A stretch of DNA of 64,000 nucleotides from Polyangiaceae bacterium (GTDB lineage Bacteria > Myxococcota_A > Polyangia > Polyangiales > Polyangiaceae): assembly GCA_025353725.1 (NCBI GenBank), contig JANXOF010000037.1, positions 372,001-436,000 on the forward strand, read 5' to 3'. Positions 1-64,000 of the stretch are shown piece after piece. The notes below the pieces were generated by a model. That model did not search any database. It worked only from the letters and a program-made list of their open reading frames with translations, and was not told the origin of the DNA. A program made the position numbers and the translations under genes. Position 1 is the first letter of the stretch; every line of letters starts with the position of its first letter.

Positions 1-1
1 C

Positions 2-946
2 CACGATCTGGTCGTGGCCTTAGTGCCGGATGGTCAACGGACGGCGACCTCATCTGAAGCTGCGGCGGAAGAGAGCTTCAAAGGGATGCTCTACGCGCGC
101 TTCGGACGTGCAATCGCCGAGCGCTTTCTCGTGCCGTACAACGAAAAGCTCTACGCGACGGACCTTGCCACGCTCGATAAAGAGGCCATGGGGCGGTTTT
201 TTCCCCACGCGAACCTGCTCGACATTGTCCGCAACATGAAGCTCGCGAACAACGCGAGCTACAACGCCACCTTTACGTATCCGCAAGGCGGCGCCATCCG
301 TTACGTCAACGCCCTCGCGAGTGCGGTCCGAGGCTCGGCCATCGGCTTGAACGAGCCCGTGCTTGCTCTCGACATCGAGCGACGAGTCGCACGCACGTCA
401 ACGCGTGAGATTCACTTCGAGCGATTCGTTTCCTCGGCGCCCTTCAATCGGTTGCTCGCGATGGCTCGGATTCCCCATGACGACGACATTTTCTCGTGGA
501 ACCAGGTTCTCGTTTTTAACCTTGGCTTCGACAAACAAGGAAAAAAAGACGTTCACTGGATGTACTACCCCGACCGCGATGTCTCGTTCTATCGCGTAGG
601 CTTCTACGACACTATCTATGACGCTCCGCGTCTCAGTCTCTACGTCGAAGTGGGCTTTGCGAAGGATGCCGTGATTGACGTGCCCGCCGTTCGCGCACGA
701 GTCCTCGAAGACCTGAAGCGCGTCGGTATTGTCGCCGACCATCGCTTGATCGCGGAGCATTTCGTGGTGATGGATCCCGCGTATGTGCACATTACAAAAC
801 GCTCGCTGGCGGAGCACGCGCGTATCACTGCCGACCTTCGCGCTCGGGGTATTTACTCGATCGGCCGATATGGTGGATGGACGTATTGCAGTATCGAAGA
901 CAACATCGTCGAAGCGCGCGGGCTCGTCGCGGCTCTCCCCCTCTAG
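2..946 (+). CDS. FAD-dependent oxidoreductase, protoporphyrinogen oxidase/UDP-galactopyranose mutase-like (5' end outside window)
   Basis: The reading frame is open from base 2 with no good start, so this is the C-terminal 314 residues of a longer protein; a GTG at base 14 is not a credible start. The N-terminal Rossmann FAD-binding part is missing. The remaining segment has the substrate/FAD-cap pattern seen in flavin amine-oxidase-type proteins annotated as protoporphyrinogen oxidase-like or UDP-galactopyranose mutase-like: a FGRAIAERFLVPYNEKLY stretch, then YPQGGAIRYVNAL, and near the end IYSIGRYGGWTYCSIEDNI, which resembles the last FAD-contacting strand. Such proteins often lie in cell-surface polysaccharide clusters, but no other such gene is visible here. 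The family assignment is from motif memory and the substrate is unknown. Confidence 0.6.
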   Translation, partial: HDLVVALVPDGQRTATSSEAAAEESFKGMLYARFGRAIAERFLVPYNEKLYATDLATLDKEAMGRFFPHANLLDIVRNMKLANNASYNATFTYPQGGAIRYVNALASAVRGSAIGLNEPVLALDIERRVARTSTREIHFERFVSSAPFNRLLAMARIPHDDDIFSWNQVLVFNLGFDKQGKKDVHWMYYPDRDVSFYRVGFYDTIYDAPRLSLYVEVGFAKDAVIDVPAVRARVLEDLKRVGIVADHRLIAEHFVVMDPAYVHITKRSLAEHARITADLRARGIYSIGRYGGWTYCSIEDNIVEARGLVAALPL

Positions 947-949
947 TCG

Positions 950-1870
950 CTACTCTGTCCAGGCAGCGAGGTTGTCCACTCGGAGTTCCACGTCGCTCGT
1001 ACCCCCGAAGCAGAAAAATCCGACGGTGACGGTTTGAAGGCGGCCGTACTTGCATAGCAGGGAAGCAGGAATCGGAGCGTTCGCGAGCGCGACGTTGCCG
1101 TCGATCACGACATTGACTTGCGGAGGCGAGCCCATCGGGCTTCTGATCTCGAGAGCCACGTGCGTCCATGTTCGCGCTTGAACCAAGACTGACAGCGGAA
1201 ACGCTTTCGTCTTCGTTCGGTCCGTTTCCGAATCAAAAATGAGATTTGAGCCCCCCGGTCGGACATCGAAATAGACCTGGCAGGGACCCGTGCCGTCTGG
1301 CGCGGAGACCGTGATGCTGTTGAGAGCTGTACCAAGCGGAAATCCGGTCGTGTCGTCGAGGTGTCCCAAGAGAAGATCGTGTTCGACGCGCACGCGGGTT
1401 GCGTACACTTTACCTACGGAATGCTGCTCGTTGATGTACCGGCATGGCGTTCCTCTTGGCGCTCCGGCGACAGTTACGCGACGGGACGACGGGCGCGACA
1501 CGGCGGACGCGTCGTCCATGGCAAGCGTTCCTTCGCCTTCCACCTCGGAGACCCACCCGGCACCAAACGGCGTGTGGTCGAAGTCTTCACAGAACGTCGG
1601 CGCCTCTTGAAGTCCGGAGCAAAAAGGTCTGCTCGCGCCATCGTTGACGTCGCCTGCGTCGTTTAGCGAACCGTCGGCATTCGTGGCGCTGCCGTCTCCC
1701 GTGGACATGACGTCATCCTCCTCGGCGCCCCCCTCGCGGGTCCCTTTCCACGGTCCGGCGAGGCCGTCGATGCCTACAAGAAGGGTGCAGCTTGCAGTCG
1801 TTGCGAGGACCCCCGCGGCAAGGAGTTTCCTTGCGAACGAACGGGTCGCCGCGACGGATGAACTCGCCAT
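950..1870 (-). CDS. Secreted lipoprotein, LamG/concanavalin-like C-terminal fold suspected
   Basis: The 306-residue product starts at the ATG at 1870; the frame stays open upstream to 2020 but that part overlaps the divergent gene and has no signal peptide. The N-terminus MASSS...RSFARKLLAAGVLATTASC is a lipoprotein signal with Cys28 after Thr-Ala-Ser. The residues after the Cys (TLLVGIDGL) resemble those of the lipoprotein at 14241-15266. A low-complexity Asp/Gly/Asn linker (about 35-75) leads into a domain containing FCEDFD, GTPCRYI and paired strands ending VDNLAAW, reminiscent of jelly-roll (LamG-like) carbohydrate-binding domains. It is divergent from the kinase-like gene starting about 105 bases away. 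No enzymatic motif is visible; surface attachment is inferred from the lipobox. Confidence 0.6.
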   Translation of the reverse strand: MASSSVAATRSFARKLLAAGVLATTASCTLLVGIDGLAGPWKGTREGGAEEDDVMSTGDGSATNADGSLNDAGDVNDGASRPFCSGLQEAPTFCEDFDHTPFGAGWVSEVEGEGTLAMDDASAVSRPSSRRVTVAGAPRGTPCRYINEQHSVGKVYATRVRVEHDLLLGHLDDTTGFPLGTALNSITVSAPDGTGPCQVYFDVRPGGSNLIFDSETDRTKTKAFPLSVLVQARTWTHVALEIRSPMGSPPQVNVVIDGNVALANAPIPASLLCKYGRLQTVTVGFFCFGGTSDVELRVDNLAAWTE

Positions 1871-1974
1871 AAGTTCAACGTTATCACTGCCGGTGCGCGC
1901 GGATAGAAGCCAGAGCTCATGGAAAAGCCGGTCCTCATCGTTCCTCCGCGGTCGACTCGGAACAATTCGGTCAT

Positions 1975-3519
1975 GTGGACTCGCACACTCGCCGACGTGT
2001 GCTAGCCCACAGCCGTCCACCCATGATGTCCCATACCCACCGAAGCACGCCCAAATCGTTGAGCCGACCTCGGCTCCTTCCCGGTCTCGCGCTCCGCGCG
2101 GGCGATGCTATCGCCGGCCGTACGCGCGTCGTGTCGTTGCTCCGGGCCGACCGAGCGTGCGGGCACTTCGCGGCCGTCCAGGAGATGTCGAACACGCCCG
2201 TAGAGGTTCAATTGCTCCTTGCAATGGATGACTCTATCGAACCGATCCACTTTCGGTTTCTCTCGGACGCGCGAAGGGCGGCGTCGCTAAAGTCGGAAGC
2301 CATTCAGCGCATTTTGCAGGTTGGAGTGACGAGCGACGGTCATCCGTTTGTCGTCCGCGAGGCTTCGCGTGGAGAGGTCCTTGCAGACTTACTAAAGAAA
2401 GTCGGCTCACTTTCCACGGAGGACGCTGTCGATGTCGCTCTTGCCGTGTGTGAGGCGCTTGATACGGCGCATGCCTACGGCGTGATTCATGGAGATATCG
2501 ACGCAAGCAGCATCCGCCTCGAGTGGTCGCAGCGCGGCCCCGCACACGTCAAGGTGACCGGCCTTGGAACGTCGCGCGCGCTCGCGATGCTCCCGCACGA
2601 TGGTCGTTCGTTCGCATCCTCGGCATGCCGAGCGCCGGAGCTCCGTTCCGACGAGGAAATCGACGGGCGTGCGGACATTTGGGGAGTCGGCGCACTTCTC
2701 TACACGATGCTCGTAGGCGCGCCGCCGTTCGCAGCTTCTCCGTCCACGATGAACATCGCCGCCGTGCTGGACGAGCCATCGCTTCTCGCCGGTGTGCCTG
2801 ATGATCTCGCCGACATCGTCGACTCATGCCTCGCGCGTGACCCCGCGCAACGTCCTCAAACGGCGGCTTTTCTAGCGTCGAAGCTCGGTCGGTTTGGTAC
2901 GTATCCGGTGGTTCAAAAGAGGGCGCTCGTACTCGTGGAAGACAGCGACGTCGGCGGACGTGCGACGGCGGATCAAGTCTCGAACGACGTGTCTCCGCGT
3001 TCTAAATTCGCGGGTGAGTTCGTTACCGTGGCGGACGTAACGCCGATCCCGACCGTGGTGACGTATGCGCGGGAGCGCGTGGCGCCCGGGATGGACCGGT
3101 CGTCCGCCGCGAATCTTCAGCCGGTGCCCGCTTTACGAAAGGCTCGCGCGTCACGCCCGCTCTTGGTCCTAGCGTTAGGGGGAGCTGCGTTAGCAGCCCT
3201 TCTCGTTGGGGTGTTCGTTTCGAGAGCCTCCCACCCGTCGTTCGCGAAGGTTGACGGAGCGGAGGGGTCGCGTGTCGCGGCGAGCGTTTTTGTCGCGCCT
3301 GAAGCGGCTGAGCTTCTTTCTGCGCCCAAGGCCCCCGAAGTGTCCGCACCGGTCGCGTCGCCGAGTGCGGAGGCACCTGTTCAAGCCGTGCGGACGATCC
3401 CGCCGGCGCCGGTGGCGGTTCAGCCCCCTCGAGCGTCGCGACCTCTTTCGCCACCTCTTCCACGAAAGCCTAAGGCCTCCGATGACGACCTGCGACGTTT
3501 CCTCGAGGACCGCCGATGA
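1975..3519 (+). CDS. Ser/Thr kinase-like membrane protein, probable pseudokinase
   Basis: The product has 514 residues. The fold landmarks of a Hanks-type kinase are present: helix-E region LDTAHAYGVIHGD, then RAPELRSDEEIDGRADIWGVGALLYTMLVG (APE-type and D-W-G segments), followed by a single membrane helix near 393-415 and a Pro/Ala-rich tail. The catalytic parts are altered: HRD is HGD (172-174), the loop Asn is Ser, DFG is replaced by Gly-Leu-Gly (196-198), no Gly-rich loop is evident, and the strand-3 VAIK Lys is not found (VEVQLLL instead). It is therefore probably catalytically dead. The next gene overlaps by four bases (ATGA), so the two are translationally coupled. The start is uncertain: GTG 1975 is used here, and ATG 2023 or 2026 is equally possible. 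Confidence 0.75.
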   Translation: MDSHTRRRVLAHSRPPMMSHTHRSTPKSLSRPRLLPGLALRAGDAIAGRTRVVSLLRADRACGHFAAVQEMSNTPVEVQLLLAMDDSIEPIHFRFLSDARRAASLKSEAIQRILQVGVTSDGHPFVVREASRGEVLADLLKKVGSLSTEDAVDVALAVCEALDTAHAYGVIHGDIDASSIRLEWSQRGPAHVKVTGLGTSRALAMLPHDGRSFASSACRAPELRSDEEIDGRADIWGVGALLYTMLVGAPPFAASPSTMNIAAVLDEPSLLAGVPDDLADIVDSCLARDPAQRPQTAAFLASKLGRFGTYPVVQKRALVLVEDSDVGGRATADQVSNDVSPRSKFAGEFVTVADVTPIPTVVTYARERVAPGMDRSSAANLQPVPALRKARASRPLLVLALGGAALAALLVGVFVSRASHPSFAKVDGAEGSRVAASVFVAPEAAELLSAPKAPEVSAPVASPSAEAPVQAVRTIPPAPVAVQPPRASRPLSPPLPRKPKASDDDLRRFLEDRR

Positions 3520-4631
3520 GTGCGGCTAGGGCTTCCGCGGCTCTCGTTCTCGCGTTGTCCGCGGTAACGTTGACGTGTGCGAGCGAGGCTCGAGCGGAAG
3601 GGCCTGCGGGCGTAGGGTCCCATGCCGACACGCTTTTCCGCGAAGGTCGCTCGCTTCTCGACGCGAAAAATTACGACGAGGCTTGCCCGAAGCTCGCCGA
3701 GAGCCAAAAAGAGGAACCAGGAGCCGGAACGCTTCTTGCTCTCGCGCTCTGCCACGAAGGGCAGGGCAACCTTGCGACGGCGTGGTCGGAGCTCAACGAC
3801 GCGGCAGCCCTAGCCTCGCGCGTGGGGCGCGACGCGCTTGCGTTGGGGGCTCGCAAGCGCGCAGCCGTTCTCTCGCCGCTCCTCGCGCGCGTCGTCGTTC
3901 GGTTGCCGCGTGGCGAGGTGGTTCCCTACAGCGTGGCGTATGACGGCGTTCCGATGGATGCCGCGCAGGTCGGCACCCCGGTTCCCGTGGATCCCGGTGA
4001 GCATCGGATTGACGTGTCGGCGAAAGGAAAAGTCGCCCGCAGCTACATCGTTCGGCTGCTCGGCGCGGGCGCCGTCGAAATCGTCGCGGATAAGTTAGAG
4101 GACGCTGCTCGCGCGCCGTTTGCTTCGGGAACCGCGATGCCCGCGGCTCCGGCAGTTCCGATCGGACCAAGGGTACGAGCTCCGTCGTCGCTTTCCTTGG
4201 CTTCTCTAAATTCGGCGGACGCAGTGCCGGCCGATGGGCCTGAAAACGAGCGCAAGGGTGGCTTCCAGCGCACGATCGGCGTGGTGGTGATTGGTTTGGG
4301 CGTGGGTGGACTCGGCGTGGGCGGCTACTTCGGAGCCCGCGCGCTAGCGCAGTCGGCCGACGCACGGAGGTCATGCAATTCGGCGCTCACGCCCCAATGC
4401 TCGATTGACGCAAGCGAAGCTCGCGCCGGCGCTAAGTCGTCGCTCGCGTCCGGTCTTGCGGGCCTTGCGGCGGGCACGGGCGCCATCGCACTCGGCGCGA
4501 TTCTCTACGCGACCGCGACGTCTCCGACCGCACTGTCGAAGAACGCCGCGCTAAGCAGGAACGTGACCGCTCATCTCACGCCAGATGTCGGGCCGACTCA
4601 CGCCGCACTTGGCGTTATTGGCGCCTTCTAA
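3516..4631 (+). CDS. Secreted TPR protein with PEGA-like segment and membrane helices
   Basis: The 371-residue product starts with a clear Sec signal (ASAALVLALSAVTLTCASEARA). A TPR-like unit follows (ADTLFREGRSLLDAKNYDEACPKLAESQKEEPGAGTL in outline, about 36-75), then a PEGA-like beta segment (RVVVRLPRGE to VPVDPGEHRIDVSAKGK, about 125-180) that in this family presents a structural repeat outside the cytoplasm. Two hydrophobic helices lie near 255-275 and 308-330. The same architecture occurs in the protein at 16630-17430, which also follows a kinase gene. It overlaps the kinase-like gene by four bases, which suggests the pair acts together, perhaps as an envelope partner of the kinase. No enzymatic function is visible. 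Confidence 0.7.
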   Translation: MSAARASAALVLALSAVTLTCASEARAEGPAGVGSHADTLFREGRSLLDAKNYDEACPKLAESQKEEPGAGTLLALALCHEGQGNLATAWSELNDAAALASRVGRDALALGARKRAAVLSPLLARVVVRLPRGEVVPYSVAYDGVPMDAAQVGTPVPVDPGEHRIDVSAKGKVARSYIVRLLGAGAVEIVADKLEDAARAPFASGTAMPAAPAVPIGPRVRAPSSLSLASLNSADAVPADGPENERKGGFQRTIGVVVIGLGVGGLGVGGYFGARALAQSADARRSCNSALTPQCSIDASEARAGAKSSLASGLAGLAAGTGAIALGAILYATATSPTALSKNAALSRNVTAHLTPDVGPTHAALGVIGAF

Positions 4632-5314
4632 TCTCGTCGCGAGGACGGCGCCGCGCGGGGCACCGTCGCGCCGCCCGTGACTCTCAAAGCGTCGAACACA
4701 AGGCCGCTTACGATCCGTGTCCGCGCCAGCGCAAGTCGTTCGGATAAAACGGATTCGCCTCTCGCCGAAGCCACGGTCGTCGCGAAGTGCAGGATCAGGC
4801 AGCGCCGAAGGAACGCGCCAAAAACATACACGTGACCGTCGAGCGCGCCGCCAGCACGACCCGCGTCGACGGAAACCCACACGCGGGAGTCGTAGGCGTC
4901 AGGGCCTTTGAGCGCCTGGTCGTCCACCGTCGTAAGTGTTTTTGAGGTTACCCAGCCGGTAGCTCGCGCTCGTGCCTCACAGGTCGCGCGATTCACGAGC
5001 TCGTCTTCCTGCGTCGTGACGATCTCGAGCCGCGATTGCGTCGCCTCCTGAAGCGCGACGAGCTCGGGGCGCGAGTGGTCGTCGATCCGCCAAGTCTTAC
5101 CGTCGGGGAGAGGAAAAGAAAGTTGAAATCGGTTCGAATGGTAGCGGCCCCATCCTGCTTCCGTCGTCGGGGAGCGCTGAGCCTCTACCGGACGCGAAGG
5201 CCCTGGCACGGTTCGAGCGACGCCTGGCTCTGAACCTCTGCACGCCGCGCACGGGATGGCGAGAACGGTCATCAAACGGACGAGAGTAAAGGCGACAGGC
5301 GAGGGAGGGAGCAC
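4628..5314 (-). CDS. Putative lipoprotein of unknown function
   Basis: The 228-residue product starts at GTG 5314. A hydrophobic N-terminus (VAFTLVRLMTVLAIPCAAC) ends in Cys22/Cys25 and suggests a lipoprotein, although the lipobox is not canonical. The rest is a single small domain beginning GRYHSNRFQLSFPLPDGKTWRIDDHSRPELVALQ and containing Cys residues near 108 and 169. This resembles small secreted domains that cover membrane-interacting or penicillin-binding accessory lipoproteins, but I do not recognise a family. It is convergent with the preceding gene, overlapping it by four bases at the stop codons. Confidence 0.55.
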   Translation of the reverse strand: MLPPSPVAFTLVRLMTVLAIPCAACRGSEPGVARTVPGPSRPVEAQRSPTTEAGWGRYHSNRFQLSFPLPDGKTWRIDDHSRPELVALQEATQSRLEIVTTQEDELVNRATCEARARATGWVTSKTLTTVDDQALKGPDAYDSRVWVSVDAGRAGGALDGHVYVFGAFLRRCLILHFATTVASARGESVLSERLALARTRIVSGLVFDALRVTGGATVPRAAPSSRRD

Positions 5315-5410
5315 CGCGGCCTACACTACCCCTACCGTTCGCCGCGATCCCGTTTCGTGCGCGGTAGGATGCCACCTTCCTCGAAAATGGGCGGTAGAGT
5401 TCGCGCCTCC

Positions 5411-8400
5411 ATGACCGTGCTTGTCATTGCCGAAAAACCGAGCGTCGCGCGCGACATTGCGCATGTTCTCGGAGCTCGCTCCCGGGGAGACGGCTACTTT
5501 CGGGGCGAGGGGAAGCTCGTCACATGGGCCATCGGGCATTTGGTTGCTCTTGCTGAGCCTCATGAAATGAACCCTGCCTGGAAGAAGTGGCGGCTCGAGG
5601 CCCTGCCGCTGCTTCCCGCGACGTGGCCGCTGACCGTTACCGAAAGCACGCGCGGCCAGTTCGATATCGTCCGTCGGCTGCTTGTTTCGGCTGAGGTCCG
5701 AACGGTGGTTTGCGCGACGGACGCCGGCCGCGAGGGCGAGCTTATCTTTCGCTATATCTACGAGGCTGCGCGCTCTAAGAAGCCCGTAAAGCGCTTATGG
5801 ATTTCGTCGCTCACGCCGGACGCTATTGCTGCGGGGTTTCGTACTCTCCAGGATGCTAAGTCGTTTGATCGATTGGCCGATGCCGCGCGTGCACGGAGCC
5901 GAGCCGACTGGCTCGTCGGGATGAATCTCTCCCGCGCGTACAGCGTTCTCCACGATGACAACCTTTCCGTCGGTCGAGTTCAGACGCCTACGCTTGCTAT
6001 CCTCGTGGCGCGCGAGCTCGAGATCCGAGCCTTCGTTCCCGAAGACTACCTCGAGGTCGTGGCCACGTTTGGGTCCATGGCGCCGCCTGACGAGCCGTAC
6101 GACGGCACGTACGTGCGACCCAATGTGCGTGGGCCCGAGGCGAAGCGCCTGCCGGACGATGGGGTCGAAGCCAACGCGATCCTCAACCGTGCGAAACGCG
6201 GTACGGCGCGGATCGAATCCATCGATCGCCAGTCGCGGCGACTTCCGCCGCCTCAGCTGTACGACCTCACCGAATTGCAACGGCACGCCAATCGAATTTT
6301 CGGTTTCACGGCGGCGCGTACGCTGGAAATCGCCCAAAAGCTTTACGAGCGACGAAAGCTCCTAAGCTACCCACGGACGGACAGCCGCTACCTTTCGCAG
6401 AGCGTTGCGGCCACGCTTCCGTCGATTACGCGCGCCATCAAGGATCGTTACGCGGGGAAGATTGCGGCGGGCACCGGCGAAAAAGAGCTCGGGCCGCGTT
6501 TCGTCGATGACGCGAAGGTCTCTGACCACCACGCGATTGTCCCTACCGAGACGCAGGCGCCCGCTGACCTTACGTCCGACGAGCGATCCATCTACGATCT
6601 TGTATGCCGAAGACTGCTTTCTGCGTGGCACGGTGACCACGTCTACGCCGTGACGACGGTGGCTACGGTCGTCGCGTGTGAAAGCACGCTCGATAGGTTT
6701 GCGAGTTCGGGCACGAGCATCGAGACCGTGGGCTGGAAGGTCCTCGACTTGGGCCGTCCCGCCGTCGAATCGACGCTTCCCGGTGGGCTCACGAAAGGCG
6801 AGCCAAGGCGTGTGACCGCCGCCAAAGCCGTCGCGAAAAAGACGCAACCGCCCGCGCGATTGACAGACGGCACGCTTCTTACCGCCATGGAGACCGCCGG
6901 GCGTACGCTTGACGAGAGGGAGCTCTCGAAGGCCATGCAAGACTGCGGTCTCGGGACGCCCGCAACGCGTGCCTCGATCCTCGAGACGTTGCTGCGCCGT
7001 GAATACGTCATCCGTGACGCAAAGGCATTGCAAGCGACGGACAAAGGAGTCGCGCTGATTGGGGTCGTTCACGAACATGTGAAGAGTCCCGCCATGACTG
7101 GCGAGTGGGAGGCGAAGCTCGCGCGTATCGAACGTGGAGAGGTGAAGCTCGCTGCGTTCATGAGCGAAATCGAGCGTTACGTGACGGAGGTCATCGGCAA
7201 CGTGGCCACGGCCAGCGTTCGAGGTCCTTCGGCCAGCGGTTTGGGAAAAACGACCACGGAGCCTCTCGCCAACACGTCGAATGCCGTCGCCCACTCGAAA
7301 TCGAGCTCATTTTCGTCACGGGCGGAGTCGAACCCGACGGCGACTCCCTCCGTACCAAACGCGAAGGCTCGAAAGCCATCGGACGACCTTGCGAGCGTCT
7401 TGCGCACGTCGTTCGGCTTTCCCTCGTTCCGCCCATACCAAGAAGAGGTTTGCCGCGCGGCCGCGTCTGGACGTGACGTACTCCTCGTGATGCCTACGGG
7501 GGCCGGAAAATCGCTTTGCTATCAACTTCCTGGCTTCGCGCGCGGCGGTACGACGCTCGTTGTGAGTCCGCTCATTGCGCTGATGGAGGACCAAGTGGCG
7601 CAGCTCGTTCGGCGTGGCTTTGTGGCCGATCGTATCCACTCCGGTCGCGATCGACTGGATTCGAGGAATGCTTGCAAGGAGTACCTGGAGGGGCGCCTAG
7701 ACTTTCTCTTTATTGCCCCAGAGCGGCTCAAGGTCCCTGGATTTCCCGAAATGCTCGCGCGCCGGAAACCAACACTCATTGCGATTGATGAAGCTCACTG
7801 CATCTCTCAGTGGGGACACGATTTTCGCCCGGATTACCGAATGCTTGGCGAGCGCTTGCCTCTTCTTCGCCCGGCACCCATCGTGGCCCTTACCGCGACG
7901 GCGACGCCTGCGGTGCAAGATGACATCGTAAAGGAGCTTCGCCTCGAGACCGCGACGCGCTTCATTCATGGATTCCGTCGAATCAACATTGGCGTTGAAG
8001 TCATCGAGCGAAGCCCCGGCCAACGCGCCGACGTCGTGAGGCGTCTCCTTGCCACAAAAGCGCAGCGGCCCGCCATTGTCTACGCGCCCACGCGTAAAGA
8101 GGCCGAAGCGCTGGCGACGGACCTGTCCAAGCGCCTGCCCGCGGCCGCGTATCATGCAGGATTAAGGGCAAACGTGCGCGACGAGGTGCAGTCTGCGTTT
8201 CTCGCCGGGAAGCTCGAGGTGATTGTCGCGACGACGGCGTTTGGTATGGGAATCGACAAGGCGGATGTGCGGACGGTCATCCACACTGCGCTTCCGGCTA
8301 CGCTTGAGGGCTATTACCAAGAAATCGGGCGCGCCGGTCGTGACAGCGCACCGTCACGAGCCATCTTGCTTCACTCGTTCGTCGACACGAAGACGCACGA

Positions 8401-9436
8401 GTTCTTTCTCGAGCGTGACTACCCACATGAGGACGTCCTCAAAGCCATCCAAGAGGCCATCCCGGCATGCGGCACCTCGACGTCGGACCTCGGTACGCGT
8501 TCCGGGGTTCCCTCTGATGTGTTTGAAAAGGCGCTCGAGAAGCTTTGGGTGCACGGTGGCGTCATCATAGACGTCGACGACGTGGTGCGTCTGGGTTCGC
8601 GTGCGTGGAGACCCGCCTATGAGCGGCAGCGTGCGCATAAACGCGACCAAATGAACCGGATGCGACGCTACGCGGAGACGCCGTCATGCCGCATGCTTCA
8701 ACTGATTACTCACTTTGGTGATCAGAACGATAGCGGCCTTGCGTGCGGTATTTGCGACGTTTGCTCGCCCGTCACTTGCGTGGCGCAAGTCTTTCGTGGT
8801 CCGAGCGTAGGCGAAGTGCGGGCCGCAGCTCAGATTGTCGCGGCGCTTCGCCTGCGCGACGGCCGCGCCGTAGGTCAAATGCACCGCGATCTCTTCGCAG
8901 GCAGCGACGTCGACAGGCGTGCGCTGGAGCACGTACTGGGGGGACTCGTGCGCGCAGGAGAGGTGAAGCTCGCCCACGACGAGTTTGTCAAAGACGGCGT
9001 GACGATTACCTTTCAGCGCGTCTACCTTTTGCCTGACGGTCGAGCCGACAACGCACAAGTGAGGGCGCGGGAGTTGGCGATAAGCGAGGTGCCCGATGCG
9101 CAGTCGTCGCGCGTTCGCGGTAGCGTGAAAAAGCGAACCAAGGTCGCCAAGTTGCCCGCGCGTGGTAAGGGCGGTTCGAGTGCTTCAGTGCGTACGGACG
9201 AGGGGAGTGCCATCGCGGATGCGCTGCGGGCCTGGCGAGCGTCGGAGTCGAAGGCGCGCCGCGTGCCGGCGTTCCGCATTCTCACGGACCGAGCGCTTCA
9301 GGCCATCGCGAGTGCGCGTCCTAAGAATGAAGAGGAGCTGCTCGACGTTGCCGGGGTGGCGGCGGCTCTTACGCAGAAATACGGTCGAAAACTTCTAAAA
9401 ATAGTCGCGCAACCGGCTACCGCAAGAGCGCGGTAA
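5411..9436 (+). CDS. DNA topoisomerase III fused to RecQ helicase
   Basis: One uninterrupted 1341-residue reading frame carries two complete enzymes. Residues 1 to about 605 are a type IA topoisomerase III: TOPRIM start VLVIAEKPSVARDIA, the acidic DAGREGE motif with Asp104, and the active-site YPRTDSRYLS with Tyr320, close to where E. coli TopB has it. A Ser/Thr/Ala-rich linker (about 610-660) leads to a RecQ helicase: Walker A MPTGAGKS with Lys700, DEAH at 793-796, helicase-C motif QEIGRAGRD, and a zinc-binding Cys cluster (CRMLQL...CGICDVC). A winged-helix-like region and an HRDC-like domain (about 1258-1335) follow. The domain order unites the partners that act as separate proteins in RecQ/TopoIII double-Holliday-junction dissolution. 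ATG 5411 is preferred because TopoIII proteins begin at this point; the frame extends to 5357. The usual C-terminal topoisomerase zinc ribbon is not seen. Confidence 0.93.
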   Translation: MTVLVIAEKPSVARDIAHVLGARSRGDGYFRGEGKLVTWAIGHLVALAEPHEMNPAWKKWRLEALPLLPATWPLTVTESTRGQFDIVRRLLVSAEVRTVVCATDAGREGELIFRYIYEAARSKKPVKRLWISSLTPDAIAAGFRTLQDAKSFDRLADAARARSRADWLVGMNLSRAYSVLHDDNLSVGRVQTPTLAILVARELEIRAFVPEDYLEVVATFGSMAPPDEPYDGTYVRPNVRGPEAKRLPDDGVEANAILNRAKRGTARIESIDRQSRRLPPPQLYDLTELQRHANRIFGFTAARTLEIAQKLYERRKLLSYPRTDSRYLSQSVAATLPSITRAIKDRYAGKIAAGTGEKELGPRFVDDAKVSDHHAIVPTETQAPADLTSDERSIYDLVCRRLLSAWHGDHVYAVTTVATVVACESTLDRFASSGTSIETVGWKVLDLGRPAVESTLPGGLTKGEPRRVTAAKAVAKKTQPPARLTDGTLLTAMETAGRTLDERELSKAMQDCGLGTPATRASILETLLRREYVIRDAKALQATDKGVALIGVVHEHVKSPAMTGEWEAKLARIERGEVKLAAFMSEIERYVTEVIGNVATASVRGPSASGLGKTTTEPLANTSNAVAHSKSSSFSSRAESNPTATPSVPNAKARKPSDDLASVLRTSFGFPSFRPYQEEVCRAAASGRDVLLVMPTGAGKSLCYQLPGFARGGTTLVVSPLIALMEDQVAQLVRRGFVADRIHSGRDRLDSRNACKEYLEGRLDFLFIAPERLKVPGFPEMLARRKPTLIAIDEAHCISQWGHDFRPDYRMLGERLPLLRPAPIVALTATATPAVQDDIVKELRLETATRFIHGFRRINIGVEVIERSPGQRADVVRRLLATKAQRPAIVYAPTRKEAEALATDLSKRLPAAAYHAGLRANVRDEVQSAFLAGKLEVIVATTAFGMGIDKADVRTVIHTALPATLEGYYQEIGRAGRDSAPSRAILLHSFVDTKTHEFFLERDYPHEDVLKAIQEAIPACGTSTSDLGTRSGVPSDVFEKALEKLWVHGGVIIDVDDVVRLGSRAWRPAYERQRAHKRDQMNRMRRYAETPSCRMLQLITHFGDQNDSGLACGICDVCSPVTCVAQVFRGPSVGEVRAAAQIVAALRLRDGRAVGQMHRDLFAGSDVDRRALEHVLGGLVRAGEVKLAHDEFVKDGVTITFQRVYLLPDGRADNAQVRARELAISEVPDAQSSRVRGSVKKRTKVAKLPARGKGGSSASVRTDEGSAIADALRAWRASESKARRVPAFRILTDRALQAIASARPKNEEELLDVAGVAAALTQKYGRKLLKIVAQPATARAR

Positions 9437-9522
9437 AGCTCGACAAGCGACCGTGCGTGGAGAGGCCAACTCCCCAGCGCGGAATGCAGTACGGGTCTTG
9501 GCCGGGAAGCTCCCTGGACGAG

Positions 9523-10443
9523 TCAGACTTCGGTGAGCCACTCGCGGTGGGTCGTGTCGCTGCCTTTGACGATATCGAAGAATCGCTCTTGCAGCTTTTT
9601 CGTGACGGGGCCCACGACGCCATCACCAATCGGTCGGTTGTCGACTTCGCGAACCGGGGTAATTTCGGCGGCCGTTCCCGTGAAGAAGCATTCGTCCGCG
9701 AGCCACAATTGGTCTCGCGTGATGCGACCTTCGCGAACCTCGATGCCCAACTCGCGCGCGAGTGTCATGACCGTGTCGCGCGTGATTCCCTCAAGAATCG
9801 AGGACGAGAGGTCGGGTGTGTGAAGAACGCCCTTCTTGACGATGAAAATGTTCTCGCCCGATCCCTCGGACACAAATCCATTGGTATCGAGAAGAATGGC
9901 CTCGTCGTACCCACCAAACTTCGCCTCGCGCTTCGCGAGTACGCTGTTGGTGTACTGGCCCATGATCTTTCCCTTCGCCAGGCTGACGTTGATGTGGTGC
10001 CGAGCGAACGAGCTAATTTTGCAACGAATTCCGCTTCTGAGGGCCTCGTCACCAAGGTACGCGCCCCACTTCCACGCAATCACCGTGCTTCGCACCGGGT
10101 TGTTCGGCGCGTAGATTCCCATGTCGCCTTCGCCGAGGAACACCATCGGGCGGAGGTAACCCTCCGGCATACCGTTCACGCGCAAGGTTTCGAGGCAAGC
10201 GGTCATCATCTCTTCGCGCGTGACGCGCGGCACAAGAAGCGTGAGCTTGCACGTGTCGAACAGCCGGTCGATGTGCTCGCGCAGCTTGAACACAGAGGTC
10301 TTGCCGTTCGCGCGCTTGTAGGCTCGGATGCCCTCGAAGGCCCCGAGACCGTAGTGGAGCGAGTGCGTGAGGATGTGAACCTGAGCGTTTTCCCAGGCGA
10401 CCATCTCGCCGTCGAGCCAGATCTTCTGAACCTTGTCAACCAT
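9523..10443 (-). CDS. ilvE: Branched-chain amino acid aminotransferase
   Basis: The 306-residue product catalyses PLP-dependent transamination between branched-chain amino acids and their 2-oxoacids, the last step of Ile/Leu/Val synthesis. Visible family signatures are IWLDGEMV near the start, YGLGAFEGIRAY (31-42), the PLP Lys159 in KIMGQY, and the class IV stretch GSGENIFIVKKGVLHTP...ILEGITRDTV, followed by ADECFFTGTAAEITPV. The length is normal for IlvE. The frame is open far upstream, but ATG 10443 (MVDKVQKIW) gives the normal N-terminus; the longer frame would overlap the Smr gene. It is the last gene of a probable minus-strand operon with the ferredoxin-like and Smr genes. Confidence 0.95.
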   Translation of the reverse strand: MVDKVQKIWLDGEMVAWENAQVHILTHSLHYGLGAFEGIRAYKRANGKTSVFKLREHIDRLFDTCKLTLLVPRVTREEMMTACLETLRVNGMPEGYLRPMVFLGEGDMGIYAPNNPVRSTVIAWKWGAYLGDEALRSGIRCKISSFARHHINVSLAKGKIMGQYTNSVLAKREAKFGGYDEAILLDTNGFVSEGSGENIFIVKKGVLHTPDLSSSILEGITRDTVMTLARELGIEVREGRITRDQLWLADECFFTGTAAEITPVREVDNRPIGDGVVGPVTKKLQERFFDIVKGSDTTHREWLTEV

Positions 10444-10510
10444 TGGGCCGCCACGATAGTCGGGGAGCTGCGTTCCGGCTAGCGCAATGACCGTTGATGA
10501 GTTTCCCTGC

Positions 10511-11311
10511 CTAGCGCCGCAGCGCGACGTACACCGCCCCTTCGCCGCCATCGTCGTCCCGCGCGGTCGAAAACGCCGCGACGTGCTCGCGCGCCTTTCC
10601 TTGCGATAGCCAGGCCGCAATCTCGCCGCGAAGCACGCCTGCCCCTTGGATCTTCTCGCCCTTGCCATGGATGACGAGCACACAACGCTCGTGACGAGTG
10701 CGCATCGCGCGCAGGAACTCTGCCAATTTGTCCTGTGCTTGGGGTGCGGTGAGCCCGTGCAGGTCGAGGCGCGCATCGACCGGTAACAATCCGCGTCGCA
10801 GGCTCCGAAGCAGCTCTGGAGACACGTCTGCACGTCGGCCTTCGACGCGCTTACCGTCGTCCGACACCTCGAAACGAGCGACTTCATCCACGATCGAGTG
10901 GAGATGAGCGAGTGCCTCCAAGGCTTCGGTTGCTGCTCTGGCTTGCATGTCGACCGCATTCAGACGTGGTGCGTCGGCCTCGATCTCAGCCCTCGACGAG
11001 ACGCGATTTTTCGACGAGGGAGCGAGTGGCGTTACGCCGGACATCATGCGGTGAAAGCTCATCGTATCGTCGATGTCGCGCGACCCGGGTCGCACGGGTT
11101 CGGGAGACCGCGAGGGCGGTGTCGCCCGCGAGGTCGCGAGCGACGGGCTTTTTGCGGTCGCTAAGGTTTGGGGGTTGTCCGCGGATTTTTTCTCAGCCTC
11201 GAGTTTCTGTTTGAAGCCTTCAAGCCCGCCGGCGAGTGAGTTGAAGCCACCGAAGGCTGGCAGCGCGGGGTTTTCTTCTGCCTTTTTGACGGCCTTCTTC
11301 TTTTTCGGCAT
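10511..11311 (-). CDS. Smr-domain protein (MutS2-type nuclease domain)
   Basis: The product has 266 residues: a Lys-rich N-terminus (MPKKKKAVKK), a long low-complexity Ser/Pro/Arg region up to about 100, and a C-terminal Smr domain with the family motifs DLHGLT (about 183-188) and VIHGKGEKIQGAGVLR. Free-standing Smr proteins are DNA or RNA endonucleases or structure-binding proteins, as in the C-terminal domain of MutS2. Its start lies six bases after the ferredoxin-like gene and its stop 67 bases before ilvE, so co-transcription is likely. The biological substrate cannot be read from the sequence. Confidence 0.88.
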   Translation of the reverse strand: MPKKKKAVKKAEENPALPAFGGFNSLAGGLEGFKQKLEAEKKSADNPQTLATAKSPSLATSRATPPSRSPEPVRPGSRDIDDTMSFHRMMSGVTPLAPSSKNRVSSRAEIEADAPRLNAVDMQARAATEALEALAHLHSIVDEVARFEVSDDGKRVEGRRADVSPELLRSLRRGLLPVDARLDLHGLTAPQAQDKLAEFLRAMRTRHERCVLVIHGKGEKIQGAGVLRGEIAAWLSQGKAREHVAAFSTARDDDGGEGAVYVALRR

Positions 11312-11317
11312 GGGTCG

Positions 11318-11632
11318 TCATCTTAGCTCGGGCGCTTCGAACAGCGCATCGGCTGACGAAAGAAGACGTGCGACGTCGCTGACTTCAACGTCGGACAGAA
11401 TCGGTTGGGATCCTGGATACCGCGCGACCGTCGCCCCGTGCTTTGGGCAAATGCCAAGGCAATGAGTCTTTGTCACCCAGACTTCATTGAACTTTCGGCG
11501 TGCCGCGACCTCGACCTTCAAGGCCTCGTAAAGGGCTTCACCGCGGTCGCCGCAGCCTGGGCCAAGGGGCGAGCCCTCGCGTCGGTTCGCGCATACGAAG
11601 AGGTGTAGTCGTGGTGACGGAGCGACTACCAT
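11318..11632 (-). CDS. [2Fe-2S] thioredoxin-like ferredoxin
   Basis: The 104-residue product (ATG 11632, MVVAPSPRLHLFVC) has the spacing of thioredoxin-like ferredoxins: a first Cys in HLFVCANRREG, a second in GPGCGDRG, and a C-x3-C pair in THCLGICPKHG. These four Cys would hold one [2Fe-2S] cluster in the Shethna-type or sucrase/ferredoxin-like fold. The frame is open ten residues further upstream, but those residues do not resemble the family start. Such proteins are electron carriers; the partner is unknown. It is divergently placed from cysE, 134 bases away, and begins a minus-strand operon with the Smr gene and ilvE. Confidence 0.85.
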   Translation of the reverse strand: MVVAPSPRLHLFVCANRREGSPLGPGCGDRGEALYEALKVEVAARRKFNEVWVTKTHCLGICPKHGATVARYPGSQPILSDVEVSDVARLLSSADALFEAPELR

Positions 11633-11766
11633 CGACCGACCTTGTCCTCCGAGCACCCACACTCCCGCCAGTCTCGCGTCATGAGGCGTCTTTACTGCAT
11701 CGCTTTGATAGCCGCCTGCACCATCGCGAGCGACCGCACGCTCGCCCCGCGGGCAGGGCTCAGCGA

Positions 11767-12561
11767 ATGACGCTTCTCAAGGGGACGCTTCGCTGGGTGA
11801 AGCAGGGACCTGCGGCGATCGCGCGGGCGCGCGAGGACATTGAAGCGGTGCGCCGCAACGACCCCGCCGCGCGGTCCATGGCTGAGGTTATCCTGCTTTA
11901 TCCAGGGATTCACGCGCTCTGGCTCCATCGCATCGCGAACGACCTATGGACACACGGCGCATCGTTTTCCGCCCGTGCCGTGAGCCATGCGAACCGGTTC
12001 GTCACGGGCATTGAAATTCATCCAGGCGCGACGATCGGTCGTCGCGTCTTCATCGACCACGGCATGGGGATCGTGATTGGTGAGACGGCGACGGTGGGCG
12101 ATGATTGCCTTCTCTACAAAGGCGTCGTGCTTGGCGGTACTTCGCATAGCCGCGGCACGCGTCACCCGCAGCTCGGCCGCGGAGTGGTGGTGGGTTCGAA
12201 CGCTTGCATCCTTGGAGCGATTGAAGTCGGGGCCGAAGCCCGCATCGGTTCGGGCAGCGTGGTCGTGCGCTCCGTACCTCCGGGCGCGACCGTGGTAGGT
12301 GTGCCCGCACGGGTGATTGTGCCCGCACGCCATCGCCTCGACTTCGACGCCGCACTCGACCATGCAAACCTACCCGACCCCGTCATGGATCTGATGCGGA
12401 TGCTGCTGGCTCAAAACGAAAAGCTCCGTTCGCGCGTCGCGTCTCTCGAAACCGCACTCGGCTTCGATCCGGCGCAGACCGCTCATGCCGGTCGTGAAGA
12501 CGACTCTTCGACGGCGCTCTCCTGGAACGTGGAAGAGCTGCCCCCCGCGGACGGAGGCTGA
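11767..12561 (+). CDS. cysE: Serine O-acetyltransferase
   Basis: The 264-residue product transfers acetyl from acetyl-CoA to serine, giving the precursor of cysteine. The N-terminal helical part (VRRNDPAARSMAEVILLYPGIHAL) is followed by the left-handed beta-helix of hexapeptide repeats with the diagnostic catalytic stretch EIHPGATIGRRVFIDHGMGIVIGETA and LYKGVVLGGTSHSRGTRHPQLG. A C-terminal extension of about 60 residues follows the helix and includes a short coiled-coil-like QNEKLRSRVASLETAL. ATG 11767 is chosen because the frame upstream is Arg-rich and unlike the family. smpB starts immediately after the stop. Confidence 0.94.
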   Translation: MTLLKGTLRWVKQGPAAIARAREDIEAVRRNDPAARSMAEVILLYPGIHALWLHRIANDLWTHGASFSARAVSHANRFVTGIEIHPGATIGRRVFIDHGMGIVIGETATVGDDCLLYKGVVLGGTSHSRGTRHPQLGRGVVVGSNACILGAIEVGAEARIGSGSVVVRSVPPGATVVGVPARVIVPARHRLDFDAALDHANLPDPVMDLMRMLLAQNEKLRSRVASLETALGFDPAQTAHAGREDDSSTALSWNVEELPPADGG

Positions 12562-12562
12562 C

Positions 12563-13060
12563 ATGGCAACGGCAAAGGTCGATAAAGATACGGCGATCGA
12601 GAAGATCATCGTGAACAACCGTCGGGCGACGTTTGACTACACGGTGGAAGAGAAGTTCGAGGGAGGCCTCGTCTTGGTCGGCAGCGAAGTGAAGTCGATG
12701 CGCGCCGGGAAGGTCGAAATGGTTGACGCGTACGCGACCGTCGAACGCGGCGAGCTTTGGTTGAAGCAGCTCTACGTCGCGCCGTTTGAGCAAGCGAAGG
12801 CGTTTCCCCATGAGCCGCGCCGCTCTCGCAAGGTGCTCGTGCGAAACTCCGAAATCGCGAAAATCGATCGCGCTATCTCGCGCGAGGGCTACACGCTCGT
12901 GCCGCTTCGTCTGTACTGGAAGCGCGGGCACGTTAAGGTCGAACTCGGTCTCGCCAAAGGCAAAAAGAGCCACGACAAGCGCGCCGCTATCAAAGAAAAA
13001 ACAGCCGATCGCGAGGCGAAAGCCGAAATCGGGCGCGCACGGAAGGAGCGAGGCCAGTGA
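12563..13060 (+). CDS. smpB: SsrA (tmRNA)-binding protein SmpB
   Basis: The 165-residue product binds tmRNA and positions it in stalled ribosomes for trans-translation. Family landmarks are NNRRATFDYTVEEKFEGGLVLVGSEVKSMRAGKVEMVDAYA in outline, PHEPRRSRKVLVRN, and the basic tail KGKKSHDKRAAIKEKTADREAKAEIGRA, which becomes helical on tmRNA. A strong Shine-Dalgarno (ACGGAGG at 12551-12557) fixes ATG 12563, and it lies just past the cysE stop. The tmRNA gene (ssrA) itself is not seen in this window. Confidence 0.97.
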   Translation: MATAKVDKDTAIEKIIVNNRRATFDYTVEEKFEGGLVLVGSEVKSMRAGKVEMVDAYATVERGELWLKQLYVAPFEQAKAFPHEPRRSRKVLVRNSEIAKIDRAISREGYTLVPLRLYWKRGHVKVELGLAKGKKSHDKRAAIKEKTADREAKAEIGRARKERGQ

Positions 13061-13350
13061 TGCTCCACGTCGAAAGCGAGCGCGCGCATCTCACGTGGTT
13101 GAAAGGCGGAACGGCTTCGCTCGTGACGATCGACGACGACACCGTCACGCTGCGGTCATCGATTCCCGCACCACCGGGCTCGCGTCTTGAGGCGACGCTC
13201 ACGGTCGATGCGTCGACCGCGGTGAAAGTCAAAATCCACGGCAGCAAGCTCGAACAGGACGGGTCGTTCACGCTCCGCGGCAGGCTCCTCGAGGCGAACC
13301 GGGAGCTCCGAGTTCGCCTCGCCGCCCTCACCGTGCTGGCCGCCCTCTAA
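13057..13350 (+). CDS. Small protein, possibly PilZ-like
   Basis: The 97-residue product overlaps the smpB stop (GTG 13057 or ATG 13060; an AAGGAG lies upstream), so it is translationally coupled to smpB. It is predicted all-beta, with a PPGSRLEATLTV strand pair and alternating hydrophobic strands that loosely recall PilZ-type barrels, but the c-di-GMP-binding RxxxR and [DN]xSxxG motifs are not evident. No confident family assignment can be made. Confidence 0.6.
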   Translation: MMLHVESERAHLTWLKGGTASLVTIDDDTVTLRSSIPAPPGSRLEATLTVDASTAVKVKIHGSKLEQDGSFTLRGRLLEANRELRVRLAALTVLAAL

Positions 13351-13365
13351 ACGTGCTCGAAACCT

Positions 13366-13406
13366 GAGCAAGGACCATGCGGGATCGCAGCCCGCACGCC
13401 TTGCTC
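13366..13406. repeat. Interrupted inverted repeat (stem-loop)
   Basis: Outer arms GAGCAAGG (13366-13373) and CCTTGCTC (13399-13406) pair perfectly. Inside them GCGGG (13379-13383) and CCCGC (13391-13395) form a second stem. No T-run follows, so this is not a classic intrinsic terminator; it may act as a 3' end structure for the smpB transcript. Confidence 0.5.
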
Positions 13407-13650
13407 GCCGCACCGGGGTAGCTCGCTTGCCAGCCATCGGCCGCTACGTCGCTCGCGTCCGGCTCGTTATGTGATCTGAGGGTACTCGCCGAAGCGTGCA
13501 CTCGCGATCACTGAGAAGCTGGAGATCACAGAAGCGGTCTGGACTGCGGCTCACGCCGGCGGCGTGCGAAGCGGCTGCGCCCCTGAGAATCGCGAGGTGG
13601 TTGCCTTCGAGCACGCGCCATAGGGTCAGTCTCACGTGGGATGTACCGCG

Positions 13651-13667
13651 TGGCACGCACCCTGCTT
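13651..13667 (+). promoter_or_regulatory. Sigma54-type -24/-12 promoter
   Basis: TGGCAC, five bases, then CTGCTT: the invariant GG (13652-13653) and GC (13664-13665) are exactly ten bases apart, as sigma54 requires. The expected transcription start (about 13677) is only about two bases before the ATG at 13679. Confidence 0.55.
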
Positions 13668-13678
13668 CACCATTCTGT

Positions 13679-14188
13679 ATGACAAGTAAGATTATCTCGG
13701 CCTTCTGTGTTTTCGCCTTGCTCCCAGGATGTGCCGCCGCCGCCGCCGACGAGACGGATCGAAACGACCAAGCCCTCGATGCGATCCGCGCGTCTGACTG
13801 CGCTTACACGCCTACGAGCGCGTTACCAGACGAGGTGATTTTGGATACGGTACAATTACGGGAGCGTTCTCCGATGGGAACGGCAAACGGAACGCCCTAC
13901 ACGGTTTCTCTCGTACGCAGCACGAACGCAAGTCGCGTCGGGCCTCCGACCCTCAGCTACCACATCCGAAAGAGCGGCGGCGCATGTCAGGGTGAGGCTC
14001 TTTTGGGGAGGGGAAGCATTCCCGACCGCGGTGGTGCGCACTTCATCGCGGCCGTCCCTCATGCTGGCCAGCCCACGATTTCTCCGATGCCGGGCTACGT
14101 CCTGATGGAGACCAGTCCGCTCGTGAACGGGCCGGGCACGCAGCAGCTCATTTCTGTCGATTTTGCGACCGGCGCTCGGCGCTTGTAG
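13679..14188 (+). CDS. Small secreted lipoprotein
   Basis: The 169-residue product starts at ATG 13679 with a clean lipoprotein signal: MTSKIISAFCVFALLPGC, with Cys18 preceded by Leu-Pro-Gly. The mature part has two further Cys (in DCAYTP and GACQGE) that could form a disulfide. It looks like a small beta-rich domain (VILDTVQLRERSPMG, PGYVLMETSPLV). No family is recognised. A sigma54-type element ends 12 bases before the ATG and there is no Shine-Dalgarno sequence, so a leaderless sigma54-dependent transcript is possible. Confidence 0.72.
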   Translation: MTSKIISAFCVFALLPGCAAAAADETDRNDQALDAIRASDCAYTPTSALPDEVILDTVQLRERSPMGTANGTPYTVSLVRSTNASRVGPPTLSYHIRKSGGACQGEALLGRGSIPDRGGAHFIAAVPHAGQPTISPMPGYVLMETSPLVNGPGTQQLISVDFATGARRL

Positions 14189-14240
14189 CGAGAAACCGCG
14201 CGCCTGAGTGACTGCAAAGCGACCTGTGCGGCCTCGTCCA

Positions 14241-15262
14241 TCAACGGAGCGCCGGCGAGCGCTTTGCTAGGTAGATATCTTGCCCGCCCAATCCATCACG
14301 CGTGGACGACATGTAGAGCCGGCAGCCGTCCGCCGAGATCCACGTCGGGTTGTCGTCGGCGTCTGAGTTGACGGTATCGACTGGCGCCGCGCGAGAAAAC
14401 GGCACTGACGTCGACCGACGCGACGCGACCCATACGTTGAGGCCCAACGAGCGCGAGAGCGGCCTATCCGACGAGAAGTAAATCGTGAGGCCGTCGTTGG
14501 AGATGACGGGCGTAAACTCCTGGTCCTCGGTGTTGAGCTCGGGTACCGAATCCGGCGCGTAACCGCCAGGCGTCAGGCGCGCGAGAAAAATATCCGTTCC
14601 GGCGTCGTGACCATTCGCTACGAACCAAACTTGAGAGTCGTCGGTGCGGACGAATGGATTGGCCTCGTAGAGGGTTGTCGCGATACCCGGAGCGATCTGC
14701 GCGGCGCCCCACGGTCCGCCTCGCTTGTCACGTGCAACGAACATGATGTCGCTGTTCGGGCCGCTCTTGCGCTCGAAAAAGAGCTTTCGCTCATCGCTCG
14801 TAAGCGCGGGCGAAAATTCCTGCGATCCCGTCGTGTTCGGTCCTTCGACGCGCGCTACGGGGCCGAAGGTATCGCCGTCGTCCGAACGCGTTGCCGTGAA
14901 GATGTCCCAAGAATCGTTCTCCGCGGGAGCGCCCCCGCTCGCGTTTCGCTGGGCGTCGAAGAAGACCGTTCGTTCGTCCTCACTCAAGCGCGCGGATCCC
15001 TCGTCGGAGGGCGTCGAAATTGACCGCAGCAGCATGGGCGCGCCAAAGTTGCTCGCCGGGTCGCAGACCGGGCCCGCGTCTGGTACGTTGGCCACGTCCG
15101 CAGTCGCGTCAGGGCCAGCATCAGCAAAAGCGCCGTACCGATCGGAGAGGCCGTCCAACGAGCGAACGAGCGTGCACGACGCTAAGAACAGCGCGAGGAG
15201 CACGCGTCCGGTCCGTAGACGTCCCAGGGTGCCCAATCCTGCCACGATCGGCGGTTCCTTGT

Positions 15263-15266
<4 letters not shown>
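14241..15266 (-). CDS. PD40/TolB-like beta-propeller lipoprotein
   Basis: The 341-residue product starts at GTG 15266, overlapping the stop of the upstream activator gene by four bases (GTGA), which indicates translational coupling. A lipoprotein signal (GRVLLALFLASC) leads to a mature N-terminus CTLVRSLDGLSD that resembles the lipoprotein at 950-1870. The body contains repeated PD40-type strands: SARLSEDERTVFFDAQRN, SPALTSDERKLFFERKSG, TPVISNDGLTIYFSSDRP and a final YMSSTRDGLGGQDIYLAKR. These build a TolB-like propeller in the periplasm or at the surface. It is the last gene of a four-gene kinase/FHA-activator operon, so its amount probably tracks that signalling unit; a ligand cannot be inferred. 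Confidence 0.85.
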
Positions 15267-16629
<1,363 letters not shown>

Positions 16630-16636
<7 letters not shown>

Positions 16637-17430
16637 GAGCTCACGACGGGGGCGTTGGATCGGAAGAGCCACGTCGCGAGCGCGACGCCCAGCCCGATGA
16701 CGGACACGCCCAAGGACAGGTCGGCGAGGAGGTAGCGCGTCCGAACGCGGCCGACGTCCTGCGGATCACACGTCTGCATTCGGCCGCAGCCGTTCTCGAG
16801 CTCCGAGCCCCGCGCATCTCCCGTGAGGCTGAAGTATGCGAAGGACCCCAGCCCGACGGCGGAGACCGCCGCAGACGTCCATACGACGGGGCCCGTTTTG
16901 GATGTTGCTCGCGACAAGGACCTCGCGGTCGGTGCCTCCCGCCCGACCGGGGCGAGCGAGAGGGTCACGACACGGGCACGGTCGCCTTCCACGAGCATCA
17001 CCTCCGCCGCAGCGCGATCGAAGCCCGGAGCCTCGACGCGAAACGTGTGTTGCCCGGGGTCGAGCGGCACCAGGCGACCAGCCTCAGCCTCCGGCCTCCG
17101 CTCGCCATCCACGAACGTCGTTGCGCGAACATCGCGGCCGTTGGGCGAGACGATACGAAGCGAAACGAAGGGAAGACGAGCCTCGACGTTGTCCAGCCAG
17201 CGAAGGCAGTCGACGCGGATGGGCCCCGGGCATGCTTCGTTCGCGCACGCGATGAATTCGCGCCGTGCGGCCGAAAGGAGCGCGCTTTTTCGTGCGGCTT
17301 GGCCGTCGTCGGCGGCCTTAACACACACCTCGACCACATCTGCGCGGGCGCTCGAAAGTGAGCCGGCGAGCACCACGAACACAAAAAGAGCGGCCACCCG
17401 ACGCGGCCAGACGCTTGCTCCGCCTCCCAT
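16630..17430 (-). CDS. Secreted PEGA-like protein with membrane helices
   Basis: The 266-residue product starts at ATG 17430, which shares one base with the kinase stop (TAATG), so it is coupled to the kinase. It has a signal peptide (RRVAALFVFVVLAGSLSSARA). A Cys-containing segment (VEVCVK, FIACANEACPGPIRVDCLRWL) is followed by a PEGA-like repeat (ATTFVDGERRPEAEAGRLVPLDPGQHTFRVEAPGFD in outline) and two hydrophobic helices near 200-220 and 240-262. It is the sister of the protein at 3516-4631, sharing the order signal peptide, PEGA-type domain, paired helices. It ends overlapping the FHA-activator gene, so it may be an envelope component of the signalling unit. Confidence 0.75.
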
Positions 17431-18986
17431 TAGCGGGGCGCCCATGAACGACCGCCGCGATCTCGGAAGCATTCGACCTTATAATGCTTTTCCCCGTCGG
17501 GTCCGAGTCTGAACGGAGGCTCGCAGGAGGGGGTTGCGGCCTCCGCGCCCGCGCGGGCGCTCACCATCTCCGGAGTAGCGCGTGGCTCCGGCAGCGTTGA
17601 TGGTTCGCGCGAGCGCTCGGCGCTCGCAACACTGCGGAGCGAGCGACGGGGGCGCCCCTCTGTGTGTGACGCGCTCGTCGTGGATATGGCCTGGGGCACC
17701 GCCGCGGCCGTCTCGACTTGGTCGAGGTTTGCGCTTGGCAGCAGGTTCTTTGCGGCCGCTGTCTCGACGGGCATCGGCTGGAGCGCGTTCGACGTGGCAC
17801 TCGCGACGACAGGAGGCGAAGTGTTGCCCTGGCGACTCCCGCGACGACCGAAAAGGACACCCACGGCGAGCAGCCCAACGACCGCGAGGGGCGACGCCAA
17901 AATCCGCCGCGCGCGGGCCGCGGAGATGGTGGTGGGAAGAGGGAGCGCCAGTTCCACCGGTGCGGGCGCACTAGCGACCGCCACGCTCTGCGCGACGAAC
18001 GGGATGCCGATCGAGACCGCAACGCCCTCACGGCCTTGACGCTCGAACGCCTCCACCAGTGCACGACGATTTGTGAGCTCAGAACCACCTACGTGCTCTA
18101 AGTAGGCGGCGACTTCGCGCGTCGAGGCCTTGGGCCCACACGCTTCGAGTGCTTCGGCCATGGCTTGCGCGCTCTCAAAGCGTTTGTTCGGATCGTGCGA
18201 GACGGCGCGGTCGAAGACGTCGTCGAAGCTAGTCCCAAGGGCGGGCACGCGGGCACTCGGCTTCGCTGGCACGGTCTCGAGTACCGCGTACAGAACGACA
18301 CCGTCGTTCTCCCCGTCGAAAAGCGGGGCACCGACGAGCGCCTCCCAAAGCGTCACCCCGAGCGACCAGACGTCGGAGCGCACCGTCGCAGGTTCACCGC
18401 GCAACACTTCCGGCGCATTGTAGGCGGTCTTTCCCTTTGCCGCGTGCCCGACCTGCGTGGCGCTCAGTCTTCGCTTCGCCTTGGCGATGCCAAAGTCAGC
18501 CACGCGACAGAAGCCGTCGACGCCCACGAGGAGATTTTGTGGCGAGAGGTCACGATGAACGAGGCCGAGCGGCTCACCGTCAAGGTCCGTCGCGCGGTGG
18601 GCGGCGTCGAGGCCGGCGAGGGCATCGGTGAGAATCGCGAGTGCGACAGGCGCGGGAGGTCGCCCTGCCAAGAGAACCCGATCGAGCGACAGCCCCGCTA
18701 CGTATTCCATCACGATCGACATCGTTCCGTCGTGGGAGCGGAGGACATCGAGCGTTTGGACAACGTTGACGTGGTGCACTCGAGCAGCCGTCCGCGCCTC
18801 GTCTAAAAACATCGAGGCGCTCTGAGGGTCGCCGGCAAGTCGCGCCGCCATTTGCTTGACCGCGACCAGGCGGTCGAACCCCCCCGCGCCGTACAAACGA
18901 CCTAGATAGACCGCGCCCATTCCGCCTTCTGCGAGTGAAGGGCCGAGGATGTAACCCCCAGTAGAGCGAAGCGACGCCATTGACAT
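17430..18986 (-). CDS. Membrane-anchored Ser/Thr protein kinase
   Basis: The 518-residue product has a complete Hanks-type kinase domain: Gly-rich loop LAEGGMGAVYLG, ATP-binding Lys44 in VAVKQM, catalytic HRD at 144-146 with VHRDLSPQN, DFG at 164-166, and APEVLRG. A single membrane helix lies near 363-380, then a Ser/Pro/Ala-rich extracytoplasmic region that ends in a compact two-Cys motif, SC-E-P-P-F ... HYK-V-EC. The same C-terminal motif ends the kinase at 43502-45169. It is the first gene of an overlapping operon kinase, PEGA-like protein, FHA-sigma54 activator, PD40 lipoprotein, so its phosphorylation signal probably reaches sigma54 transcription through the FHA protein. Confidence 0.94.
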   Translation of the reverse strand: MSMASLRSTGGYILGPSLAEGGMGAVYLGRLYGAGGFDRLVAVKQMAARLAGDPQSASMFLDEARTAARVHHVNVVQTLDVLRSHDGTMSIVMEYVAGLSLDRVLLAGRPPAPVALAILTDALAGLDAAHRATDLDGEPLGLVHRDLSPQNLLVGVDGFCRVADFGIAKAKRRLSATQVGHAAKGKTAYNAPEVLRGEPATVRSDVWSLGVTLWEALVGAPLFDGENDGVVLYAVLETVPAKPSARVPALGTSFDDVFDRAVSHDPNKRFESAQAMAEALEACGPKASTREVAAYLEHVGGSELTNRRALVEAFERQGREGVAVSIGIPFVAQSVAVASAPAPVELALPLPTTISAARARRILASPLAVVGLLAVGVLFGRRGSRQGNTSPPVVASATSNALQPMPVETAAAKNLLPSANLDQVETAAAVPQAISTTSASHTEGRPRRSLRSVASAERSREPSTLPEPRATPEMVSARAGAEAATPSCEPPFRLGPDGEKHYKVECFRDRGGRSWAPR

Positions 18987-19023
18987 GGAACTCTAGCTGC
19001 GCGCGACGTGGAGGCAAAACGGG

Positions 19024-20835
19024 CTACTTCTTCTTGCGCTCTCCGAACTCTTCTTCGGCGGGTTGCCCATGAGGCACGGTCGCGCCGACGTCCGGTGATG
19101 CGCATTGCGCGTACTCGGCCGGCGTTTTGAACGCCGCGATGCACGCTCGTTGGACGTCATCGAGTTCGGGTGAGCGCACGCCGCACTTGGCAAACTTGTG
19201 ACCGAGGAACATCACGCGCGCGTTCGTCGTCGGAAAGCTCGCGACCGAGAACGGTGCCAGACGCGACTGAAGCTTCTTACAGTCGACTACCGACATGGCG
19301 ACTTTGGCGCTCGGTGGCTGCTCGACTGGCGCCGGGGCCGCGAGAAACGTGGCCCACGCGGGACCCACAAGCTTGGCGAGCGCGGGCTGAGGAATCGCTT
19401 TCTTTGCTTTGATCGCTTCGAGAATTTCGGCGGTGGCGACCTTCTTGTCGGCGGAGACCTTGTCGGCCTCTTCCATCGCCACGAGGTCCGCCTTCGACAA
19501 AACCTCTTTATAGGCGATACGGATTGTACGACCCTTGCGCGTGACCTTCGAGCCCCGGAGCGCCTTGATGTAGTTGTCGACGAGTCCGGCGAACTTTTTC
19601 TGCCTCGCGCTTGCGGTCGCTTCGTTTGATTGAATCGTGAGTTTGGCCTCGTTTTGCTCGAGGTGGCTCTTCCACTCGCTGACGATTTCGTTGACGTCGA
19701 CCTCCACGGCCTTCGCGGCACTGTCGTCGCGCGCGACGAAAATCACGTTGCCCTGGAGAGCGCCCGCTTTCGCGGGATCGCCGTCGGTCTCGAACGCTGC
19801 CGCTTTGAGTTTCGAGTCGACCTGCTCGAGAAGCTTCTCGACGCCCTTCCCAGGGAAGCAGCCGTCGATGAACGCGGTGAATCCGGCCGAGCTGTTCGAG
19901 GCACCGAACAGGCATGGCGCGACGAAAAACTCGCGCGAGCTCTTTGGCTGTGCAGTCAGACGAGTGACGGCGAGTCCCTCGGTTTCGGCCGCAGCGTCTT
20001 TAATCGCCTCGAGCCGTGCGTTCAGGTCCTCCTTCGGATTTTTCACCGACGAGGCCATCGTCTCGAGCGCGGTCTTGTTCCCGAGGAACCACGTCGTACC
20101 TTGGGCGAAGGCTCCGAAGCTCGAGTCGTCACACACGCCGGCCGCGGGGGCGGGCGCGCCGAACGTCCCGCGGTCGTCACCGATGGTCCGACAATAGCCA
20201 GGCAAGCCCTTAAACGAGAACGCGGTATAGCCGTTCTTTTTCGGGAGCTCCGCGACCTTGAAGTGACCAACGCCAATACGTTGCGATCGCTTGCCGTCGG
20301 GGTCCTCAAGCGTGATAACTGCGCGAAAGGGGCTCTCGAGCGATTCTTCAAGAACCGAGCCGCAGTCAAGGACGGATCGGACGTCATCGAGGTTTTTCGC
20401 GTCGAAGAAGAACTCTTTCGCGGATTTTGAGCTGCCGCTTCCCATTCCCTCGATACGTCTCGCCGGGTTTGAGGAGCCTGGCTTGCACATTTCGGTGCCG
20501 AGCTCGGCGGCGAGGTAAACACGCTTTACGCGCGGGTCCGTTTCTCGTGTCGATTCGATGACTTGCGTCGAAATCTCCGACGTGTTCGAGGGCAAAAGCT
20601 TCGCCTCGATCGGAAGTGCGACAGCCTTCGAGTGGCCTTTAAGGAAGAAAAAACCGAAGGCGCCCGCCGCGACCAGAACCAGAAAACCGAAGGCGCCACC
20701 CAGGATAAACGGCAAGGGCGAACGCTTTTTTACCGGTGGCCCTTGCGGCATCATGCCGCCAGGCGGCGGTCCGTACTGCGGGTAGGGACCGGGGGGAGCG
20801 CCATAAGGGCTGCCGTAGGGCGGTGGTTGGTTCAT
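19024..20835 (-). CDS. Single-pass membrane protein with Pro/Tyr/Gly-rich N-terminus
   Basis: The 603-residue product begins with a Pro/Tyr/Gly-rich cytoplasmic tail (MNQPPPYGSPYG..., about 1-35), a basic stop (KKRSP) and one strong membrane helix (PFILGGAFGFLVLVAAGAFGFFFL, about 42-66). About 530 extracytoplasmic residues follow, with Cys pairs that may form disulfides and several helical, Lys-rich stretches. It ends in a charged Glu/Lys tail. The same MNQPP-type tail starts the membrane protein at 42416. The kinase operon starts after it on the same strand, 37 bases past its stop, so co-transcription is possible. I recognise no functional family. Confidence 0.7.
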   Translation of the reverse strand: MNQPPPYGSPYGAPPGPYPQYGPPPGGMMPQGPPVKKRSPLPFILGGAFGFLVLVAAGAFGFFFLKGHSKAVALPIEAKLLPSNTSEISTQVIESTRETDPRVKRVYLAAELGTEMCKPGSSNPARRIEGMGSGSSKSAKEFFFDAKNLDDVRSVLDCGSVLEESLESPFRAVITLEDPDGKRSQRIGVGHFKVAELPKKNGYTAFSFKGLPGYCRTIGDDRGTFGAPAPAAGVCDDSSFGAFAQGTTWFLGNKTALETMASSVKNPKEDLNARLEAIKDAAAETEGLAVTRLTAQPKSSREFFVAPCLFGASNSSAGFTAFIDGCFPGKGVEKLLEQVDSKLKAAAFETDGDPAKAGALQGNVIFVARDDSAAKAVEVDVNEIVSEWKSHLEQNEAKLTIQSNEATASARQKKFAGLVDNYIKALRGSKVTRKGRTIRIAYKEVLSKADLVAMEEADKVSADKKVATAEILEAIKAKKAIPQPALAKLVGPAWATFLAAPAPVEQPPSAKVAMSVVDCKKLQSRLAPFSVASFPTTNARVMFLGHKFAKCGVRSPELDDVQRACIAAFKTPAEYAQCASPDVGATVPHGQPAEEEFGERKKK

Positions 20836-21005
20836 CGCGCATGAGGCTACGCGACCTAAAGGCTACATGTCCCTTCCTTTGACGCTGCAAAGGCCAAACT
20901 GTCGTGGGCGCATCGCCTTCGTTGCCTTGCCACGGCGTGACGGCGTCGCGCGGCCCCTTCGGGTCTCGCCTTTACGCGACCGCGCGGCCGTAGCACTTAC
21001 CTGGG

Positions 21006-22109
21006 ATGGCGAAACGTAAGGAGCCAAGCCTCGACCCAACGCCAACGCCCGCGGCTCGCTCTCGCGAGCTCAACTCCGCCGTCGACGTCGAGAACGGCAG
21101 CGACGAAGTTCGGTTCGAGCGCTCGCTCCGGCCGAAATCACTTGACGACTACATTGGCCAAACGAAGCACAAAGACAATTTGCGCGTGTTTGTCGAGGCA
21201 TCCCGCCGCCGCGGTGAACCGCTCGACCACGTGCTTCTCTCCGGCCCGCCAGGCCTTGGTAAAACGACGCTCGCGCAGATCCTCGCGCACGAGATGGGCG
21301 TCGAGCTTCACATGACCAATGGTCCGGTGGTCGAACACAAGGGCGCGCTCGCCGGGCTGCTGACGAAGCTCGGAAAGAACGACATCCTTTTTATCGACGA
21401 GATTCATCGACTCAATCCGGTGGTTGAAGAGAGTCTCTACCCGGCGATGGAGGACTTCCGAATTGACGTCATGACAGGCGATGGTGCGTTCGCCTCCTCC
21501 ATCCAGATCCCCGTGCAGCCCTTCACGTTGATCGGTGCGACGACCCGTACCGGCATGCTGACTGCACCCCTGCATTCGCGGTTTGGACAGATTATCCGGC
21601 TCGATTTCTATTCCGTCGAGGACCTCGCGCGCATTGTTGAACGAAGTGCGCATCTTCTCGGCGTCGAAATTGCCAAAAATGCCGCGCTCGCACTTGCAGC
21701 TCGAGCCCGCGGAACGCCCCGCATCGCGAACCGCCTCCTGCGTCGGGTTCGTGATTTCGCCGAGGTCCTTGGGTCCGGAAAAATCGACGAAGCGATCGTC
21801 CTGGAATCTGGCGAACGTCTTGATATCGACCGTGCCGGGTTTGACGAAATGGACCGCCGCCTGCTTCGAATCATCATTGTCGACTACGAAGGCGGACCCG
21901 TCGGCGTCGAAACGCTCGCGGCTGCGCTCGGCGAGCCGCGCGACACGGTCGAAGACGTCTACGAGCCTTACCTTTTGCAACAGGGCTACCTCGGGCGGAC
22001 GACACGCGGTCGGGTCGCGACCCGCAAAGCCTATGAGCACTTAGGACTTCCTTTTGCGGGAGCCTTGCTCGCGACGATCACGACGCAGAGTGACCTCTTC
22101 GACGAGTAA
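21006..22109 (+). CDS. ruvB: Holliday junction branch-migration ATPase RuvB
   Basis: The 367-residue product is the AAA+ motor that, with RuvA, drives branch migration of Holliday junctions. Landmarks: [18 protein letters not shown], Walker [15 protein letters not shown], Walker [11 protein letters not shown], sensor region [15 protein letters not shown], and the C-terminal winged helix ([41 protein letters not shown] in outline). The N-terminus is about 25 residues longer than usual. ruvA and ruvC are not next to it. Confidence 0.97.
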
Positions 22110-22224
22110 ACGAACGCATTTTGTCGCAGGCGCGTTCACGGTCGCTTGCCGATGACCGACTCTTTTCGTCAGGCCTCCGATTAGTGCGCACGCTTCGCCC
22201 CAGGTATGGCATCGGAGGGGCTCG

Positions 22225-23379
22225 ATGCGTTACGCCGTTATTATTGTCGCTTTGGTTGTGCTCGTCGGGGGTCTGGTGGCTGTCAAGGGCACGCAGATCG
22301 GTTCGCTCATCAAGATGGGCAAAGAAATGGAGAAATCGGGACCTCCGCCCGAGACTGTAGCGACCGCATCTTCAAAAGAAGATGAGTGGGAGAGCACTCT
22401 CCGAGCCGTCGGCACGATCGCTCCGGTGAAGGGGGTCTCCCTCAGCAATGACGCGGCAGGTGTCGTCTCTGCCATTCGCTTCGATTCGGGCGCCGTCGTC
22501 AAGCAAGGTGACGTCCTTGTTGAGCTCGACAGCAACGTCGAGCGGGCCCAAATCGCTTCCGCTGAGGCCAGGCGGGAGCTGGCGCAGCTCAATGCCGGGC
22601 GATCTCGCGCCCTCGTAGCCAGCGACAGCATACCCAAAGCGCAACTCGACACGGACGAGGCGCTCGTGAAGTCGTCGCAGTCGGATCTCGGAGCGCTGCA
22701 GGCGCAAATTGCGCGAAAAGTCGTGCGCGCGCCGTTTAGCGGCAAGCTCGGCATTCGTGCGATCAATGTCGGTCAGTACCTTGCCCCCGGCACCACAATA
22801 AGTTCGCTCGAAGCTATGGAGTCTGTGTACGTCGACTTCGCGCTCCCGCAGCAAAACGTGGGCGACGTCGTGGTCGGCACCAAAATCCGAGTGTCGCTCG
22901 AGGGAGACGCCGGAGCGGGGCTTGAGGGGGTGGTCACCGCCGTGGACCCTGCGCTCGACGCCGCGACGCGTTCGCTCCGCGTGCGGGCCAGCGTTGGTAA
23001 CCAAGACGACAAACTTCGCCCTGGGATGTTCGCGAACGTCAGCGTCGTTTTGCCTCAGCAAAAGCACCTGGTAAGCGTTCCGTCACCCGCCATCGTGCAT
23101 GCGTCTTACGGCGACTCCCTCTTCATCGTGGAGGACAAAAAGGACGCGTCGGGTACGACGGTGAAAGGGCCGGATGGGAAGCCGTCACGTATCGCGCGCC
23201 AGCAGTTCGTGCGGACCGGAACGCGTCGCGGCGACTTTGTCGCGATTGTTGATGGCGTGAAACCTGGCCAAGAGATCGTGGTTGGAGGCGCGTTCAAGCT
23301 GCGCAATGGCGCGGGTGTCGTCGTCAACAACGAGGTCGTTCCCGAGTCGAAGCTCGCGCCGACGCCCGCGAACCACTGA
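22225..23379 (+). CDS. RND efflux periplasmic adaptor (membrane fusion protein)
   Basis: The 384-residue product is an AcrA/MexE-type adaptor. It has an N-terminal hydrophobic anchor (AVIIVALVVLVGGLVAV), a lipoyl-like half-motif pair (IRFDSGAVVKQGDVLVELD, about 90-108, and VVRAPFSGKLGIRAINVGQYLAPG), a helical hairpin between them, and the beta-barrel and membrane-proximal domains (SVPSPAIV...GDSLFIVED). A GGAGGGG Shine-Dalgarno precedes ATG 22225. It bridges an inner-membrane RND pump, encoded 13 bases downstream, to an outer-membrane TolC-type channel that is not encoded here. Confidence 0.93.
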   Translation: MRYAVIIVALVVLVGGLVAVKGTQIGSLIKMGKEMEKSGPPPETVATASSKEDEWESTLRAVGTIAPVKGVSLSNDAAGVVSAIRFDSGAVVKQGDVLVELDSNVERAQIASAEARRELAQLNAGRSRALVASDSIPKAQLDTDEALVKSSQSDLGALQAQIARKVVRAPFSGKLGIRAINVGQYLAPGTTISSLEAMESVYVDFALPQQNVGDVVVGTKIRVSLEGDAGAGLEGVVTAVDPALDAATRSLRVRASVGNQDDKLRPGMFANVSVVLPQQKHLVSVPSPAIVHASYGDSLFIVEDKKDASGTTVKGPDGKPSRIARQQFVRTGTRRGDFVAIVDGVKPGQEIVVGGAFKLRNGAGVVVNNEVVPESKLAPTPANH

Positions 23380-23392
23380 GCCGCCCATTTCC

Positions 23393-26300
23393 ATGAAGTT
23401 TACAGACATCTTCGTTCGTCGGCCGGTCCTCGCGATCGTCGTTAGCCTCGTCATTGTCATTGCCGGGTTGCAGGCGGTGCGTACCCTTAACGTCCGTCAA
23501 TACCCGAAGCTCGAAAGCGCGACGGTGACGGTTCGAACGGCCTACGTCGGAGCAAGCGCCGATCTCGTCCGCGGGTTCATTACGACGCCGCTGGAGCGCG
23601 CCATCGCGGCGGCCGACGGAATTGACTACATCGAATCGCAAAGCGTTCAAGGACTCTCTACGATCAACGTTCGCCTCAAGCTGAACTTTAGCGCCGGAAA
23701 CGCGCTCGCGAACATCAGCGCGCGGGTGAATCAGGTTCGTGCCGACTTGCCTCCAGAGGCGGAGGTTCCCGCGATCAACATCGAACCGTCAGACGCCCAG
23801 ATAGCGTCGATGTACTTGAGCTTTGGCTCGCAAATCCTCGAAGAAAATCAAGTCACCGACTATCTCATTCGCGTCGTTCAGCCGCGCTTGTCGGCCCTCG
23901 AGGGCGTGCAGCGTGCGGATATTTTAGGCGGCCGGACGTTTGCGATTCGGGCGTGGCTCAAGCCGGATCGCATGGCTTCGCTCAACGTAAGCCCCGCGCA
24001 AGTTCGCCAGGCGATTGGCGCAAACAACTTTCTCTCGGCGGTGGGCCAGACCAAGGGCGCTCTTGTTCAAGTCAACCTCACGGCCACCACGGATCTCAAG
24101 TCACTCGATGAGTTCAAGCACCTCGTAATTCGTCAAGAGGGCGGCGCTCTGGTGCGCCTCGAAGACGTGGCCGACGTTGTCCTCGGCGCCGACCAATACG
24201 ACCAGGACATTCGATTCTCGGGCAAGCGCGCGACCTTCATGGGGGTATGGGTGCTCCCGAATGCGAATTCGCTCGACGTGATTGCACGCGTGCGAAAAGA
24301 GATGGACATCATCAAAGCCGAACTCCCCACGGGCCTCGACGCCAGCGTGGCTTTCGACTCCACGAAGTACATCGAAGACGCCGTTCACGAGGTCGAAAAA
24401 ACGCTCTTCGAGACGGTCCTCATCGTCGCTGTCGTCATCTTCCTCTTTCTTGGCTCGCTCCGATCGGTCCTTGTGCCGCTCGTTGCGATTCCCGTTTCCC
24501 TCATCGGTGCCGTGTTTCTGATGCAGGTTTTCGGGTTCACGGTGAATCTGCTCACGTTGCTCGCCGTTGTGCTCGCGGTCGGTCTCGTGGTCGACGACGC
24601 CATCGTCGTCGTTGAAAACGTTGAACGGCAGATGCGCGACGGGAAAACGCCGCTCGAGGCCGCTCTGCTCGGAGCCCGTGAGCTCGTAGGGCCGATCGTC
24701 GCAATGACGATTACGCTCGCGGCCGTTTACGCCCCGATAGGCTTCCAAGGCGGTCTCACGGGAGCCCTGTTTCGTGAGTTTGCCTTCACGCTCGCGGGGG
24801 CAGTCTTCATCTCGGGTGTCGTCGCGCTCACGCTCTCACCGATGATGTCGTCAAAGCTGCTCAAACCTCATAGCGAGCAGGGTTGGATGGCAAAAAAGGT
24901 CGACGCCGGGTTCGACGCCGTGAGGCGCGCCTACACGCGCGGGCTGAATCTCACGCTTCGCAACCGCGGACCCGTCTACACGGTTTGGGTCGTGCTCTCG
25001 CTGCTCGTCGTGCCGATGTACATGTTTTCGCCGGCTGAGCTCGCGCCAAACGAAGACCAAGGCGTCGTCTTCGGGGCCATTGATGTCCCGGCGAATGCGA
25101 CATTAGAGCAGCTCGAGCCGTATACGAATCAAGTCTTCGATATCTGGAAGACGCTTCCGGAGTTCGATCATAGCTTTCAGCTTACGTTCCCGACGGGCGG
25201 TTTTGGAGGCATGTTGGCCAAGCCGTGGGAGGAGCGAAAGCGAAGTATTTTCCCGATTCAACAAGAAGTGTTCGGCAAGCTGATGAAGGTTGCCGGAGTT
25301 CGCGCCCCGGCGTTCCTGCCTTCCGCACTGCCGAGCGCCGGCACGTTTCCGGTGGAGTTCGTCATCGCATCGACGGCAAGCCACGAGGAGCTGCTCAAGT
25401 TCACAGACCTCATCGTTCAAGATGCGTTGAAAAGCGGTCAGTTTGCGTTCCCTCCCATCGTCGACGTTCGCATCGACCAAGAGAAGTCTGAGATCGTCAT
25501 CGATCGCGATAAGGCCGCGTCGATGGGTCTAAGCATGCAGCAGATCGGCAGCGACCTTTCCTCCATGATCGGCGGCAACTTCGTAAACCGTTTCAATATT
25601 GACGGACGAAGCTATAAGGTTATCCCTCAGATTGCGCGTTCCGAGCGTCTGACTCCCGAGCAGCTCACGCGCATTCAGATTACCGGTCCGAATGGCAAGT
25701 TAATGCCGCTTAGTGCCGTGGCCACGATGAGGCAAGGTGTTGAGCCCCGAACGCTGAACCGATTCCAGCAACTCAACTCCGTAAAAATCTCTGGCGTTGC
25801 CCCTCGGTCGCTCGAAGCCGGCTTGCGTGTGCTCGAGGACTCCGCCGCGAAGATTCTGCCTCCTGGCTACCGCGTCGACTACACGGGTGAGTCGCGCCAG
25901 CTTCGACAAGAGGGCGGGAAGTTTTTGCCGGCGATGGGCCTCGCGATCGTCCTGATTTTCCTCGTGCTCGCGGCGCAGTTCAATTCCTTCCGCGATCCGT
26001 TCGTCATTCTCGCCGGGTCCGTTCCGCTCGCGATGTTTGGCGCGATGATCTTCACGTTTTTGAAGTTCGCCGGACCACCGGGCATGAGCTTTGCCCTTAC
26101 GGACGGGTGGACCACGACCCTCAACATCTACTCCCAAGTCGGTCTCGTGACCCTCGTGGGACTCGTTGCGAAAAACGGCATTCTTATTGTCGAATTTGCG
26201 AATGCCGAGCAAGAGAAAGGCGCGAGCAAGCTCGAAGCCGTGCGCACCGCCGCTACCACACGCCTCCGTCCTATCTTGATGACCACAGTGGCAACTGTCG

Positions 26301-26590
26301 TGGGCCACTTTCCGCTCACGCTCGTGACCGGGCCAGGTGCCATCGCTCGGAACTCGATTGGTATCGTTCTCGTGGGCGGAATGACGATTGGGACATTCTT
26401 CACGCTGTTCGTCGTGCCGTCGGTGTATGTTCTTATCGCACGTGACCACCGAAGCGCGGGTCGAGTAGGGGCGTCGCTGGGCAGCGGTCATCCTTCGCAG
26501 GATGAGCCAGAGCGCTCGAGCGGCCCGCGGATTTCGGACTTTGGTCCTGAGGTTGCCGCGCGAACAGGCCACAGTCCCGTCGGGACGTAA
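23393..26590 (+). CDS. RND-family efflux permease
   Basis: The 1065-residue product is the inner-membrane proton-driven pump of a tripartite efflux system. It starts at ATG 23393 (MKFTDIFVRRPVLAIVV), the standard RND beginning; the longer open frame overlaps the adaptor. Features in order: TM1, a large periplasmic loop, a TM cluster with LAVVLAVGLVVDDAIVVVENVERQM containing the paired Asp of the proton relay, the GGLTGALFREFAFTLAGAV helix, TM7, the second periplasmic loop, and a C-terminal TM cluster (LVGLVAKNGILIVEFANA). The tail after the last helix is Ser/Gly-rich. Gene order adaptor-permease is typical of HAE1-type multidrug efflux. The substrate is unknown. Confidence 0.95.
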   Translation: MKFTDIFVRRPVLAIVVSLVIVIAGLQAVRTLNVRQYPKLESATVTVRTAYVGASADLVRGFITTPLERAIAAADGIDYIESQSVQGLSTINVRLKLNFSAGNALANISARVNQVRADLPPEAEVPAINIEPSDAQIASMYLSFGSQILEENQVTDYLIRVVQPRLSALEGVQRADILGGRTFAIRAWLKPDRMASLNVSPAQVRQAIGANNFLSAVGQTKGALVQVNLTATTDLKSLDEFKHLVIRQEGGALVRLEDVADVVLGADQYDQDIRFSGKRATFMGVWVLPNANSLDVIARVRKEMDIIKAELPTGLDASVAFDSTKYIEDAVHEVEKTLFETVLIVAVVIFLFLGSLRSVLVPLVAIPVSLIGAVFLMQVFGFTVNLLTLLAVVLAVGLVVDDAIVVVENVERQMRDGKTPLEAALLGARELVGPIVAMTITLAAVYAPIGFQGGLTGALFREFAFTLAGAVFISGVVALTLSPMMSSKLLKPHSEQGWMAKKVDAGFDAVRRAYTRGLNLTLRNRGPVYTVWVVLSLLVVPMYMFSPAELAPNEDQGVVFGAIDVPANATLEQLEPYTNQVFDIWKTLPEFDHSFQLTFPTGGFGGMLAKPWEERKRSIFPIQQEVFGKLMKVAGVRAPAFLPSALPSAGTFPVEFVIASTASHEELLKFTDLIVQDALKSGQFAFPPIVDVRIDQEKSEIVIDRDKAASMGLSMQQIGSDLSSMIGGNFVNRFNIDGRSYKVIPQIARSERLTPEQLTRIQITGPNGKLMPLSAVATMRQGVEPRTLNRFQQLNSVKISGVAPRSLEAGLRVLEDSAAKILPPGYRVDYTGESRQLRQEGGKFLPAMGLAIVLIFLVLAAQFNSFRDPFVILAGSVPLAMFGAMIFTFLKFAGPPGMSFALTDGWTTTLNIYSQVGLVTLVGLVAKNGILIVEFANAEQEKGASKLEAVRTAATTRLRPILMTTVATVVGHFPLTLVTGPGAIARNSIGIVLVGGMTIGTFFTLFVVPSVYVLIARDHRSAGRVGASLGSGHPSQDEPERSSGPRISDFGPEVAARTGHSPVGT

Positions 26591-26644
26591 ACAGAGCGGC
26601 CTTTCCGTTGCGCGTGGCGCCTCCGGGCCGATAGTCTCCTTGAT

Positions 26645-28711
26645 GTGAGCGGCGGAGTGGTCTTAGTGGTCGATGACGACATGGTGAGTCGCCATGTCCT
26701 CGGGCAGGCGCTCGCCAGTGCGAAGCTCGATTACGTGGCCGTCGGATCGGGGGCGGAGGCGCTTGCTCAGGTAGACAAGATTCATCCCGCGATCGTGTTG
26801 CTCGACCTCGTGATGCCCGCACCTGACGGCTATCAGGTGCTCCGTATCCTTCGAGCCCGCCCCGAGACGCGAGATTTACCCGTGGTGGTGCTCACAGCCC
26901 TCGACGGAGAAGACGAAATCGCCAAAGCGTTCGAAGCAGGCGCCGACGACTTTGTGAGAAAGCCGTTCAAACCCGTTGAGCTCGTCGCCCGCGTGCGAGG
27001 GCAGCTCAGGCTACGCGCTGCGATGGAGGCACTCGCGCGGAAGGAGAAGGACGCGGGCGTCGTCCTCGAAGTGACGCAGGCGTTGGCCTCGAATCTCGAT
27101 TTTCGCGGCATCCTATTCATGGTCGTTCAGCGCATCGCCGATGTCGCAAACGTCGACCGCGTCTCGATTGTGCTCGTCCACGAACAGAAAAATGTAGGCT
27201 ACGTCGTCGCGGCGTCGGACGATGAGCAGCTTCGCGATTTGCCCATCGACATTACCAAGTATCCTGAGATTCAGGAGGTGCTCACGCACGGTGAGCCTCT
27301 CGTAGTCGAAGATGCGGTGACCCATCCGCTCATGGAAATTGCGCGCACGACCGCGCAGGGAAAGACGAACTTCGCGTCGCTGTCGATCGTGCCCATTCTT
27401 TACGACGGCAAGCCTATGGGCGTACTCTTCTTACGGTCGCGCCGCGCCGGTGCCTTTGCCGAGCGAGAGGTCGCGCTCTGCCGGACGATCGCCAGCGCAA
27501 TGGCTATCGCGCTGCGCAATGCGCGTGTTCTCCAGTCGCTCCGCGATGAGACGCAGCAAGTCACCGTCGCGCGCGTCGAAGCCGAGCGGCGAATGCGTTC
27601 GCTCCAGCGTTACGCCGACTTCTTCGACAGTTCCGCCGACGGGATTGTCGTGATTGATGCCGATGGTCACCTGCTGTTCTCCAATCCGAAGGCTCGCGAA
27701 ATCACGGGTTACGACGAGCAAGACCTTCGCGGTCGTCGCCTCGGAGACGTGCTCGTTTCAAACTCGGACAACCTCGCTCTCGAGCTTCGCGCCGGGTTCC
27801 GCAAGGGACACTTCCCGAAGGACGTCGATATTGCGCTCACGACACGCGACAAACGCGACCTAATCGTCAACGTTAGCTTTGCCAGCGTTTTGCGTGAAGA
27901 CGGCGCCGTGCTCTGCTCTTTCCGAGACGTCACGAAGCAACGCGCGGTCGAGGCCGAGCTGCTGAAAACGAAAGATTTTCTCCAGCGCGTCATTGACTCT
28001 TCGGTCGACGCGATCATCAGCGCGGACCTGCAGGGCAGAGTCGTCCTCTTCAATCGCGCCGCAGAGCGTATCTGTGGGCGTCCCGCTCGCGACGTGGTCG
28101 GAACCGATGTTCGTGCACTTTACACGGAAGGTACGGCGCAGAAAATAATGCGACTTATTCGTGCAGGGGGAGGCCGTATCGAGGGCCTTAAGGTAGATGT
28201 TGTGGCCGCGACCGGAGCAGCCGTCCCTGTCGCTCTCTCCGGAGCGTTGATTTTCGAGGGAGACGCACCGGTGGGTAGCGTCGGTATCTTCACCGACCTG
28301 CGCGAAAAAGTCCGTATGGAGCAACGGCTCCAGCAGGCACAAGACCAGATTTTAGCGCAGGAACGTCATGCGATTGTTGCCGAGCTCGCGGGAGCTGCAG
28401 CGCACGAGCTGAATCAGCCACTTACGAGTGTGTTGAACTACGCCACCTTGCTGAAGCGACTTTTGACGTCGGGCACGCCGGCATCGTCCGCGGCCGAAAT
28501 TATCGAGGGAGAAGCCGAGCGTATGGCCGAAATTGTCCGTAAGATTGGCAAGATTACGAAATACGAAACGAAGACCTATGTGGGGAAGCAAAAGATCCTC
28601 GACCTCGACCGTGCAAGTGAGGACGGCTCCGAGGTCTCTGACCCGACAACAGGTACTTTGCGCGCATCGCAGCCGATGCCCCCTCCCGCCGAACGTGGCA
28701 GCGACCAATGA
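26645..28711 (+). CDS. REC-GAF-PAS-PAS-HisKA sensor protein lacking the ATPase domain
   Basis: The 688-residue product starts at GTG 26645. Domains in order: a receiver (VLVVDDDMVSRHVL, phospho-acceptor Asp54 in LLDLVMP, Lys106 in VRKPFKP), a GAF domain (about 135-300), two PAS domains (about 330-430, YADFFDSSADGIVVID; and 445-560, VIDSSVDAIISADLQGRVVLFN), then a HisKA helix pair with the H-box His587 in AAAHELNQPLTSVLNY. The protein ends about 100 residues later in a Ser/Thr/Pro tail with no N, G1 or G2 boxes, so the HATPase domain is absent. The next gene overlaps by four bases (ATGA) and encodes a complete HisKA-HATPase protein, so this protein may be phosphorylated in trans by its partner. 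Confidence 0.9.
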   Translation: MSGGVVLVVDDDMVSRHVLGQALASAKLDYVAVGSGAEALAQVDKIHPAIVLLDLVMPAPDGYQVLRILRARPETRDLPVVVLTALDGEDEIAKAFEAGADDFVRKPFKPVELVARVRGQLRLRAAMEALARKEKDAGVVLEVTQALASNLDFRGILFMVVQRIADVANVDRVSIVLVHEQKNVGYVVAASDDEQLRDLPIDITKYPEIQEVLTHGEPLVVEDAVTHPLMEIARTTAQGKTNFASLSIVPILYDGKPMGVLFLRSRRAGAFAEREVALCRTIASAMAIALRNARVLQSLRDETQQVTVARVEAERRMRSLQRYADFFDSSADGIVVIDADGHLLFSNPKAREITGYDEQDLRGRRLGDVLVSNSDNLALELRAGFRKGHFPKDVDIALTTRDKRDLIVNVSFASVLREDGAVLCSFRDVTKQRAVEAELLKTKDFLQRVIDSSVDAIISADLQGRVVLFNRAAERICGRPARDVVGTDVRALYTEGTAQKIMRLIRAGGGRIEGLKVDVVAATGAAVPVALSGALIFEGDAPVGSVGIFTDLREKVRMEQRLQQAQDQILAQERHAIVAELAGAAAHELNQPLTSVLNYATLLKRLLTSGTPASSAAEIIEGEAERMAEIVRKIGKITKYETKTYVGKQKILDLDRASEDGSEVSDPTTGTLRASQPMPPPAERGSDQ

Positions 28712-30036
28712 CCCCTAAGGTCATGGTGGACTACGATGCCAGGGGGCTCTTGGAGACGTCTGTGATGCCCCCACCCCCGAGTGATGTGTCGGCTCGCGTG
28801 ATGGTTTCGTCGGTCCCGATAGGTCGCGACTCCGTCGTGGCTTTGAGCGGAACGATCGATGTTGAGGCCGCGTGGCTAGATCGCCTCGTCGTCGCCGCGT
28901 GCGAGATGCCCGTGGCTGACGGGGAGACTGCGGTTGCCGAGTTTGTCGTGCGGTCGCTCAGCGAGATTTTTCCTAGCTGCGGCGTCGGTGTGTGCCTTGG
29001 TTCGGTTGTTCCCGAAGCTCCCTCGTCGTCTTCGCACGTGCGGCTGTCCACTTCGCCCGTCGAGCAAAAGATCTTCAAATACGTACCGCCGGGACACGAA
29101 CACCGCTGCGACGGCCTGGCGAAAGCGCGGCTATTTCCAGGGTTTTCGTGCGAGCGCGTGCTCGACGTCGAGCCGGGGTCGACGCTTCACATCGCAAGTG
29201 ATGACGCCGTGCTCGACGACGACGATTCACCGATGATGCACGTCGTGCGGCGGGCCGCGCTCGCGATGGGCCGCGGGCTTGGTCTTGCGCGGAGCCACGT
29301 GAAAGCGACCGCCGACGCTCGTGATTTGCGTGCAATGAACTCGCATATGACGCAGGCTTCGCGCCTTGCGAGCCTTGGCCAAATCGCGGCCGGCGTGGTT
29401 CATGAACTAAACAATCCGCTTACGTCGATTGTGGCCTATACCGATTGGTTAATCAGGAAACAAGGTCCCTCGGGCGACCCTGACAGTCTCGAGAGATTGC
29501 GGCGTATTGGCGAATCCGCGAGTCGAATTCTGAGGTTCACCCGCGACCTCGTAACCTATGCTCGTCCGTCGACCGAGAATTCACTTCCCGTATCGTTGCA
29601 TACGGTCATCGACAAGGCGCTCGCGTTTTGCGAGCACGTCCTCGCCCAGCACAGCGCGAAGGTGGAGCGAGTCTTCGCCGAGGGCGTGCCGCCCGTGCGC
29701 GGCATGCACGAGCAACTCGTTCAAGTGTTCGTCAACCTGTTTACGAATGCGTGTCACGCGATGCCCGCGACGGGCGGCACGCTCGCTGTACGAACTGAGC
29801 TTTTGCTTGGGGGTCACAGTCTCGCCATTTATGTAGAGGACAACGGTCACGGTATTGCACCCGAGCATTTTGCTCAGATTTTCGCGCCTTTCTTCACCAC
29901 GAAAGTCGACGGTCGAGGTACCGGCCTAGGTCTCTCCATCGTGAAGAATATCATGGATGATCATTGCGCTGCCATTCACGCCGAACGCAACGGTGCGTGC
30001 GGCGCGAGATTCGTACTCACGTTCCCCGTACAGTAA
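28708..30036 (+). CDS. Sensor histidine kinase, translationally coupled to the preceding kinase-like gene
   Basis: The 442-residue product has an N-terminal sensory region of about 200 residues that looks GAF-like, then HisKA with His232 in VVHELNNPLTSIVAYTDWL, and a full HATPase_c: N-box FTNACHAMPA, G1 VEDNGHGIAPE, F-box IFAPFFTTK, G2 GRGTGLGLSIVKNIM. No receiver or membrane helix is visible, so it is probably cytoplasmic. Its ATG overlaps the TGA of the upstream ATPase-less protein, which suggests a stoichiometric complex in which this protein supplies the ATPase. A separate response regulator is not next to it; the upstream REC domain may be a target. Confidence 0.93.
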   Translation: MTPKVMVDYDARGLLETSVMPPPPSDVSARVMVSSVPIGRDSVVALSGTIDVEAAWLDRLVVAACEMPVADGETAVAEFVVRSLSEIFPSCGVGVCLGSVVPEAPSSSSHVRLSTSPVEQKIFKYVPPGHEHRCDGLAKARLFPGFSCERVLDVEPGSTLHIASDDAVLDDDDSPMMHVVRRAALAMGRGLGLARSHVKATADARDLRAMNSHMTQASRLASLGQIAAGVVHELNNPLTSIVAYTDWLIRKQGPSGDPDSLERLRRIGESASRILRFTRDLVTYARPSTENSLPVSLHTVIDKALAFCEHVLAQHSAKVERVFAEGVPPVRGMHEQLVQVFVNLFTNACHAMPATGGTLAVRTELLLGGHSLAIYVEDNGHGIAPEHFAQIFAPFFTTKVDGRGTGLGLSIVKNIMDDHCAAIHAERNGACGARFVLTFPVQ

Positions 30037-31968
30037 TTATCCGTTCCACTCGAAGTGATCGATCTGAGTCGCCGGCGTTTCGTCGAGCATGTCGTCTTTT
30101 CCGATGGCCCACGCCTCGACACGTCCGTCGGGGTGCACGCAGAGACGAACAAAGTGCTTGTAGCCGGGATGCCCGAGCACCGTAAACGCTTGCTGATGCT
30201 CGAGCCCTAAGAGCGCAAGAAGCATGAGGTAGACGCCAAAAAGAAAGGCGCCGGCGAAGGCGGAGGCAACAATGACTGCCGTGTCACCGGCCATCGCCGG
30301 CAGCCGCGCCACCGACAGTCGGAGTGCCATGGGCAAGAGACCCAGGGAGGCGCCAAACGGCACTGCGAGCATGGCTATTTTTCGCTTCCCGACTCCCTCG
30401 TGGGCAATGAAGTAGAGAGCCAGGGAGAGGAGCGCCGCGAGCGTGAGCGACGTAAGAAGCAACGCGTTAGCGCCTTCTCTCCCTGCCGCAAGCTCCGCTG
30501 CCGCAAGGACGCCGAGGGCGACGTGCACGAGCCACCCGGCGCTCCCCACGGCAAGCTTCAGAGGAACCTGAGCGACCAGCTTTCGCGAGGCCGCTCCGTT
30601 TGGATAGGCCGCGTCGGGCTCGCCCGTTGCGACGGGATAGGGACCAATGCGTGTGCCATGCAAGAATGCGCCGCCACCTCCTGCAATGACGTGGACCGAG
30701 CGATTGATGGTGCGTCGCTCGTAGTGATGGAAGTCGCCAGACAGGTAGAAAACGCGGTCGCGCTCCAGGCTTAGCCGGCAGGCGTTTAACATGCGCCAGC
30801 CAGGATCGTTTCGAACCCCATAAGCACTTACGGGGTCACCGGCGACAAAAAGCACGGCCCGATGGGGATGCTTCTTTCGCCACTTCGAGAAATACGAGCG
30901 CTGCCGGAAGTCGACGCGGCCGAGCTGCCTGTCGGCGCCGAAGAGGTCGAGCCCCGGCGCGAGCGGCAAGGCGAAGTAGCTCGACTCTTGAACGGGCACG
31001 TAGCCTCGGAGCACGAGGCGGCGGCGTCGCTTGATACCGACACCTTTGAAAAAGGCGCGGACCGCGGTGATGAAGCCGATGAATAACCCGTACATGCCCC
31101 CGACTTCGTCGAGGTGAAGCTGCCGCGCGACGAGACCGACGTTTCGCCCGGCCCGCTCGCGCAGCTTTTTTCCTAACCGTGGGGTCGTGTCTTTATCGTC
31201 GGCGCGAAACGGCTCGTCGAGGCTCCTACGAAAAAGGCGGCCGAAGCCGTCGAGACCGTCGTACCAATCATGATTTCCAGGAACGCCGAGCACCACGCGT
31301 TTGCGCGAGCTCGCCCGTGCGCTGCGGAGCTGCTCGTTCCACGGGTGCACAAGGCGCTTGTAAATCTCGTCTGCCGTAGCGACAGGATAGGCAATATCAC
31401 CACCAAAAACGAGCACATCTCCGCGCGGAAGCGTTCGCGTACCGCCCGCCGCATCGCCCACGACATAGGTGCCCGCAAGCATGGCGCCAACCGCTGCGCT
31501 AACGTCCCGATCGTCCCCCGTATCAGCCACAAAATCGACCCACACGGGCCGGCCGAGCGCAGACACGAGCGTGCAGGCGTCTGAGGCGTCTTCGGTGTCA
31601 CCTACGCTCTGCACGCCGAGCACATCGAGCGATGTACGAAGAAGCTCGCCGGGGGCACTCGGGCGCATCCAGTCACGCGGGTCGACCGATTCCGTTGCGA
31701 TCGCACGAGCGGTGAAGTTCCTCAAGTGCCCGAAGAGCGAGGTGACCCCATACCAGCGAATTCCGAAGGGCGGATGCGCCCCGCGGCGAAAAACGAGGGG
31801 TCCTGGTCGGTTACCATGCGGCTCGAGAGTGAGCGCACTCGGCCCCACCTCGGTCTCCCCCGCGAAGCCTGGCGCGCTTTCGAGGGCGCGAGCGTCACCT
31901 TCGACGGAAGCCGTGGGTGAAGGCGATGTGGGAGGTTCGAGCGGCAGCGGCTCAGCGTCGAGCGGCAC
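30037..31968 (-). CDS. Membrane-associated calcineurin-type metallophosphoesterase
   Basis: The 643-residue product (GTG 31968) has dimetal phosphoesterase motifs: VFGGDIAYPVATADE (GD box), LGVPGNHDWYDG (GNHD box), and SGDFHHYER (GDFHHY, in place of GH-x-H). The C-terminal third contains several hydrophobic helices (AGWLVHVALGVLAAAELAA, ANALLLTSLTLAALLSLALYFIAHEG, plus two more), then a short soluble tail. The catalytic domain would lie at the cytoplasmic membrane. Its substrate is not evident; candidates include phosphoesters of lipids or nucleotides. Its stop codon abuts that of the convergent histidine kinase gene. Confidence 0.88.
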   Translation of the reverse strand: MPLDAEPLPLEPPTSPSPTASVEGDARALESAPGFAGETEVGPSALTLEPHGNRPGPLVFRRGAHPPFGIRWYGVTSLFGHLRNFTARAIATESVDPRDWMRPSAPGELLRTSLDVLGVQSVGDTEDASDACTLVSALGRPVWVDFVADTGDDRDVSAAVGAMLAGTYVVGDAAGGTRTLPRGDVLVFGGDIAYPVATADEIYKRLVHPWNEQLRSARASSRKRVVLGVPGNHDWYDGLDGFGRLFRRSLDEPFRADDKDTTPRLGKKLRERAGRNVGLVARQLHLDEVGGMYGLFIGFITAVRAFFKGVGIKRRRRLVLRGYVPVQESSYFALPLAPGLDLFGADRQLGRVDFRQRSYFSKWRKKHPHRAVLFVAGDPVSAYGVRNDPGWRMLNACRLSLERDRVFYLSGDFHHYERRTINRSVHVIAGGGGAFLHGTRIGPYPVATGEPDAAYPNGAASRKLVAQVPLKLAVGSAGWLVHVALGVLAAAELAAGREGANALLLTSLTLAALLSLALYFIAHEGVGKRKIAMLAVPFGASLGLLPMALRLSVARLPAMAGDTAVIVASAFAGAFLFGVYLMLLALLGLEHQQAFTVLGHPGYKHFVRLCVHPDGRVEAWAIGKDDMLDETPATQIDHFEWNG

Positions 31969-32012
31969 TTGAAAGAGTCTAGCTGTTTTGAGTTACGCTC
32001 GGCGAGTTCTCC

Positions 32013-32750
32013 ATGCGTAAGCGAGCCGTCCCCTGTTTGTTCGCCGTATTTCCCCTCGTAACCCTGATTTCTGTCGTCGGCTCCGCCGGCGGTCCGAATG
32101 TAAAGGGTAAGATCGCCGGACAAGATCGATTGATCCCCGACGTTTACGCCGAGGCGGCGAAACCCGAATCACGGCGTTGGACGTGGCGCGAGCCGTCACC
32201 CTCGGTTTCGACGCAGTTTCGGACACTTTCGGCCAATCCGTCGCGCGACCTCTGCATCGCCGCAACGACGAGCGGCACGGCAGGTCCTCAAGAGGCCATC
32301 CGCATGACCGTTACGGGAGGGCGCGTGTTCCCCACGACGATCGTCGTTTCACCGGGTACACCGCTCGCGTTCAAAAACTTCGACCCTTTCAAACATCGAA
32401 TTTATGTTGTCGGCAACGCAAACTTTAAGCCCGAAGACATGGCCCCAAACCAAGTTCGCGCGTGGTCTGCCTCAGGCCCTGGGAGATACGAAATTCGCGA
32501 CGAGCTCTTCCCAAGCGTTCGCACCTTCGTGATCGTCGACCCGCAGGTCGTGCAGGTGGCCTACCCCGGCCGCGATGGCGCCTTTGGCCTTTCGCTTCCC
32601 GCCGGTGAGTATGTACTCAAGGCCTTCTTCGGCGGAAAACAGGTGGGCAGGCCGATCACCGTGAATGCGAAAGAGAAGGCGACGGTCGAGTTGAAAGAAC
32701 CGCTCAGCGTCGCGACCGCGCAAGGTGACGAGAAGCAGGACCAGAAATGA
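32013..32750 (+). CDS. Secreted cupredoxin-like protein
   Basis: The 245-residue product has a signal peptide (FAVFPLVTLISVVGSAGG). The first part contains a plastocyanin-like core with the strand FPTTIVVSPGTPLAFKNFDPFKHRIYV, where cupredoxins present a His ligand, but the canonical C-x2-H-x3-H copper loop is absent. A second beta domain (PAGEYVLKAFFGGKQVGRPITVN) resembles carboxypeptidase-regulatory (CarboxypepD_reg) folds. The stop overlaps the start of the next gene by four bases (ATGA), so it is coupled to the sensor-type protein that follows. Copper binding should not be assumed. Confidence 0.7.
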   Translation: MRKRAVPCLFAVFPLVTLISVVGSAGGPNVKGKIAGQDRLIPDVYAEAAKPESRRWTWREPSPSVSTQFRTLSANPSRDLCIAATTSGTAGPQEAIRMTVTGGRVFPTTIVVSPGTPLAFKNFDPFKHRIYVVGNANFKPEDMAPNQVRAWSASGPGRYEIRDELFPSVRTFVIVDPQVVQVAYPGRDGAFGLSLPAGEYVLKAFFGGKQVGRPITVNAKEKATVELKEPLSVATAQGDEKQDQK

Positions 32751-34618
32751 TGATCCTCTCCCGCATCTGGTACGTCATCCTCGCGCTGTTTCTTGCGGCC
32801 GCGTACTACGTCGTGTCGCTCGCAGTCGGTCAGTACAACCGTCGCAATCACGCCGCGATGGACGAAACCCTCAAGGCTGATAGTCAAGTTGTCAGCTGGG
32901 CGATGCAGGTCGATGCCCGTCGCCGCCTTGACGTTCTTCTTCTCGCTGCGGCTGATCCGGCCGTCGGAAAGGCACTCAAAGGCGCGAACGGGAAAGAGCA
33001 AATTCCGCCAGCCTCGAAAGAGGAAGGCGCGAAGGGGCTGCGCGCCTTCAATGATAAACTACATGCGGAATACAAGAATGACGTCGTTTTTTTAGCCGAC
33101 CGCGAAGGTCGCTTAGTCTCGCAGGTCGGCTACGACCAGTTGGCGGCGTACCCGGAGTTCGAGCTCGGCGGTTACGCCGCGGTTTTCGATGCCCTGCACG
33201 GATTCCTTCGCGACGACACGTGGGTTCTCGGGGGGCGAATCGCACGCGTGGTCACTCGTCCCGTCGAGGACGAGGTTGGACAGGCGCCGATTGGTGCGGT
33301 GGTTGCCTTGCGGTGGGTTGATAAAGGTTTCGCAAAAGACATTGGCAAGCGAACGCGCACGAACATCGCTTTTTTTGCGCTCGGACAGGGGGTTGCTTCG
33401 GCGGCGACGACCGAAGGGTTCGAGGAGCAATCTCTCGAGGCGCTCGGGGGAGATCTCGCCGCTGTCGCGCAAGACAAGGGCTTCAAAGAGCTCGGACGCA
33501 CCGAGGTTCGCGACCTTGGCGCGGGCGACCGGGGCGGGGTCATTTTCGTACGCCTTCCCGGTGACGGATGGGAGCTCGGAGCAGGCTTTGCCGTCGCGCG
33601 TCCGAAAGTCTCGATCGCCGGGCCACTCGGCTTCGTAAGCGGCGCCGACGATCAGGACAAGCGAAACGTAAAACTTTGGGCGGTGCTCGCTATCGTTGTC
33701 GGCGCCTCGCTCTTTGGCATTCTCTTTTCGTTCCTCGAGCATTCGTTGCCGATGAGCGAGTTAAAGCGCCAGGCCGAGAAGTTGAAAAAGGGAGAACTCG
33801 ATGTCCTACAGCTCCCACGCTTTCGAGCTGGTTATCGCCTAATCGCAGGCGACCTCAACCAGGGGATGCAGCGCGTCATTGAAAAAGGGGGAGGCGCCGG
33901 CCGCAAGCCTGCCGACCTCGAGTCAATTCTAGGACCGGTGCCTGCCCAGCCGAGCATGAGCGCTTTTGCCTTTCCTCTGAGCCCCGCCGCAGGGGGAGAG
34001 TCCCCGCAGACCCCGCATCGCTTTCCGGGCGCAACCGGCCCTGCGCTCCCGCCTTCGCGTCCGGGCGGGCCGCCGCCGCCGCCGAACGCGCGTCCCGGGA
34101 CGCCAGGACCAGGCGTTCCGGCGGCCGCGAGCCAGAGTGGTGTCCGGCTCCCGCCGGCGCTCGATCGGACGATGGCGATGCCAAGCGGATCACCAAATCA
34201 CGGCGTGCCCTTCGCGGTTCCGACTTCGACTCAGCCCGCGACGACACCCGCGTTCGTGCCCGTGGTGCCGGCCGGCGGTGCGGCGCTCGCCCAGGTGGCT
34301 CCGCAAGGCAGTTTTGGCAAAGACGAAGAAGAGCAGACGATGGTTCATCAGCCGTCGGCCGACCTTATTGCAGCGACGAGCAGTGTTCTTGCCGCGGAGG
34401 ACCCCACGGCGGATTGGCCCCAGGTGTATCAAGAGTTCCTCAAGACAAAACATGACTGCAAGGAGCCCATCGAGGGTCTCACGTTCGAAAAATTCCAGCA
34501 GACGCTGAAGAAAAATCGCGATGCCTTGATGCAGCGTCACGGTTGCAAGCGCGTAAAGTTTGCCGTGTACGTGAAAGAAGGTCGCGCTTCACTCAAAGCG
34601 ACCCCCGTTCGCGATTGA
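32747..34618 (+). CDS. Membrane sensor with MXAN_5187-type C-terminal domain
   Basis: The 623-residue product has TM1 (RIWYVILALFLAAAYYVVSLAVG), an extracytoplasmic sensor region of about 250 residues, TM2 (LWAVLAIVVGASLFGILFSFL, about 308-328) and a HAMP-like cytoplasmic helix (LPMSELKRQAEKLKKGELDVL). A Pro/Gly/Ala-rich linker (about 405-510) follows. The C-terminal 65 residues (WPQVYQEFLKTKHDCKEP...HGCKRVKFAVYVKEG) match my memory of the domain annotated as MXAN_5187 C-terminal, known in myxobacteria and containing conserved Cys. No kinase or methyl-accepting domain is present. It is translationally coupled to the preceding secreted protein, which may be its periplasmic partner. Confidence 0.78.
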   Translation: MMILSRIWYVILALFLAAAYYVVSLAVGQYNRRNHAAMDETLKADSQVVSWAMQVDARRRLDVLLLAAADPAVGKALKGANGKEQIPPASKEEGAKGLRAFNDKLHAEYKNDVVFLADREGRLVSQVGYDQLAAYPEFELGGYAAVFDALHGFLRDDTWVLGGRIARVVTRPVEDEVGQAPIGAVVALRWVDKGFAKDIGKRTRTNIAFFALGQGVASAATTEGFEEQSLEALGGDLAAVAQDKGFKELGRTEVRDLGAGDRGGVIFVRLPGDGWELGAGFAVARPKVSIAGPLGFVSGADDQDKRNVKLWAVLAIVVGASLFGILFSFLEHSLPMSELKRQAEKLKKGELDVLQLPRFRAGYRLIAGDLNQGMQRVIEKGGGAGRKPADLESILGPVPAQPSMSAFAFPLSPAAGGESPQTPHRFPGATGPALPPSRPGGPPPPPNARPGTPGPGVPAAASQSGVRLPPALDRTMAMPSGSPNHGVPFAVPTSTQPATTPAFVPVVPAGGAALAQVAPQGSFGKDEEEQTMVHQPSADLIAATSSVLAAEDPTADWPQVYQEFLKTKHDCKEPIEGLTFEKFQQTLKKNRDALMQRHGCKRVKFAVYVKEGRASLKATPVRD

Positions 34619-34664
34619 ACTATCAGTATCGACGCCTCAACGGCAGGACGATAAGCTCAAATCC

Positions 34665-35621
34665 ATGAGCGAACCCCGCAACGTCATCATTATCGGCTCC
34701 GGTCCTGCGGGCCACACCGCAGGCATCTACGCGGCGCGTGCCAACCTCAAGCCCCTTATGTTTGAAGGCCTTGCCCGCGGTGGCATCCCGGGTGGCCAAT
34801 TAATGATCACCAACGACGTAGAAAATTACCCGGGCTTCCCCGAGAAGATTACGGGCCCGGACCTGATGGGGGCGTTCCGGGCGCAGGGCCTCCATCAAGG
34901 AGTCGAAATTCGCACGGAAGACGTGAACAAGGTAGACTTTAGGACACATCCGTTCCGGGTTTGGGCGGGTGACGACAACGTCGTTTCGAGCGCTCGGACG
35001 GTCATCATTTCCACCGGCGCGCAGGCGAAGTGGCTCGGTCTACCAAGCGAGACGGCGCTCCAGGGGCGGGGAGTGAGCGCGTGTGCCGTATGCGACGGCG
35101 CATTTTTCCGGAATCAAGATGTCGCCGTCGTTGGCGGCGGTGATACAGCGATGGAAGAGTCGATGTATCTCTCTGGCCTTTGCAGGTCTGTGACGCTCAT
35201 TCATCGCCGCGAAGAGTTTCGCGCCAGCATCACGATGCAGGAGCGCGTGCGAAAGAACCCGAAGATTAAAATTCTCTACAATACCGAGGTCGATGAAATT
35301 CTCGATGTGTCGAAAGGAGAGGTGACGGGAGTTAAGATTCGTAACAACAAGACGAGCGAGACATCGACCCTCACGGTCACGGGCTACTTTGTCGCCATTG
35401 GGCACACGCCGAATTCGGAGCTGTTCAAAGACTTTCTCGAGCTCCACGACAATGGTTATGTGAAAACCAAGCCTGGTACCACGCAGACGAACGTGCCCGG
35501 AGTCTTTGCCTCGGGTGACGTCCAGGATTTTGTCTATCGGCAGGCCGTGACGGCGGCGGGGTCTGGATGCATGGCGGCCCTCGAAGCCGAGCGCTGGCTA
35601 GCGGCGAATGGCACGCACTGA
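34665..35621 (+). CDS. trxB: Thioredoxin-disulfide reductase
   Basis: The 318-residue flavoenzyme moves electrons from NADPH through FAD and a redox disulfide to thioredoxin. Motifs: N-terminal FAD site IIGSGPAGHTAGIYAARA, redox pair Cys140-x2-Cys143 in CAVCDGAFF, NADPH site VVGGGDTAMEESMYL, and the C-terminal FAD contact GVFASGDVQDFVYRQ. The length is normal. It is followed 9 bases later by a cNMP-binding gene on the same strand, so the two may be co-transcribed. Confidence 0.97.
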   Translation: MSEPRNVIIIGSGPAGHTAGIYAARANLKPLMFEGLARGGIPGGQLMITNDVENYPGFPEKITGPDLMGAFRAQGLHQGVEIRTEDVNKVDFRTHPFRVWAGDDNVVSSARTVIISTGAQAKWLGLPSETALQGRGVSACAVCDGAFFRNQDVAVVGGGDTAMEESMYLSGLCRSVTLIHRREEFRASITMQERVRKNPKIKILYNTEVDEILDVSKGEVTGVKIRNNKTSETSTLTVTGYFVAIGHTPNSELFKDFLELHDNGYVKTKPGTTQTNVPGVFASGDVQDFVYRQAVTAAGSGCMAALEAERWLAANGTH

Positions 35622-35630
35622 GATGCGCCG

Positions 35631-36206
35631 ATGGAGGTGACCGGTCGAGTGGGAGCCGAGTCCGCTGAGGACTCGGCGTTCGCGGTTTCCGCGTCAAAGG
35701 GAACAGTGGAGCCTGCGACAGGAGTAGCGGGGGCCTCCAGTTGCGCCGCGGTGGAAGGTCAGCTCGCGAAAATCGCTTTTTTCGACGGCTTGACGGTGGA
35801 GGCCCTTCAGCTCGTCGCGTCCGTCACGCGGGAAGAATCGTTCTCTGCTGGGGCCCGTATTTTCAAGTACGGCGACCCCGGCGACAAGCTGTACTTCGTC
35901 GCCTCCGGTAAGGTTCGTATCTCCCGTGATGTGGGGGCGCTTGGCGAAGAGGCCCTCGCCGTCCTCGGCAGTGGCGAAGTATTCGGTGAGATGGCCCTGC
36001 TCGATGAGTCGTTGAGGTCTGCCGGCGCTCTCGCGCACGAGGCGTGCACGTTGCTCGTGATTACGAAAGATTCGTTCGACGACCTCCTCTATCTCCACAA
36101 GGACCTTGCGTACGAAGTCCTGTGGAGCTGCGTGCGCATGCTCACTTCCCGGCTACGTGACACGAACGACAAGCTCACGTTCTTGTCGACGACTGGGCGG
36201 TTCTGA
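35631..36206 (+). CDS. Stand-alone cyclic nucleotide-binding domain protein
   Basis: The 191-residue product has a low-complexity Ala/Glu/Ser leader (about 1-45) and then one cNMP-binding beta-barrel of the Crp family: KIAFFDGLTVEALQLVAS, the YGDPGDKLYFVASGKVRIS turn and the phosphate-binding cassette GEVFGEMALLDESLRSAGALA, where the usual Arg-Ser/Thr pair of cAMP-binding proteins is Arg-Ser here. There is no helix-turn-helix after the barrel; the protein ends with the dimer helix region and a short tail. It is thus a ligand-binding module without a DNA-binding domain, downstream of trxB. Confidence 0.87.
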   Translation: MEVTGRVGAESAEDSAFAVSASKGTVEPATGVAGASSCAAVEGQLAKIAFFDGLTVEALQLVASVTREESFSAGARIFKYGDPGDKLYFVASGKVRISRDVGALGEEALAVLGSGEVFGEMALLDESLRSAGALAHEACTLLVITKDSFDDLLYLHKDLAYEVLWSCVRMLTSRLRDTNDKLTFLSTTGRF

Positions 36207-36222
36207 CGCTAGCGTCGTCACT

Positions 36223-36903
36223 ATGCGACCGGAGGCACCTGAACACTCTTTTCCGCCCACAACCAAAGTCGCTACGGTGCTTGCGGCCCTCGCCGTTGCA
36301 GCGGCCGCAGCCTGTGGCGCCGGGAGTGAGAGTCAAGGGCCGCGCCCTCCTGTAGCGCCGAGTGCTTCTGGGGCTTCGCCGGTAGCTACCGCGGCCCCCG
36401 CTTCTGCGTCGGGAAGTGCTTCGGGCGTCGCGCCAGCGTCCACCGCCGCCATCGCCGCCGTGCACGCGAGCGCGTTTGGCGCTGACTTGGAGAGGCTTGG
36501 ACTTGACCCGCACAAGCTGCAACCGCTGAGCAAGCTCCCGCCCGATGTCATTCGGAAGTTGATGCCGACCTTTTCCAAGTCGCTCGGGGTGAAATGCGAA
36601 TTCTGCCACGATAAAAATAACTTCAAGGCATGGACGCCGCACAAGCGCGTCGCATCCAAGATGTGGGATGAGTTTGTCGTGAAGCTCGCGCTCGAAGACG
36701 GAGGACCGCTCTACTGCGACTCGTGCCACTCCGGAAAAAGCGAATTCCTCGAAAGACACGACAAAAAAGCGCTGTCGGGATGGATGGACGCGAACTACGT
36801 ATCTAAGCTTAAGCGGTCCGACCAGAACGACCACGGCTGCGAGACATGCCACGGCGACCCGTTTGAACCGCGGTTTCTAGCGATTTGGGAGAAGGCGAAG
36901 TAG
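36223..36903 (+). CDS. Triheme c-type cytochrome lipoprotein
   Basis: The 226-residue product starts at ATG 36223 with a signal peptide ending AAAAC, followed by a Pro/Ala/Ser-rich linker to about residue 80. The C-terminal domain has three CxxCH heme sites (CEFCH, CDSCH, CETCH), the first two separated by about 40 residues with interleaved His candidates, the layout of small multiheme cytochromes related to photosynthetic-reaction-centre cytochrome subunits. It would carry electrons on the periplasmic face, anchored by lipid. The partner oxidoreductase is not encoded nearby. Confidence 0.9.
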   Translation: MRPEAPEHSFPPTTKVATVLAALAVAAAAACGAGSESQGPRPPVAPSASGASPVATAAPASASGSASGVAPASTAAIAAVHASAFGADLERLGLDPHKLQPLSKLPPDVIRKLMPTFSKSLGVKCEFCHDKNNFKAWTPHKRVASKMWDEFVVKLALEDGGPLYCDSCHSGKSEFLERHDKKALSGWMDANYVSKLKRSDQNDHGCETCHGDPFEPRFLAIWEKAK

Positions 36904-36982
36904 TGAGCGCATCGGTAAGCCGCAAATGCTGCTCCCGCACCGCACTCGTTTGTAGGGATTTTGCTAGATTTTTGCGGCGCAG

Positions 36983-36988
36983 TTGACT
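36983..36988 (+). promoter_or_regulatory. Possible -35 box of the lexA promoter
   Basis: TTGACT lies 17 bases upstream of TAGCCT (37006-37011), which would be the -10 and sits inside the LexA palindrome. A start near 37018 would make the lexA mRNA essentially leaderless. The -10 match is weak. Confidence 0.35.
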
Positions 36989-36999
36989 CGGGTACACGT

Positions 37000-37015
37000 G
37001 TTCAGTAGCCTGAAC
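37000..37015. promoter_or_regulatory. Putative LexA operator
   Basis: GTTCAG, TAGC, CTGAAC: perfect inverted repeat arms with a four-base spacer, directly upstream of the preferred lexA start (GTG 37019). The GTTCAG half matches the half-site described for myxobacterial LexA as I recall it. Its position supports autorepression. Confidence 0.6.
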
Positions 37016-37018
37016 AAC

Positions 37019-37732
37019 GTGCAAGGTCTAACTCAGCGGCAGCAGATGGTCTTAGACTTCATTCGGCTATCGATTTCCGACCGAGGGTATCCTCCGACGT
37101 TGCGCGAAATTGGAGCTCGGATGGGCATTCGCTCGACGAACGGAGTGAATGACCATCTCCGTGCGCTTGAGCGCAAAGGCTATCTGACACGGGAGGACAT
37201 GAAGTCGCGCGCCCTGCGGCCGACCACCACCCACGACGTCGCCGAGCAGTTGGGTGGCGTTGGCGGCTCCGGGGCTTTCGCCAGTAATGATTCGGCGGAC
37301 GTGGAAGGTCTTCGGTCGCCTGGCCGGCCGGAGGAATCGGACATTGTCGAGATTCAAGTCCTCGGCCGGGTGGCGGCGGGCCTTCCTCTTTTCGCCGAAG
37401 AGCACGTTATCGATACGGTGCGCGTCGACCGCGGCCTCCTCAAAGGCGGACGGGAGGTGTTCGGCCTTCGTGTGCACGGAGATTCGATGATCGACGCCGG
37501 TATCCTCAACGGCGATTACATCTTCGTTCGCAAGCAGCTGACGGCCAGTCGCGGCGACATCGTCGTCGCTCTCATCGGCGATGAGGCTACGGTGAAGTTT
37601 TACTTTCCAGAAAAAGATTACGTCCGCTTCCAGCCTGCGAACAAAGCGATGGCGCCCATCTTAGTGCGGGCGATCGACTTCAAGCCGACGATGCTCCTCG
37701 GTGTCGTAGTCGGTGTTTTTCGGAGGCTCTAG
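37019..37732 (+). CDS. lexA: LexA repressor
   Basis: The 237-residue SOS repressor has an N-terminal winged helix (LTQRQQMVLDFI...GYPPTLREIGARMGIRSTNGVNDHL in outline), a long Gly/Ser linker and the S24 peptidase fold. The self-cleavage site Ala120-Gly121 lies in GRVAAGLPLFAEE, with catalytic Ser156 (HGDSM) and Lys193 (EATVKF). GTG 37019 is chosen because it gives the family start M-Q-G-L-T-Q-R-Q-Q and leaves the operator upstream; a TTG at 36983 would put the operator inside the coding sequence. No Shine-Dalgarno sequence is present. Confidence 0.96.
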   Translation: MQGLTQRQQMVLDFIRLSISDRGYPPTLREIGARMGIRSTNGVNDHLRALERKGYLTREDMKSRALRPTTTHDVAEQLGGVGGSGAFASNDSADVEGLRSPGRPEESDIVEIQVLGRVAAGLPLFAEEHVIDTVRVDRGLLKGGREVFGLRVHGDSMIDAGILNGDYIFVRKQLTASRGDIVVALIGDEATVKFYFPEKDYVRFQPANKAMAPILVRAIDFKPTMLLGVVVGVFRRL

Positions 37733-37802
37733 ACCAAGGCTTCGTTTCGAATCTCGCCACTTTCTGGACGATATCAGCGGAAACCGTTGTAACACCGACA
37801 AC

Positions 37803-39566
37803 GTGAAGAACCGCAAAGCGTCTGCCGTCGTTCTCCTGAGCGCGTTCGCCGTACCTCTCGCTCACGCTCTCATTTTTCTGGTTTTGCTCGCGCCGCGAGC
37901 GAGCTTCGCGCAAGCCTCAAAAGTTGAAGGGGCCGCGCGCGCGCTGCAGAAAAGAGCGATCGAGGACGATTATCTTGCGAGCGAGTTCAGCAAGGCTCAA
38001 GACAAACTCGAAAAAGCCGTCGCCTCTTGCGGTTCAGACAAGTGCAGCGTGACGTTGCGCTCGCAGCTTCGTCGGGACCTCGCCGTCGTCCAAGTCGGCG
38101 GGCAGCTCGATCGTGAGAAGGGCATAGGAAACTTCGTGGAGGCGCTTCGAGTCGACCCGAACTTAGCGCTCGACTCGGACCTTCGAACAAAGGACCTGGA
38201 TGCTGCATTCGCCGAGGCCAAGAAGCGAGCGGGGATAGGAGCGACAGCTGGTTCGGTCGTCGTTGGGGCCCCGCCGATGGGTCAACCTGCGGGCGACTTT
38301 GCTCACGAGCCCGCGGTCGCGCAACAGATACGCACGGCGATTCCGGTTTACGCTGAATACAATGGCGAGGAGCAACTCATGAAAGTGATTGCCCGCTACA
38401 AGGGCTTTGGTATGCCCGATTGGAAGACCGTCGAACTAAAGAAGACCGGCGAAAAGGGCTGGAGCGGCGTGCTGCCTTGCGTCGACGTCCAGCAGGGAAC
38501 ATCGCAGTACTACCTGCAGGGCTTTAACGCCGCCAATGATCCCGTGGCGGGCGCCGGCGACCGGAATAACCCCTACAAAGTTAAGGTCACGCGCGACAAG
38601 GTTACGGACCCTCCCCACCTTCCGGGCCAAGCAGTTCCGACGCAGTGCGCTGATGCAGGGGACTGTCCGCCTAACTTTCCTGGCTGCAAGAAGCCCGACG
38701 TGGTTTCCGCCACTGTTGACACGAGCGGGAAGGACGGCGGCGAGTTTTGTGAGGAGGACACCGAGTGCAAAAGTAAGGATTGCAAGAACGCCAAGTGCGC
38801 CGCGTTTGAAGGGGGCGGACGTTCGTTCCGACGGGTATGGCTCGGTGTCTCTGCGAGCTTCGACTACACGCTCGTGCCCAGTGCGGACGACGTTTGCAAG
38901 CTGTACCCACCGAGCAGCCCGACGGCACCTCTCCAGCCCGCAAATTCGAGTGGCTATTACTGCACGACAACAGGCGGAAGCGACTACCCCTATAGGCCCT
39001 TAAATGCCACGGATGCGAATGCTAACCCGCTTGGTAAAGAGAATGACAGGTTAGCGTTCGGCGCCGGTGCTTCAGACCGAGTTTCGGGCGGAGGGGCGTT
39101 CGGCAATGTTCGCCTCATGGCATCGATAGACTACGCCCTGAGCGTCAACTTCTTGCTCGGTGCGCGTCTCGGCTACGTGTTGAACACCTATCCAGGACAG
39201 GCCGCGACAGACGACGGAAAGTCGTTTCCTCCACTTCACCTCGAACTTCGAGGAACGCTACTGATTGGGAAAGACGCGTTGCTTCAAACGGTCGCCCCGT
39301 TCGTGATGCTGGGTGGAGGAGCGAGTACCTTCGAGACTTCAGTGAAGGTCAGCGTCGTCGAAACCAGCACGGGAAATGTGCGGACGGCGAAGGATGTCAA
39401 CGCTTGGCACTTGGCCGGGCCAGGCTTCGTGACGTTTGGCGGGGGCGTGCGCCTAAGCCTAGCCGAGCGGGTCGCCTTCATGGTTGGAGCGCGCGCCAAC
39501 TTCGCCTTCGGCCGTTCGTTCGCGCCGAGCTTCGGGCCCGATGTGGGCCTCGCGTTCGGATTCTAG
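37803..39566 (+). CDS. Outer-membrane beta-barrel protein with Cys-rich linker
   Basis: The 587-residue product (GTG 37803) has a signal peptide (SAFAVPLAHALIFLVLLAPRASFA). An N-terminal helical, TPR-like part (AARALQKRAIEDDYLASEFSKAQDKLEKAVASCG in outline) leads to a beta domain. A Cys-rich linker (CADAGDCPPNFPGC ... CEEDTECKSKDCKNAKC) follows, with eight Cys in about 50 residues. The last 200 residues are alternating aromatic/hydrophobic strands (FLLGARLGYVLNTY, HLELRGTLLIGKDA, VAFMVGARANFAFG) ending in Phe, as outer-membrane barrels do. Ligand and function are unknown. It is convergent with the next gene. Confidence 0.75.
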   Translation: MKNRKASAVVLLSAFAVPLAHALIFLVLLAPRASFAQASKVEGAARALQKRAIEDDYLASEFSKAQDKLEKAVASCGSDKCSVTLRSQLRRDLAVVQVGGQLDREKGIGNFVEALRVDPNLALDSDLRTKDLDAAFAEAKKRAGIGATAGSVVVGAPPMGQPAGDFAHEPAVAQQIRTAIPVYAEYNGEEQLMKVIARYKGFGMPDWKTVELKKTGEKGWSGVLPCVDVQQGTSQYYLQGFNAANDPVAGAGDRNNPYKVKVTRDKVTDPPHLPGQAVPTQCADAGDCPPNFPGCKKPDVVSATVDTSGKDGGEFCEEDTECKSKDCKNAKCAAFEGGGRSFRRVWLGVSASFDYTLVPSADDVCKLYPPSSPTAPLQPANSSGYYCTTTGGSDYPYRPLNATDANANPLGKENDRLAFGAGASDRVSGGGAFGNVRLMASIDYALSVNFLLGARLGYVLNTYPGQAATDDGKSFPPLHLELRGTLLIGKDALLQTVAPFVMLGGGASTFETSVKVSVVETSTGNVRTAKDVNAWHLAGPGFVTFGGGVRLSLAERVAFMVGARANFAFGRSFAPSFGPDVGLAFGF

Positions 39567-39573
39567 AGTCGTC

Positions 39574-40071
39574 CTAGTGTCGATGCAGCGTGGACGATCC
39601 GAGCATCGTGCCGCCGACCAAAAATACGAGAAAGTCAGCGCTTTCCCGGTCGAAAGTTAGACTGACTCCGCCTTCTTGAATCGCGAGAGGTCGGCCATTC
39701 TTGGTGCAGCGCGAGCCTGGCATGGCTTCTCCGACCCAGCGACCACTCTGCGCGCTCCGGACGAGATCGGCCGCGATCGCGCAGACGTAGCCCCCTCGTG
39801 CGCTGAACGAGAATTCGACTGAAGTGGAAGGGGTAGATGCGGAGCTCGATGCCCGGGTGACGGTTGCGGCGTCATTTTTTACGTCGCACTCTCGTGAGTT
39901 TTCGATGACCGTGCAAACGCTCCCCACGTAGACCGTTGAGACGGCGTCAAGGGGAGATGCCGAGACTCCCGACGGCTCGTCTTCCGACGCGGCCCCTCCG
40001 CAGGCCGCAGAAGACGCGCAAAAGACCACGACACCTAACGACCAGATCCACCTTCCGTAACCGTTGAACAT
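39574..40071 (-). CDS. Small lipoprotein
   Basis: The 165-residue product starts at ATG 40071, with GGAGG six bases upstream. The signal GVVVFCASSAAC gives lipobox Cys24. The mature part is Ser/Thr-rich, then two Cys (VCTVIENSRECD) and a beta-rich stretch (VEFSFSARGGYVCAIAADLV, SLTFDRESADFLVFLVGG). No family is recognised. The frame extends upstream to 40215, but that part is Arg-rich and overlaps the divergent peptidase region. Confidence 0.7.
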   Translation of the reverse strand: MFNGYGRWIWSLGVVVFCASSAACGGAASEDEPSGVSASPLDAVSTVYVGSVCTVIENSRECDVKNDAATVTRASSSASTPSTSVEFSFSARGGYVCAIAADLVRSAQSGRWVGEAMPGSRCTKNGRPLAIQEGGVSLTFDRESADFLVFLVGGTMLGSSTLHRH

Positions 40072-40263
40072 GAAGCCTCCTGGGATACTTCGGTGTCTGC
40101 AAACGCCGTGCTCTGTCCGATCGCTGCGTGGCCGCTGCATGTTTCGCGACGAGTAACCAAGTGCGTTCGCCCTTCGCGTGGCGCGCAGACGACCCTGAGT
40201 GCGGCTGCGATCCACCTGTCACAGGCGTTGGTTTTGGTGCCGCGCCAGGGTAAAACGGCACCC

Positions 40264-42255
40264 GTGAACCGTCTTTCAAGCTTGGTCGCTCGCTCTGCTA
40301 ACGCTTTCCGGGCGCGAGAATCGTGGCGCGTGCTCTCCCCTTGTCTGCTGGGGGGCCTGTTTCTGTCCGCCCTTCCGGTTTCTAGCGCTGCGTGCGGAGG
40401 CGCCAAGCGGTCTGCCCACTCGGCTGAATCGTTACCCGACGCGACGACCCCTGCCACCGCCGAAGGAGCTAAGCGATTCGTAGAGCAAGTCGACAAGGAC
40501 TTGCGGCGCTTGTGGGTTCAGCGTGATCGCGCGGGGTGGGTGAATCAAAACTTCATCACTGACGACACGGAAGCACTCTCCGCAGCCGGCGAAGAGGCCA
40601 CGTCTGGGTACATTTCCGAGGCTATCTCGAAAGCGCGCCGCTTCGATGGCGTGAACGGAATTACGGCGGAGGTTGCGCGTCAGTTGCTCCTCCTAAAGCT
40701 CACTCAAATCGTACCTGCGCCGTCCAATGCCGATGAGCGCCGCGAGGTCGCCGAGTTGATGAGCGGCATGACAGCACTTTATGGGAAGGGTCAATTCTGC
40801 CCGCCACCAGGCAGTCCGCTTGCGCCGAAAGGCGATCCACTTTCGGCGCCCAGCGCGGAGCTGAAAGGGGGGCCGGCGTCGCCAAAGTGTCTCAAACTCG
40901 ATGACTTATCGCGTGTGCTGAAGAAAAGTCGCAAGTACGACGAACTGCTTGAGGCCTGGAAGGCGTGGCACGCCATAGCGCCCGTCATGAAGGACAAGTT
41001 TGTGCGCTATGTCGAACTAGGCAACAAAGGCGCGAAGGAAGTAGGTTTTCCGGACGTTGGGGTGCTGTGGCGCTCTGGATACGACATGACACCCGAAGCG
41101 TTCGAGGCGGACATCGAGCGCCTATGGCAGGACGTGAAGCCCCTCTACGACGAACTGCATTGCTACGCGCGCAAGAAGCTCCGTACAAAGTATGGCAAAG
41201 ATAAGATTCCAGAGAAAGCGCCCATCCCCGCGCACCTACTCGGAAACATGTGGGCGCAGCAGTGGGATGGCATTTATGACATCGTCGAGCCCTATCCGGG
41301 ACAAGGCTCGCTCGACGTCGATAAAAAACTTAGGGAAAAAAAGCTTGAGCCGATGAAGATGGCCCGACTCGGAGAGTCTTTCTTCACTTCGCTTGGCCTA
41401 GACCCGCTGCCTAAGACGTTCTGGGAGCGTTCGCTCTTCGCCCGACCGAAGGACCGAGAGGTCGTTTGCCACGCGAGCGCCTGGGACGTGGGATGGAACG
41501 ACGACCTTCGCATCAAGATGTGTATCGAGCCGACAGAAGAAGACCTGATTACGATTCATCACGAGCTCGGGCACGATTACTACTTCCACTCGTACTACAA
41601 GCTTCCGATTCTGTTTCAAGCCGGCGCTAACGATGGATTTCACGAAGGAATCGGTGACACCATCGCCCTTAGCGTGACCCCTCAGTATTTGAAGAGCCTC
41701 GGTCTCCTCGATCAGTTGCCAAGTAGTGAGAAGGGCCGTCTCAACGTGCAAATGAAGATGGCACTCGATAAAGTCGCTTTTCTGCCCTTCGGTTTGCTCA
41801 TCGACAAGTGGCGCTGGGACGTTTTTTCGGGAAAAACCCAAAAGGGAAGCTACAACGACGCCTGGTGGGCGCTTCGCACGAAGTACCAGGGAATCGCCGC
41901 GCCTTTGGTGCGCAGTGAAGCCGATTTCGACCCAGGCGCAAAGTTCCACGTTCCCGCATCAACGCCCTACGTGCGGTACTTTCTCGCGCGTATTTATCAG
42001 TTCCAGTTCCACCGGGCGCTATGCAAAGCCGCAGGGCATAAGGGGTCGCTCGACACGTGCAGCATCTTTGGCAACAAGGAGGCCGGCGCGAAGTTGCGTG
42101 CGATGCTGCAGCTCGGTCAAAGCAAACCGTGGCCCGAGGCGCTCGCGATGCTTTCCGGTGAGACCAAGGCCGACGCTTCTGCGATGATCGAATATTTCGT
42201 GCCGCTCCGCGCGTATCTTAAAGAGCAAAACAAGGGAGAGCAGTGTGGCTGGTAG
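40264..42255 (+). CDS. M2-family peptidyl-dipeptidase (ACE-like), lipoprotein
   Basis: The 663-residue product is a zinc metallopeptidase of family M2, whose animal members are angiotensin-converting enzymes. The zinc motif HELGH (about 433-437, in IHHELGHDYYFHSYY) is followed by GANDGFHEGIGD, which matches the GANPGFHEAIGD segment of ACE and supplies the third zinc ligand Glu. N-terminal helices (FVEQVDKDLRRLWVQRDRAGWVNQNF) match the ACE lid region. A lipoprotein signal (LLGGLFLSALPVSSAAC) places it outside the cytoplasm. The start is uncertain: GTG 40264 is used, GTG 40330 is possible, and the open frame begins at 40093. It probably removes C-terminal dipeptides from peptides during nutrient use or predation, an inference from the family. 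Confidence 0.92.
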   Translation: MNRLSSLVARSANAFRARESWRVLSPCLLGGLFLSALPVSSAACGGAKRSAHSAESLPDATTPATAEGAKRFVEQVDKDLRRLWVQRDRAGWVNQNFITDDTEALSAAGEEATSGYISEAISKARRFDGVNGITAEVARQLLLLKLTQIVPAPSNADERREVAELMSGMTALYGKGQFCPPPGSPLAPKGDPLSAPSAELKGGPASPKCLKLDDLSRVLKKSRKYDELLEAWKAWHAIAPVMKDKFVRYVELGNKGAKEVGFPDVGVLWRSGYDMTPEAFEADIERLWQDVKPLYDELHCYARKKLRTKYGKDKIPEKAPIPAHLLGNMWAQQWDGIYDIVEPYPGQGSLDVDKKLREKKLEPMKMARLGESFFTSLGLDPLPKTFWERSLFARPKDREVVCHASAWDVGWNDDLRIKMCIEPTEEDLITIHHELGHDYYFHSYYKLPILFQAGANDGFHEGIGDTIALSVTPQYLKSLGLLDQLPSSEKGRLNVQMKMALDKVAFLPFGLLIDKWRWDVFSGKTQKGSYNDAWWALRTKYQGIAAPLVRSEADFDPGAKFHVPASTPYVRYFLARIYQFQFHRALCKAAGHKGSLDTCSIFGNKEAGAKLRAMLQLGQSKPWPEALAMLSGETKADASAMIEYFVPLRAYLKEQNKGEQCGW

Positions 42256-42415
42256 CTCTTCGGCCCTCGGCGGTGCCCCATCGTAGGTGCGCGGGTCCGC
42301 TGGACGACGTGTCATCAGGACGTCTAGCCGACGTTTTCCTCGGCTTTCAAGGGGTCGCGATCGTCACACGACAAAAGGCTGCTCGGGAGTGCTCCGAGTG
42401 GATAGGATCGGAGGC

Positions 42416-43342
42416 ATGAACCAACCCCCTGGTGGCAATTACCCTCCCGGATATCCCCCGGGTTATCCCGGCCAGCCGCCCCCTCCGCAAGGGGGCTACG
42501 GCCAGCCTCAACAACCCGTACAAGGGGGCTACGGCCAGCCTCAACAACCCGTACAAGGCGGCTACGGCCAGCCGCAGCCTGTCGACCCGGGCGCCGCGCA
42601 GCAAGGTTACGGCCAGCCGCCGCCCTACGGTCAGCCGCCTCAGCAACCGCCCTACGGCCAGCCTCCGGGAGGTCAACCGCAGTACGGGCAACCGCCCGAA
42701 CCACAGTACGGTCAGCCTCAGGGGGGCCAGCCGCCGTACGGTCAGCCTCAGGGAGGCCAGCCGCCGTACGGGCAAGCGCCGGGGGGAGGACCGGGAGCCT
42801 ACGGTCAACAGGCGCCTGGGTACGGCCGGCCGGCGGGCTACGGCCAGCCGCCTGCGGGCGGATTCGGTGGCGCCCTCGGCGGCGCCTTCGGCGCGGTACA
42901 AGGTGCGATGGTAGGGGCGGGAGGGGCTCAAGCGGGAGGCCGTCCGACGATTCGAAACCCGTTGATGGTATTTCTTATCCCCGTCGTAGCTTCTGTCATC
43001 GGCAATATCGTGAGTTCGGTGCTCGTCGCAGTCACGGATATTCAGGCGCTTGCATTCATCGGATCGCTAGTCAGCCTGGGCGGCTTTGCATTCACGGTCA
43101 TGACGGTGGTCAAAATGGTCAGCGAACTGAAGGGCGTTACCGGAAACGCCACGTTTGCCTGGTGGCCATTTTTCGTCCCTTTTTACAACCTCTACTGGGC
43201 GCTCGTTCTTGTCCCGGCCGAGATCGCGAGGGGAAAACAAATGCGCGGCGTGCAGAGCGCTCCGCGTGGCCTTGTGGTGTACCTCTTCCTTTTCCTTTAC
43301 GCATTCGCGGCCGACTTGAACGACATCGCTAAAGCTCCGTGA
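42416..43342 (+). CDS. Membrane protein with Tyr/Gly/Gln/Pro repeat N-terminus
   Basis: The 308-residue product starts at ATG 42416 behind GGAGG. The first about 165 residues are low complexity ([11 protein letters not shown] and PYGQPPGGQ units). The C-terminal half has four hydrophobic segments: a TM near [47 protein letters not shown], a Trp-rich [22 protein letters not shown] and [12 protein letters not shown]. The family is not recognised. The MNQPP start is shared with the protein at 19024-20835. Such tails often mediate self-association, but that is inference. Confidence 0.72.
42488..42577 (+). repeat. 33-base in-frame tandem repeat
   Basis: Two identical 33-base copies (42488-42520 and 42521-42553, encoding [11 protein letters not shown]) are followed by a partial diverged third copy from 42554. 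The identity at DNA level indicates recent duplication by slippage within the low-complexity region of the surrounding gene. Confidence 0.9.
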
Positions 43343-43376
43343 ACGACTGAACGGGCATGGGCCGACGCCAGCACGC

Positions 43377-43422
43377 GATAGCGCGCTGCGATCTGCTGAA
43401 GCCTATGTAAAGGCGCGCTATC
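43377..43422 (+). promoter_or_regulatory. Possible antiterminator stem
   Basis: GATAGCGCGC (43377-43386) and GCGCGCTATC (43413-43422) are perfect ten-base inverted arms. The second arm also pairs with TAGCGCG at 43439-43445, which is followed by a T-run, so forming this stem would prevent the terminator from folding. Confidence 0.45.
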
Positions 43423-43455
43423 CCATAACACGCGGGCGTAGCGCGTTTTTCTTTT
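43414..43455 (+). terminator. Intrinsic terminator (possibly attenuator)
   Basis: CGCGCTA (43414-43420) and TAGCGCG (43439-43445) form a perfect seven-base stem with an 18-base loop and are followed directly by TTTTTCTTTT. It lies between the repeat membrane protein (stop 43342) and the kinase (start 43502), and can serve as the terminator of the former or as an attenuator of the latter. Confidence 0.75.
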
Positions 43456-43501
43456 GTGTACTCTAGCGAATCGCGCCCGAAAGAAAGCCTGAGGTTATCT
43501 G

Positions 43502-45169
43502 GTGCACGCGCACAGCTCTGATAAGCTCTCAGTCCACGTGTCCCAAGTCGACGCTGCCATCGCGACCGCACCGCTCATTATTGGGCGGTACGCGTTGTTT
43601 GAAGAGCTCGCCGCAGGCGGCATGGCCACGGTCCATCTTGGGCGCTTACTTGGTCCCGAAGGATTCGGACGAACCGTCGCGGTGAAGCGTCTTCACAAGC
43701 ACTTTCTCCAGGATCCCGAATTCATTACGATGTTTATGGATGAGGCGAGTATCGTCGCTCGCATACGTCACCCGAATGTGGTCCCGATGGTCGACGTCGT
43801 TCAGTCCCATCTCGGATTTTTCTTGGTGATGGAGTACGTGCACGGCGAGTCGTTGTCTCGACTCATGCGCACTGCGCAAAAGCGCGGCGAGGCTATCCCG
43901 CCCAAAATCGTCGCGTCCATCATGTCCGGCGTGCTGCTTGGCCTGCATTCTGCTCACGGCACCAGGGGCGCCGACGGCGAACTCCTCGAAGTCGTGCATC
44001 GAGATGTTTCACCTCAAAACGTGATCGTCGGCGCTGACGGCACCGCGCGCGTCCTCGATTTCGGCATCGCTAAGGCTGCAGGGCGAGCTCAGGTAACGCG
44101 CGAGGGTCAGATTAAGGGAAAGCTTGCTTACATGGCGCCCGAACAGATTCGGGGTCAAGTCGACAGGCGAACGGACGTCTTCGCCGCCGCCGTCGTACTT
44201 TGGGAAATGCTCGCGGGGCGTCGTATTCATGAGGGCGCTTCGGACGTCGACATTGTCGGTCGAATTATTGACGGGAATTTCACGGCCCCGAGCGAGTTTA
44301 CGAAAGGCCTCTCCCCAGCACTTGACGCGATTGTTATGCGCGGCCTCGCCGCGGATCCCGACGTGCGGTTTCCGACAGCGCGCGCTCTCTCTGTCGAACT
44401 TGAACGCCATGTTGGGCTGGCGTCGACGACCGAGGTGAGCGAGTGGGTCGAGCGCCTCGGGCACGATGTGCTGCAAGCGCGACGCGACATGGTGTCCGCG
44501 ATGGAGCGTGTCGCGGGCGATCTGGTGGCGGTTGCCACGAATCCGCCTCCCGCTTCGGCGGACTTGGGCGAGCAAAAGAGCCTAAAATTCGAGGGTCTTC
44601 CGGTTCATCTCGACGTGTTCATGACCGGAAGCGGCGAAGTGCCGAGTAGTTCTGCGGTATTCGCCCACGCACAGCCCTCGCCGGACGGTTCGGTGCAGCG
44701 ACGAGAGCTGCTCCGGATGGATAAAATAACGCTCGCCGTCGTAGCCGTATCGTGTGGGCTCGCGCTAAGTGGGATTACCCTAGGTGGCTACGCACTTTTA
44801 CGCGGCACCTCGGCCAAGGTTGCACCGAGTGCAACGACGATTCCGGATAAAGGTCAAAATTCCGACCAACAAACTCCCTCTCGCGCGGTGACAGCCGCGC
44901 CCGCGTTGACGGCGACCCGCGCAACCGACGTCGTCAACGCGGACGAACGAGCCGGCGGTGGCGCCACCGCGGCGGAGTCCTTGTCAGGCGCGCGCGCCTC
45001 TTCAAAGCCTGTCGCAGCGGGCGCCGTCATGCATCCGTCACCGGTGCCGCAAGCGGCGTCAGCCACTCCGGACAGCAGCAGGACCGTGACGCTGCCCTCA
45101 TGCGACCCGTCGTTTGTGGTCGACGATGTGGGATACCGTCACTACAAGCCTGAGTGCATGTCGCCCTAG
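43502..45169 (+). CDS. Membrane-anchored Ser/Thr protein kinase
   Basis: The 555-residue product (GTG 43502) has a full Hanks kinase domain: LAAGGMATVHLG loop, Lys62 in VAVKRL, HRD at 166-168 (VVHRDVSPQN), DFG at 186-188, and YMAPEQIRG. A membrane helix (about 408-432, ITLAVVAVSCGLALSGITLGGYALL) follows, then a Ser/Ala/Thr-rich extracytoplasmic stretch ending in SC-D-P-S-F ... HYK-P-EC, the same C-terminal two-Cys motif as in the kinase at 17430-18986. It is preceded by alternative hairpins and a terminator, so attenuation is possible. It is convergent with the NDH-2 gene. The substrate is unknown. Confidence 0.94.
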   Translation: MHAHSSDKLSVHVSQVDAAIATAPLIIGRYALFEELAAGGMATVHLGRLLGPEGFGRTVAVKRLHKHFLQDPEFITMFMDEASIVARIRHPNVVPMVDVVQSHLGFFLVMEYVHGESLSRLMRTAQKRGEAIPPKIVASIMSGVLLGLHSAHGTRGADGELLEVVHRDVSPQNVIVGADGTARVLDFGIAKAAGRAQVTREGQIKGKLAYMAPEQIRGQVDRRTDVFAAAVVLWEMLAGRRIHEGASDVDIVGRIIDGNFTAPSEFTKGLSPALDAIVMRGLAADPDVRFPTARALSVELERHVGLASTTEVSEWVERLGHDVLQARRDMVSAMERVAGDLVAVATNPPPASADLGEQKSLKFEGLPVHLDVFMTGSGEVPSSSAVFAHAQPSPDGSVQRRELLRMDKITLAVVAVSCGLALSGITLGGYALLRGTSAKVAPSATTIPDKGQNSDQQTPSRAVTAAPALTATRATDVVNADERAGGGATAAESLSGARASSKPVAAGAVMHPSPVPQAASATPDSSRTVTLPSCDPSFVVDDVGYRHYKPECMSP

Positions 45170-45183
45170 TCGCGCCCGCCTCG

Positions 45184-45204
45184 ACCCGGTCGCGGTCGCC
45201 GGGT
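45184..45204. terminator. Hairpin between convergent genes
   Basis: ACCCGG (45184-45189) and CCGGGT (45199-45204) are perfect arms around a nine-base loop, midway between the stops at 45169 and 45230. There is no T-run on either strand, so it is a weak candidate for a bidirectional terminator. Confidence 0.4.
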
Positions 45205-45229
45205 TCGTCGTCGAAGGTAGCGGCTGACG

Positions 45230-46597
45230 TCACTGTGGCGCCGGCGCTGGTGAGGACGTTGAGGACGCCGCGGGCACGGCCTCAAGGCTCGTCACCCAAC
45301 CGGTCGACGTAACGAGTCGCGCACCGCGTTTATAAGACAGATAGGACCACGTCCAATTGAGCAAAACGATAACGCGGTTCTTGAAGCCCACGAGGTACCA
45401 GATGTGGATAAAGAGCCAAGCCAGCCAGGCGATGAACCCGTGCATCTTCAGCCCTCGGGCCTCCGCGATGGCGCGAGAGCGGCCGATCGTGGCCATCGAC
45501 CCTTTATCGAAGTAGGCGAACGGTGCGCGCGGCGGGTGCCCCTCGCTCTGAAGCTCCCAACGGATCGTCTTCGCGACGTAGCGAGCTTGCTGCATCGCGA
45601 CCGGACTCACGCCGGGCAGCACGCTGCCGTTTGCCTCGAAGCGAGCCATGTCGCCAATCGCGAAGGCCTCCGGGTGACCAGGAAGAGAACAGTCCTGCTC
45701 GACGATGACGCGACCTTGCTTGTCCGACGGCACGCCAAGCTTGGAGGCAAGTGAATTGGCTTTTACTCCCGCAGCCCAAACGACCGTCGCCGAGCTAATA
45801 CGCTCGCGCTCGCGGCCGGAGCCGAGGCCCGGGAGCTCGTCAGCCTGGGCGTTGTCTTCAAGCTCGACGCCGAGCGCATCAATTCCTACGACGCGCATGC
45901 CCGTGCGGACTTCCGCGCCGATCTCTTGGAGTTGCTCGACCGCACGTTGCCCGAGTGAAGAAGCAAACGAAGGAAGAATTCGCGGACCTGCCTCGATAAG
46001 TACAACCTTCGCTTCCCTCGGATCAATCGAGCGAAAGTCCTCGCCGAGCACGTAGCGAGCGAGTTCCGCTATCGCGCCGGCGAGTTCGACGCCGGTCGGG
46101 CCGCCACCAATCACGACAAACGTGAGGTACTTGCGCCGTTCGCGGGAGTCGGGCTCGCGCTCGGCGCGTTCAAACGCGAGAAGCACGCGTCGACGGATCT
46201 CCAGCGCGTCTTCGAGGTGCTTTAACCCGGGCGCGTGGGTCTCCCACGTGTCATGACCAAAGTACGAGGTCCGCGCGCCGACGGCGACGACGAGCCAATC
46301 GTAGGCAAGAGATTCGTTATCGACTCGGACTTCGCGCGCCTCGAGGTCGACGTGCGTGACCTCGCCAAGCATCACGCGGACATTTTTTTGAGCGGAGAGA
46401 ATGCCGCGTATGGGCGATGCAATTTCTGCGGGCGACAATCCCGCCATCGCCACCTGGTACAGCAGTGGCTGAAAAAGGTGATAATTCGCGCGGTCGATGA
46501 GCGTGATGTCCACCGGTTCGTGGGCGAGTGCCTTGGCGGTCTCGAGACCACCGAACCCGCCGCCGACAATCACCACACGCTTTCGCTTCGCTTCCAT
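45230..46597 (-). CDS. Type II NADH:quinone oxidoreductase (NDH-2)
   Basis: The 455-residue flavoenzyme transfers electrons from NADH to quinone without pumping protons. Motifs: FAD site VVIVGGGFGGLETAKAL (9-25), LFQPLLYQVAMAGLSP quinone-site region, DWLVVAVGARTSYFG, second Rossmann VVIGGGPTGVELAGAIAEL, and FAIGDMARF. The C-terminal region (FIAWLAWLFIHIWYLVGFKNRVIVLLNWTWSYLSYKRGARL) is the amphipathic membrane anchor of this family. Length and order are typical. It is divergent from the small membrane protein gene at 46783. Confidence 0.95.
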   Translation of the reverse strand: MEAKRKRVVIVGGGFGGLETAKALAHEPVDITLIDRANYHLFQPLLYQVAMAGLSPAEIASPIRGILSAQKNVRVMLGEVTHVDLEAREVRVDNESLAYDWLVVAVGARTSYFGHDTWETHAPGLKHLEDALEIRRRVLLAFERAEREPDSRERRKYLTFVVIGGGPTGVELAGAIAELARYVLGEDFRSIDPREAKVVLIEAGPRILPSFASSLGQRAVEQLQEIGAEVRTGMRVVGIDALGVELEDNAQADELPGLGSGRERERISSATVVWAAGVKANSLASKLGVPSDKQGRVIVEQDCSLPGHPEAFAIGDMARFEANGSVLPGVSPVAMQQARYVAKTIRWELQSEGHPPRAPFAYFDKGSMATIGRSRAIAEARGLKMHGFIAWLAWLFIHIWYLVGFKNRVIVLLNWTWSYLSYKRGARLVTSTGWVTSLEAVPAASSTSSPAPAPQ

Positions 46598-46782
46598 AGT
46601 GCCGTGCGCTTGTGGGGGCGTTGACGTCTTGCGTCAACCCTTGGAAACCGCACGCGCCAACCGCCCTCGGCTAGGGCCGTCACGTGCTCGCGCCCACTCG
46701 AGTTTTCCGTTTTGGCACGTTGTGCTCGTCAGTCCGGTACACGGCGGGTTCAGCATCGAAGGACCAATAAAGGAGACCGAAG

Positions 46783-46917
46783 ATGACCTCGTTCGAAACG
46801 TTAGCGATCGTCTTGGCAGTTTATGGCGTCGTATTCTTGGCTCACCGCGCGACGCAGGTAGTCGACAAGCCTGACGGCGGAACGCGCGCCGCCTATCCCG
46901 CCGCGCGTCGAAAATAA
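46783..46917 (+). CDS. 44-residue single-pass membrane protein
   Basis: The frame encodes a 44-residue protein, MTSFETLAIVLAVYGVVFLA followed by HRATQVVDKPDGG and a basic end (AARRK). One hydrophobic helix (about 6-20) sits before a short polar tail. A strong Shine-Dalgarno (AAAGGAGA) ends nine bases upstream of ATG 46783, which is the main reason for calling it real. It lies between NDH-2 (divergent) and the reductase operon. No family is known to me. Confidence 0.55.
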   Translation: MTSFETLAIVLAVYGVVFLAHRATQVVDKPDGGTRAAYPAARRK

Positions 46918-47149
46918 ATACTAAAAACCTGTCATTGCGCAGCGCCGTGGCCTACGCATTCGAGATTCACGTCGAAAGCGACCTCTACGCACGAAGGCGC
47001 GCATATCGGCTTAGGTAGACGCCTGTGAATGCGAAAAAGAGTTACACGTTGCATGCCCACGAGTGCTTCTCGCGAGGTAGACTCAAGGTTAGGTCCGCGC
47101 AGGCAGCTCTATCCGGCAAGAAATTCTGCGTGGCTCGGCTTGACAGGTA

Positions 47150-47167
47150 ACCGACCGATCGGTAGGT
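47150..47167. promoter_or_regulatory. TetR-family-type operator
   Basis: ACCGACCGATCGGTAGGT is a near-perfect 18-base palindrome (8 of 9 positions match), the sort of site bound by TetR-family repressors. It lies 8 bases before the ATG at 47175, and a TTGACA lies just upstream at 47140-47145, so binding would block transcription or initiation of the reductase operon. No TetR gene is in the window. Confidence 0.6.
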
Positions 47168-47174
47168 AATTACG

Positions 47175-48512
47175 ATGCTGGCCCTACGGCTTCCGCGCTC
47201 ATGGTCTTCCGCGATCGAGCAGATGCGACGCGACGCTCGCTCTGTGGGGCGGCGGCTTACGGGGAACGGTCCTTCACCCCTCGTGAAGGGCGTAACTGGC
47301 AGGGAGCACGCTCGTCAAAGCGCGCGTGCCGTGCGCACTCCAGATACGCCGTCGAAGCCGAAAGTACCTGCCGCTCTCGGGGTCCGCGCGAGTGACCAGG
47401 CTGCTGGCGCTCGAGGCAACGCGCGTGCGCTTTCCGCTGTCCGTGTGGTGCGCGAGACGGAAGACGCCGTGACGCTTGTCCTTCGCGACCTTCGCGACCA
47501 AGGCGCCAAGACGTTCGACTTTGCGCCGGGCCAATTTTTCACCGTGCTCACCACGGTCGATGGCGAAGCGGTACCGCGCAACTACTCCGCGTCGAACGTT
47601 CCGGGCGGCGACGAGCTTCACCTGACCATCAAAAGGAAAGCGGGGGGGAAGGTTTCCCCGCTTCTCTGCGCGATGCAGCCCGGTGCGCAGGTGTGCGTCC
47701 TCGGACCGTTTGGTTCGTTCGTCGTGCCCTCTGCGCCTGCGTCCGATGCGAGCGCGCGCGCACTTGTCCTCGTCGCGGGCGGCGGCGGGATTACGCCTCT
47801 TGCGTCGATCGCTCGTACGATCCTCGCCACCGAGCCGGAAAGCGAAATCGCGCTCGTTTACGCGAACCGTCGCTCCGAAGACGTGATCCTCGCCGCAGAA
47901 CTCGACAGACTCGTGGTCACGTACGGCTCGCGCCTTTCGCTCGTTCATGTCCTCGAAGAGGCCGTTCCGGGCTGGGTCGGTGTGCGCGGTCGCCTCGATC
48001 GCGAGACGTCGACGCTTGTCCTTGCGGATCTGCCACTCGCGTCGCGCCCGGGGGTCTGCTTTTACATTTGCGGACCAGACGGAATGCGCGACGAAGTGCT
48101 CGCAGCGCTTGAGGACCGAGGAGCGGCGGCCACGTCGATCTTCATCGAACGGTTCGCCATAGGCCCACGGCCGCACGCACCGACGCCACATGGGGGGTCC
48201 GACGGGAACCCCACCGAATTGCGCGGGACTGAGGCTGAGTTCATCTCGCTTCGATTCAACAAGCGCACGTACCGCGCGAATGTCGTTCCGGGGGCGACTG
48301 TGCTCGAGGCGGGGCTCGCCGCCGGAGCGCCGATGCCGTTCTCATGTGCCGTCGGCGGCTGCGGCGCGTGCCGCGTGAAGCTTGTGGAAGGAAACGTGGA
48401 GCTGGAGGAACCGAATTGTCTAAGCGCGGACGAGCGCGAGGCGGGTTACGTCCTCGCTTGCATTGGTCGTCCGAGTGGGTCGTGCGTCGTTGAAGTCCTG
48501 GAAGTAGAGTGA
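47175..48512 (+). CDS. Ferredoxin reductase with C-terminal [2Fe-2S] domain
   Basis: The 445-residue product has an N-terminal basic, low-complexity region to about 90, then an FNR-type module: FAD-binding beta-barrel with RNYSASNVPG, NAD(P)-binding domain VLVAGGGGITPLASIART and YICGPDGMRD. A plant-type ferredoxin domain follows, with four Cys (391, 396, 399, 429) in the C-x4-C-x2-C-x29-C pattern, as in reductases that feed diiron or mononuclear oxygenases. The gene downstream encodes a diiron ferritin-like enzyme, so this is probably its electron donor, as DesB-type reductases serve acyl desaturases. A TetR-type palindrome controls it. Confidence 0.93.
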   Translation: MLALRLPRSWSSAIEQMRRDARSVGRRLTGNGPSPLVKGVTGREHARQSARAVRTPDTPSKPKVPAALGVRASDQAAGARGNARALSAVRVVRETEDAVTLVLRDLRDQGAKTFDFAPGQFFTVLTTVDGEAVPRNYSASNVPGGDELHLTIKRKAGGKVSPLLCAMQPGAQVCVLGPFGSFVVPSAPASDASARALVLVAGGGGITPLASIARTILATEPESEIALVYANRRSEDVILAAELDRLVVTYGSRLSLVHVLEEAVPGWVGVRGRLDRETSTLVLADLPLASRPGVCFYICGPDGMRDEVLAALEDRGAAATSIFIERFAIGPRPHAPTPHGGSDGNPTELRGTEAEFISLRFNKRTYRANVVPGATVLEAGLAAGAPMPFSCAVGGCGACRVKLVEGNVELEEPNCLSADEREAGYVLACIGRPSGSCVVEVLEVE

Positions 48513-48523
48513 GGAGTTCGCAG

Positions 48524-49717
48524 ATGTTTGGTACGAATACGAAAAAGCTCACGTCCTTGCTCCCGCTCCGCATGCAGAACCAGATGGATGCCTGGTTCGA
48601 GTCCACGAAGTTGCTTCTCGAGGTGCGTGATCCACGCGTCCTCGCCTCGCTCGCTCCCTCGGGAGTCCGTGGCCTCGTACTCCAGCGCGGCAAACAGGGA
48701 ATGCCGACGAAGACCCGAGCCTCTCATTCCGCACACTTCGATTGGTCGTACCCGTCCGACAACAGCGAGATGCGCGAACTTTACAGTCGCGCCAAAACTG
48801 GCCAGTGGAACAGCGATACGGCGCTTGCGTGGAATACTTCCGTCGACCCGTTCGACCCTGCCACGCCACTGTTGCCCGACGGCTTTCTCGATTTCGACGC
48901 TCTCGAGCGTCACGGAATCAAACTTGATACGAAAGAGCGTCAAGGTCTGATTCATAGCGTTGCTTCATGGATGCTCAGTCAGTTCCTCCATGGCGAGCAA
49001 GGGGCTCTTTTCGCCGCAGCGCAAGTCACCGAGGCCGTGCAATTCTTCGACGGCAAGCTCTATGGCGCCACGCAGGTGATGGATGAGGGGCGTCACGTCG
49101 AAGTCTTTCATCGCTATCTCGATACGAAGCTCGAGAAGCTCTACCAAGTAAACGATAACCTCTTCGTGATTATCGACGCGCTCATGGCAGACGCGCGGTG
49201 GGACATGAAGTTCCTCGGTATGCAGATTATGGTCGAAGGGCTCGCGCTCGGCGCTTTCGGTACGCTTTACAAGCAGACCAAAGAGCCACTCCTTAAGAAT
49301 CTCCTCAAATACATCATTCAAGACGAAGCACGCCACGTTCACTATGGCGTGCTTGCGCTGCGTGATCATTTCAAGCTCTTGACCGACTCTGAAAAGCGCG
49401 AGCGCGAAGACTGGGCGTTCGAGGTTGCCCTCCTAATGCGAAATCGTTTTCTCGCTTATGAAGTCTATGAGGAGTGGTTCGAGGGCGTTCTCCCTCGCGA
49501 CAAGTGGCGCGAATTTGTGACTCACACGCCCGGCATGCATGAGTTTCGGCAGACCATGTTTAGTCGCCTCGTACCAAACCTTCGTGAGATAGGTCTCGTG
49601 ACTCCGCGCCTTCTCCCGCGGTACGAGAAGGTCGGGCTTCTGCAGTACATGACCGGACTTGCAGCCGATCGTCTCGACGGCGATGGCATGATAGCGGAGC
49701 TGGACCGAGCCGCCTGA
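48524..49717 (+). CDS. Diiron ferritin-like oxygenase/desaturase-like enzyme
   Basis: The 397-residue product starts at ATG 48524 behind GAGGAG. The carboxylate-bridged diiron set is visible: Glu158, Glu188-x2-His191 (DEGRH), Glu238 and Glu268-x2-His271 (DEARH), i.e. E ... ExxH ... E ... ExxH of ribonucleotide reductase R2/ferritin-like enzymes. Aromatic residues around these sites (FHRYL, LYQ) fit a substrate channel. The neighbours (ferredoxin-type reductase, enoyl-CoA hydratase, acyl-CoA carboxylase) suggest a fatty acyl or other CoA/lipid substrate, but the exact reaction (desaturation, hydroxylation or N-oxygenation as in AurF) cannot be read from the sequence. Confidence 0.85.
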   Translation: MFGTNTKKLTSLLPLRMQNQMDAWFESTKLLLEVRDPRVLASLAPSGVRGLVLQRGKQGMPTKTRASHSAHFDWSYPSDNSEMRELYSRAKTGQWNSDTALAWNTSVDPFDPATPLLPDGFLDFDALERHGIKLDTKERQGLIHSVASWMLSQFLHGEQGALFAAAQVTEAVQFFDGKLYGATQVMDEGRHVEVFHRYLDTKLEKLYQVNDNLFVIIDALMADARWDMKFLGMQIMVEGLALGAFGTLYKQTKEPLLKNLLKYIIQDEARHVHYGVLALRDHFKLLTDSEKREREDWAFEVALLMRNRFLAYEVYEEWFEGVLPRDKWREFVTHTPGMHEFRQTMFSRLVPNLREIGLVTPRLLPRYEKVGLLQYMTGLAADRLDGDGMIAELDRAA

Positions 49718-49765
49718 ACGGAGACACGACGGCCCACCGGGCGGTCTTCAACCTTGGAGGCGTTG

Positions 49766-49789
49766 ATGGTAGGCCTGCTGAATGTCTGA
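49766..49789 (+). CDS. Seven-codon leader ORF
   Basis: ATG 49766 follows GGAGG (49756-49760) by five bases and encodes M-V-G-L-L-N-V, with TGA at 49787-49789. The stop lies just after the next gene's ATG at 49782, which is in another frame, so ribosomes finishing this leader could reinitiate there. The enoyl-CoA hydratase start itself has no nearby Shine-Dalgarno sequence. Translation is inferred. Confidence 0.4.
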   Translation: MVGLLNV

Positions 49790-50573
49790 CGATTCGTTCC
49801 CTATCGAGGTCGAGCAACGTGGTCATGTCGTCCTTTGGACGATTGACCGCGAAGCGCGGATGAATAGTTTGTCCCGCGCGACGCTTCTCGCGTTCGGTAA
49901 ACTTGCCCGCGAAGCAATATCGAACGACTCGGTGCGAGCGATTGTCGTGACCGGTCGCGGCGACAAGGCGTTTTGCGCAGGCGCCGACTTGAAAGAGCGC
50001 CAAGGCATGACGGAAAACGATATCCGTGCGCAAGTCGAGCTTTATCGCTCGGAGCTCGGCCCGCTCGATCGCTCGCCGAAACCCGTGCTTGCGGCACTCA
50101 ACGGCGTGGCGTTTGGCGGGGGTCTTGAGCTTGCGCTCGCGTGCGATCTGCGTGTTGCCGCGGCGCACGTCCAGATTGGGCTTCCTGAAACGACGCTCGG
50201 CATCATTCCAGGGGCGGGCGGCACGCAGCGCCTTGGGCGAATCGTGGGTGAGGCACGCGCGAAAGAGATGATCCTTCTCGGGCGCCGCCTCGACGCGCCT
50301 ACGGCGCTTTCGTGGGGCCTCGTCAACCGCGTAACTCCAGCCGGGACGAATCTTATCGACGATGTGCTCGCCTTTTTGGAGCCCGTTACGAATGGCGCTC
50401 CTGTCGCGCAAGCCGCGGCTCTCGAGGCCATCGATCGGTCCTTCGACGTACCGCTTGCCATAGGGTTAGAGCTCGAAAAGGTGAGCTACGAGAAAGTCCT
50501 CGTGAGCGCGGATCGCCGCGAGGCGCTCGCGGCGTTTGCGGAGAAGCGCAAACCCATCTTTTACGGCAAATAA
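49782..50573 (+). CDS. Enoyl-CoA hydratase/isomerase family protein
   Basis: The 263-residue product has the crotonase fold with the oxyanion-hole segments FCAGADLKE and LNGVAFGGGLELALACD, the catalytic helix region LPETTLGIIPGAGGTQRL and the AKEMILLGRRLDAPTALSWGLVNRV tail. It hydrates or isomerises an enoyl-CoA. The next gene encodes an acyl-CoA carboxylase beta subunit, so a branched-chain or short-chain acyl pathway (for example leucine/isovalerate catabolism with methylglutaconyl-CoA hydratase) is plausible but not proven. The start is preceded by a seven-codon leader ORF that may couple translation. Confidence 0.92.
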   Translation: MSDDSFPIEVEQRGHVVLWTIDREARMNSLSRATLLAFGKLAREAISNDSVRAIVVTGRGDKAFCAGADLKERQGMTENDIRAQVELYRSELGPLDRSPKPVLAALNGVAFGGGLELALACDLRVAAAHVQIGLPETTLGIIPGAGGTQRLGRIVGEARAKEMILLGRRLDAPTALSWGLVNRVTPAGTNLIDDVLAFLEPVTNGAPVAQAAALEAIDRSFDVPLAIGLELEKVSYEKVLVSADRREALAAFAEKRKPIFYGK

Positions 50574-50653
50574 ACGATTCAGCGCGCGGAAGACGCGAAG
50601 CGCGTCGATCGTGGCTCTTGAAGCGGACGTCGGGGACCAGTATCGCAGTCGTC

Positions 50654-52186
50654 GTGTCCGTAGATTCAAAAATATCCGAAACGCTGGCCCGCATCGAAAA
50701 AGGCGGCGCCCCAAAGTACCACCAGAAGAACGCCGAAGCCGGGAAGTTCTTCGCCCGTGATCGCATCCGCAAGCTGGTTGACGCCGAGTCGTTCGTCGAA
50801 GACGCCGCGTTAGCCAATAACCTGGACTCCGATCTCCCTGCCGACGGCGTCGTGACCGGCTCGGCTACGATCGAGGGCCGAACCGTTTGCATCATGGCGA
50901 ACGATTCCACGGTCAAAGCGGGCTCGTGGGGTCGGCGAACCGTCGAAAAGATCCTGCGTATCCAAGAGACCGCGCGCGAGCTCCAAGTGCCTCTCTTTTA
51001 CCTCGTTGATTCCGCGGGCGCGCGGATCACCGACCAGATTGAGATGTTTCCCGGCAGGCGCGGAGCCGGCCGAATTTTCTACAATCAGGTACAGCTCTCA
51101 GGCCAGATTCCCCAGATTTGCTTGCTCTTCGGGCCGTCGGCCGCGGGGGGCGCGTACATTCCCGCGTTTTGCGACGTCGTCATCATGGTGGATGGAAACG
51201 CGAGCATGTACCTGGGTTCGCCGCGCATGGCCGAAATGGTCATCGGTGAGAAGGTGACGCTTGAGGAGATGGGCGGCGCGAAAATGCATTGCGCCGTTTC
51301 TGGATGCGGCGATGTCCTCGTGAAAACCGAAGAGGACGCGATTGCGTGGGCGAAGCGGTATATCGGCTACCTGCCTGTAAATTACACACAAAAGCCCCCC
51401 GTTGCTGAGCCCCGCGCCGCCAAACTTAGCGGGAAGACGTTCGAGCAAATTATCCCCGCCGACGAAAACAAGTTTTTCGATATGATGGCGGTCATAGGAG
51501 AGCTCATTGACGAGGGCTCTTGGTGCGAGGTCAAGCCGCTCTTCGCGCGCGAAATTCTGACGGGCTTTGCGCGCATCGAGGGCCGTGTCGTCGGGATTGT
51601 CGCCAACCAGCCGAAACACCTTGGCGGCGTTCTTTTCGTCGATTCCGCCGATAAGGCGGCGCGCTTCATCTGGCTGTGTGATTCGTTTAACGTTCCACTT
51701 CTGTACCTGGCTGACGTGCCAGGGTTTATGATCGGCACGAAGGTTGAACGCCAGGGCATTATTCGCGCCGGCGCGAAGATGATAGCGGCTGTGAGCGAGG
51801 CGACTGTTCCTAAGATAAGTGTCATCGTCCGCAAAGCCTACGGAGCGGGGCTCTACGCGATGTGCGGGCCGGCCTTCGAGCCTGATGCCGTGATTGCCTT
51901 GCCTTCGGCTTCGATCGCCGTCATGGGACCGCAGGCCGCCGTAAACGCTGTATTTTACAATAAAATTCAAGAGGTGCCGGCGGGGCCCGAGCGTGACGCC
52001 TACGTCGCGAAGTTGCGCGATGAGTATCGTGCGGACATCGATCTCATGAAGCTCGCGAACGAGCTCGCGATTGACGCCGTCATCCCGGGGTCTCGGCTCC
52101 GTGCGGAGCTCGCGGTCCGGTTTCGTCGTTACGACCAAAAAGTTGAAGCGCGCCCGGCGAAGAAGCACATGGTCGTCCCCGTCTGA
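50654..52186 (+). CDS. Acyl-CoA carboxylase beta (carboxyltransferase) subunit
   Basis: The 510-residue product starts at GTG 50654 (MSVDSKISETLARI), giving a normal length. It holds both halves of the carboxyltransferase: the N-half acyl-CoA site with YLVDSAGARI and GPSAAGGAYIPAFCDVVIMV, and the C-half with DEGSWCEVKP, YLADVPGFMIG and KAYGAGLYAMCGPAF. It transfers carboxyl from biotin to an acyl-CoA; a biotin carboxylase/BCCP alpha subunit is not in the window. Sequence features alone do not separate propionyl-, methylcrotonyl- and other acyl-CoA carboxylases. It is the fourth full gene of the TetR-palindrome operon. Confidence 0.93.
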   Translation: MSVDSKISETLARIEKGGAPKYHQKNAEAGKFFARDRIRKLVDAESFVEDAALANNLDSDLPADGVVTGSATIEGRTVCIMANDSTVKAGSWGRRTVEKILRIQETARELQVPLFYLVDSAGARITDQIEMFPGRRGAGRIFYNQVQLSGQIPQICLLFGPSAAGGAYIPAFCDVVIMVDGNASMYLGSPRMAEMVIGEKVTLEEMGGAKMHCAVSGCGDVLVKTEEDAIAWAKRYIGYLPVNYTQKPPVAEPRAAKLSGKTFEQIIPADENKFFDMMAVIGELIDEGSWCEVKPLFAREILTGFARIEGRVVGIVANQPKHLGGVLFVDSADKAARFIWLCDSFNVPLLYLADVPGFMIGTKVERQGIIRAGAKMIAAVSEATVPKISVIVRKAYGAGLYAMCGPAFEPDAVIALPSASIAVMGPQAAVNAVFYNKIQEVPAGPERDAYVAKLRDEYRADIDLMKLANELAIDAVIPGSRLRAELAVRFRRYDQKVEARPAKKHMVVPV

Positions 52187-52319
52187 AAGTGAGGTTCCGG
52201 GTCTCTGGCGACGTCGCGGCCTCGGCGTGGATCGGCGGATCCACTCATGCTGACTGCGGGGTTCGCCACATACCGGATAAACCCCACGGTTTTACAGCCT
52301 TCGCGTAGCCCAAACAGCG

Positions 52320-52335
52320 CGGAACAACACTTGCT
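52320..52335 (+). promoter_or_regulatory. Sigma54-type -24/-12 promoter
   Basis: CGGAAC, five bases, TTGCT: invariant GG (52321-52322) and GC (52333-52334) are ten bases apart and the -12 box is a full match. The expected start (about 52346) is two bases before ATG 52348 of a lipoprotein gene, the same geometry as at 13651 and 55246. Confidence 0.5.
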
Positions 52336-52347
52336 CACACTGTGCGC

Positions 52348-53439
52348 ATGAGTTGCGTGCGTGCGTTGGGTTTGGCGATTTTCAGCGGAGTGCTGAGCGC
52401 AAATATCGGTTGTTCGGGGGGGATCGACCAAGGCGCTTCATACGAAGGGTCGACCGACTTCACGCGTCGGGAAGTGACCGCTTACGCCGCAGTTTCACCT
52501 CCTGAGTATCGCGTAACGAGGGCGCCGCTTCCTGGCCTCGTTGGGCCAGCGCTACCGGCCGGGCGCAAGATCGCGGTGATTCGTACCGGGACCTACCAGA
52601 CTGAGGAAGCTCGACTCGTCGTCGACACCGAATCGTACGCGGTTTCTCTCGTCGCGGCTTCCGCGCTTGCCGCAGGCTCGCGGGTCGCAACGGCGGTCGA
52701 CGGCATCGAGAATACTCCTTACGTGCGCAGTCTTGCGGATATCGCGCGTCGCGGCGTAGCGCTTCAGCATCTCGCTCCCGCCGCGCGCTCTGTCGATTCT
52801 GTCGAACGCTTCGCCCTCACGATTGATATGTGTCAATCGAACAGGCCGTGGGAAGCAGGTCTTTTTAGGTGGGCCAAAGTGCTTTCCGACGACCTCGGCA
52901 AACCCGTTCCTGTTGGAATAGCGATGACCGGGGTGTGGGCGAAGGCGCATCCGACCGAGCTCGATGAATTGATCGCCTGGGAGCGTGCTGGGAAGCTAGC
53001 CATCACGTGGATTAATCACTCAAGCACGCATCCGCTGCACTGCTTTGATAGGTCGTGTATTCGAGGGGAATTTCTCACGGCGTCAAGCGTTGACTTCGAT
53101 GAGGAGGTGCTCGGAGAAGAGCGCACGATCTTGGCGCGCGGCATGACCCCGTCGACACTTTTCAGGTTTCCTGGGCTTGTTCACGATGCCAATCGCCTGA
53201 AGCAACTCGGGCGGCTCTCGCTCATGCCCCTCGACGCAGACGCGTGGATTGCCCTCGGGCAGCCCATTCGCCCGTGGTCTGTGGTTCTCGTTCACGGGAA
53301 CGGAAATGAGCCCGAAGGAATTCGAGAGTTCTTGCGTCAAGTGAGTATGCCCGCCCGGGCGGCTGCGTTGAGGTCGGGCCAGGCCGTGATTGAATCCGCT
53401 CTTCAGGCTGCTCCTTTCTCGCCGCTCTCGCCGCTCTGA
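52348..53439 (+). CDS. Lipoprotein with polysaccharide-deacetylase-like domain
   Basis: The 363-residue product (ATG 52348; GTG 52342 also possible) has a lipoprotein signal MSCVRALGLAIFSGVLSANIGC. The mature part contains a NodB/polysaccharide-deacetylase-like core: LTIDMCQSNRPWEAGLF, GIAMTGVWAKAHPTELDELIAWERAGKLAITWINHSSTHP (a metal-ligand His-His region in outline) and PLDADAWIALGQ. The catalytic Asp and His pair cannot be placed with confidence. Surface carbohydrate modification is a plausible role. A sigma54-type element lies directly upstream. Confidence 0.75.
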   Translation: MSCVRALGLAIFSGVLSANIGCSGGIDQGASYEGSTDFTRREVTAYAAVSPPEYRVTRAPLPGLVGPALPAGRKIAVIRTGTYQTEEARLVVDTESYAVSLVAASALAAGSRVATAVDGIENTPYVRSLADIARRGVALQHLAPAARSVDSVERFALTIDMCQSNRPWEAGLFRWAKVLSDDLGKPVPVGIAMTGVWAKAHPTELDELIAWERAGKLAITWINHSSTHPLHCFDRSCIRGEFLTASSVDFDEEVLGEERTILARGMTPSTLFRFPGLVHDANRLKQLGRLSLMPLDADAWIALGQPIRPWSVVLVHGNGNEPEGIREFLRQVSMPARAAALRSGQAVIESALQAAPFSPLSPL

Positions 53440-53445
53440 TTCGAC

Positions 53446-55035
53446 CTAGCGAGGAACCACTTGCTCGTTTTGGCACGTGGCGGAACAGCCGTCGCCGCCG
53501 CTTTTATTTCCGTCGTCACACGCCTCACCCGCATCACGCTGGATTACGCCGTCGCCGCAGCGCGCCCCGAGCAGACACCCCGGATTGCATCGGCCGTAGC
53601 CGCCTAAGTTGGAGCCGTCATCGCACGCCTCGAACCGGGTTTTGATCCCATCGCCGCACGTCGGTCGGCAGCGCGTACGCTCTTTCGCGAAACCGCGGAG
53701 CGTTAGTCGGTAGTTCGAGCGGTCGGTATGCCGCTCGGCTTGAAAGACATCGACCTCATAAACGCTTCCAGCCGTCAGCCCGAACGCTGTTGCAAACGCG
53801 GCGTCGAGCGTCACCGCGCCCTCTGTGGGAGGGTGCAACCCGCCGAGGTCCACGGCGAGCCGCCCGTTGAGAAACACCCAGACGTCGTCATCGCCGCGGA
53901 AAACTAGGTTTTCGCCTCCTTGAAAGGTGAAGTAATAACGAAGTTCGCTGGTAAAGTGGAAGTTGTGACCGTTTTGAAAATTGCCCCACCCGAGACCATC
54001 GATTGGAAAGAAAGCGGGGCTGTCAAATACGTAGGCACCGTCCCGTTGCTTTTGAAGGCGCAGCACCTGATTGCTGATTGTTTTTGAGACCGCGGGGTCG
54101 TCGCTCCACCACTGCTTAAACGCTTCCGGACCGCTCAGCTGACGACGCGAACCGCTTTCGCCGGTGGCCGATTGAAACATCGGAAAACCGTCGGCTCCGA
54201 GTCTTGAGGCCACGAGCCCGGTGGTCTTCCCGTCGCCGGTAAACGCCTCGAAATCGGGATGTTGCGGCGTGAAGTCGCGATAAACAATCGGCACATCGAG
54301 CGTTTCGGGGGCGGCCTCGGAAAGGACCTCGCACTCGAAACCGGGCTCACGCGTGCACGTGGCACTGCAGCCATCGCCGTTTCGCACGTTACCGTCGTCG
54401 CATGCCTCGGAGCCGAGTTTGAATCCGTCCCCGCAGATCGACGCACACGCGCCGCCAGCGCACGTTGGCTCGAGGGTGCACGCCGCGCTGCAGCCGTCGT
54501 AAGGACGCACGTTCCCGTCGTCGCATTGCTCGGTGCCTTCGCGGCGGCCGTCGCCGCATGTCGTCTTGGCGCAGGGCTGATTCGGAGTTCCGCACGCGTA
54601 ACCAGGTTCGAGCGTACAGGCCTCGGTGCACCCGTCGCCTGCGCGTGCGTTCCCGTCGTCGCACTCCTCTTCGGCCACGGCGAAGCCATCGCCGCATGCC
54701 GCCGCTCGGCACGCCGCTCCCAAGACCGGGCATGAAAAAGCAGGTTCAACGGTGCACGTTGCCGAGCACCCGTCGCCCCCTTGAGCATTGCCGTCATCAC
54801 ACTCCTCGGACATGTCTTTCGCGGAGTTGCCACACGTCGCCCTTGGTGGCGTTGCTCGAGGTGCGTCGGGCGTTACCGTTCGGCCAAAGCCAGGTACCGC
54901 TTGGTCGGGGGCAATTTCTGTTGGCGCTTCGAAGGAGGAGCGCGACGCATCGCTCGCCGCGCACCCACCCGCGAGTAGAATGCCGAGCGACAGCGCTTGA
55001 TGAGCGGGAACGTGAAGGCGCGAGGTTCGTTTCAT
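53446..55035 (-). CDS. Secreted lipoprotein with DUF4215 repeats and fibro-slime domain
   Basis: The 529-residue product starts at ATG 55035 behind GAGGA, with a lipoprotein signal ALSLGILLAGGC (Cys25). Four DUF4215 (Myxococcus cysteine-rich) repeats follow, with the CGDG ... CDDGN ... DGCS-x-C pattern; the first reads CGNS. Then comes a fibro-slime domain (FAFTGDG... VYRDFTPQHPDFEAF, GGENLVFRGDDDVWVFLNGRLAVDLGGLH in outline), and two more DUF4215 repeats at the C-terminus. The repeats hold many disulfides, so the protein works outside the cell. Fibro-slime and DUF4215 proteins are typical of myxobacterial surfaces; adhesion or matrix function is inferred. It is divergent from the gene at 55273. 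Confidence 0.93.
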   Translation of the reverse strand: MKRTSRLHVPAHQALSLGILLAGGCAASDASRSSFEAPTEIAPDQAVPGFGRTVTPDAPRATPPRATCGNSAKDMSEECDDGNAQGGDGCSATCTVEPAFSCPVLGAACRAAACGDGFAVAEEECDDGNARAGDGCTEACTLEPGYACGTPNQPCAKTTCGDGRREGTEQCDDGNVRPYDGCSAACTLEPTCAGGACASICGDGFKLGSEACDDGNVRNGDGCSATCTREPGFECEVLSEAAPETLDVPIVYRDFTPQHPDFEAFTGDGKTTGLVASRLGADGFPMFQSATGESGSRRQLSGPEAFKQWWSDDPAVSKTISNQVLRLQKQRDGAYVFDSPAFFPIDGLGWGNFQNGHNFHFTSELRYYFTFQGGENLVFRGDDDVWVFLNGRLAVDLGGLHPPTEGAVTLDAAFATAFGLTAGSVYEVDVFQAERHTDRSNYRLTLRGFAKERTRCRPTCGDGIKTRFEACDDGSNLGGYGRCNPGCLLGARCGDGVIQRDAGEACDDGNKSGGDGCSATCQNEQVVPR

Positions 55036-55245
55036 AGGTTCCTCAAGTCGGTTATCTGCGGGTGATTCACGCCCGTTACGTTAAACGAGGCTCCCTCGTG
55101 CATTCGAAGACAGCGCTCGAAAACCACGACTCGGCCCGCGCCGCAAGCGCCGCCCTCAATCCCCACTCCCACAGCACGTTTCTTGCTGGACGTTCGTGAA
55201 CCACGCGGTCGATGCCCGTGTTTCTCGCGAGTCACGGATCGCAAC

Positions 55246-55261
55246 TGGCACGCGGCATGCT
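55246..55261 (+). promoter_or_regulatory. Sigma54-type -24/-12 promoter
   Basis: TGGCAC, five bases, ATGCT: GG (55247-55248) and GC (55259-55260) are exactly ten bases apart. The predicted start (about 55272) touches the ATG at 55273 of a lipoprotein gene. Confidence 0.55.
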
Positions 55262-55272
55262 CGACGACGCAC

Positions 55273-56649
55273 ATGCGCACTCTCGCGGTCCTGACTCTTG
55301 CTTGCCTCGCGTGCGCGCCACTTGAAGGCGAGAGCGCTGACACTTCTGCTCGTGCCTCAGCCGCGGAAAATAGCGCAGTCGCGCGTACCAGCGATCCAGG
55401 GCCCCTGTGGGCAGAGGGCGGAGGGTCCAACCATTCCATCCTCAGTGCAGGTGACTATCTGACCACCCAGACGGATGCCGCATGGTACGGCCCAAATGGG
55501 ATCAAGCCGGTCATCGGGACGTATCATCAATTCCCAGGTAAAGGTCGCGCCCAACTGCATGCCATGCGGCTCGCCGGGCAACGAAAAGTAGCGATAGTCC
55601 TGTGGTCGATGAACTTTGGGCCTGCCGTCGATGGCGATGTGTATGGTCACGTCGTGCGCAGCAACAGCCGTCGCCTGACGCCGCAGCACGAAGAGAACTT
55701 CAGAGCCTGGATTGCCGACGTGCGTGCGGAAGGGTTCGAAGAGGTCCAACTGCGTTTCGCAAGCCAAGGCTCGAGCGACCCGATGGGGTGGTCGGGATGG
55801 GATGAAACGCTCTACCAAGAAACGTGGAATTTCATGGTGAGCACCCGTGCAACGCTAGAGAGCGGCCTTTCCGGCTCCGCGGTTGGCCGCCGTTACGATC
55901 TCGGCGTCGAATACGCCGGGCTGGTGGAATTAGGGCAAAACCGCTCATTTACCAAACGTTTGTGGAGCGATTGGGTTCATACCTTTGGAGTCAGCAACAC
56001 GGTCGGCTTTAGCTTTGCGACCTCCCCCGGCCGAGTCCGAAAGATGATCGAGGTCTACGACGAAACGGGCGCGCGCCCGAGTGAATGGGCGTTCGACACG
56101 TACGACGATATCGAACTTCGCATGGGTGAAGTGGCGAAAGAGTTTGCCGCGGCGGGCGTCAAAACCCCTGCGATTTACGTCCAGGAGACCTACGCTGACG
56201 ACGCCGAGACAGCGCGCGCATGGGTGAAGGTTGCAACGACTACGAATCTCAGCATTCGAACGTTGATGCAATGGCCAGTAAAGCCGAACAAGACCGCCCG
56301 CCATTTCACGATGGACTTTGCCGAATCGTACGGCGCATACGTCCGAGCTCGCGAGAATGCTCCGAGCCTTGTGCTTCGGAGTTCGGGCGTAGGCTGCGAC
56401 GATCGCGAGTGCCTCTGGCTTATCGGCACGGGAGTGCCCGAACGGCCGCATGTTGCTCTAAGAAATGCGGAGGGAGCACTCGTGCAAGACGAGGCCACGC
56501 CCGTCACTAAACAGCTCGCGTCAGGTGAAACGCTTCTCACACTGCGCGTGACGTCGGCCGCGGAAGCCTTCAGGACAAACGGCGTATTCGCCACAATTGT
56601 CGATGCCGCGGGTTCGGCTTCCAACGCCCAGAAGTTGGTCAAGCCGTAG
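55273..56649 (+). CDS. Lipoprotein, glycoside hydrolase-like barrel suspected
   Basis: The 458-residue product starts at ATG 55273 with MRTLAVLTLACLAC, a lipoprotein signal. The middle looks like a TIM-barrel glycosidase: KVAIVLWSMNFGP, FRAWIADVRAEGFEEVQLRF, YQETWNFMVSTRATLE, YDLGVEYAGLVEL, WVHTFGVSNTVGFSF, TLMQWPVKP. The catalytic acids are not identified. The C-terminal 80 residues form a separate beta domain (VGCDDRECLWLIGTG, with two Cys). The start is set by the signal peptide; a sigma54-type element sits just upstream with no Shine-Dalgarno sequence. Confidence 0.7.
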   Translation: MRTLAVLTLACLACAPLEGESADTSARASAAENSAVARTSDPGPLWAEGGGSNHSILSAGDYLTTQTDAAWYGPNGIKPVIGTYHQFPGKGRAQLHAMRLAGQRKVAIVLWSMNFGPAVDGDVYGHVVRSNSRRLTPQHEENFRAWIADVRAEGFEEVQLRFASQGSSDPMGWSGWDETLYQETWNFMVSTRATLESGLSGSAVGRRYDLGVEYAGLVELGQNRSFTKRLWSDWVHTFGVSNTVGFSFATSPGRVRKMIEVYDETGARPSEWAFDTYDDIELRMGEVAKEFAAAGVKTPAIYVQETYADDAETARAWVKVATTTNLSIRTLMQWPVKPNKTARHFTMDFAESYGAYVRARENAPSLVLRSSGVGCDDRECLWLIGTGVPERPHVALRNAEGALVQDEATPVTKQLASGETLLTLRVTSAAEAFRTNGVFATIVDAAGSASNAQKLVKP

Positions 56650-56797
56650 TCGTGCAGTCCAGGGCGGCCTGCGGGCCATGTCAGGAAAGCGATACGCATC
56701 GTCGCGCACACCGCGGAGGAGAAAAGTGGTCGCCGAATTGGGCGCATGTGTGGACAAGTGCGCAGGGCGCGCTAGGACGTCCGTAAGGAGTTCTCAA

Positions 56798-57895
56798 ATG
56801 GTCAACGTTCGCATCGTTCGTGGTCTCACCATCGCCGGCACGGCCGCCCTTTCCATCCCTGCGTTGGCCGGCTGCGCTGCAGATAGCGCCGCGTCCACGG
56901 CTCGAGATGCGCTCGAGCTCAATGAGGCGAACGCTGGATCCGGCGAGCTTCGGCTGAACGGCTACAGCCAATCCTACTTCGGTACCGACGAGTTCGTGCG
57001 AGTTGGGCAGACGCTGACCGTCTCCGCCACACTTTGGGATGTGGTCGCGCGCATCTCAGAGGGGCGTGAGGACCTGCGTGCGTTTCTCCTCGCGGACGCG
57101 AGCCGCATCACGCTCGAGACGGAGGTCGTTTATGTGAAGGCGGACGACCAAAAAGTGACGGTCCGCGTTCCGATGACGTGGCGCCCCGAGAGCGGATCCT
57201 TCGCGACGAAGAGCGAGCCGTTCGTCATTCCGGCAGGCGTCAAGCTCCTAAATCCGTCGATTGGTGGGACGTACAAGATGCCCGACGGCGGTTCCGGTTC
57301 GACTCGCCTGCAGGTGTTTCAAGGCGGGTCGAATGGACCCCGCCCAACGCCCGTGTTCGGCGCCTTTTTGCCGAACAAACTAGCGCTCTTCGATAGCATC
57401 GGAGGGAGTGTACGGACGCGGGTGATCGAGGGCGGCGCGCTCGTGAAGGGGGCGCGCGCTACGTTCGCGGTGTCGGATTGGCGTCTCGAGTCTATCGTCA
57501 AGAGGTCCGACCTCGATGTGAGGGTCGGGCAGCAGTACAGCGGTAACCGCTTCGGCCCAACGATCGTCGACCTCAATGGCGCGGTGGACTACGAAGTCGA
57601 CGCGGTCTTCTCCACCGATGGCGGGCAGACTTTTCAGACGGCTGCCCTCCGCAAGAACACGGAGCCCCAGGTGCTCACCACGGATGGATTTCGGTTTACG
57701 TTGGAGGGGCAGACGCAAGTGCCCGAGAACGCGGGTCCTCAGCTCGTCGTGGCCTTTCACGTGCGAGCATTCCTGCAAGTGCCCGAGAGTCGCTCGATCA
57801 TCAACCCAAGGTATGCGCCGGGCGCACGCATTCTGCTGAAAGACGTGTGGGACAACAACGGCGGCGCGAACTACGCGCTTCCGGTCGGTCTCTGA
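56798..57895 (+). CDS. Secreted lipoprotein
   Basis: The 365-residue product starts at ATG 56798 behind TAAGGAG. The signal GLTIAGTAALSIPALAGC gives a canonical lipobox (Leu-Ala-Gly-Cys). The mature protein is beta-rich (ELRLNGYSQSYFGTDEFVRVGQTLTVSATLWDVV in outline) with a Gly/Ser/Thr loop region and an aromatic C-terminus. I recognise no family. It follows the gene at 55273 on the same strand, and the four lipoproteins between 52.3 and 57.9 kb form a secreted cluster. Confidence 0.68.
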   Translation: MVNVRIVRGLTIAGTAALSIPALAGCAADSAASTARDALELNEANAGSGELRLNGYSQSYFGTDEFVRVGQTLTVSATLWDVVARISEGREDLRAFLLADASRITLETEVVYVKADDQKVTVRVPMTWRPESGSFATKSEPFVIPAGVKLLNPSIGGTYKMPDGGSGSTRLQVFQGGSNGPRPTPVFGAFLPNKLALFDSIGGSVRTRVIEGGALVKGARATFAVSDWRLESIVKRSDLDVRVGQQYSGNRFGPTIVDLNGAVDYEVDAVFSTDGGQTFQTAALRKNTEPQVLTTDGFRFTLEGQTQVPENAGPQLVVAFHVRAFLQVPESRSIINPRYAPGARILLKDVWDNNGGANYALPVGL

Positions 57896-57965
57896 GACCG
57901 CTTACGGTGACGGGCGTGAAGTCGTTCGTGGCGCGCGTCGATTGAAAAACAGGTAAACGAGAGGC

Positions 57966-60900
57966 GTGGGCGGGCCAAAGCTTGATGGGGAGGCACGCCT
58001 ACGTGGCACTGCGACCCTTACGCTCGACAGCGCGCCCTCCGGCCCGCCTTTCTTACGAACGGAGAGTCTCGTTGATGGAGAGGGCGAGGTCACGGCGCCC
58101 GTTGGCTCACGAAGCGAAGACGCGGCGTTCCGAGCTCGAGACTTGGTGGCGGGGCGGTACCGTATCGTTCGTTTTATCGCCCGCGGTGGGATGGGTGACG
58201 TGTTCGAGGCGCGCGATGAGATGCTCGACGCAGCCGTTGCACTCAAAGTGTTACGGCCCGAGCGAGCGCACCACTCCGCACCCATTTTTCAAGAGACGCA
58301 GTTGGCTCGTCGGGTTACCCACCCGAATGTCTGCCGTCTTTTCGACGTGGGTTTTCACGAGAGAGACGGAGGTGACCGCGTCCCTTTTCTGAGCATGGAA
58401 CTCCTCGCCGGAGAGACCTTACGCGCGCATCTCCAGGCTCACGGTGCACTCCCCGAAAGCGACGCCTTGAACCTCGCGCGGCAGATCGCGGCAGGCCTTG
58501 GTCGGGCACACGCGTGCGGCGTCGTTCACAGAGATCTCAAAGGCGACAACGTTTTGTTGGTCACCGAAGCCGACGGTTCGATGCGTGCAGTTATCACCGA
58601 CTTCGGGATTGCGGTTCTCATGCACGTGCCTAAAGGCGCGGCGGTGGACGTGCGGCCACGCGGCACGCCCGCTTATATGGCACCGGAACAGCGCACTGGC
58701 GGTCCGATCACGGCTCAAACGGACGTTTACGCGTTCGGCGTCTTGCTCTTTGAAATGGTGACAGGGGTGCTCCCGTTTGCGAACGATGCGGCGCTTACGC
58801 CCGTCATGCAGGACCGGACGCTCTACGTCCCGTCCGCGCGTGCGCGGCTACCCGATCTCGCGCGGACGTGGGATCGCGTGATCGCGCGGTGCCTCGAGCA
58901 GGATCCTCACGCGCGTTACGCTTCCCCCGAAGCGGCTTTCGCCGACCTTACCTCAACCTCCCGTGTGACTTCGCGCGCACGATTCTGGCGCGCGGTTTTG
59001 GCCATCGGAACGCTTGGGCTATTCGCCTTGGCCTTTGCCGCAAAGCGCCGCGCGGACGACGCTTATAAGCAAGCCATGGCGGCTCGTAGCTCCCCAGGGC
59101 TGTCGGCGATGTCGAGCGATGTCGTCGCACCGGTGCGCGACCTGGTCGCCGTGTTCACGCCGCAATCCACGATCGCGAACGAGCAAGCGCAATGGCTCGG
59201 CATCGGACTTGCCGAGGTGTTAGCCGTACACGTCGCCTCGACGGGCACGCTGCGGGCGTTGACGTCCGAAACCGTTGGGCCCTTCGTGCCTTTGGGACAC
59301 GACGATGCGAGCTCCGATGCGAGGGATAAGCCGGCGCTTGCGAAACGCGTCGGGGCCAACCTCGGAGCGCGCTACGTCGTTTTGGGAACCTACACGGCTG
59401 GGGCCGTGGGCGCAGAAGGGATCCAGCCGCTACGCGTGACCTTGGACCTCCGCGACGGGCGCACGGGCGACCTCCTCGGCGCCGTGGACGAAAGCCTTCA
59501 TGACGGCGAGTGGTTCGACCTCGTCGCGCGCCTTAGTCGCGGGATTCGCGTTTTTGCCGGTGCGGAATCACCGGACGCAGGCTTGACGCTGCAGCCTCGG
59601 TTTCCGAAAGGTCCACGCGCTGCGCGTCTCTACGTCGAGGGGCTTGCTCGCGCGCGTCGGTTCGAATTTATGGACGCAAAGGAGCTCCTCTCGCAATCCG
59701 CGGTGCTCGAACCTGGCGTCGCTGAGGTGCACGTGGCGTTGGCGCAGGTTTACGCGACGCTCGGCGACGACCCGCGAGCGGCGCGAGAGGCAAAGCGCGC
59801 ATGGGAGGCCTCGGCAGGGTCGCCAAGTGCGATCCGAGCGGCTGCGGAAGCGACGTACCGCGAAGCGAGTAAAGAGTGGCCCGCTGCCCTTTTGCTACGA
59901 AAGGCGAGCTATCAAAAGAGCCCCGCGGACGTCGAGGCCGGCCTCGCGCTTGCTCGCACGCAACGGGGCGAGGGCGACGCGCGCGCGGCGATCGTGACGT
60001 TGGACGCCGTTCGTCTGGTGGGCGCTGCCGCGTCCGATCCGCGCGTTGATCTCGAAGAAGGCTGGGCTGCGAACGTCCTCGGTGACCATCGACGCAAAGA
60101 GGCGGCCGCGCGGCGCGCGGTGGAAAAGGCGCGTGCGCGCGGGGCGGTGCACCTCGAAGCGGAGGCGCGCGACCAGCTCGGTTGGGCGCTCGTGCATCAA
60201 GGTCGTTTCGACGACGCGATGAGTGAGTTCCTGATGGCGCAGCAGCTCTTTCAACGGGTCGGTTACCGCGGGGGCGTCGGCAAGTCGCTTCATAGCCAAG
60301 GGAACCTTCTGCTCCTTCGAGGCGCTATCGAGGAGGGCGTAGCGCGCGAAGAGAAAGCCCTCGAGGCCATTCGAGCCTCGGGCAACCATCTCTGGGAAGC
60401 GTGGAGCACAAACTGCTACGGCAACGGTCTCGCGGACCTTGGATTTTTGAAGCGGGCAGCACTTGCGTACGAGCGCTCTTGCGAGCTCGCGGAGGATGTG
60501 GGCGCTCCGATGGATCAAGCCATTGCACTCGTGAGTCTTGGCGAAGTGCGTATTCGCGAAGGTGAACGAGAGGACGCACATCGCTATTTTCAGCGCGCAC
60601 TTGTGAGCTCCGAACACTTACATAGTGCCTACGTTACTGGGGTCGCGTCGCGCGCGCTGGCCATGTCTTTGGCTGACCTCGGTGATGGCGACGGGGCGGA
60701 ACGTGCGCTCGTCGCGTCGGAAGCGGCGCTGCGTGAGGAGGGACTCGCGGGCGAACTCCCGCTCACGCTCTACGAATTTGGCTCGTTTTTGGTGAGACAA
60801 AAGCAATGGCCAGAGAGTCGAAGAAAACTTGAAGACGCCGCGACTCTTTTTACGGCGTTGGGGTCACCGGGGCTTGCCGCGACCTACGCCAAGTTGGCGG

Positions 60901-61265
60901 AAGGCGCGATGATGGGCTCCGAGACGCGTGCGGCCGAAGACTATGTCCGCCAAGCGCTCGCGGTTCTCGCTCGCGACGCACGTGGTGTCGCAAAAGCGCC
61001 GGCGTTGGCGCGTACCCATGCGATTCGCGCTCGTCTTTGGCTGGCGCAAGGCCATACGAAAGAGGCGAAGGAAGAAGCCTCGCAAGCGATCTCTGCGGCC
61101 CAGCGCATGCCCGAAGACCGACGACTTCTCCTCGAAACACGAATCGCGACCGCCCGTGCGCGTGGAGGCAACGTGGACGCCGCACTTGATGCCGATGAAG
61201 CCTCCGCGCGGGCTATGGGGTCGGCGCTTCTCCTCGTGGCCGCTCGCGCGGAAAGAGCAAGGTAG
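57966..61265 (+). CDS. Ser/Thr protein kinase with C-terminal TPR domain
   Basis: The 1099-residue product (GTG 57966) has a kinase domain at about 64-335: IARGGMGDVFEA loop, Lys94 in VALKVL, HRD at 188-190 (VVHRDLKGDN), DFG at 212-214, and YMAPEQRTG. A membrane helix (about 340-358, AVLAIGTLGLFALAFAA) is followed by a TolB-like beta region (TLRALTSETVGP) and a long run of TPR-type helical repeats through about 1090 (LVHQGRFDDAMSEFLMAQQLFQRVG, EGVAREEKALEAIRASGN, and others), of the kind that binds partner proteins. It is convergent with an FHA-sigma54 activator, so this kinase may feed that activator. Confidence 0.94.
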   Translation: MGGPKLDGEARLRGTATLTLDSAPSGPPFLRTESLVDGEGEVTAPVGSRSEDAAFRARDLVAGRYRIVRFIARGGMGDVFEARDEMLDAAVALKVLRPERAHHSAPIFQETQLARRVTHPNVCRLFDVGFHERDGGDRVPFLSMELLAGETLRAHLQAHGALPESDALNLARQIAAGLGRAHACGVVHRDLKGDNVLLVTEADGSMRAVITDFGIAVLMHVPKGAAVDVRPRGTPAYMAPEQRTGGPITAQTDVYAFGVLLFEMVTGVLPFANDAALTPVMQDRTLYVPSARARLPDLARTWDRVIARCLEQDPHARYASPEAAFADLTSTSRVTSRARFWRAVLAIGTLGLFALAFAAKRRADDAYKQAMAARSSPGLSAMSSDVVAPVRDLVAVFTPQSTIANEQAQWLGIGLAEVLAVHVASTGTLRALTSETVGPFVPLGHDDASSDARDKPALAKRVGANLGARYVVLGTYTAGAVGAEGIQPLRVTLDLRDGRTGDLLGAVDESLHDGEWFDLVARLSRGIRVFAGAESPDAGLTLQPRFPKGPRAARLYVEGLARARRFEFMDAKELLSQSAVLEPGVAEVHVALAQVYATLGDDPRAAREAKRAWEASAGSPSAIRAAAEATYREASKEWPAALLLRKASYQKSPADVEAGLALARTQRGEGDARAAIVTLDAVRLVGAAASDPRVDLEEGWAANVLGDHRRKEAAARRAVEKARARGAVHLEAEARDQLGWALVHQGRFDDAMSEFLMAQQLFQRVGYRGGVGKSLHSQGNLLLLRGAIEEGVAREEKALEAIRASGNHLWEAWSTNCYGNGLADLGFLKRAALAYERSCELAEDVGAPMDQAIALVSLGEVRIREGEREDAHRYFQRALVSSEHLHSAYVTGVASRALAMSLADLGDGDGAERALVASEAALREEGLAGELPLTLYEFGSFLVRQKQWPESRRKLEDAATLFTALGSPGLAATYAKLAEGAMMGSETRAAEDYVRQALAVLARDARGVAKAPALARTHAIRARLWLAQGHTKEAKEEASQAISAAQRMPEDRRLLLETRIATARARGGNVDAALDADEASARAMGSALLLVAARAERAR

Positions 61266-61269
61266 GTCG

Positions 61270-63177
61270 TTACGTGGAGGAGGGAGCCGGAGGCTGACTT
61301 CTGGCACCGACATGCCGGGCATCTCGCGCGTCGAGTCCGTGAACGCGAAGTTTCGCGAAGAGCGTTCGTACCGGCATACCCAAAAGTTCTGCGGCGCGCG
61401 TTTGTACGCCACGAGCAAGGCTCAGGGCCTCGCGGATGCGCGTCCGCTCGAGAACACGAATCTCTTCTGCAAGCGTTCGAAACGACGGCGTTTCATGTCC
61501 GCTTTCGGCGCTCGGCCGAGCTGCCATGGCCGACACCGCCTCGGTGGATTCGAGGGGTGTCGCGCGGATGGATTCGCGGTTGTGTCCCTGCACGAGCGAC
61601 GGAAGCTCCCACGGTTGTGCGATAGGTCCGAGCGCGGTCGCTGCGAGAAAATCCATGACGTTGCGAAGTTCGCGCACGTTGCCCGGCCACGCATGCTCGA
61701 GCAGGTGCTGCATAATCTGCGGATCCAGCGTAAGCGGCTCCCTGGCAAGTCGGACGCACGCTGCGGTGAGGAACGCGCGCGCCAAAACGGGGATTTCTCG
61801 GCGTCGGTCCCGGAGTGGTGGAAGAACCACGGAGGCGGCTCCTACGCGGTAGAGCAAGTCTTGTCGGAATCGGCCCGCGGCGACGTCGGCGTGCAAGTCG
61901 CGATGCGTCGCCGTGACGAACCGTACGTCCACGGGGCGTACGCGCGTTTCGCCAATGCGAACGATACTTCTCGTCTCAAGGGCACGAAGCAACTTCGACT
62001 GAACGCTGAGACTTAGCTCGCCGACTTCATCCAAAAAGAGCGTTCCGCCGTGCGCCGCTTCGAGGAGGCCGATTTTGGCGGAGACGGCGCCGGAAAAGGC
62101 TCCTTTGTCATGACCAAAAAGCTCACTCTCTGCGAGGCTCTCGGGCAAGGCGGCACAATTGACGGTGACGAGTGGTCCCTTGGCTCGGGGCGACCACGCG
62201 TGAAGCGCCGACGCCGCGTGCTCCTTTCCGGTACCGGTTTCTCCCTCTACGAGAACCGGCAAATCGCTCTTTGCCAGTCGTTCGATGAGCGCATACAAGC
62301 GAACCATCGAAGGCTCGACCAACACGACGGTGCGCCCTCCTACGTCTCGTGTCCAAAGGAGCTCCGACGCCAAAATGGCCGTTCCTGCGGTCGCTTGCTC
62401 GCAGGCCGCGCGGCTCGTCGCGAGCAGCGTCTCGATGTCGGCGCCGTCGGTAGGGCACGCAGCCACGCCGGCTCGTGCGCTGTGCACATAGTTCGCAACG
62501 TGACCGCGAACGCGCTCTGCCAGCTCCGCGGGATCGTCTTCGTCGGCATCGGGAAAGAGAACGAGCAAGTCTCCCTCCGCTGACCACGTGGCGACGTCGG
62601 CCGGGCCGAGGTCTCTCGCCAGCGAATTCTCTACGCAGGTTTGAAGGAGCGCGGGAACCGCGGCACGCACCGTCACGAGCGCGAGCTGAGACTTTCGCCG
62701 TAGGAGGCGTGCCACCTCTTCGGTCGCGCGCCGGTGAAATTCTGGAACTGCGACGACGCGGCCTTCCGCGCCGCGGCCTTCGCGGTGCAAGATCATCGAG
62801 ACGGCGCCGATGGTGACGACGCTGCTTCGGCCGAGGAGCTTGACCCCTGACGTGCGGACGCCGTCCACGTAGGTGCCGTTGTGACTCCCCAAGTCTTCGA
62901 TGGATACGTCGTTTGCGTCGACGAGAAACTGCGCGTGCCTTCGCGAGGCTGCCGGATCGTCGAGCGAGATTTGTCCGTCGCCGCCGCCACGTCCGACGAC
63001 CACGGCTCCGAGCGCGGGCAGCGGAAAGACGCTCGACGATTGACCCGTGATGACCAACAGGTAGCGCCGCTCGCTTTCGCCGCGGGAGAGTGCGTCTAGC
63101 GTTTGGGTTTGGGCTACCGGTCGCGGTGTTCCGTCGTTCACGGACGCGACTGTACCGCAAGGCTCGCTCCCATTCAC
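61270..63177 (-). CDS. FHA-domain sigma54 activator with degenerate GGDEF-like insert
   Basis: The 635-residue product (GTG 63177; GTG 63144 possible) begins with an FHA domain (about 45-130; SRRHAQFL, GSHNGTYVDG). Next, about 160-270, is a region that follows the GGDEF pattern (DVATWSAEGDLLVLFPDAD, AELAERVRGHV, AGVAACPTDGADIETLLATSRAACEQATAG), but the GGDEF signature is SAEGD (199-203), so cyclase activity is unlikely. Then comes the AAA+ domain with GETGTGKE (312-319) and the sigma54 loop GAFSGA (359-364) in place of GAFTGA. The C-terminus has a Fis-type HTH (LARGVQTRAAELLGMPVRTLFAKLRVHGL). It is convergent with a kinase-TPR gene. Confidence 0.92.
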   Translation of the reverse strand: MNGSEPCGTVASVNDGTPRPVAQTQTLDALSRGESERRYLLVITGQSSSVFPLPALGAVVVGRGGGDGQISLDDPAASRRHAQFLVDANDVSIEDLGSHNGTYVDGVRTSGVKLLGRSSVVTIGAVSMILHREGRGAEGRVVAVPEFHRRATEEVARLLRRKSQLALVTVRAAVPALLQTCVENSLARDLGPADVATWSAEGDLLVLFPDADEDDPAELAERVRGHVANYVHSARAGVAACPTDGADIETLLATSRAACEQATAGTAILASELLWTRDVGGRTVVLVEPSMVRLYALIERLAKSDLPVLVEGETGTGKEHAASALHAWSPRAKGPLVTVNCAALPESLAESELFGHDKGAFSGAVSAKIGLLEAAHGGTLFLDEVGELSLSVQSKLLRALETRSIVRIGETRVRPVDVRFVTATHRDLHADVAAGRFRQDLLYRVGAASVVLPPLRDRRREIPVLARAFLTAACVRLAREPLTLDPQIMQHLLEHAWPGNVRELRNVMDFLAATALGPIAQPWELPSLVQGHNRESIRATPLESTEAVSAMAARPSAESGHETPSFRTLAEEIRVLERTRIREALSLARGVQTRAAELLGMPVRTLFAKLRVHGLDARDARHVGARSQPPAPSST

Positions 63178-63261
63178 GGCAACGATGGCCGACTCGGCAC
63201 GATCGGCCGGACATTGACGCCGCTTTCGAGTTCAAATCACCGATTTGCGGGCGCTATGGGT

Positions 63262-63277
63262 TGGCACGATGCCTGCT
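63262..63277 (+). promoter_or_regulatory. Sigma54-type -24/-12 promoter
   Basis: TGGCAC, five bases, CTGCT: GG (63263-63264) and GC (63275-63276) are ten bases apart. It lies 105 bases before ATG 63367 of a lipoprotein gene, and is next to an FHA-sigma54 activator gene. Confidence 0.5.
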
Positions 63278-63366
63278 GCAGGTGAGTCCGACGCAGACGG
63301 GAAAAGAACCGGATTGCTGGCTCTCAACGCATGCCGTCCTCCTTTTCGAGGACACGGAGATTTGTC

Positions 63367-64000
63367 ATGAAACTCGCCATTGTTTGCGGAATTTCGTTGG
63401 TTTCGTTGTCGCTCGCCGCCGCGGTCGGCGGTTGCTCCGCCGCGCCCGTGGACGTCGCGCCTACGGAACCCGCGTCCGTCGCCGCCGTCGACACCACGGA
63501 GCACGCGCTCTCTGTTGTGTCCTCGAACCTTCGTCCGACCGTCGCGGATGGCCGAGCCGTCGACAGCTGGCAAACGTTCCTCACCGGTACGAGCGCATTC
63601 CGCGTGCGCGGCGTCACGGCCGAAGGTGAGACCCTTGCAGACTTCACGTTTAGGCCGGACTTCAGCGGCGATGGCGCGGGAGCCTCGCTCGTCGTCGAAA
63701 CGCTATTGCCCGAGCGCAGTACGCTTCGCATCGTCAACGGTGCGGTCATCGAAGGCCTCAACGTGAGCGCGTCGACGCAGGCGCTCTACGATGCCATGGG
63801 GCAAGACCTCGAAGCGCTCGCAGGCGACTCTGGCGACGCTGACGGTAGGCCCGCCGCGGGCGCAGTTGTCGGAGGGGTCGCGCCTCAGGGTTGGTGGGCG
63901 TGCACAAAAGCCTCTGCAAAGGTCACGTATCACTGCGGCGGGAGCGCCGTGAAGCTCCTAGCTTGCTTGCGCAAGGCGCGCTCAGCCTCCGCCTTCGAGG
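63367..64000 (+). CDS. Secreted lipoprotein (3' end outside window)
   Basis: A 211-residue open frame runs to the window edge without a stop. ATG 63367 gives a lipoprotein signal MKLAIVCGISLVSLSLAAAVGGC, with Cys23 after Val-Gly-Gly. The mature part is Ala/Val/Thr-rich with an acidic stretch (GDSGDADG) and, near the visible end, a paired-Cys segment (WWACTKASAKVTYHCGG) that recurs as ACLRKA. No family is recognised. A sigma54-type element lies 105 bases upstream, and the neighbouring activator is a candidate regulator. Confidence 0.7.
   Translation, partial: MKLAIVCGISLVSLSLAAAVGGCSAAPVDVAPTEPASVAAVDTTEHALSVVSSNLRPTVADGRAVDSWQTFLTGTSAFRVRGVTAEGETLADFTFRPDFSGDGAGASLVVETLLPERSTLRIVNGAVIEGLNVSASTQALYDAMGQDLEALAGDSGDADGRPAAGAVVGGVAPQGWWACTKASAKVTYHCGGSAVKLLACLRKARSASAFE

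Follow-up and report, generated by a model that had tools for sequence, protein, structure and literature searches.

Does a single gene in the window, the 64,000-nucleotide stretch of Polyangiaceae DNA analysed here, encode a topoisomerase III (TopoIII) and a RecQ helicase in one working polypeptide, and what might such an enzyme do? RecQ unwinds DNA in the 3'-5' direction and can migrate junctions, TopoIII carries out single-strand passage and is stimulated by RecQ in vitro, and double Holliday junctions are dissolved by BLM or Sgs1 together with Top3. Whether bacteria possess a RecQ–TopoIII 'toposome' comparable to BLM–TOP3A is a live dispute, for which a natural fusion provides a test case. 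No physical interaction between Escherichia coli RecQ and TopoIII has been reported (PMC7140829), a 2026 study found that E. coli TopoIII acts with RecG and not with RecQ (PMC13244152), and both the review and the 2026 study argue against a bacterial toposome (PMC7140829; PMC13244152). We found no paper on a TopoIII–RecQ fusion in the open-access literature; a database annotation or a subscription paper may exist.

The gene is a single frame with zero internal stops on the plus strand, ending at 9436. An in-frame GTG at 5357 could add 18 residues upstream, but the alignments of relatives begin at the ATG at 5411, and the coordinates 5411–9436 given by an earlier, sequence-only reading of this DNA are therefore correct. 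The frame encodes a complete TopoIII core, a disordered linker of about 50 residues and a complete RecQ helicase, in this order (Table 1). All six Pfam domain matches exceed their cut-offs: Toprim (21–151), Topoisom_bac (170–602), DEAD (692–854), Helicase_C (891–995), RecQ_Zn_bind (1086–1136) and HRDC (1285–1350), all numbered from 5357 (subtract 18 for the ATG at 5411). The single frame rules out a chance juxtaposition of co-transcribed topB and recQ genes.

Table 1. Features of the TopoIII–RecQ fusion in the window
Feature	Position	Strand	Basis
TopoIII–RecQ fusion gene	5411..9436	+	1341 aa; single uninterrupted frame, profile matches, alignment of relatives
TopoIII half, residues 1–604	5411..7222	+	TOPRIM E8, D104, R107, E108; Tyr320-Pro-Arg322; E. 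coli TopoIII fold
Inter-enzyme linker, residues ~605–650	7223..7360	+	predicted disordered (pLDDT < 50), fast evolving
RecQ helicase core, residues 656–1000	7376..8410	+	Walker A Lys700, DEAH 793–796, motif VI 973–978
Extra winged-helix domain, residues 1001–1065	8411..8605	+	between helicase lobe 2 and zinc hairpin; predicted structure, spacing
RecQ zinc-binding domain, residues 1066–1120	8606..8770	+	Cys1093/1112/1115/1118
Second winged helix with long beta-hairpin (RQC-like), residues ~1132–1206	8804..9028	+	structure prediction
HRDC domain, residues ~1267–1332	9209..9406	+	Pfam, predicted structure

The draft genome consists of 98 contigs, and an error of sequencing or assembly could in principle have joined neighbouring topB and recQ genes, or have hidden a stop or frameshift in the linker, as the earlier reading had cautioned. 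The same in-frame architecture, junction included, is present in about 65 other, independent loci from Myxococcota, Acidobacteriota and Bdellovibrionota, some on long contigs and one in the finished chromosome of Nannocystis poenicansa (NZ_CP114040.1). Because the fusion recurs in this way, sequencing error is excluded, and we give an artefactual join next to no credence. Of 379 genomes surveyed in the window's phylum, 84 carry the RecQ subfamily defined by the fusion's RecQ half; inspection of the loci showed that 47 of the 84, counting the window's own, encode both halves in a single frame. One further genome adds to the 47, with both matches on one contig and, by their coordinates, in one frame. 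The apparent splits between TopoIII and RecQ in two others (G113 and G315) fall at contig ends, which again speaks against an artefact. Comparison of the fused loci revealed no conserved neighbours except open reading frames overlapping the fusion gene itself, and no plasmid or phage record covering 80% of the fusion was present among the matches listed, the plasmid list extending to at most 5000 records.

The N-terminal half belongs to the topoisomerase III (type IA, TopB) family by the features tested. It scores above the cut-offs of two NCBIfam TopoIII models (NF005829, 656.7 versus 597; TIGR01056, 553.4 versus 515.75) and is ~32% identical to E. coli TopoIII across its length in a structure alignment. 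In 68 aligned fused proteins, E8, D104, E108, Y320 and R322 are invariant where covered, the catalytic tyrosine noted earlier, Tyr320, being among them. The accompanying statement that the TOPRIM acids are intact holds for E8, D104 and E108; the second aspartate of the DxDxE motif is replaced by Gly106. The resulting motif, D104-A-G-R-E108, recurs without exception in 67/67 fusions and in the 28/28 stand-alone TopoIIIs sampled, so the glycine characterizes this branch of TopoIII and does not mark a defect. A domain II segment of variable length (~226–256) occupies the position expected of the decatenation loop, a comparison made by place and not by functional signature.

The C-terminal half is a member of the RecQ family but not a standard RecQ equivalog, scoring 388.4 against a cut-off of 219.8 for the family model TIGR00614 and 477.2 against the required 640.2 for the equivalog model TIGR01389. 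It matches the RecQ cores of E. coli, Deinococcus and human. K700, D793-E-A-H796, R974, R977 and the zinc ligands Cys1093, Cys1112, Cys1115 and Cys1118 are invariant wherever they are covered in the 68 aligned proteins, and the Pfam zinc-domain and HRDC matches bear out the proposal of a complete RecQ with an HRDC-like end. HRDC is absent from 16 of the 68 fused relatives, some of which are merely cut by contig ends (for example L035, L038 and L246). The Pfam RQC model found no match in the fusion, and the assignment of the RQC-like winged helix comes from structure prediction alone. Structure comparison did not assign the extra winged helix that precedes the zinc domain to a named PDB domain. 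It is not specific to the fusion: stand-alone members of the RecQ subfamily have it as well, and a similarly long spacing between motif VI and the zinc cysteines is found in seven RecQs outside the subfamily (L053, L056, L072, L074, L098, L103 and L110), which perhaps contain the same domain.

AlphaFold2 models support these assignments. The RecQ half was predicted with a pLDDT of 90.6 and a pTM of 0.87, and residues 1–1194 with a pLDDT of 88.9 and a pTM of 0.59; the confident models of both halves resemble E. coli TopoIII and RecQ. Because the pTM of the joint model is low, it does not fix the relative placement of the two halves, and no catalytic interface is predicted. Among fused relatives the linker is rich in alanine, proline and arginine and ranges from 28 to 380 residues, with a median of 70 as measured by a 593–659 cut.

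The earlier reading also pointed to a missing TopoIII zinc ribbon, and comparison with 28 stand-alone TopoIIIs agrees. All 28 have a C-terminal tail with at least four cysteines, arranged in a clear four-cysteine motif in 21 of them, whereas none of the fusions has two or more cysteines, and thus a cysteine pair, in its linker. As sister stand-alone TopoIIIs are cysteine-rich at this position and fusion linkers are not, the linker and RecQ have taken the place of the cysteine-rich tail. The zinc, winged-helix and HRDC domains of RecQ probably assume the DNA-targeting role of the lost tail. E. coli TopoIII is likewise without a zinc ribbon, so its absence is not unique to the fusion. A second, divergent TopoIII clade (L298, L299 and L302–L306) has a long C-terminal tail with nine cysteines; six of the seven genomes sampled also contain the fusion.

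The fusion is likely to be the only TopoIII of its host. Besides the fusion, the genome encodes one other type IA topoisomerase, a TopA carrying three zinc ribbons, and one other RecQ-family protein above the cut-off, a canonical 690-residue RecQ with RQC and HRDC domains. No separate TopoIII was found in this genome, which is 97.6% complete; a true absence is therefore likely rather than certain. The earlier reading had considered that separate topB and recQ genes might accompany an inactive fusion. An ordinary RecQ is indeed present, but there is no separate TopoIII and no sign of inactivity.

Across eight pairs, dN/dS is 0.11–0.25 for TopoIII, 0.07–0.14 for the RecQ core and 0.25–0.96 for the linker: both halves are under purifying selection, and the linker drifts. 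Together with the ~65 other loci and the invariant active-site residues, this establishes the proposed fusion as genuine, conserved and catalytically complete. In the TopoIII tree, the fused halves group together with a support of 100, and no stand-alone protein falls among them. Nor did the 379 genomes yield a free TopoIII of this clade: apart from those at contig ends, all matches belonging to it (at least 54% identity) are part of long fused frames. The subfamily of the RecQ halves has strong support, and within it fused proteins are interleaved with ~36 stand-alone relatives. The RecQ tree implies 13–14 changes between the fused and stand-alone states, at least six of them forced by well-supported branches, and a test on 74 rows rejects trees that place the fused RecQ halves in one clade (log-likelihood difference 463; p-AU 6.5e-51). 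The trees of the two halves share 31 of 62 splits. Among well-supported splits, of which the two trees have 32 and 33, 26 are common to both (0.17 with shuffled labels), with one conflicting placement.

Because the fused TopoIIIs form one clade and the two trees agree, the fusion most likely arose once, and independent fusions are not favoured. This answers the question of how widespread the fusion is, which the earlier reading had left open: it occurs in at least three phyla, most likely from one origin. The simplest history suggested by the trees would be one fusion, followed by joint inheritance and transfer of both halves, with TopoIII then lost about a dozen times; this count is uncertain since the deep branching of the RecQ tree is weakly supported. 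Re-fusion would require free members of the fused TopoIII clade, and none were found. The stand-alone RecQs of the subfamily, from Acidobacteriota, Bdellovibrionota and some Polyangia-like genomes, share ~45–65% identity with the RecQ half but have no TopoIII half; most branch inside the fused clade, where loss of TopoIII from a former fusion is the best interpretation. One such loss would have occurred within the window's own genus. A genome of this genus (G008) encodes a 616-residue RecQ that is sister to that of a fused relative (G010); no TopoIII match at E <= 1e-50 was found in G008. This stand-alone gene (L258, 5926–7776) lacks HRDC, adjoins a type I restriction-like helicase gene and has no TopoIII relic upstream. 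No relic was found upstream of the other stand-alone subfamily RecQ genes either; a match at L276 (E 0.45) is noise, and L312 is itself a fused locus. A stand-alone RecQ (L262, in G019, 5857–8019) forms the most basal branch of the subfamily and is a candidate for the pre-fusion state.

What would the joined enzymes do? We think it probable that the gene encodes a natural, covalent RecQ–TopoIII toposome combining unwinding with strand passage; its coupling and substrates would be as follows. The 3'-5' helicase, on its flexible linker, would unwind or migrate joined DNA and hand single strands to the N-terminally tethered TopoIII, which would cleave one strand via Tyr320, pass another through and reseal the break. 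The tether would stand in for the protein–protein contacts of BLM or Sgs1 with Top3 and hold the strand-passage enzyme, in a 1:1 ratio, where unwinding happens. Its likely substrates would include late recombination intermediates (double Holliday junctions and hemicatenanes) and converging forks. In Listeria, recQ and topB lie on one strand, 23 bp apart and in the order opposite to that of the fusion, an adjacency that suggests, independently, joint action in bacteria. A Listeria record of 594 kb (NZ_LR134400.1), which is labelled plasmid 3 and contains guaB, recQ and topB, resembles a piece of chromosome. In Bacteroidales, topB and recQ occur on one strand ~2.6 kb apart (L050, L051).

The linker and the loss pattern could also be explained by loose tethering, in which the two enzymes are translated together but act independently, RecQ being selected and TopoIII an optional passenger. 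The predicted disorder and variable length of the linker fit this explanation, as does the imbalance of the inferred losses, about a dozen for TopoIII and none for RecQ. Yet the TopoIII half evolves under strong purifying selection, its active site is fully conserved in all fused genomes, and the lack of any free TopoIII of the fused clade would be unexpected if tethering were irrelevant; we therefore consider loose tethering unlikely. The repeated loss of TopoIII with retention of RecQ does mean that some lineages can do without the coupling.

The fusion resembles several known systems in part. E. coli RecQ and TopoIII belong to the same two enzyme families, have folds similar to those of the fusion halves and function as a pair in vitro; they are unlinked proteins whose partnership in vivo is contested (PMC7140829; PMC13244152), whereas the fusion is one chain with an added winged helix before the zinc domain. 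In BLM–TOP3A–RMI1/2 and Sgs1–Top3–Rmi1, a RecQ-type helicase is kept with TopoIII, as in the fusion, but through protein contacts and RMI subunits instead of a covalent linker. Among the domains assigned to the fusion, no RMI-like one was noticed. We infer that the fusion works like BLM–TOP3A, but covalently linked. Reverse gyrase, finally, combines an SF2 helicase-like module and a type IA topoisomerase in one chain, and the fusion, which likewise joins these two classes of enzyme, might be a related machine that introduces positive supercoils. We regard this as highly improbable: the helicase-like module of reverse gyrase is N-terminal and not a RecQ, whereas that of the fusion is C-terminal, which makes the domain order opposite, and is a RecQ with zinc, winged-helix and HRDC domains. 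The fusion also scores 110.4 against a cut-off of 471.7 for TIGR01054, far below what membership of the reverse gyrase family requires.

On the cellular role, our tentative proposal, to which we give somewhat less than even weight, is a self-contained bacterial dissolvase: one polypeptide that would by itself migrate junctions with its RecQ half and pass strands with its TopoIII half, the two enzymes being true partners in a large bacterial group, unlike in E. coli. The fusion might instead act mainly at replication forks, removing precatenanes or resolving converging forks, with junction dissolution incidental. E. coli TopoIII has been reported to act on precatenanes at forks (PMC7140829), and RecQ and TopoIII are credited with resolving converging forks by Suski and Marians (2008), as cited in PMC13244152. 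No conserved replication genes lie near the fusion, however, and as sequence and neighbourhood do not decide the matter, we view a predominant fork role as possible but rather doubtful.

A conserved, catalytically complete fusion of a single clade constitutes Rosetta-stone evidence, that is, a gene fusion implying partnership, for bacteria other than E. coli. It offers an enzyme with a fixed 1:1 ratio for mechanistic and structural study, and RecQ-only relatives, even within the same genus, serve as natural controls. Because the evidence from E. coli stands against a general bacterial toposome, the fusion lineages are a better place than E. coli for testing the idea.
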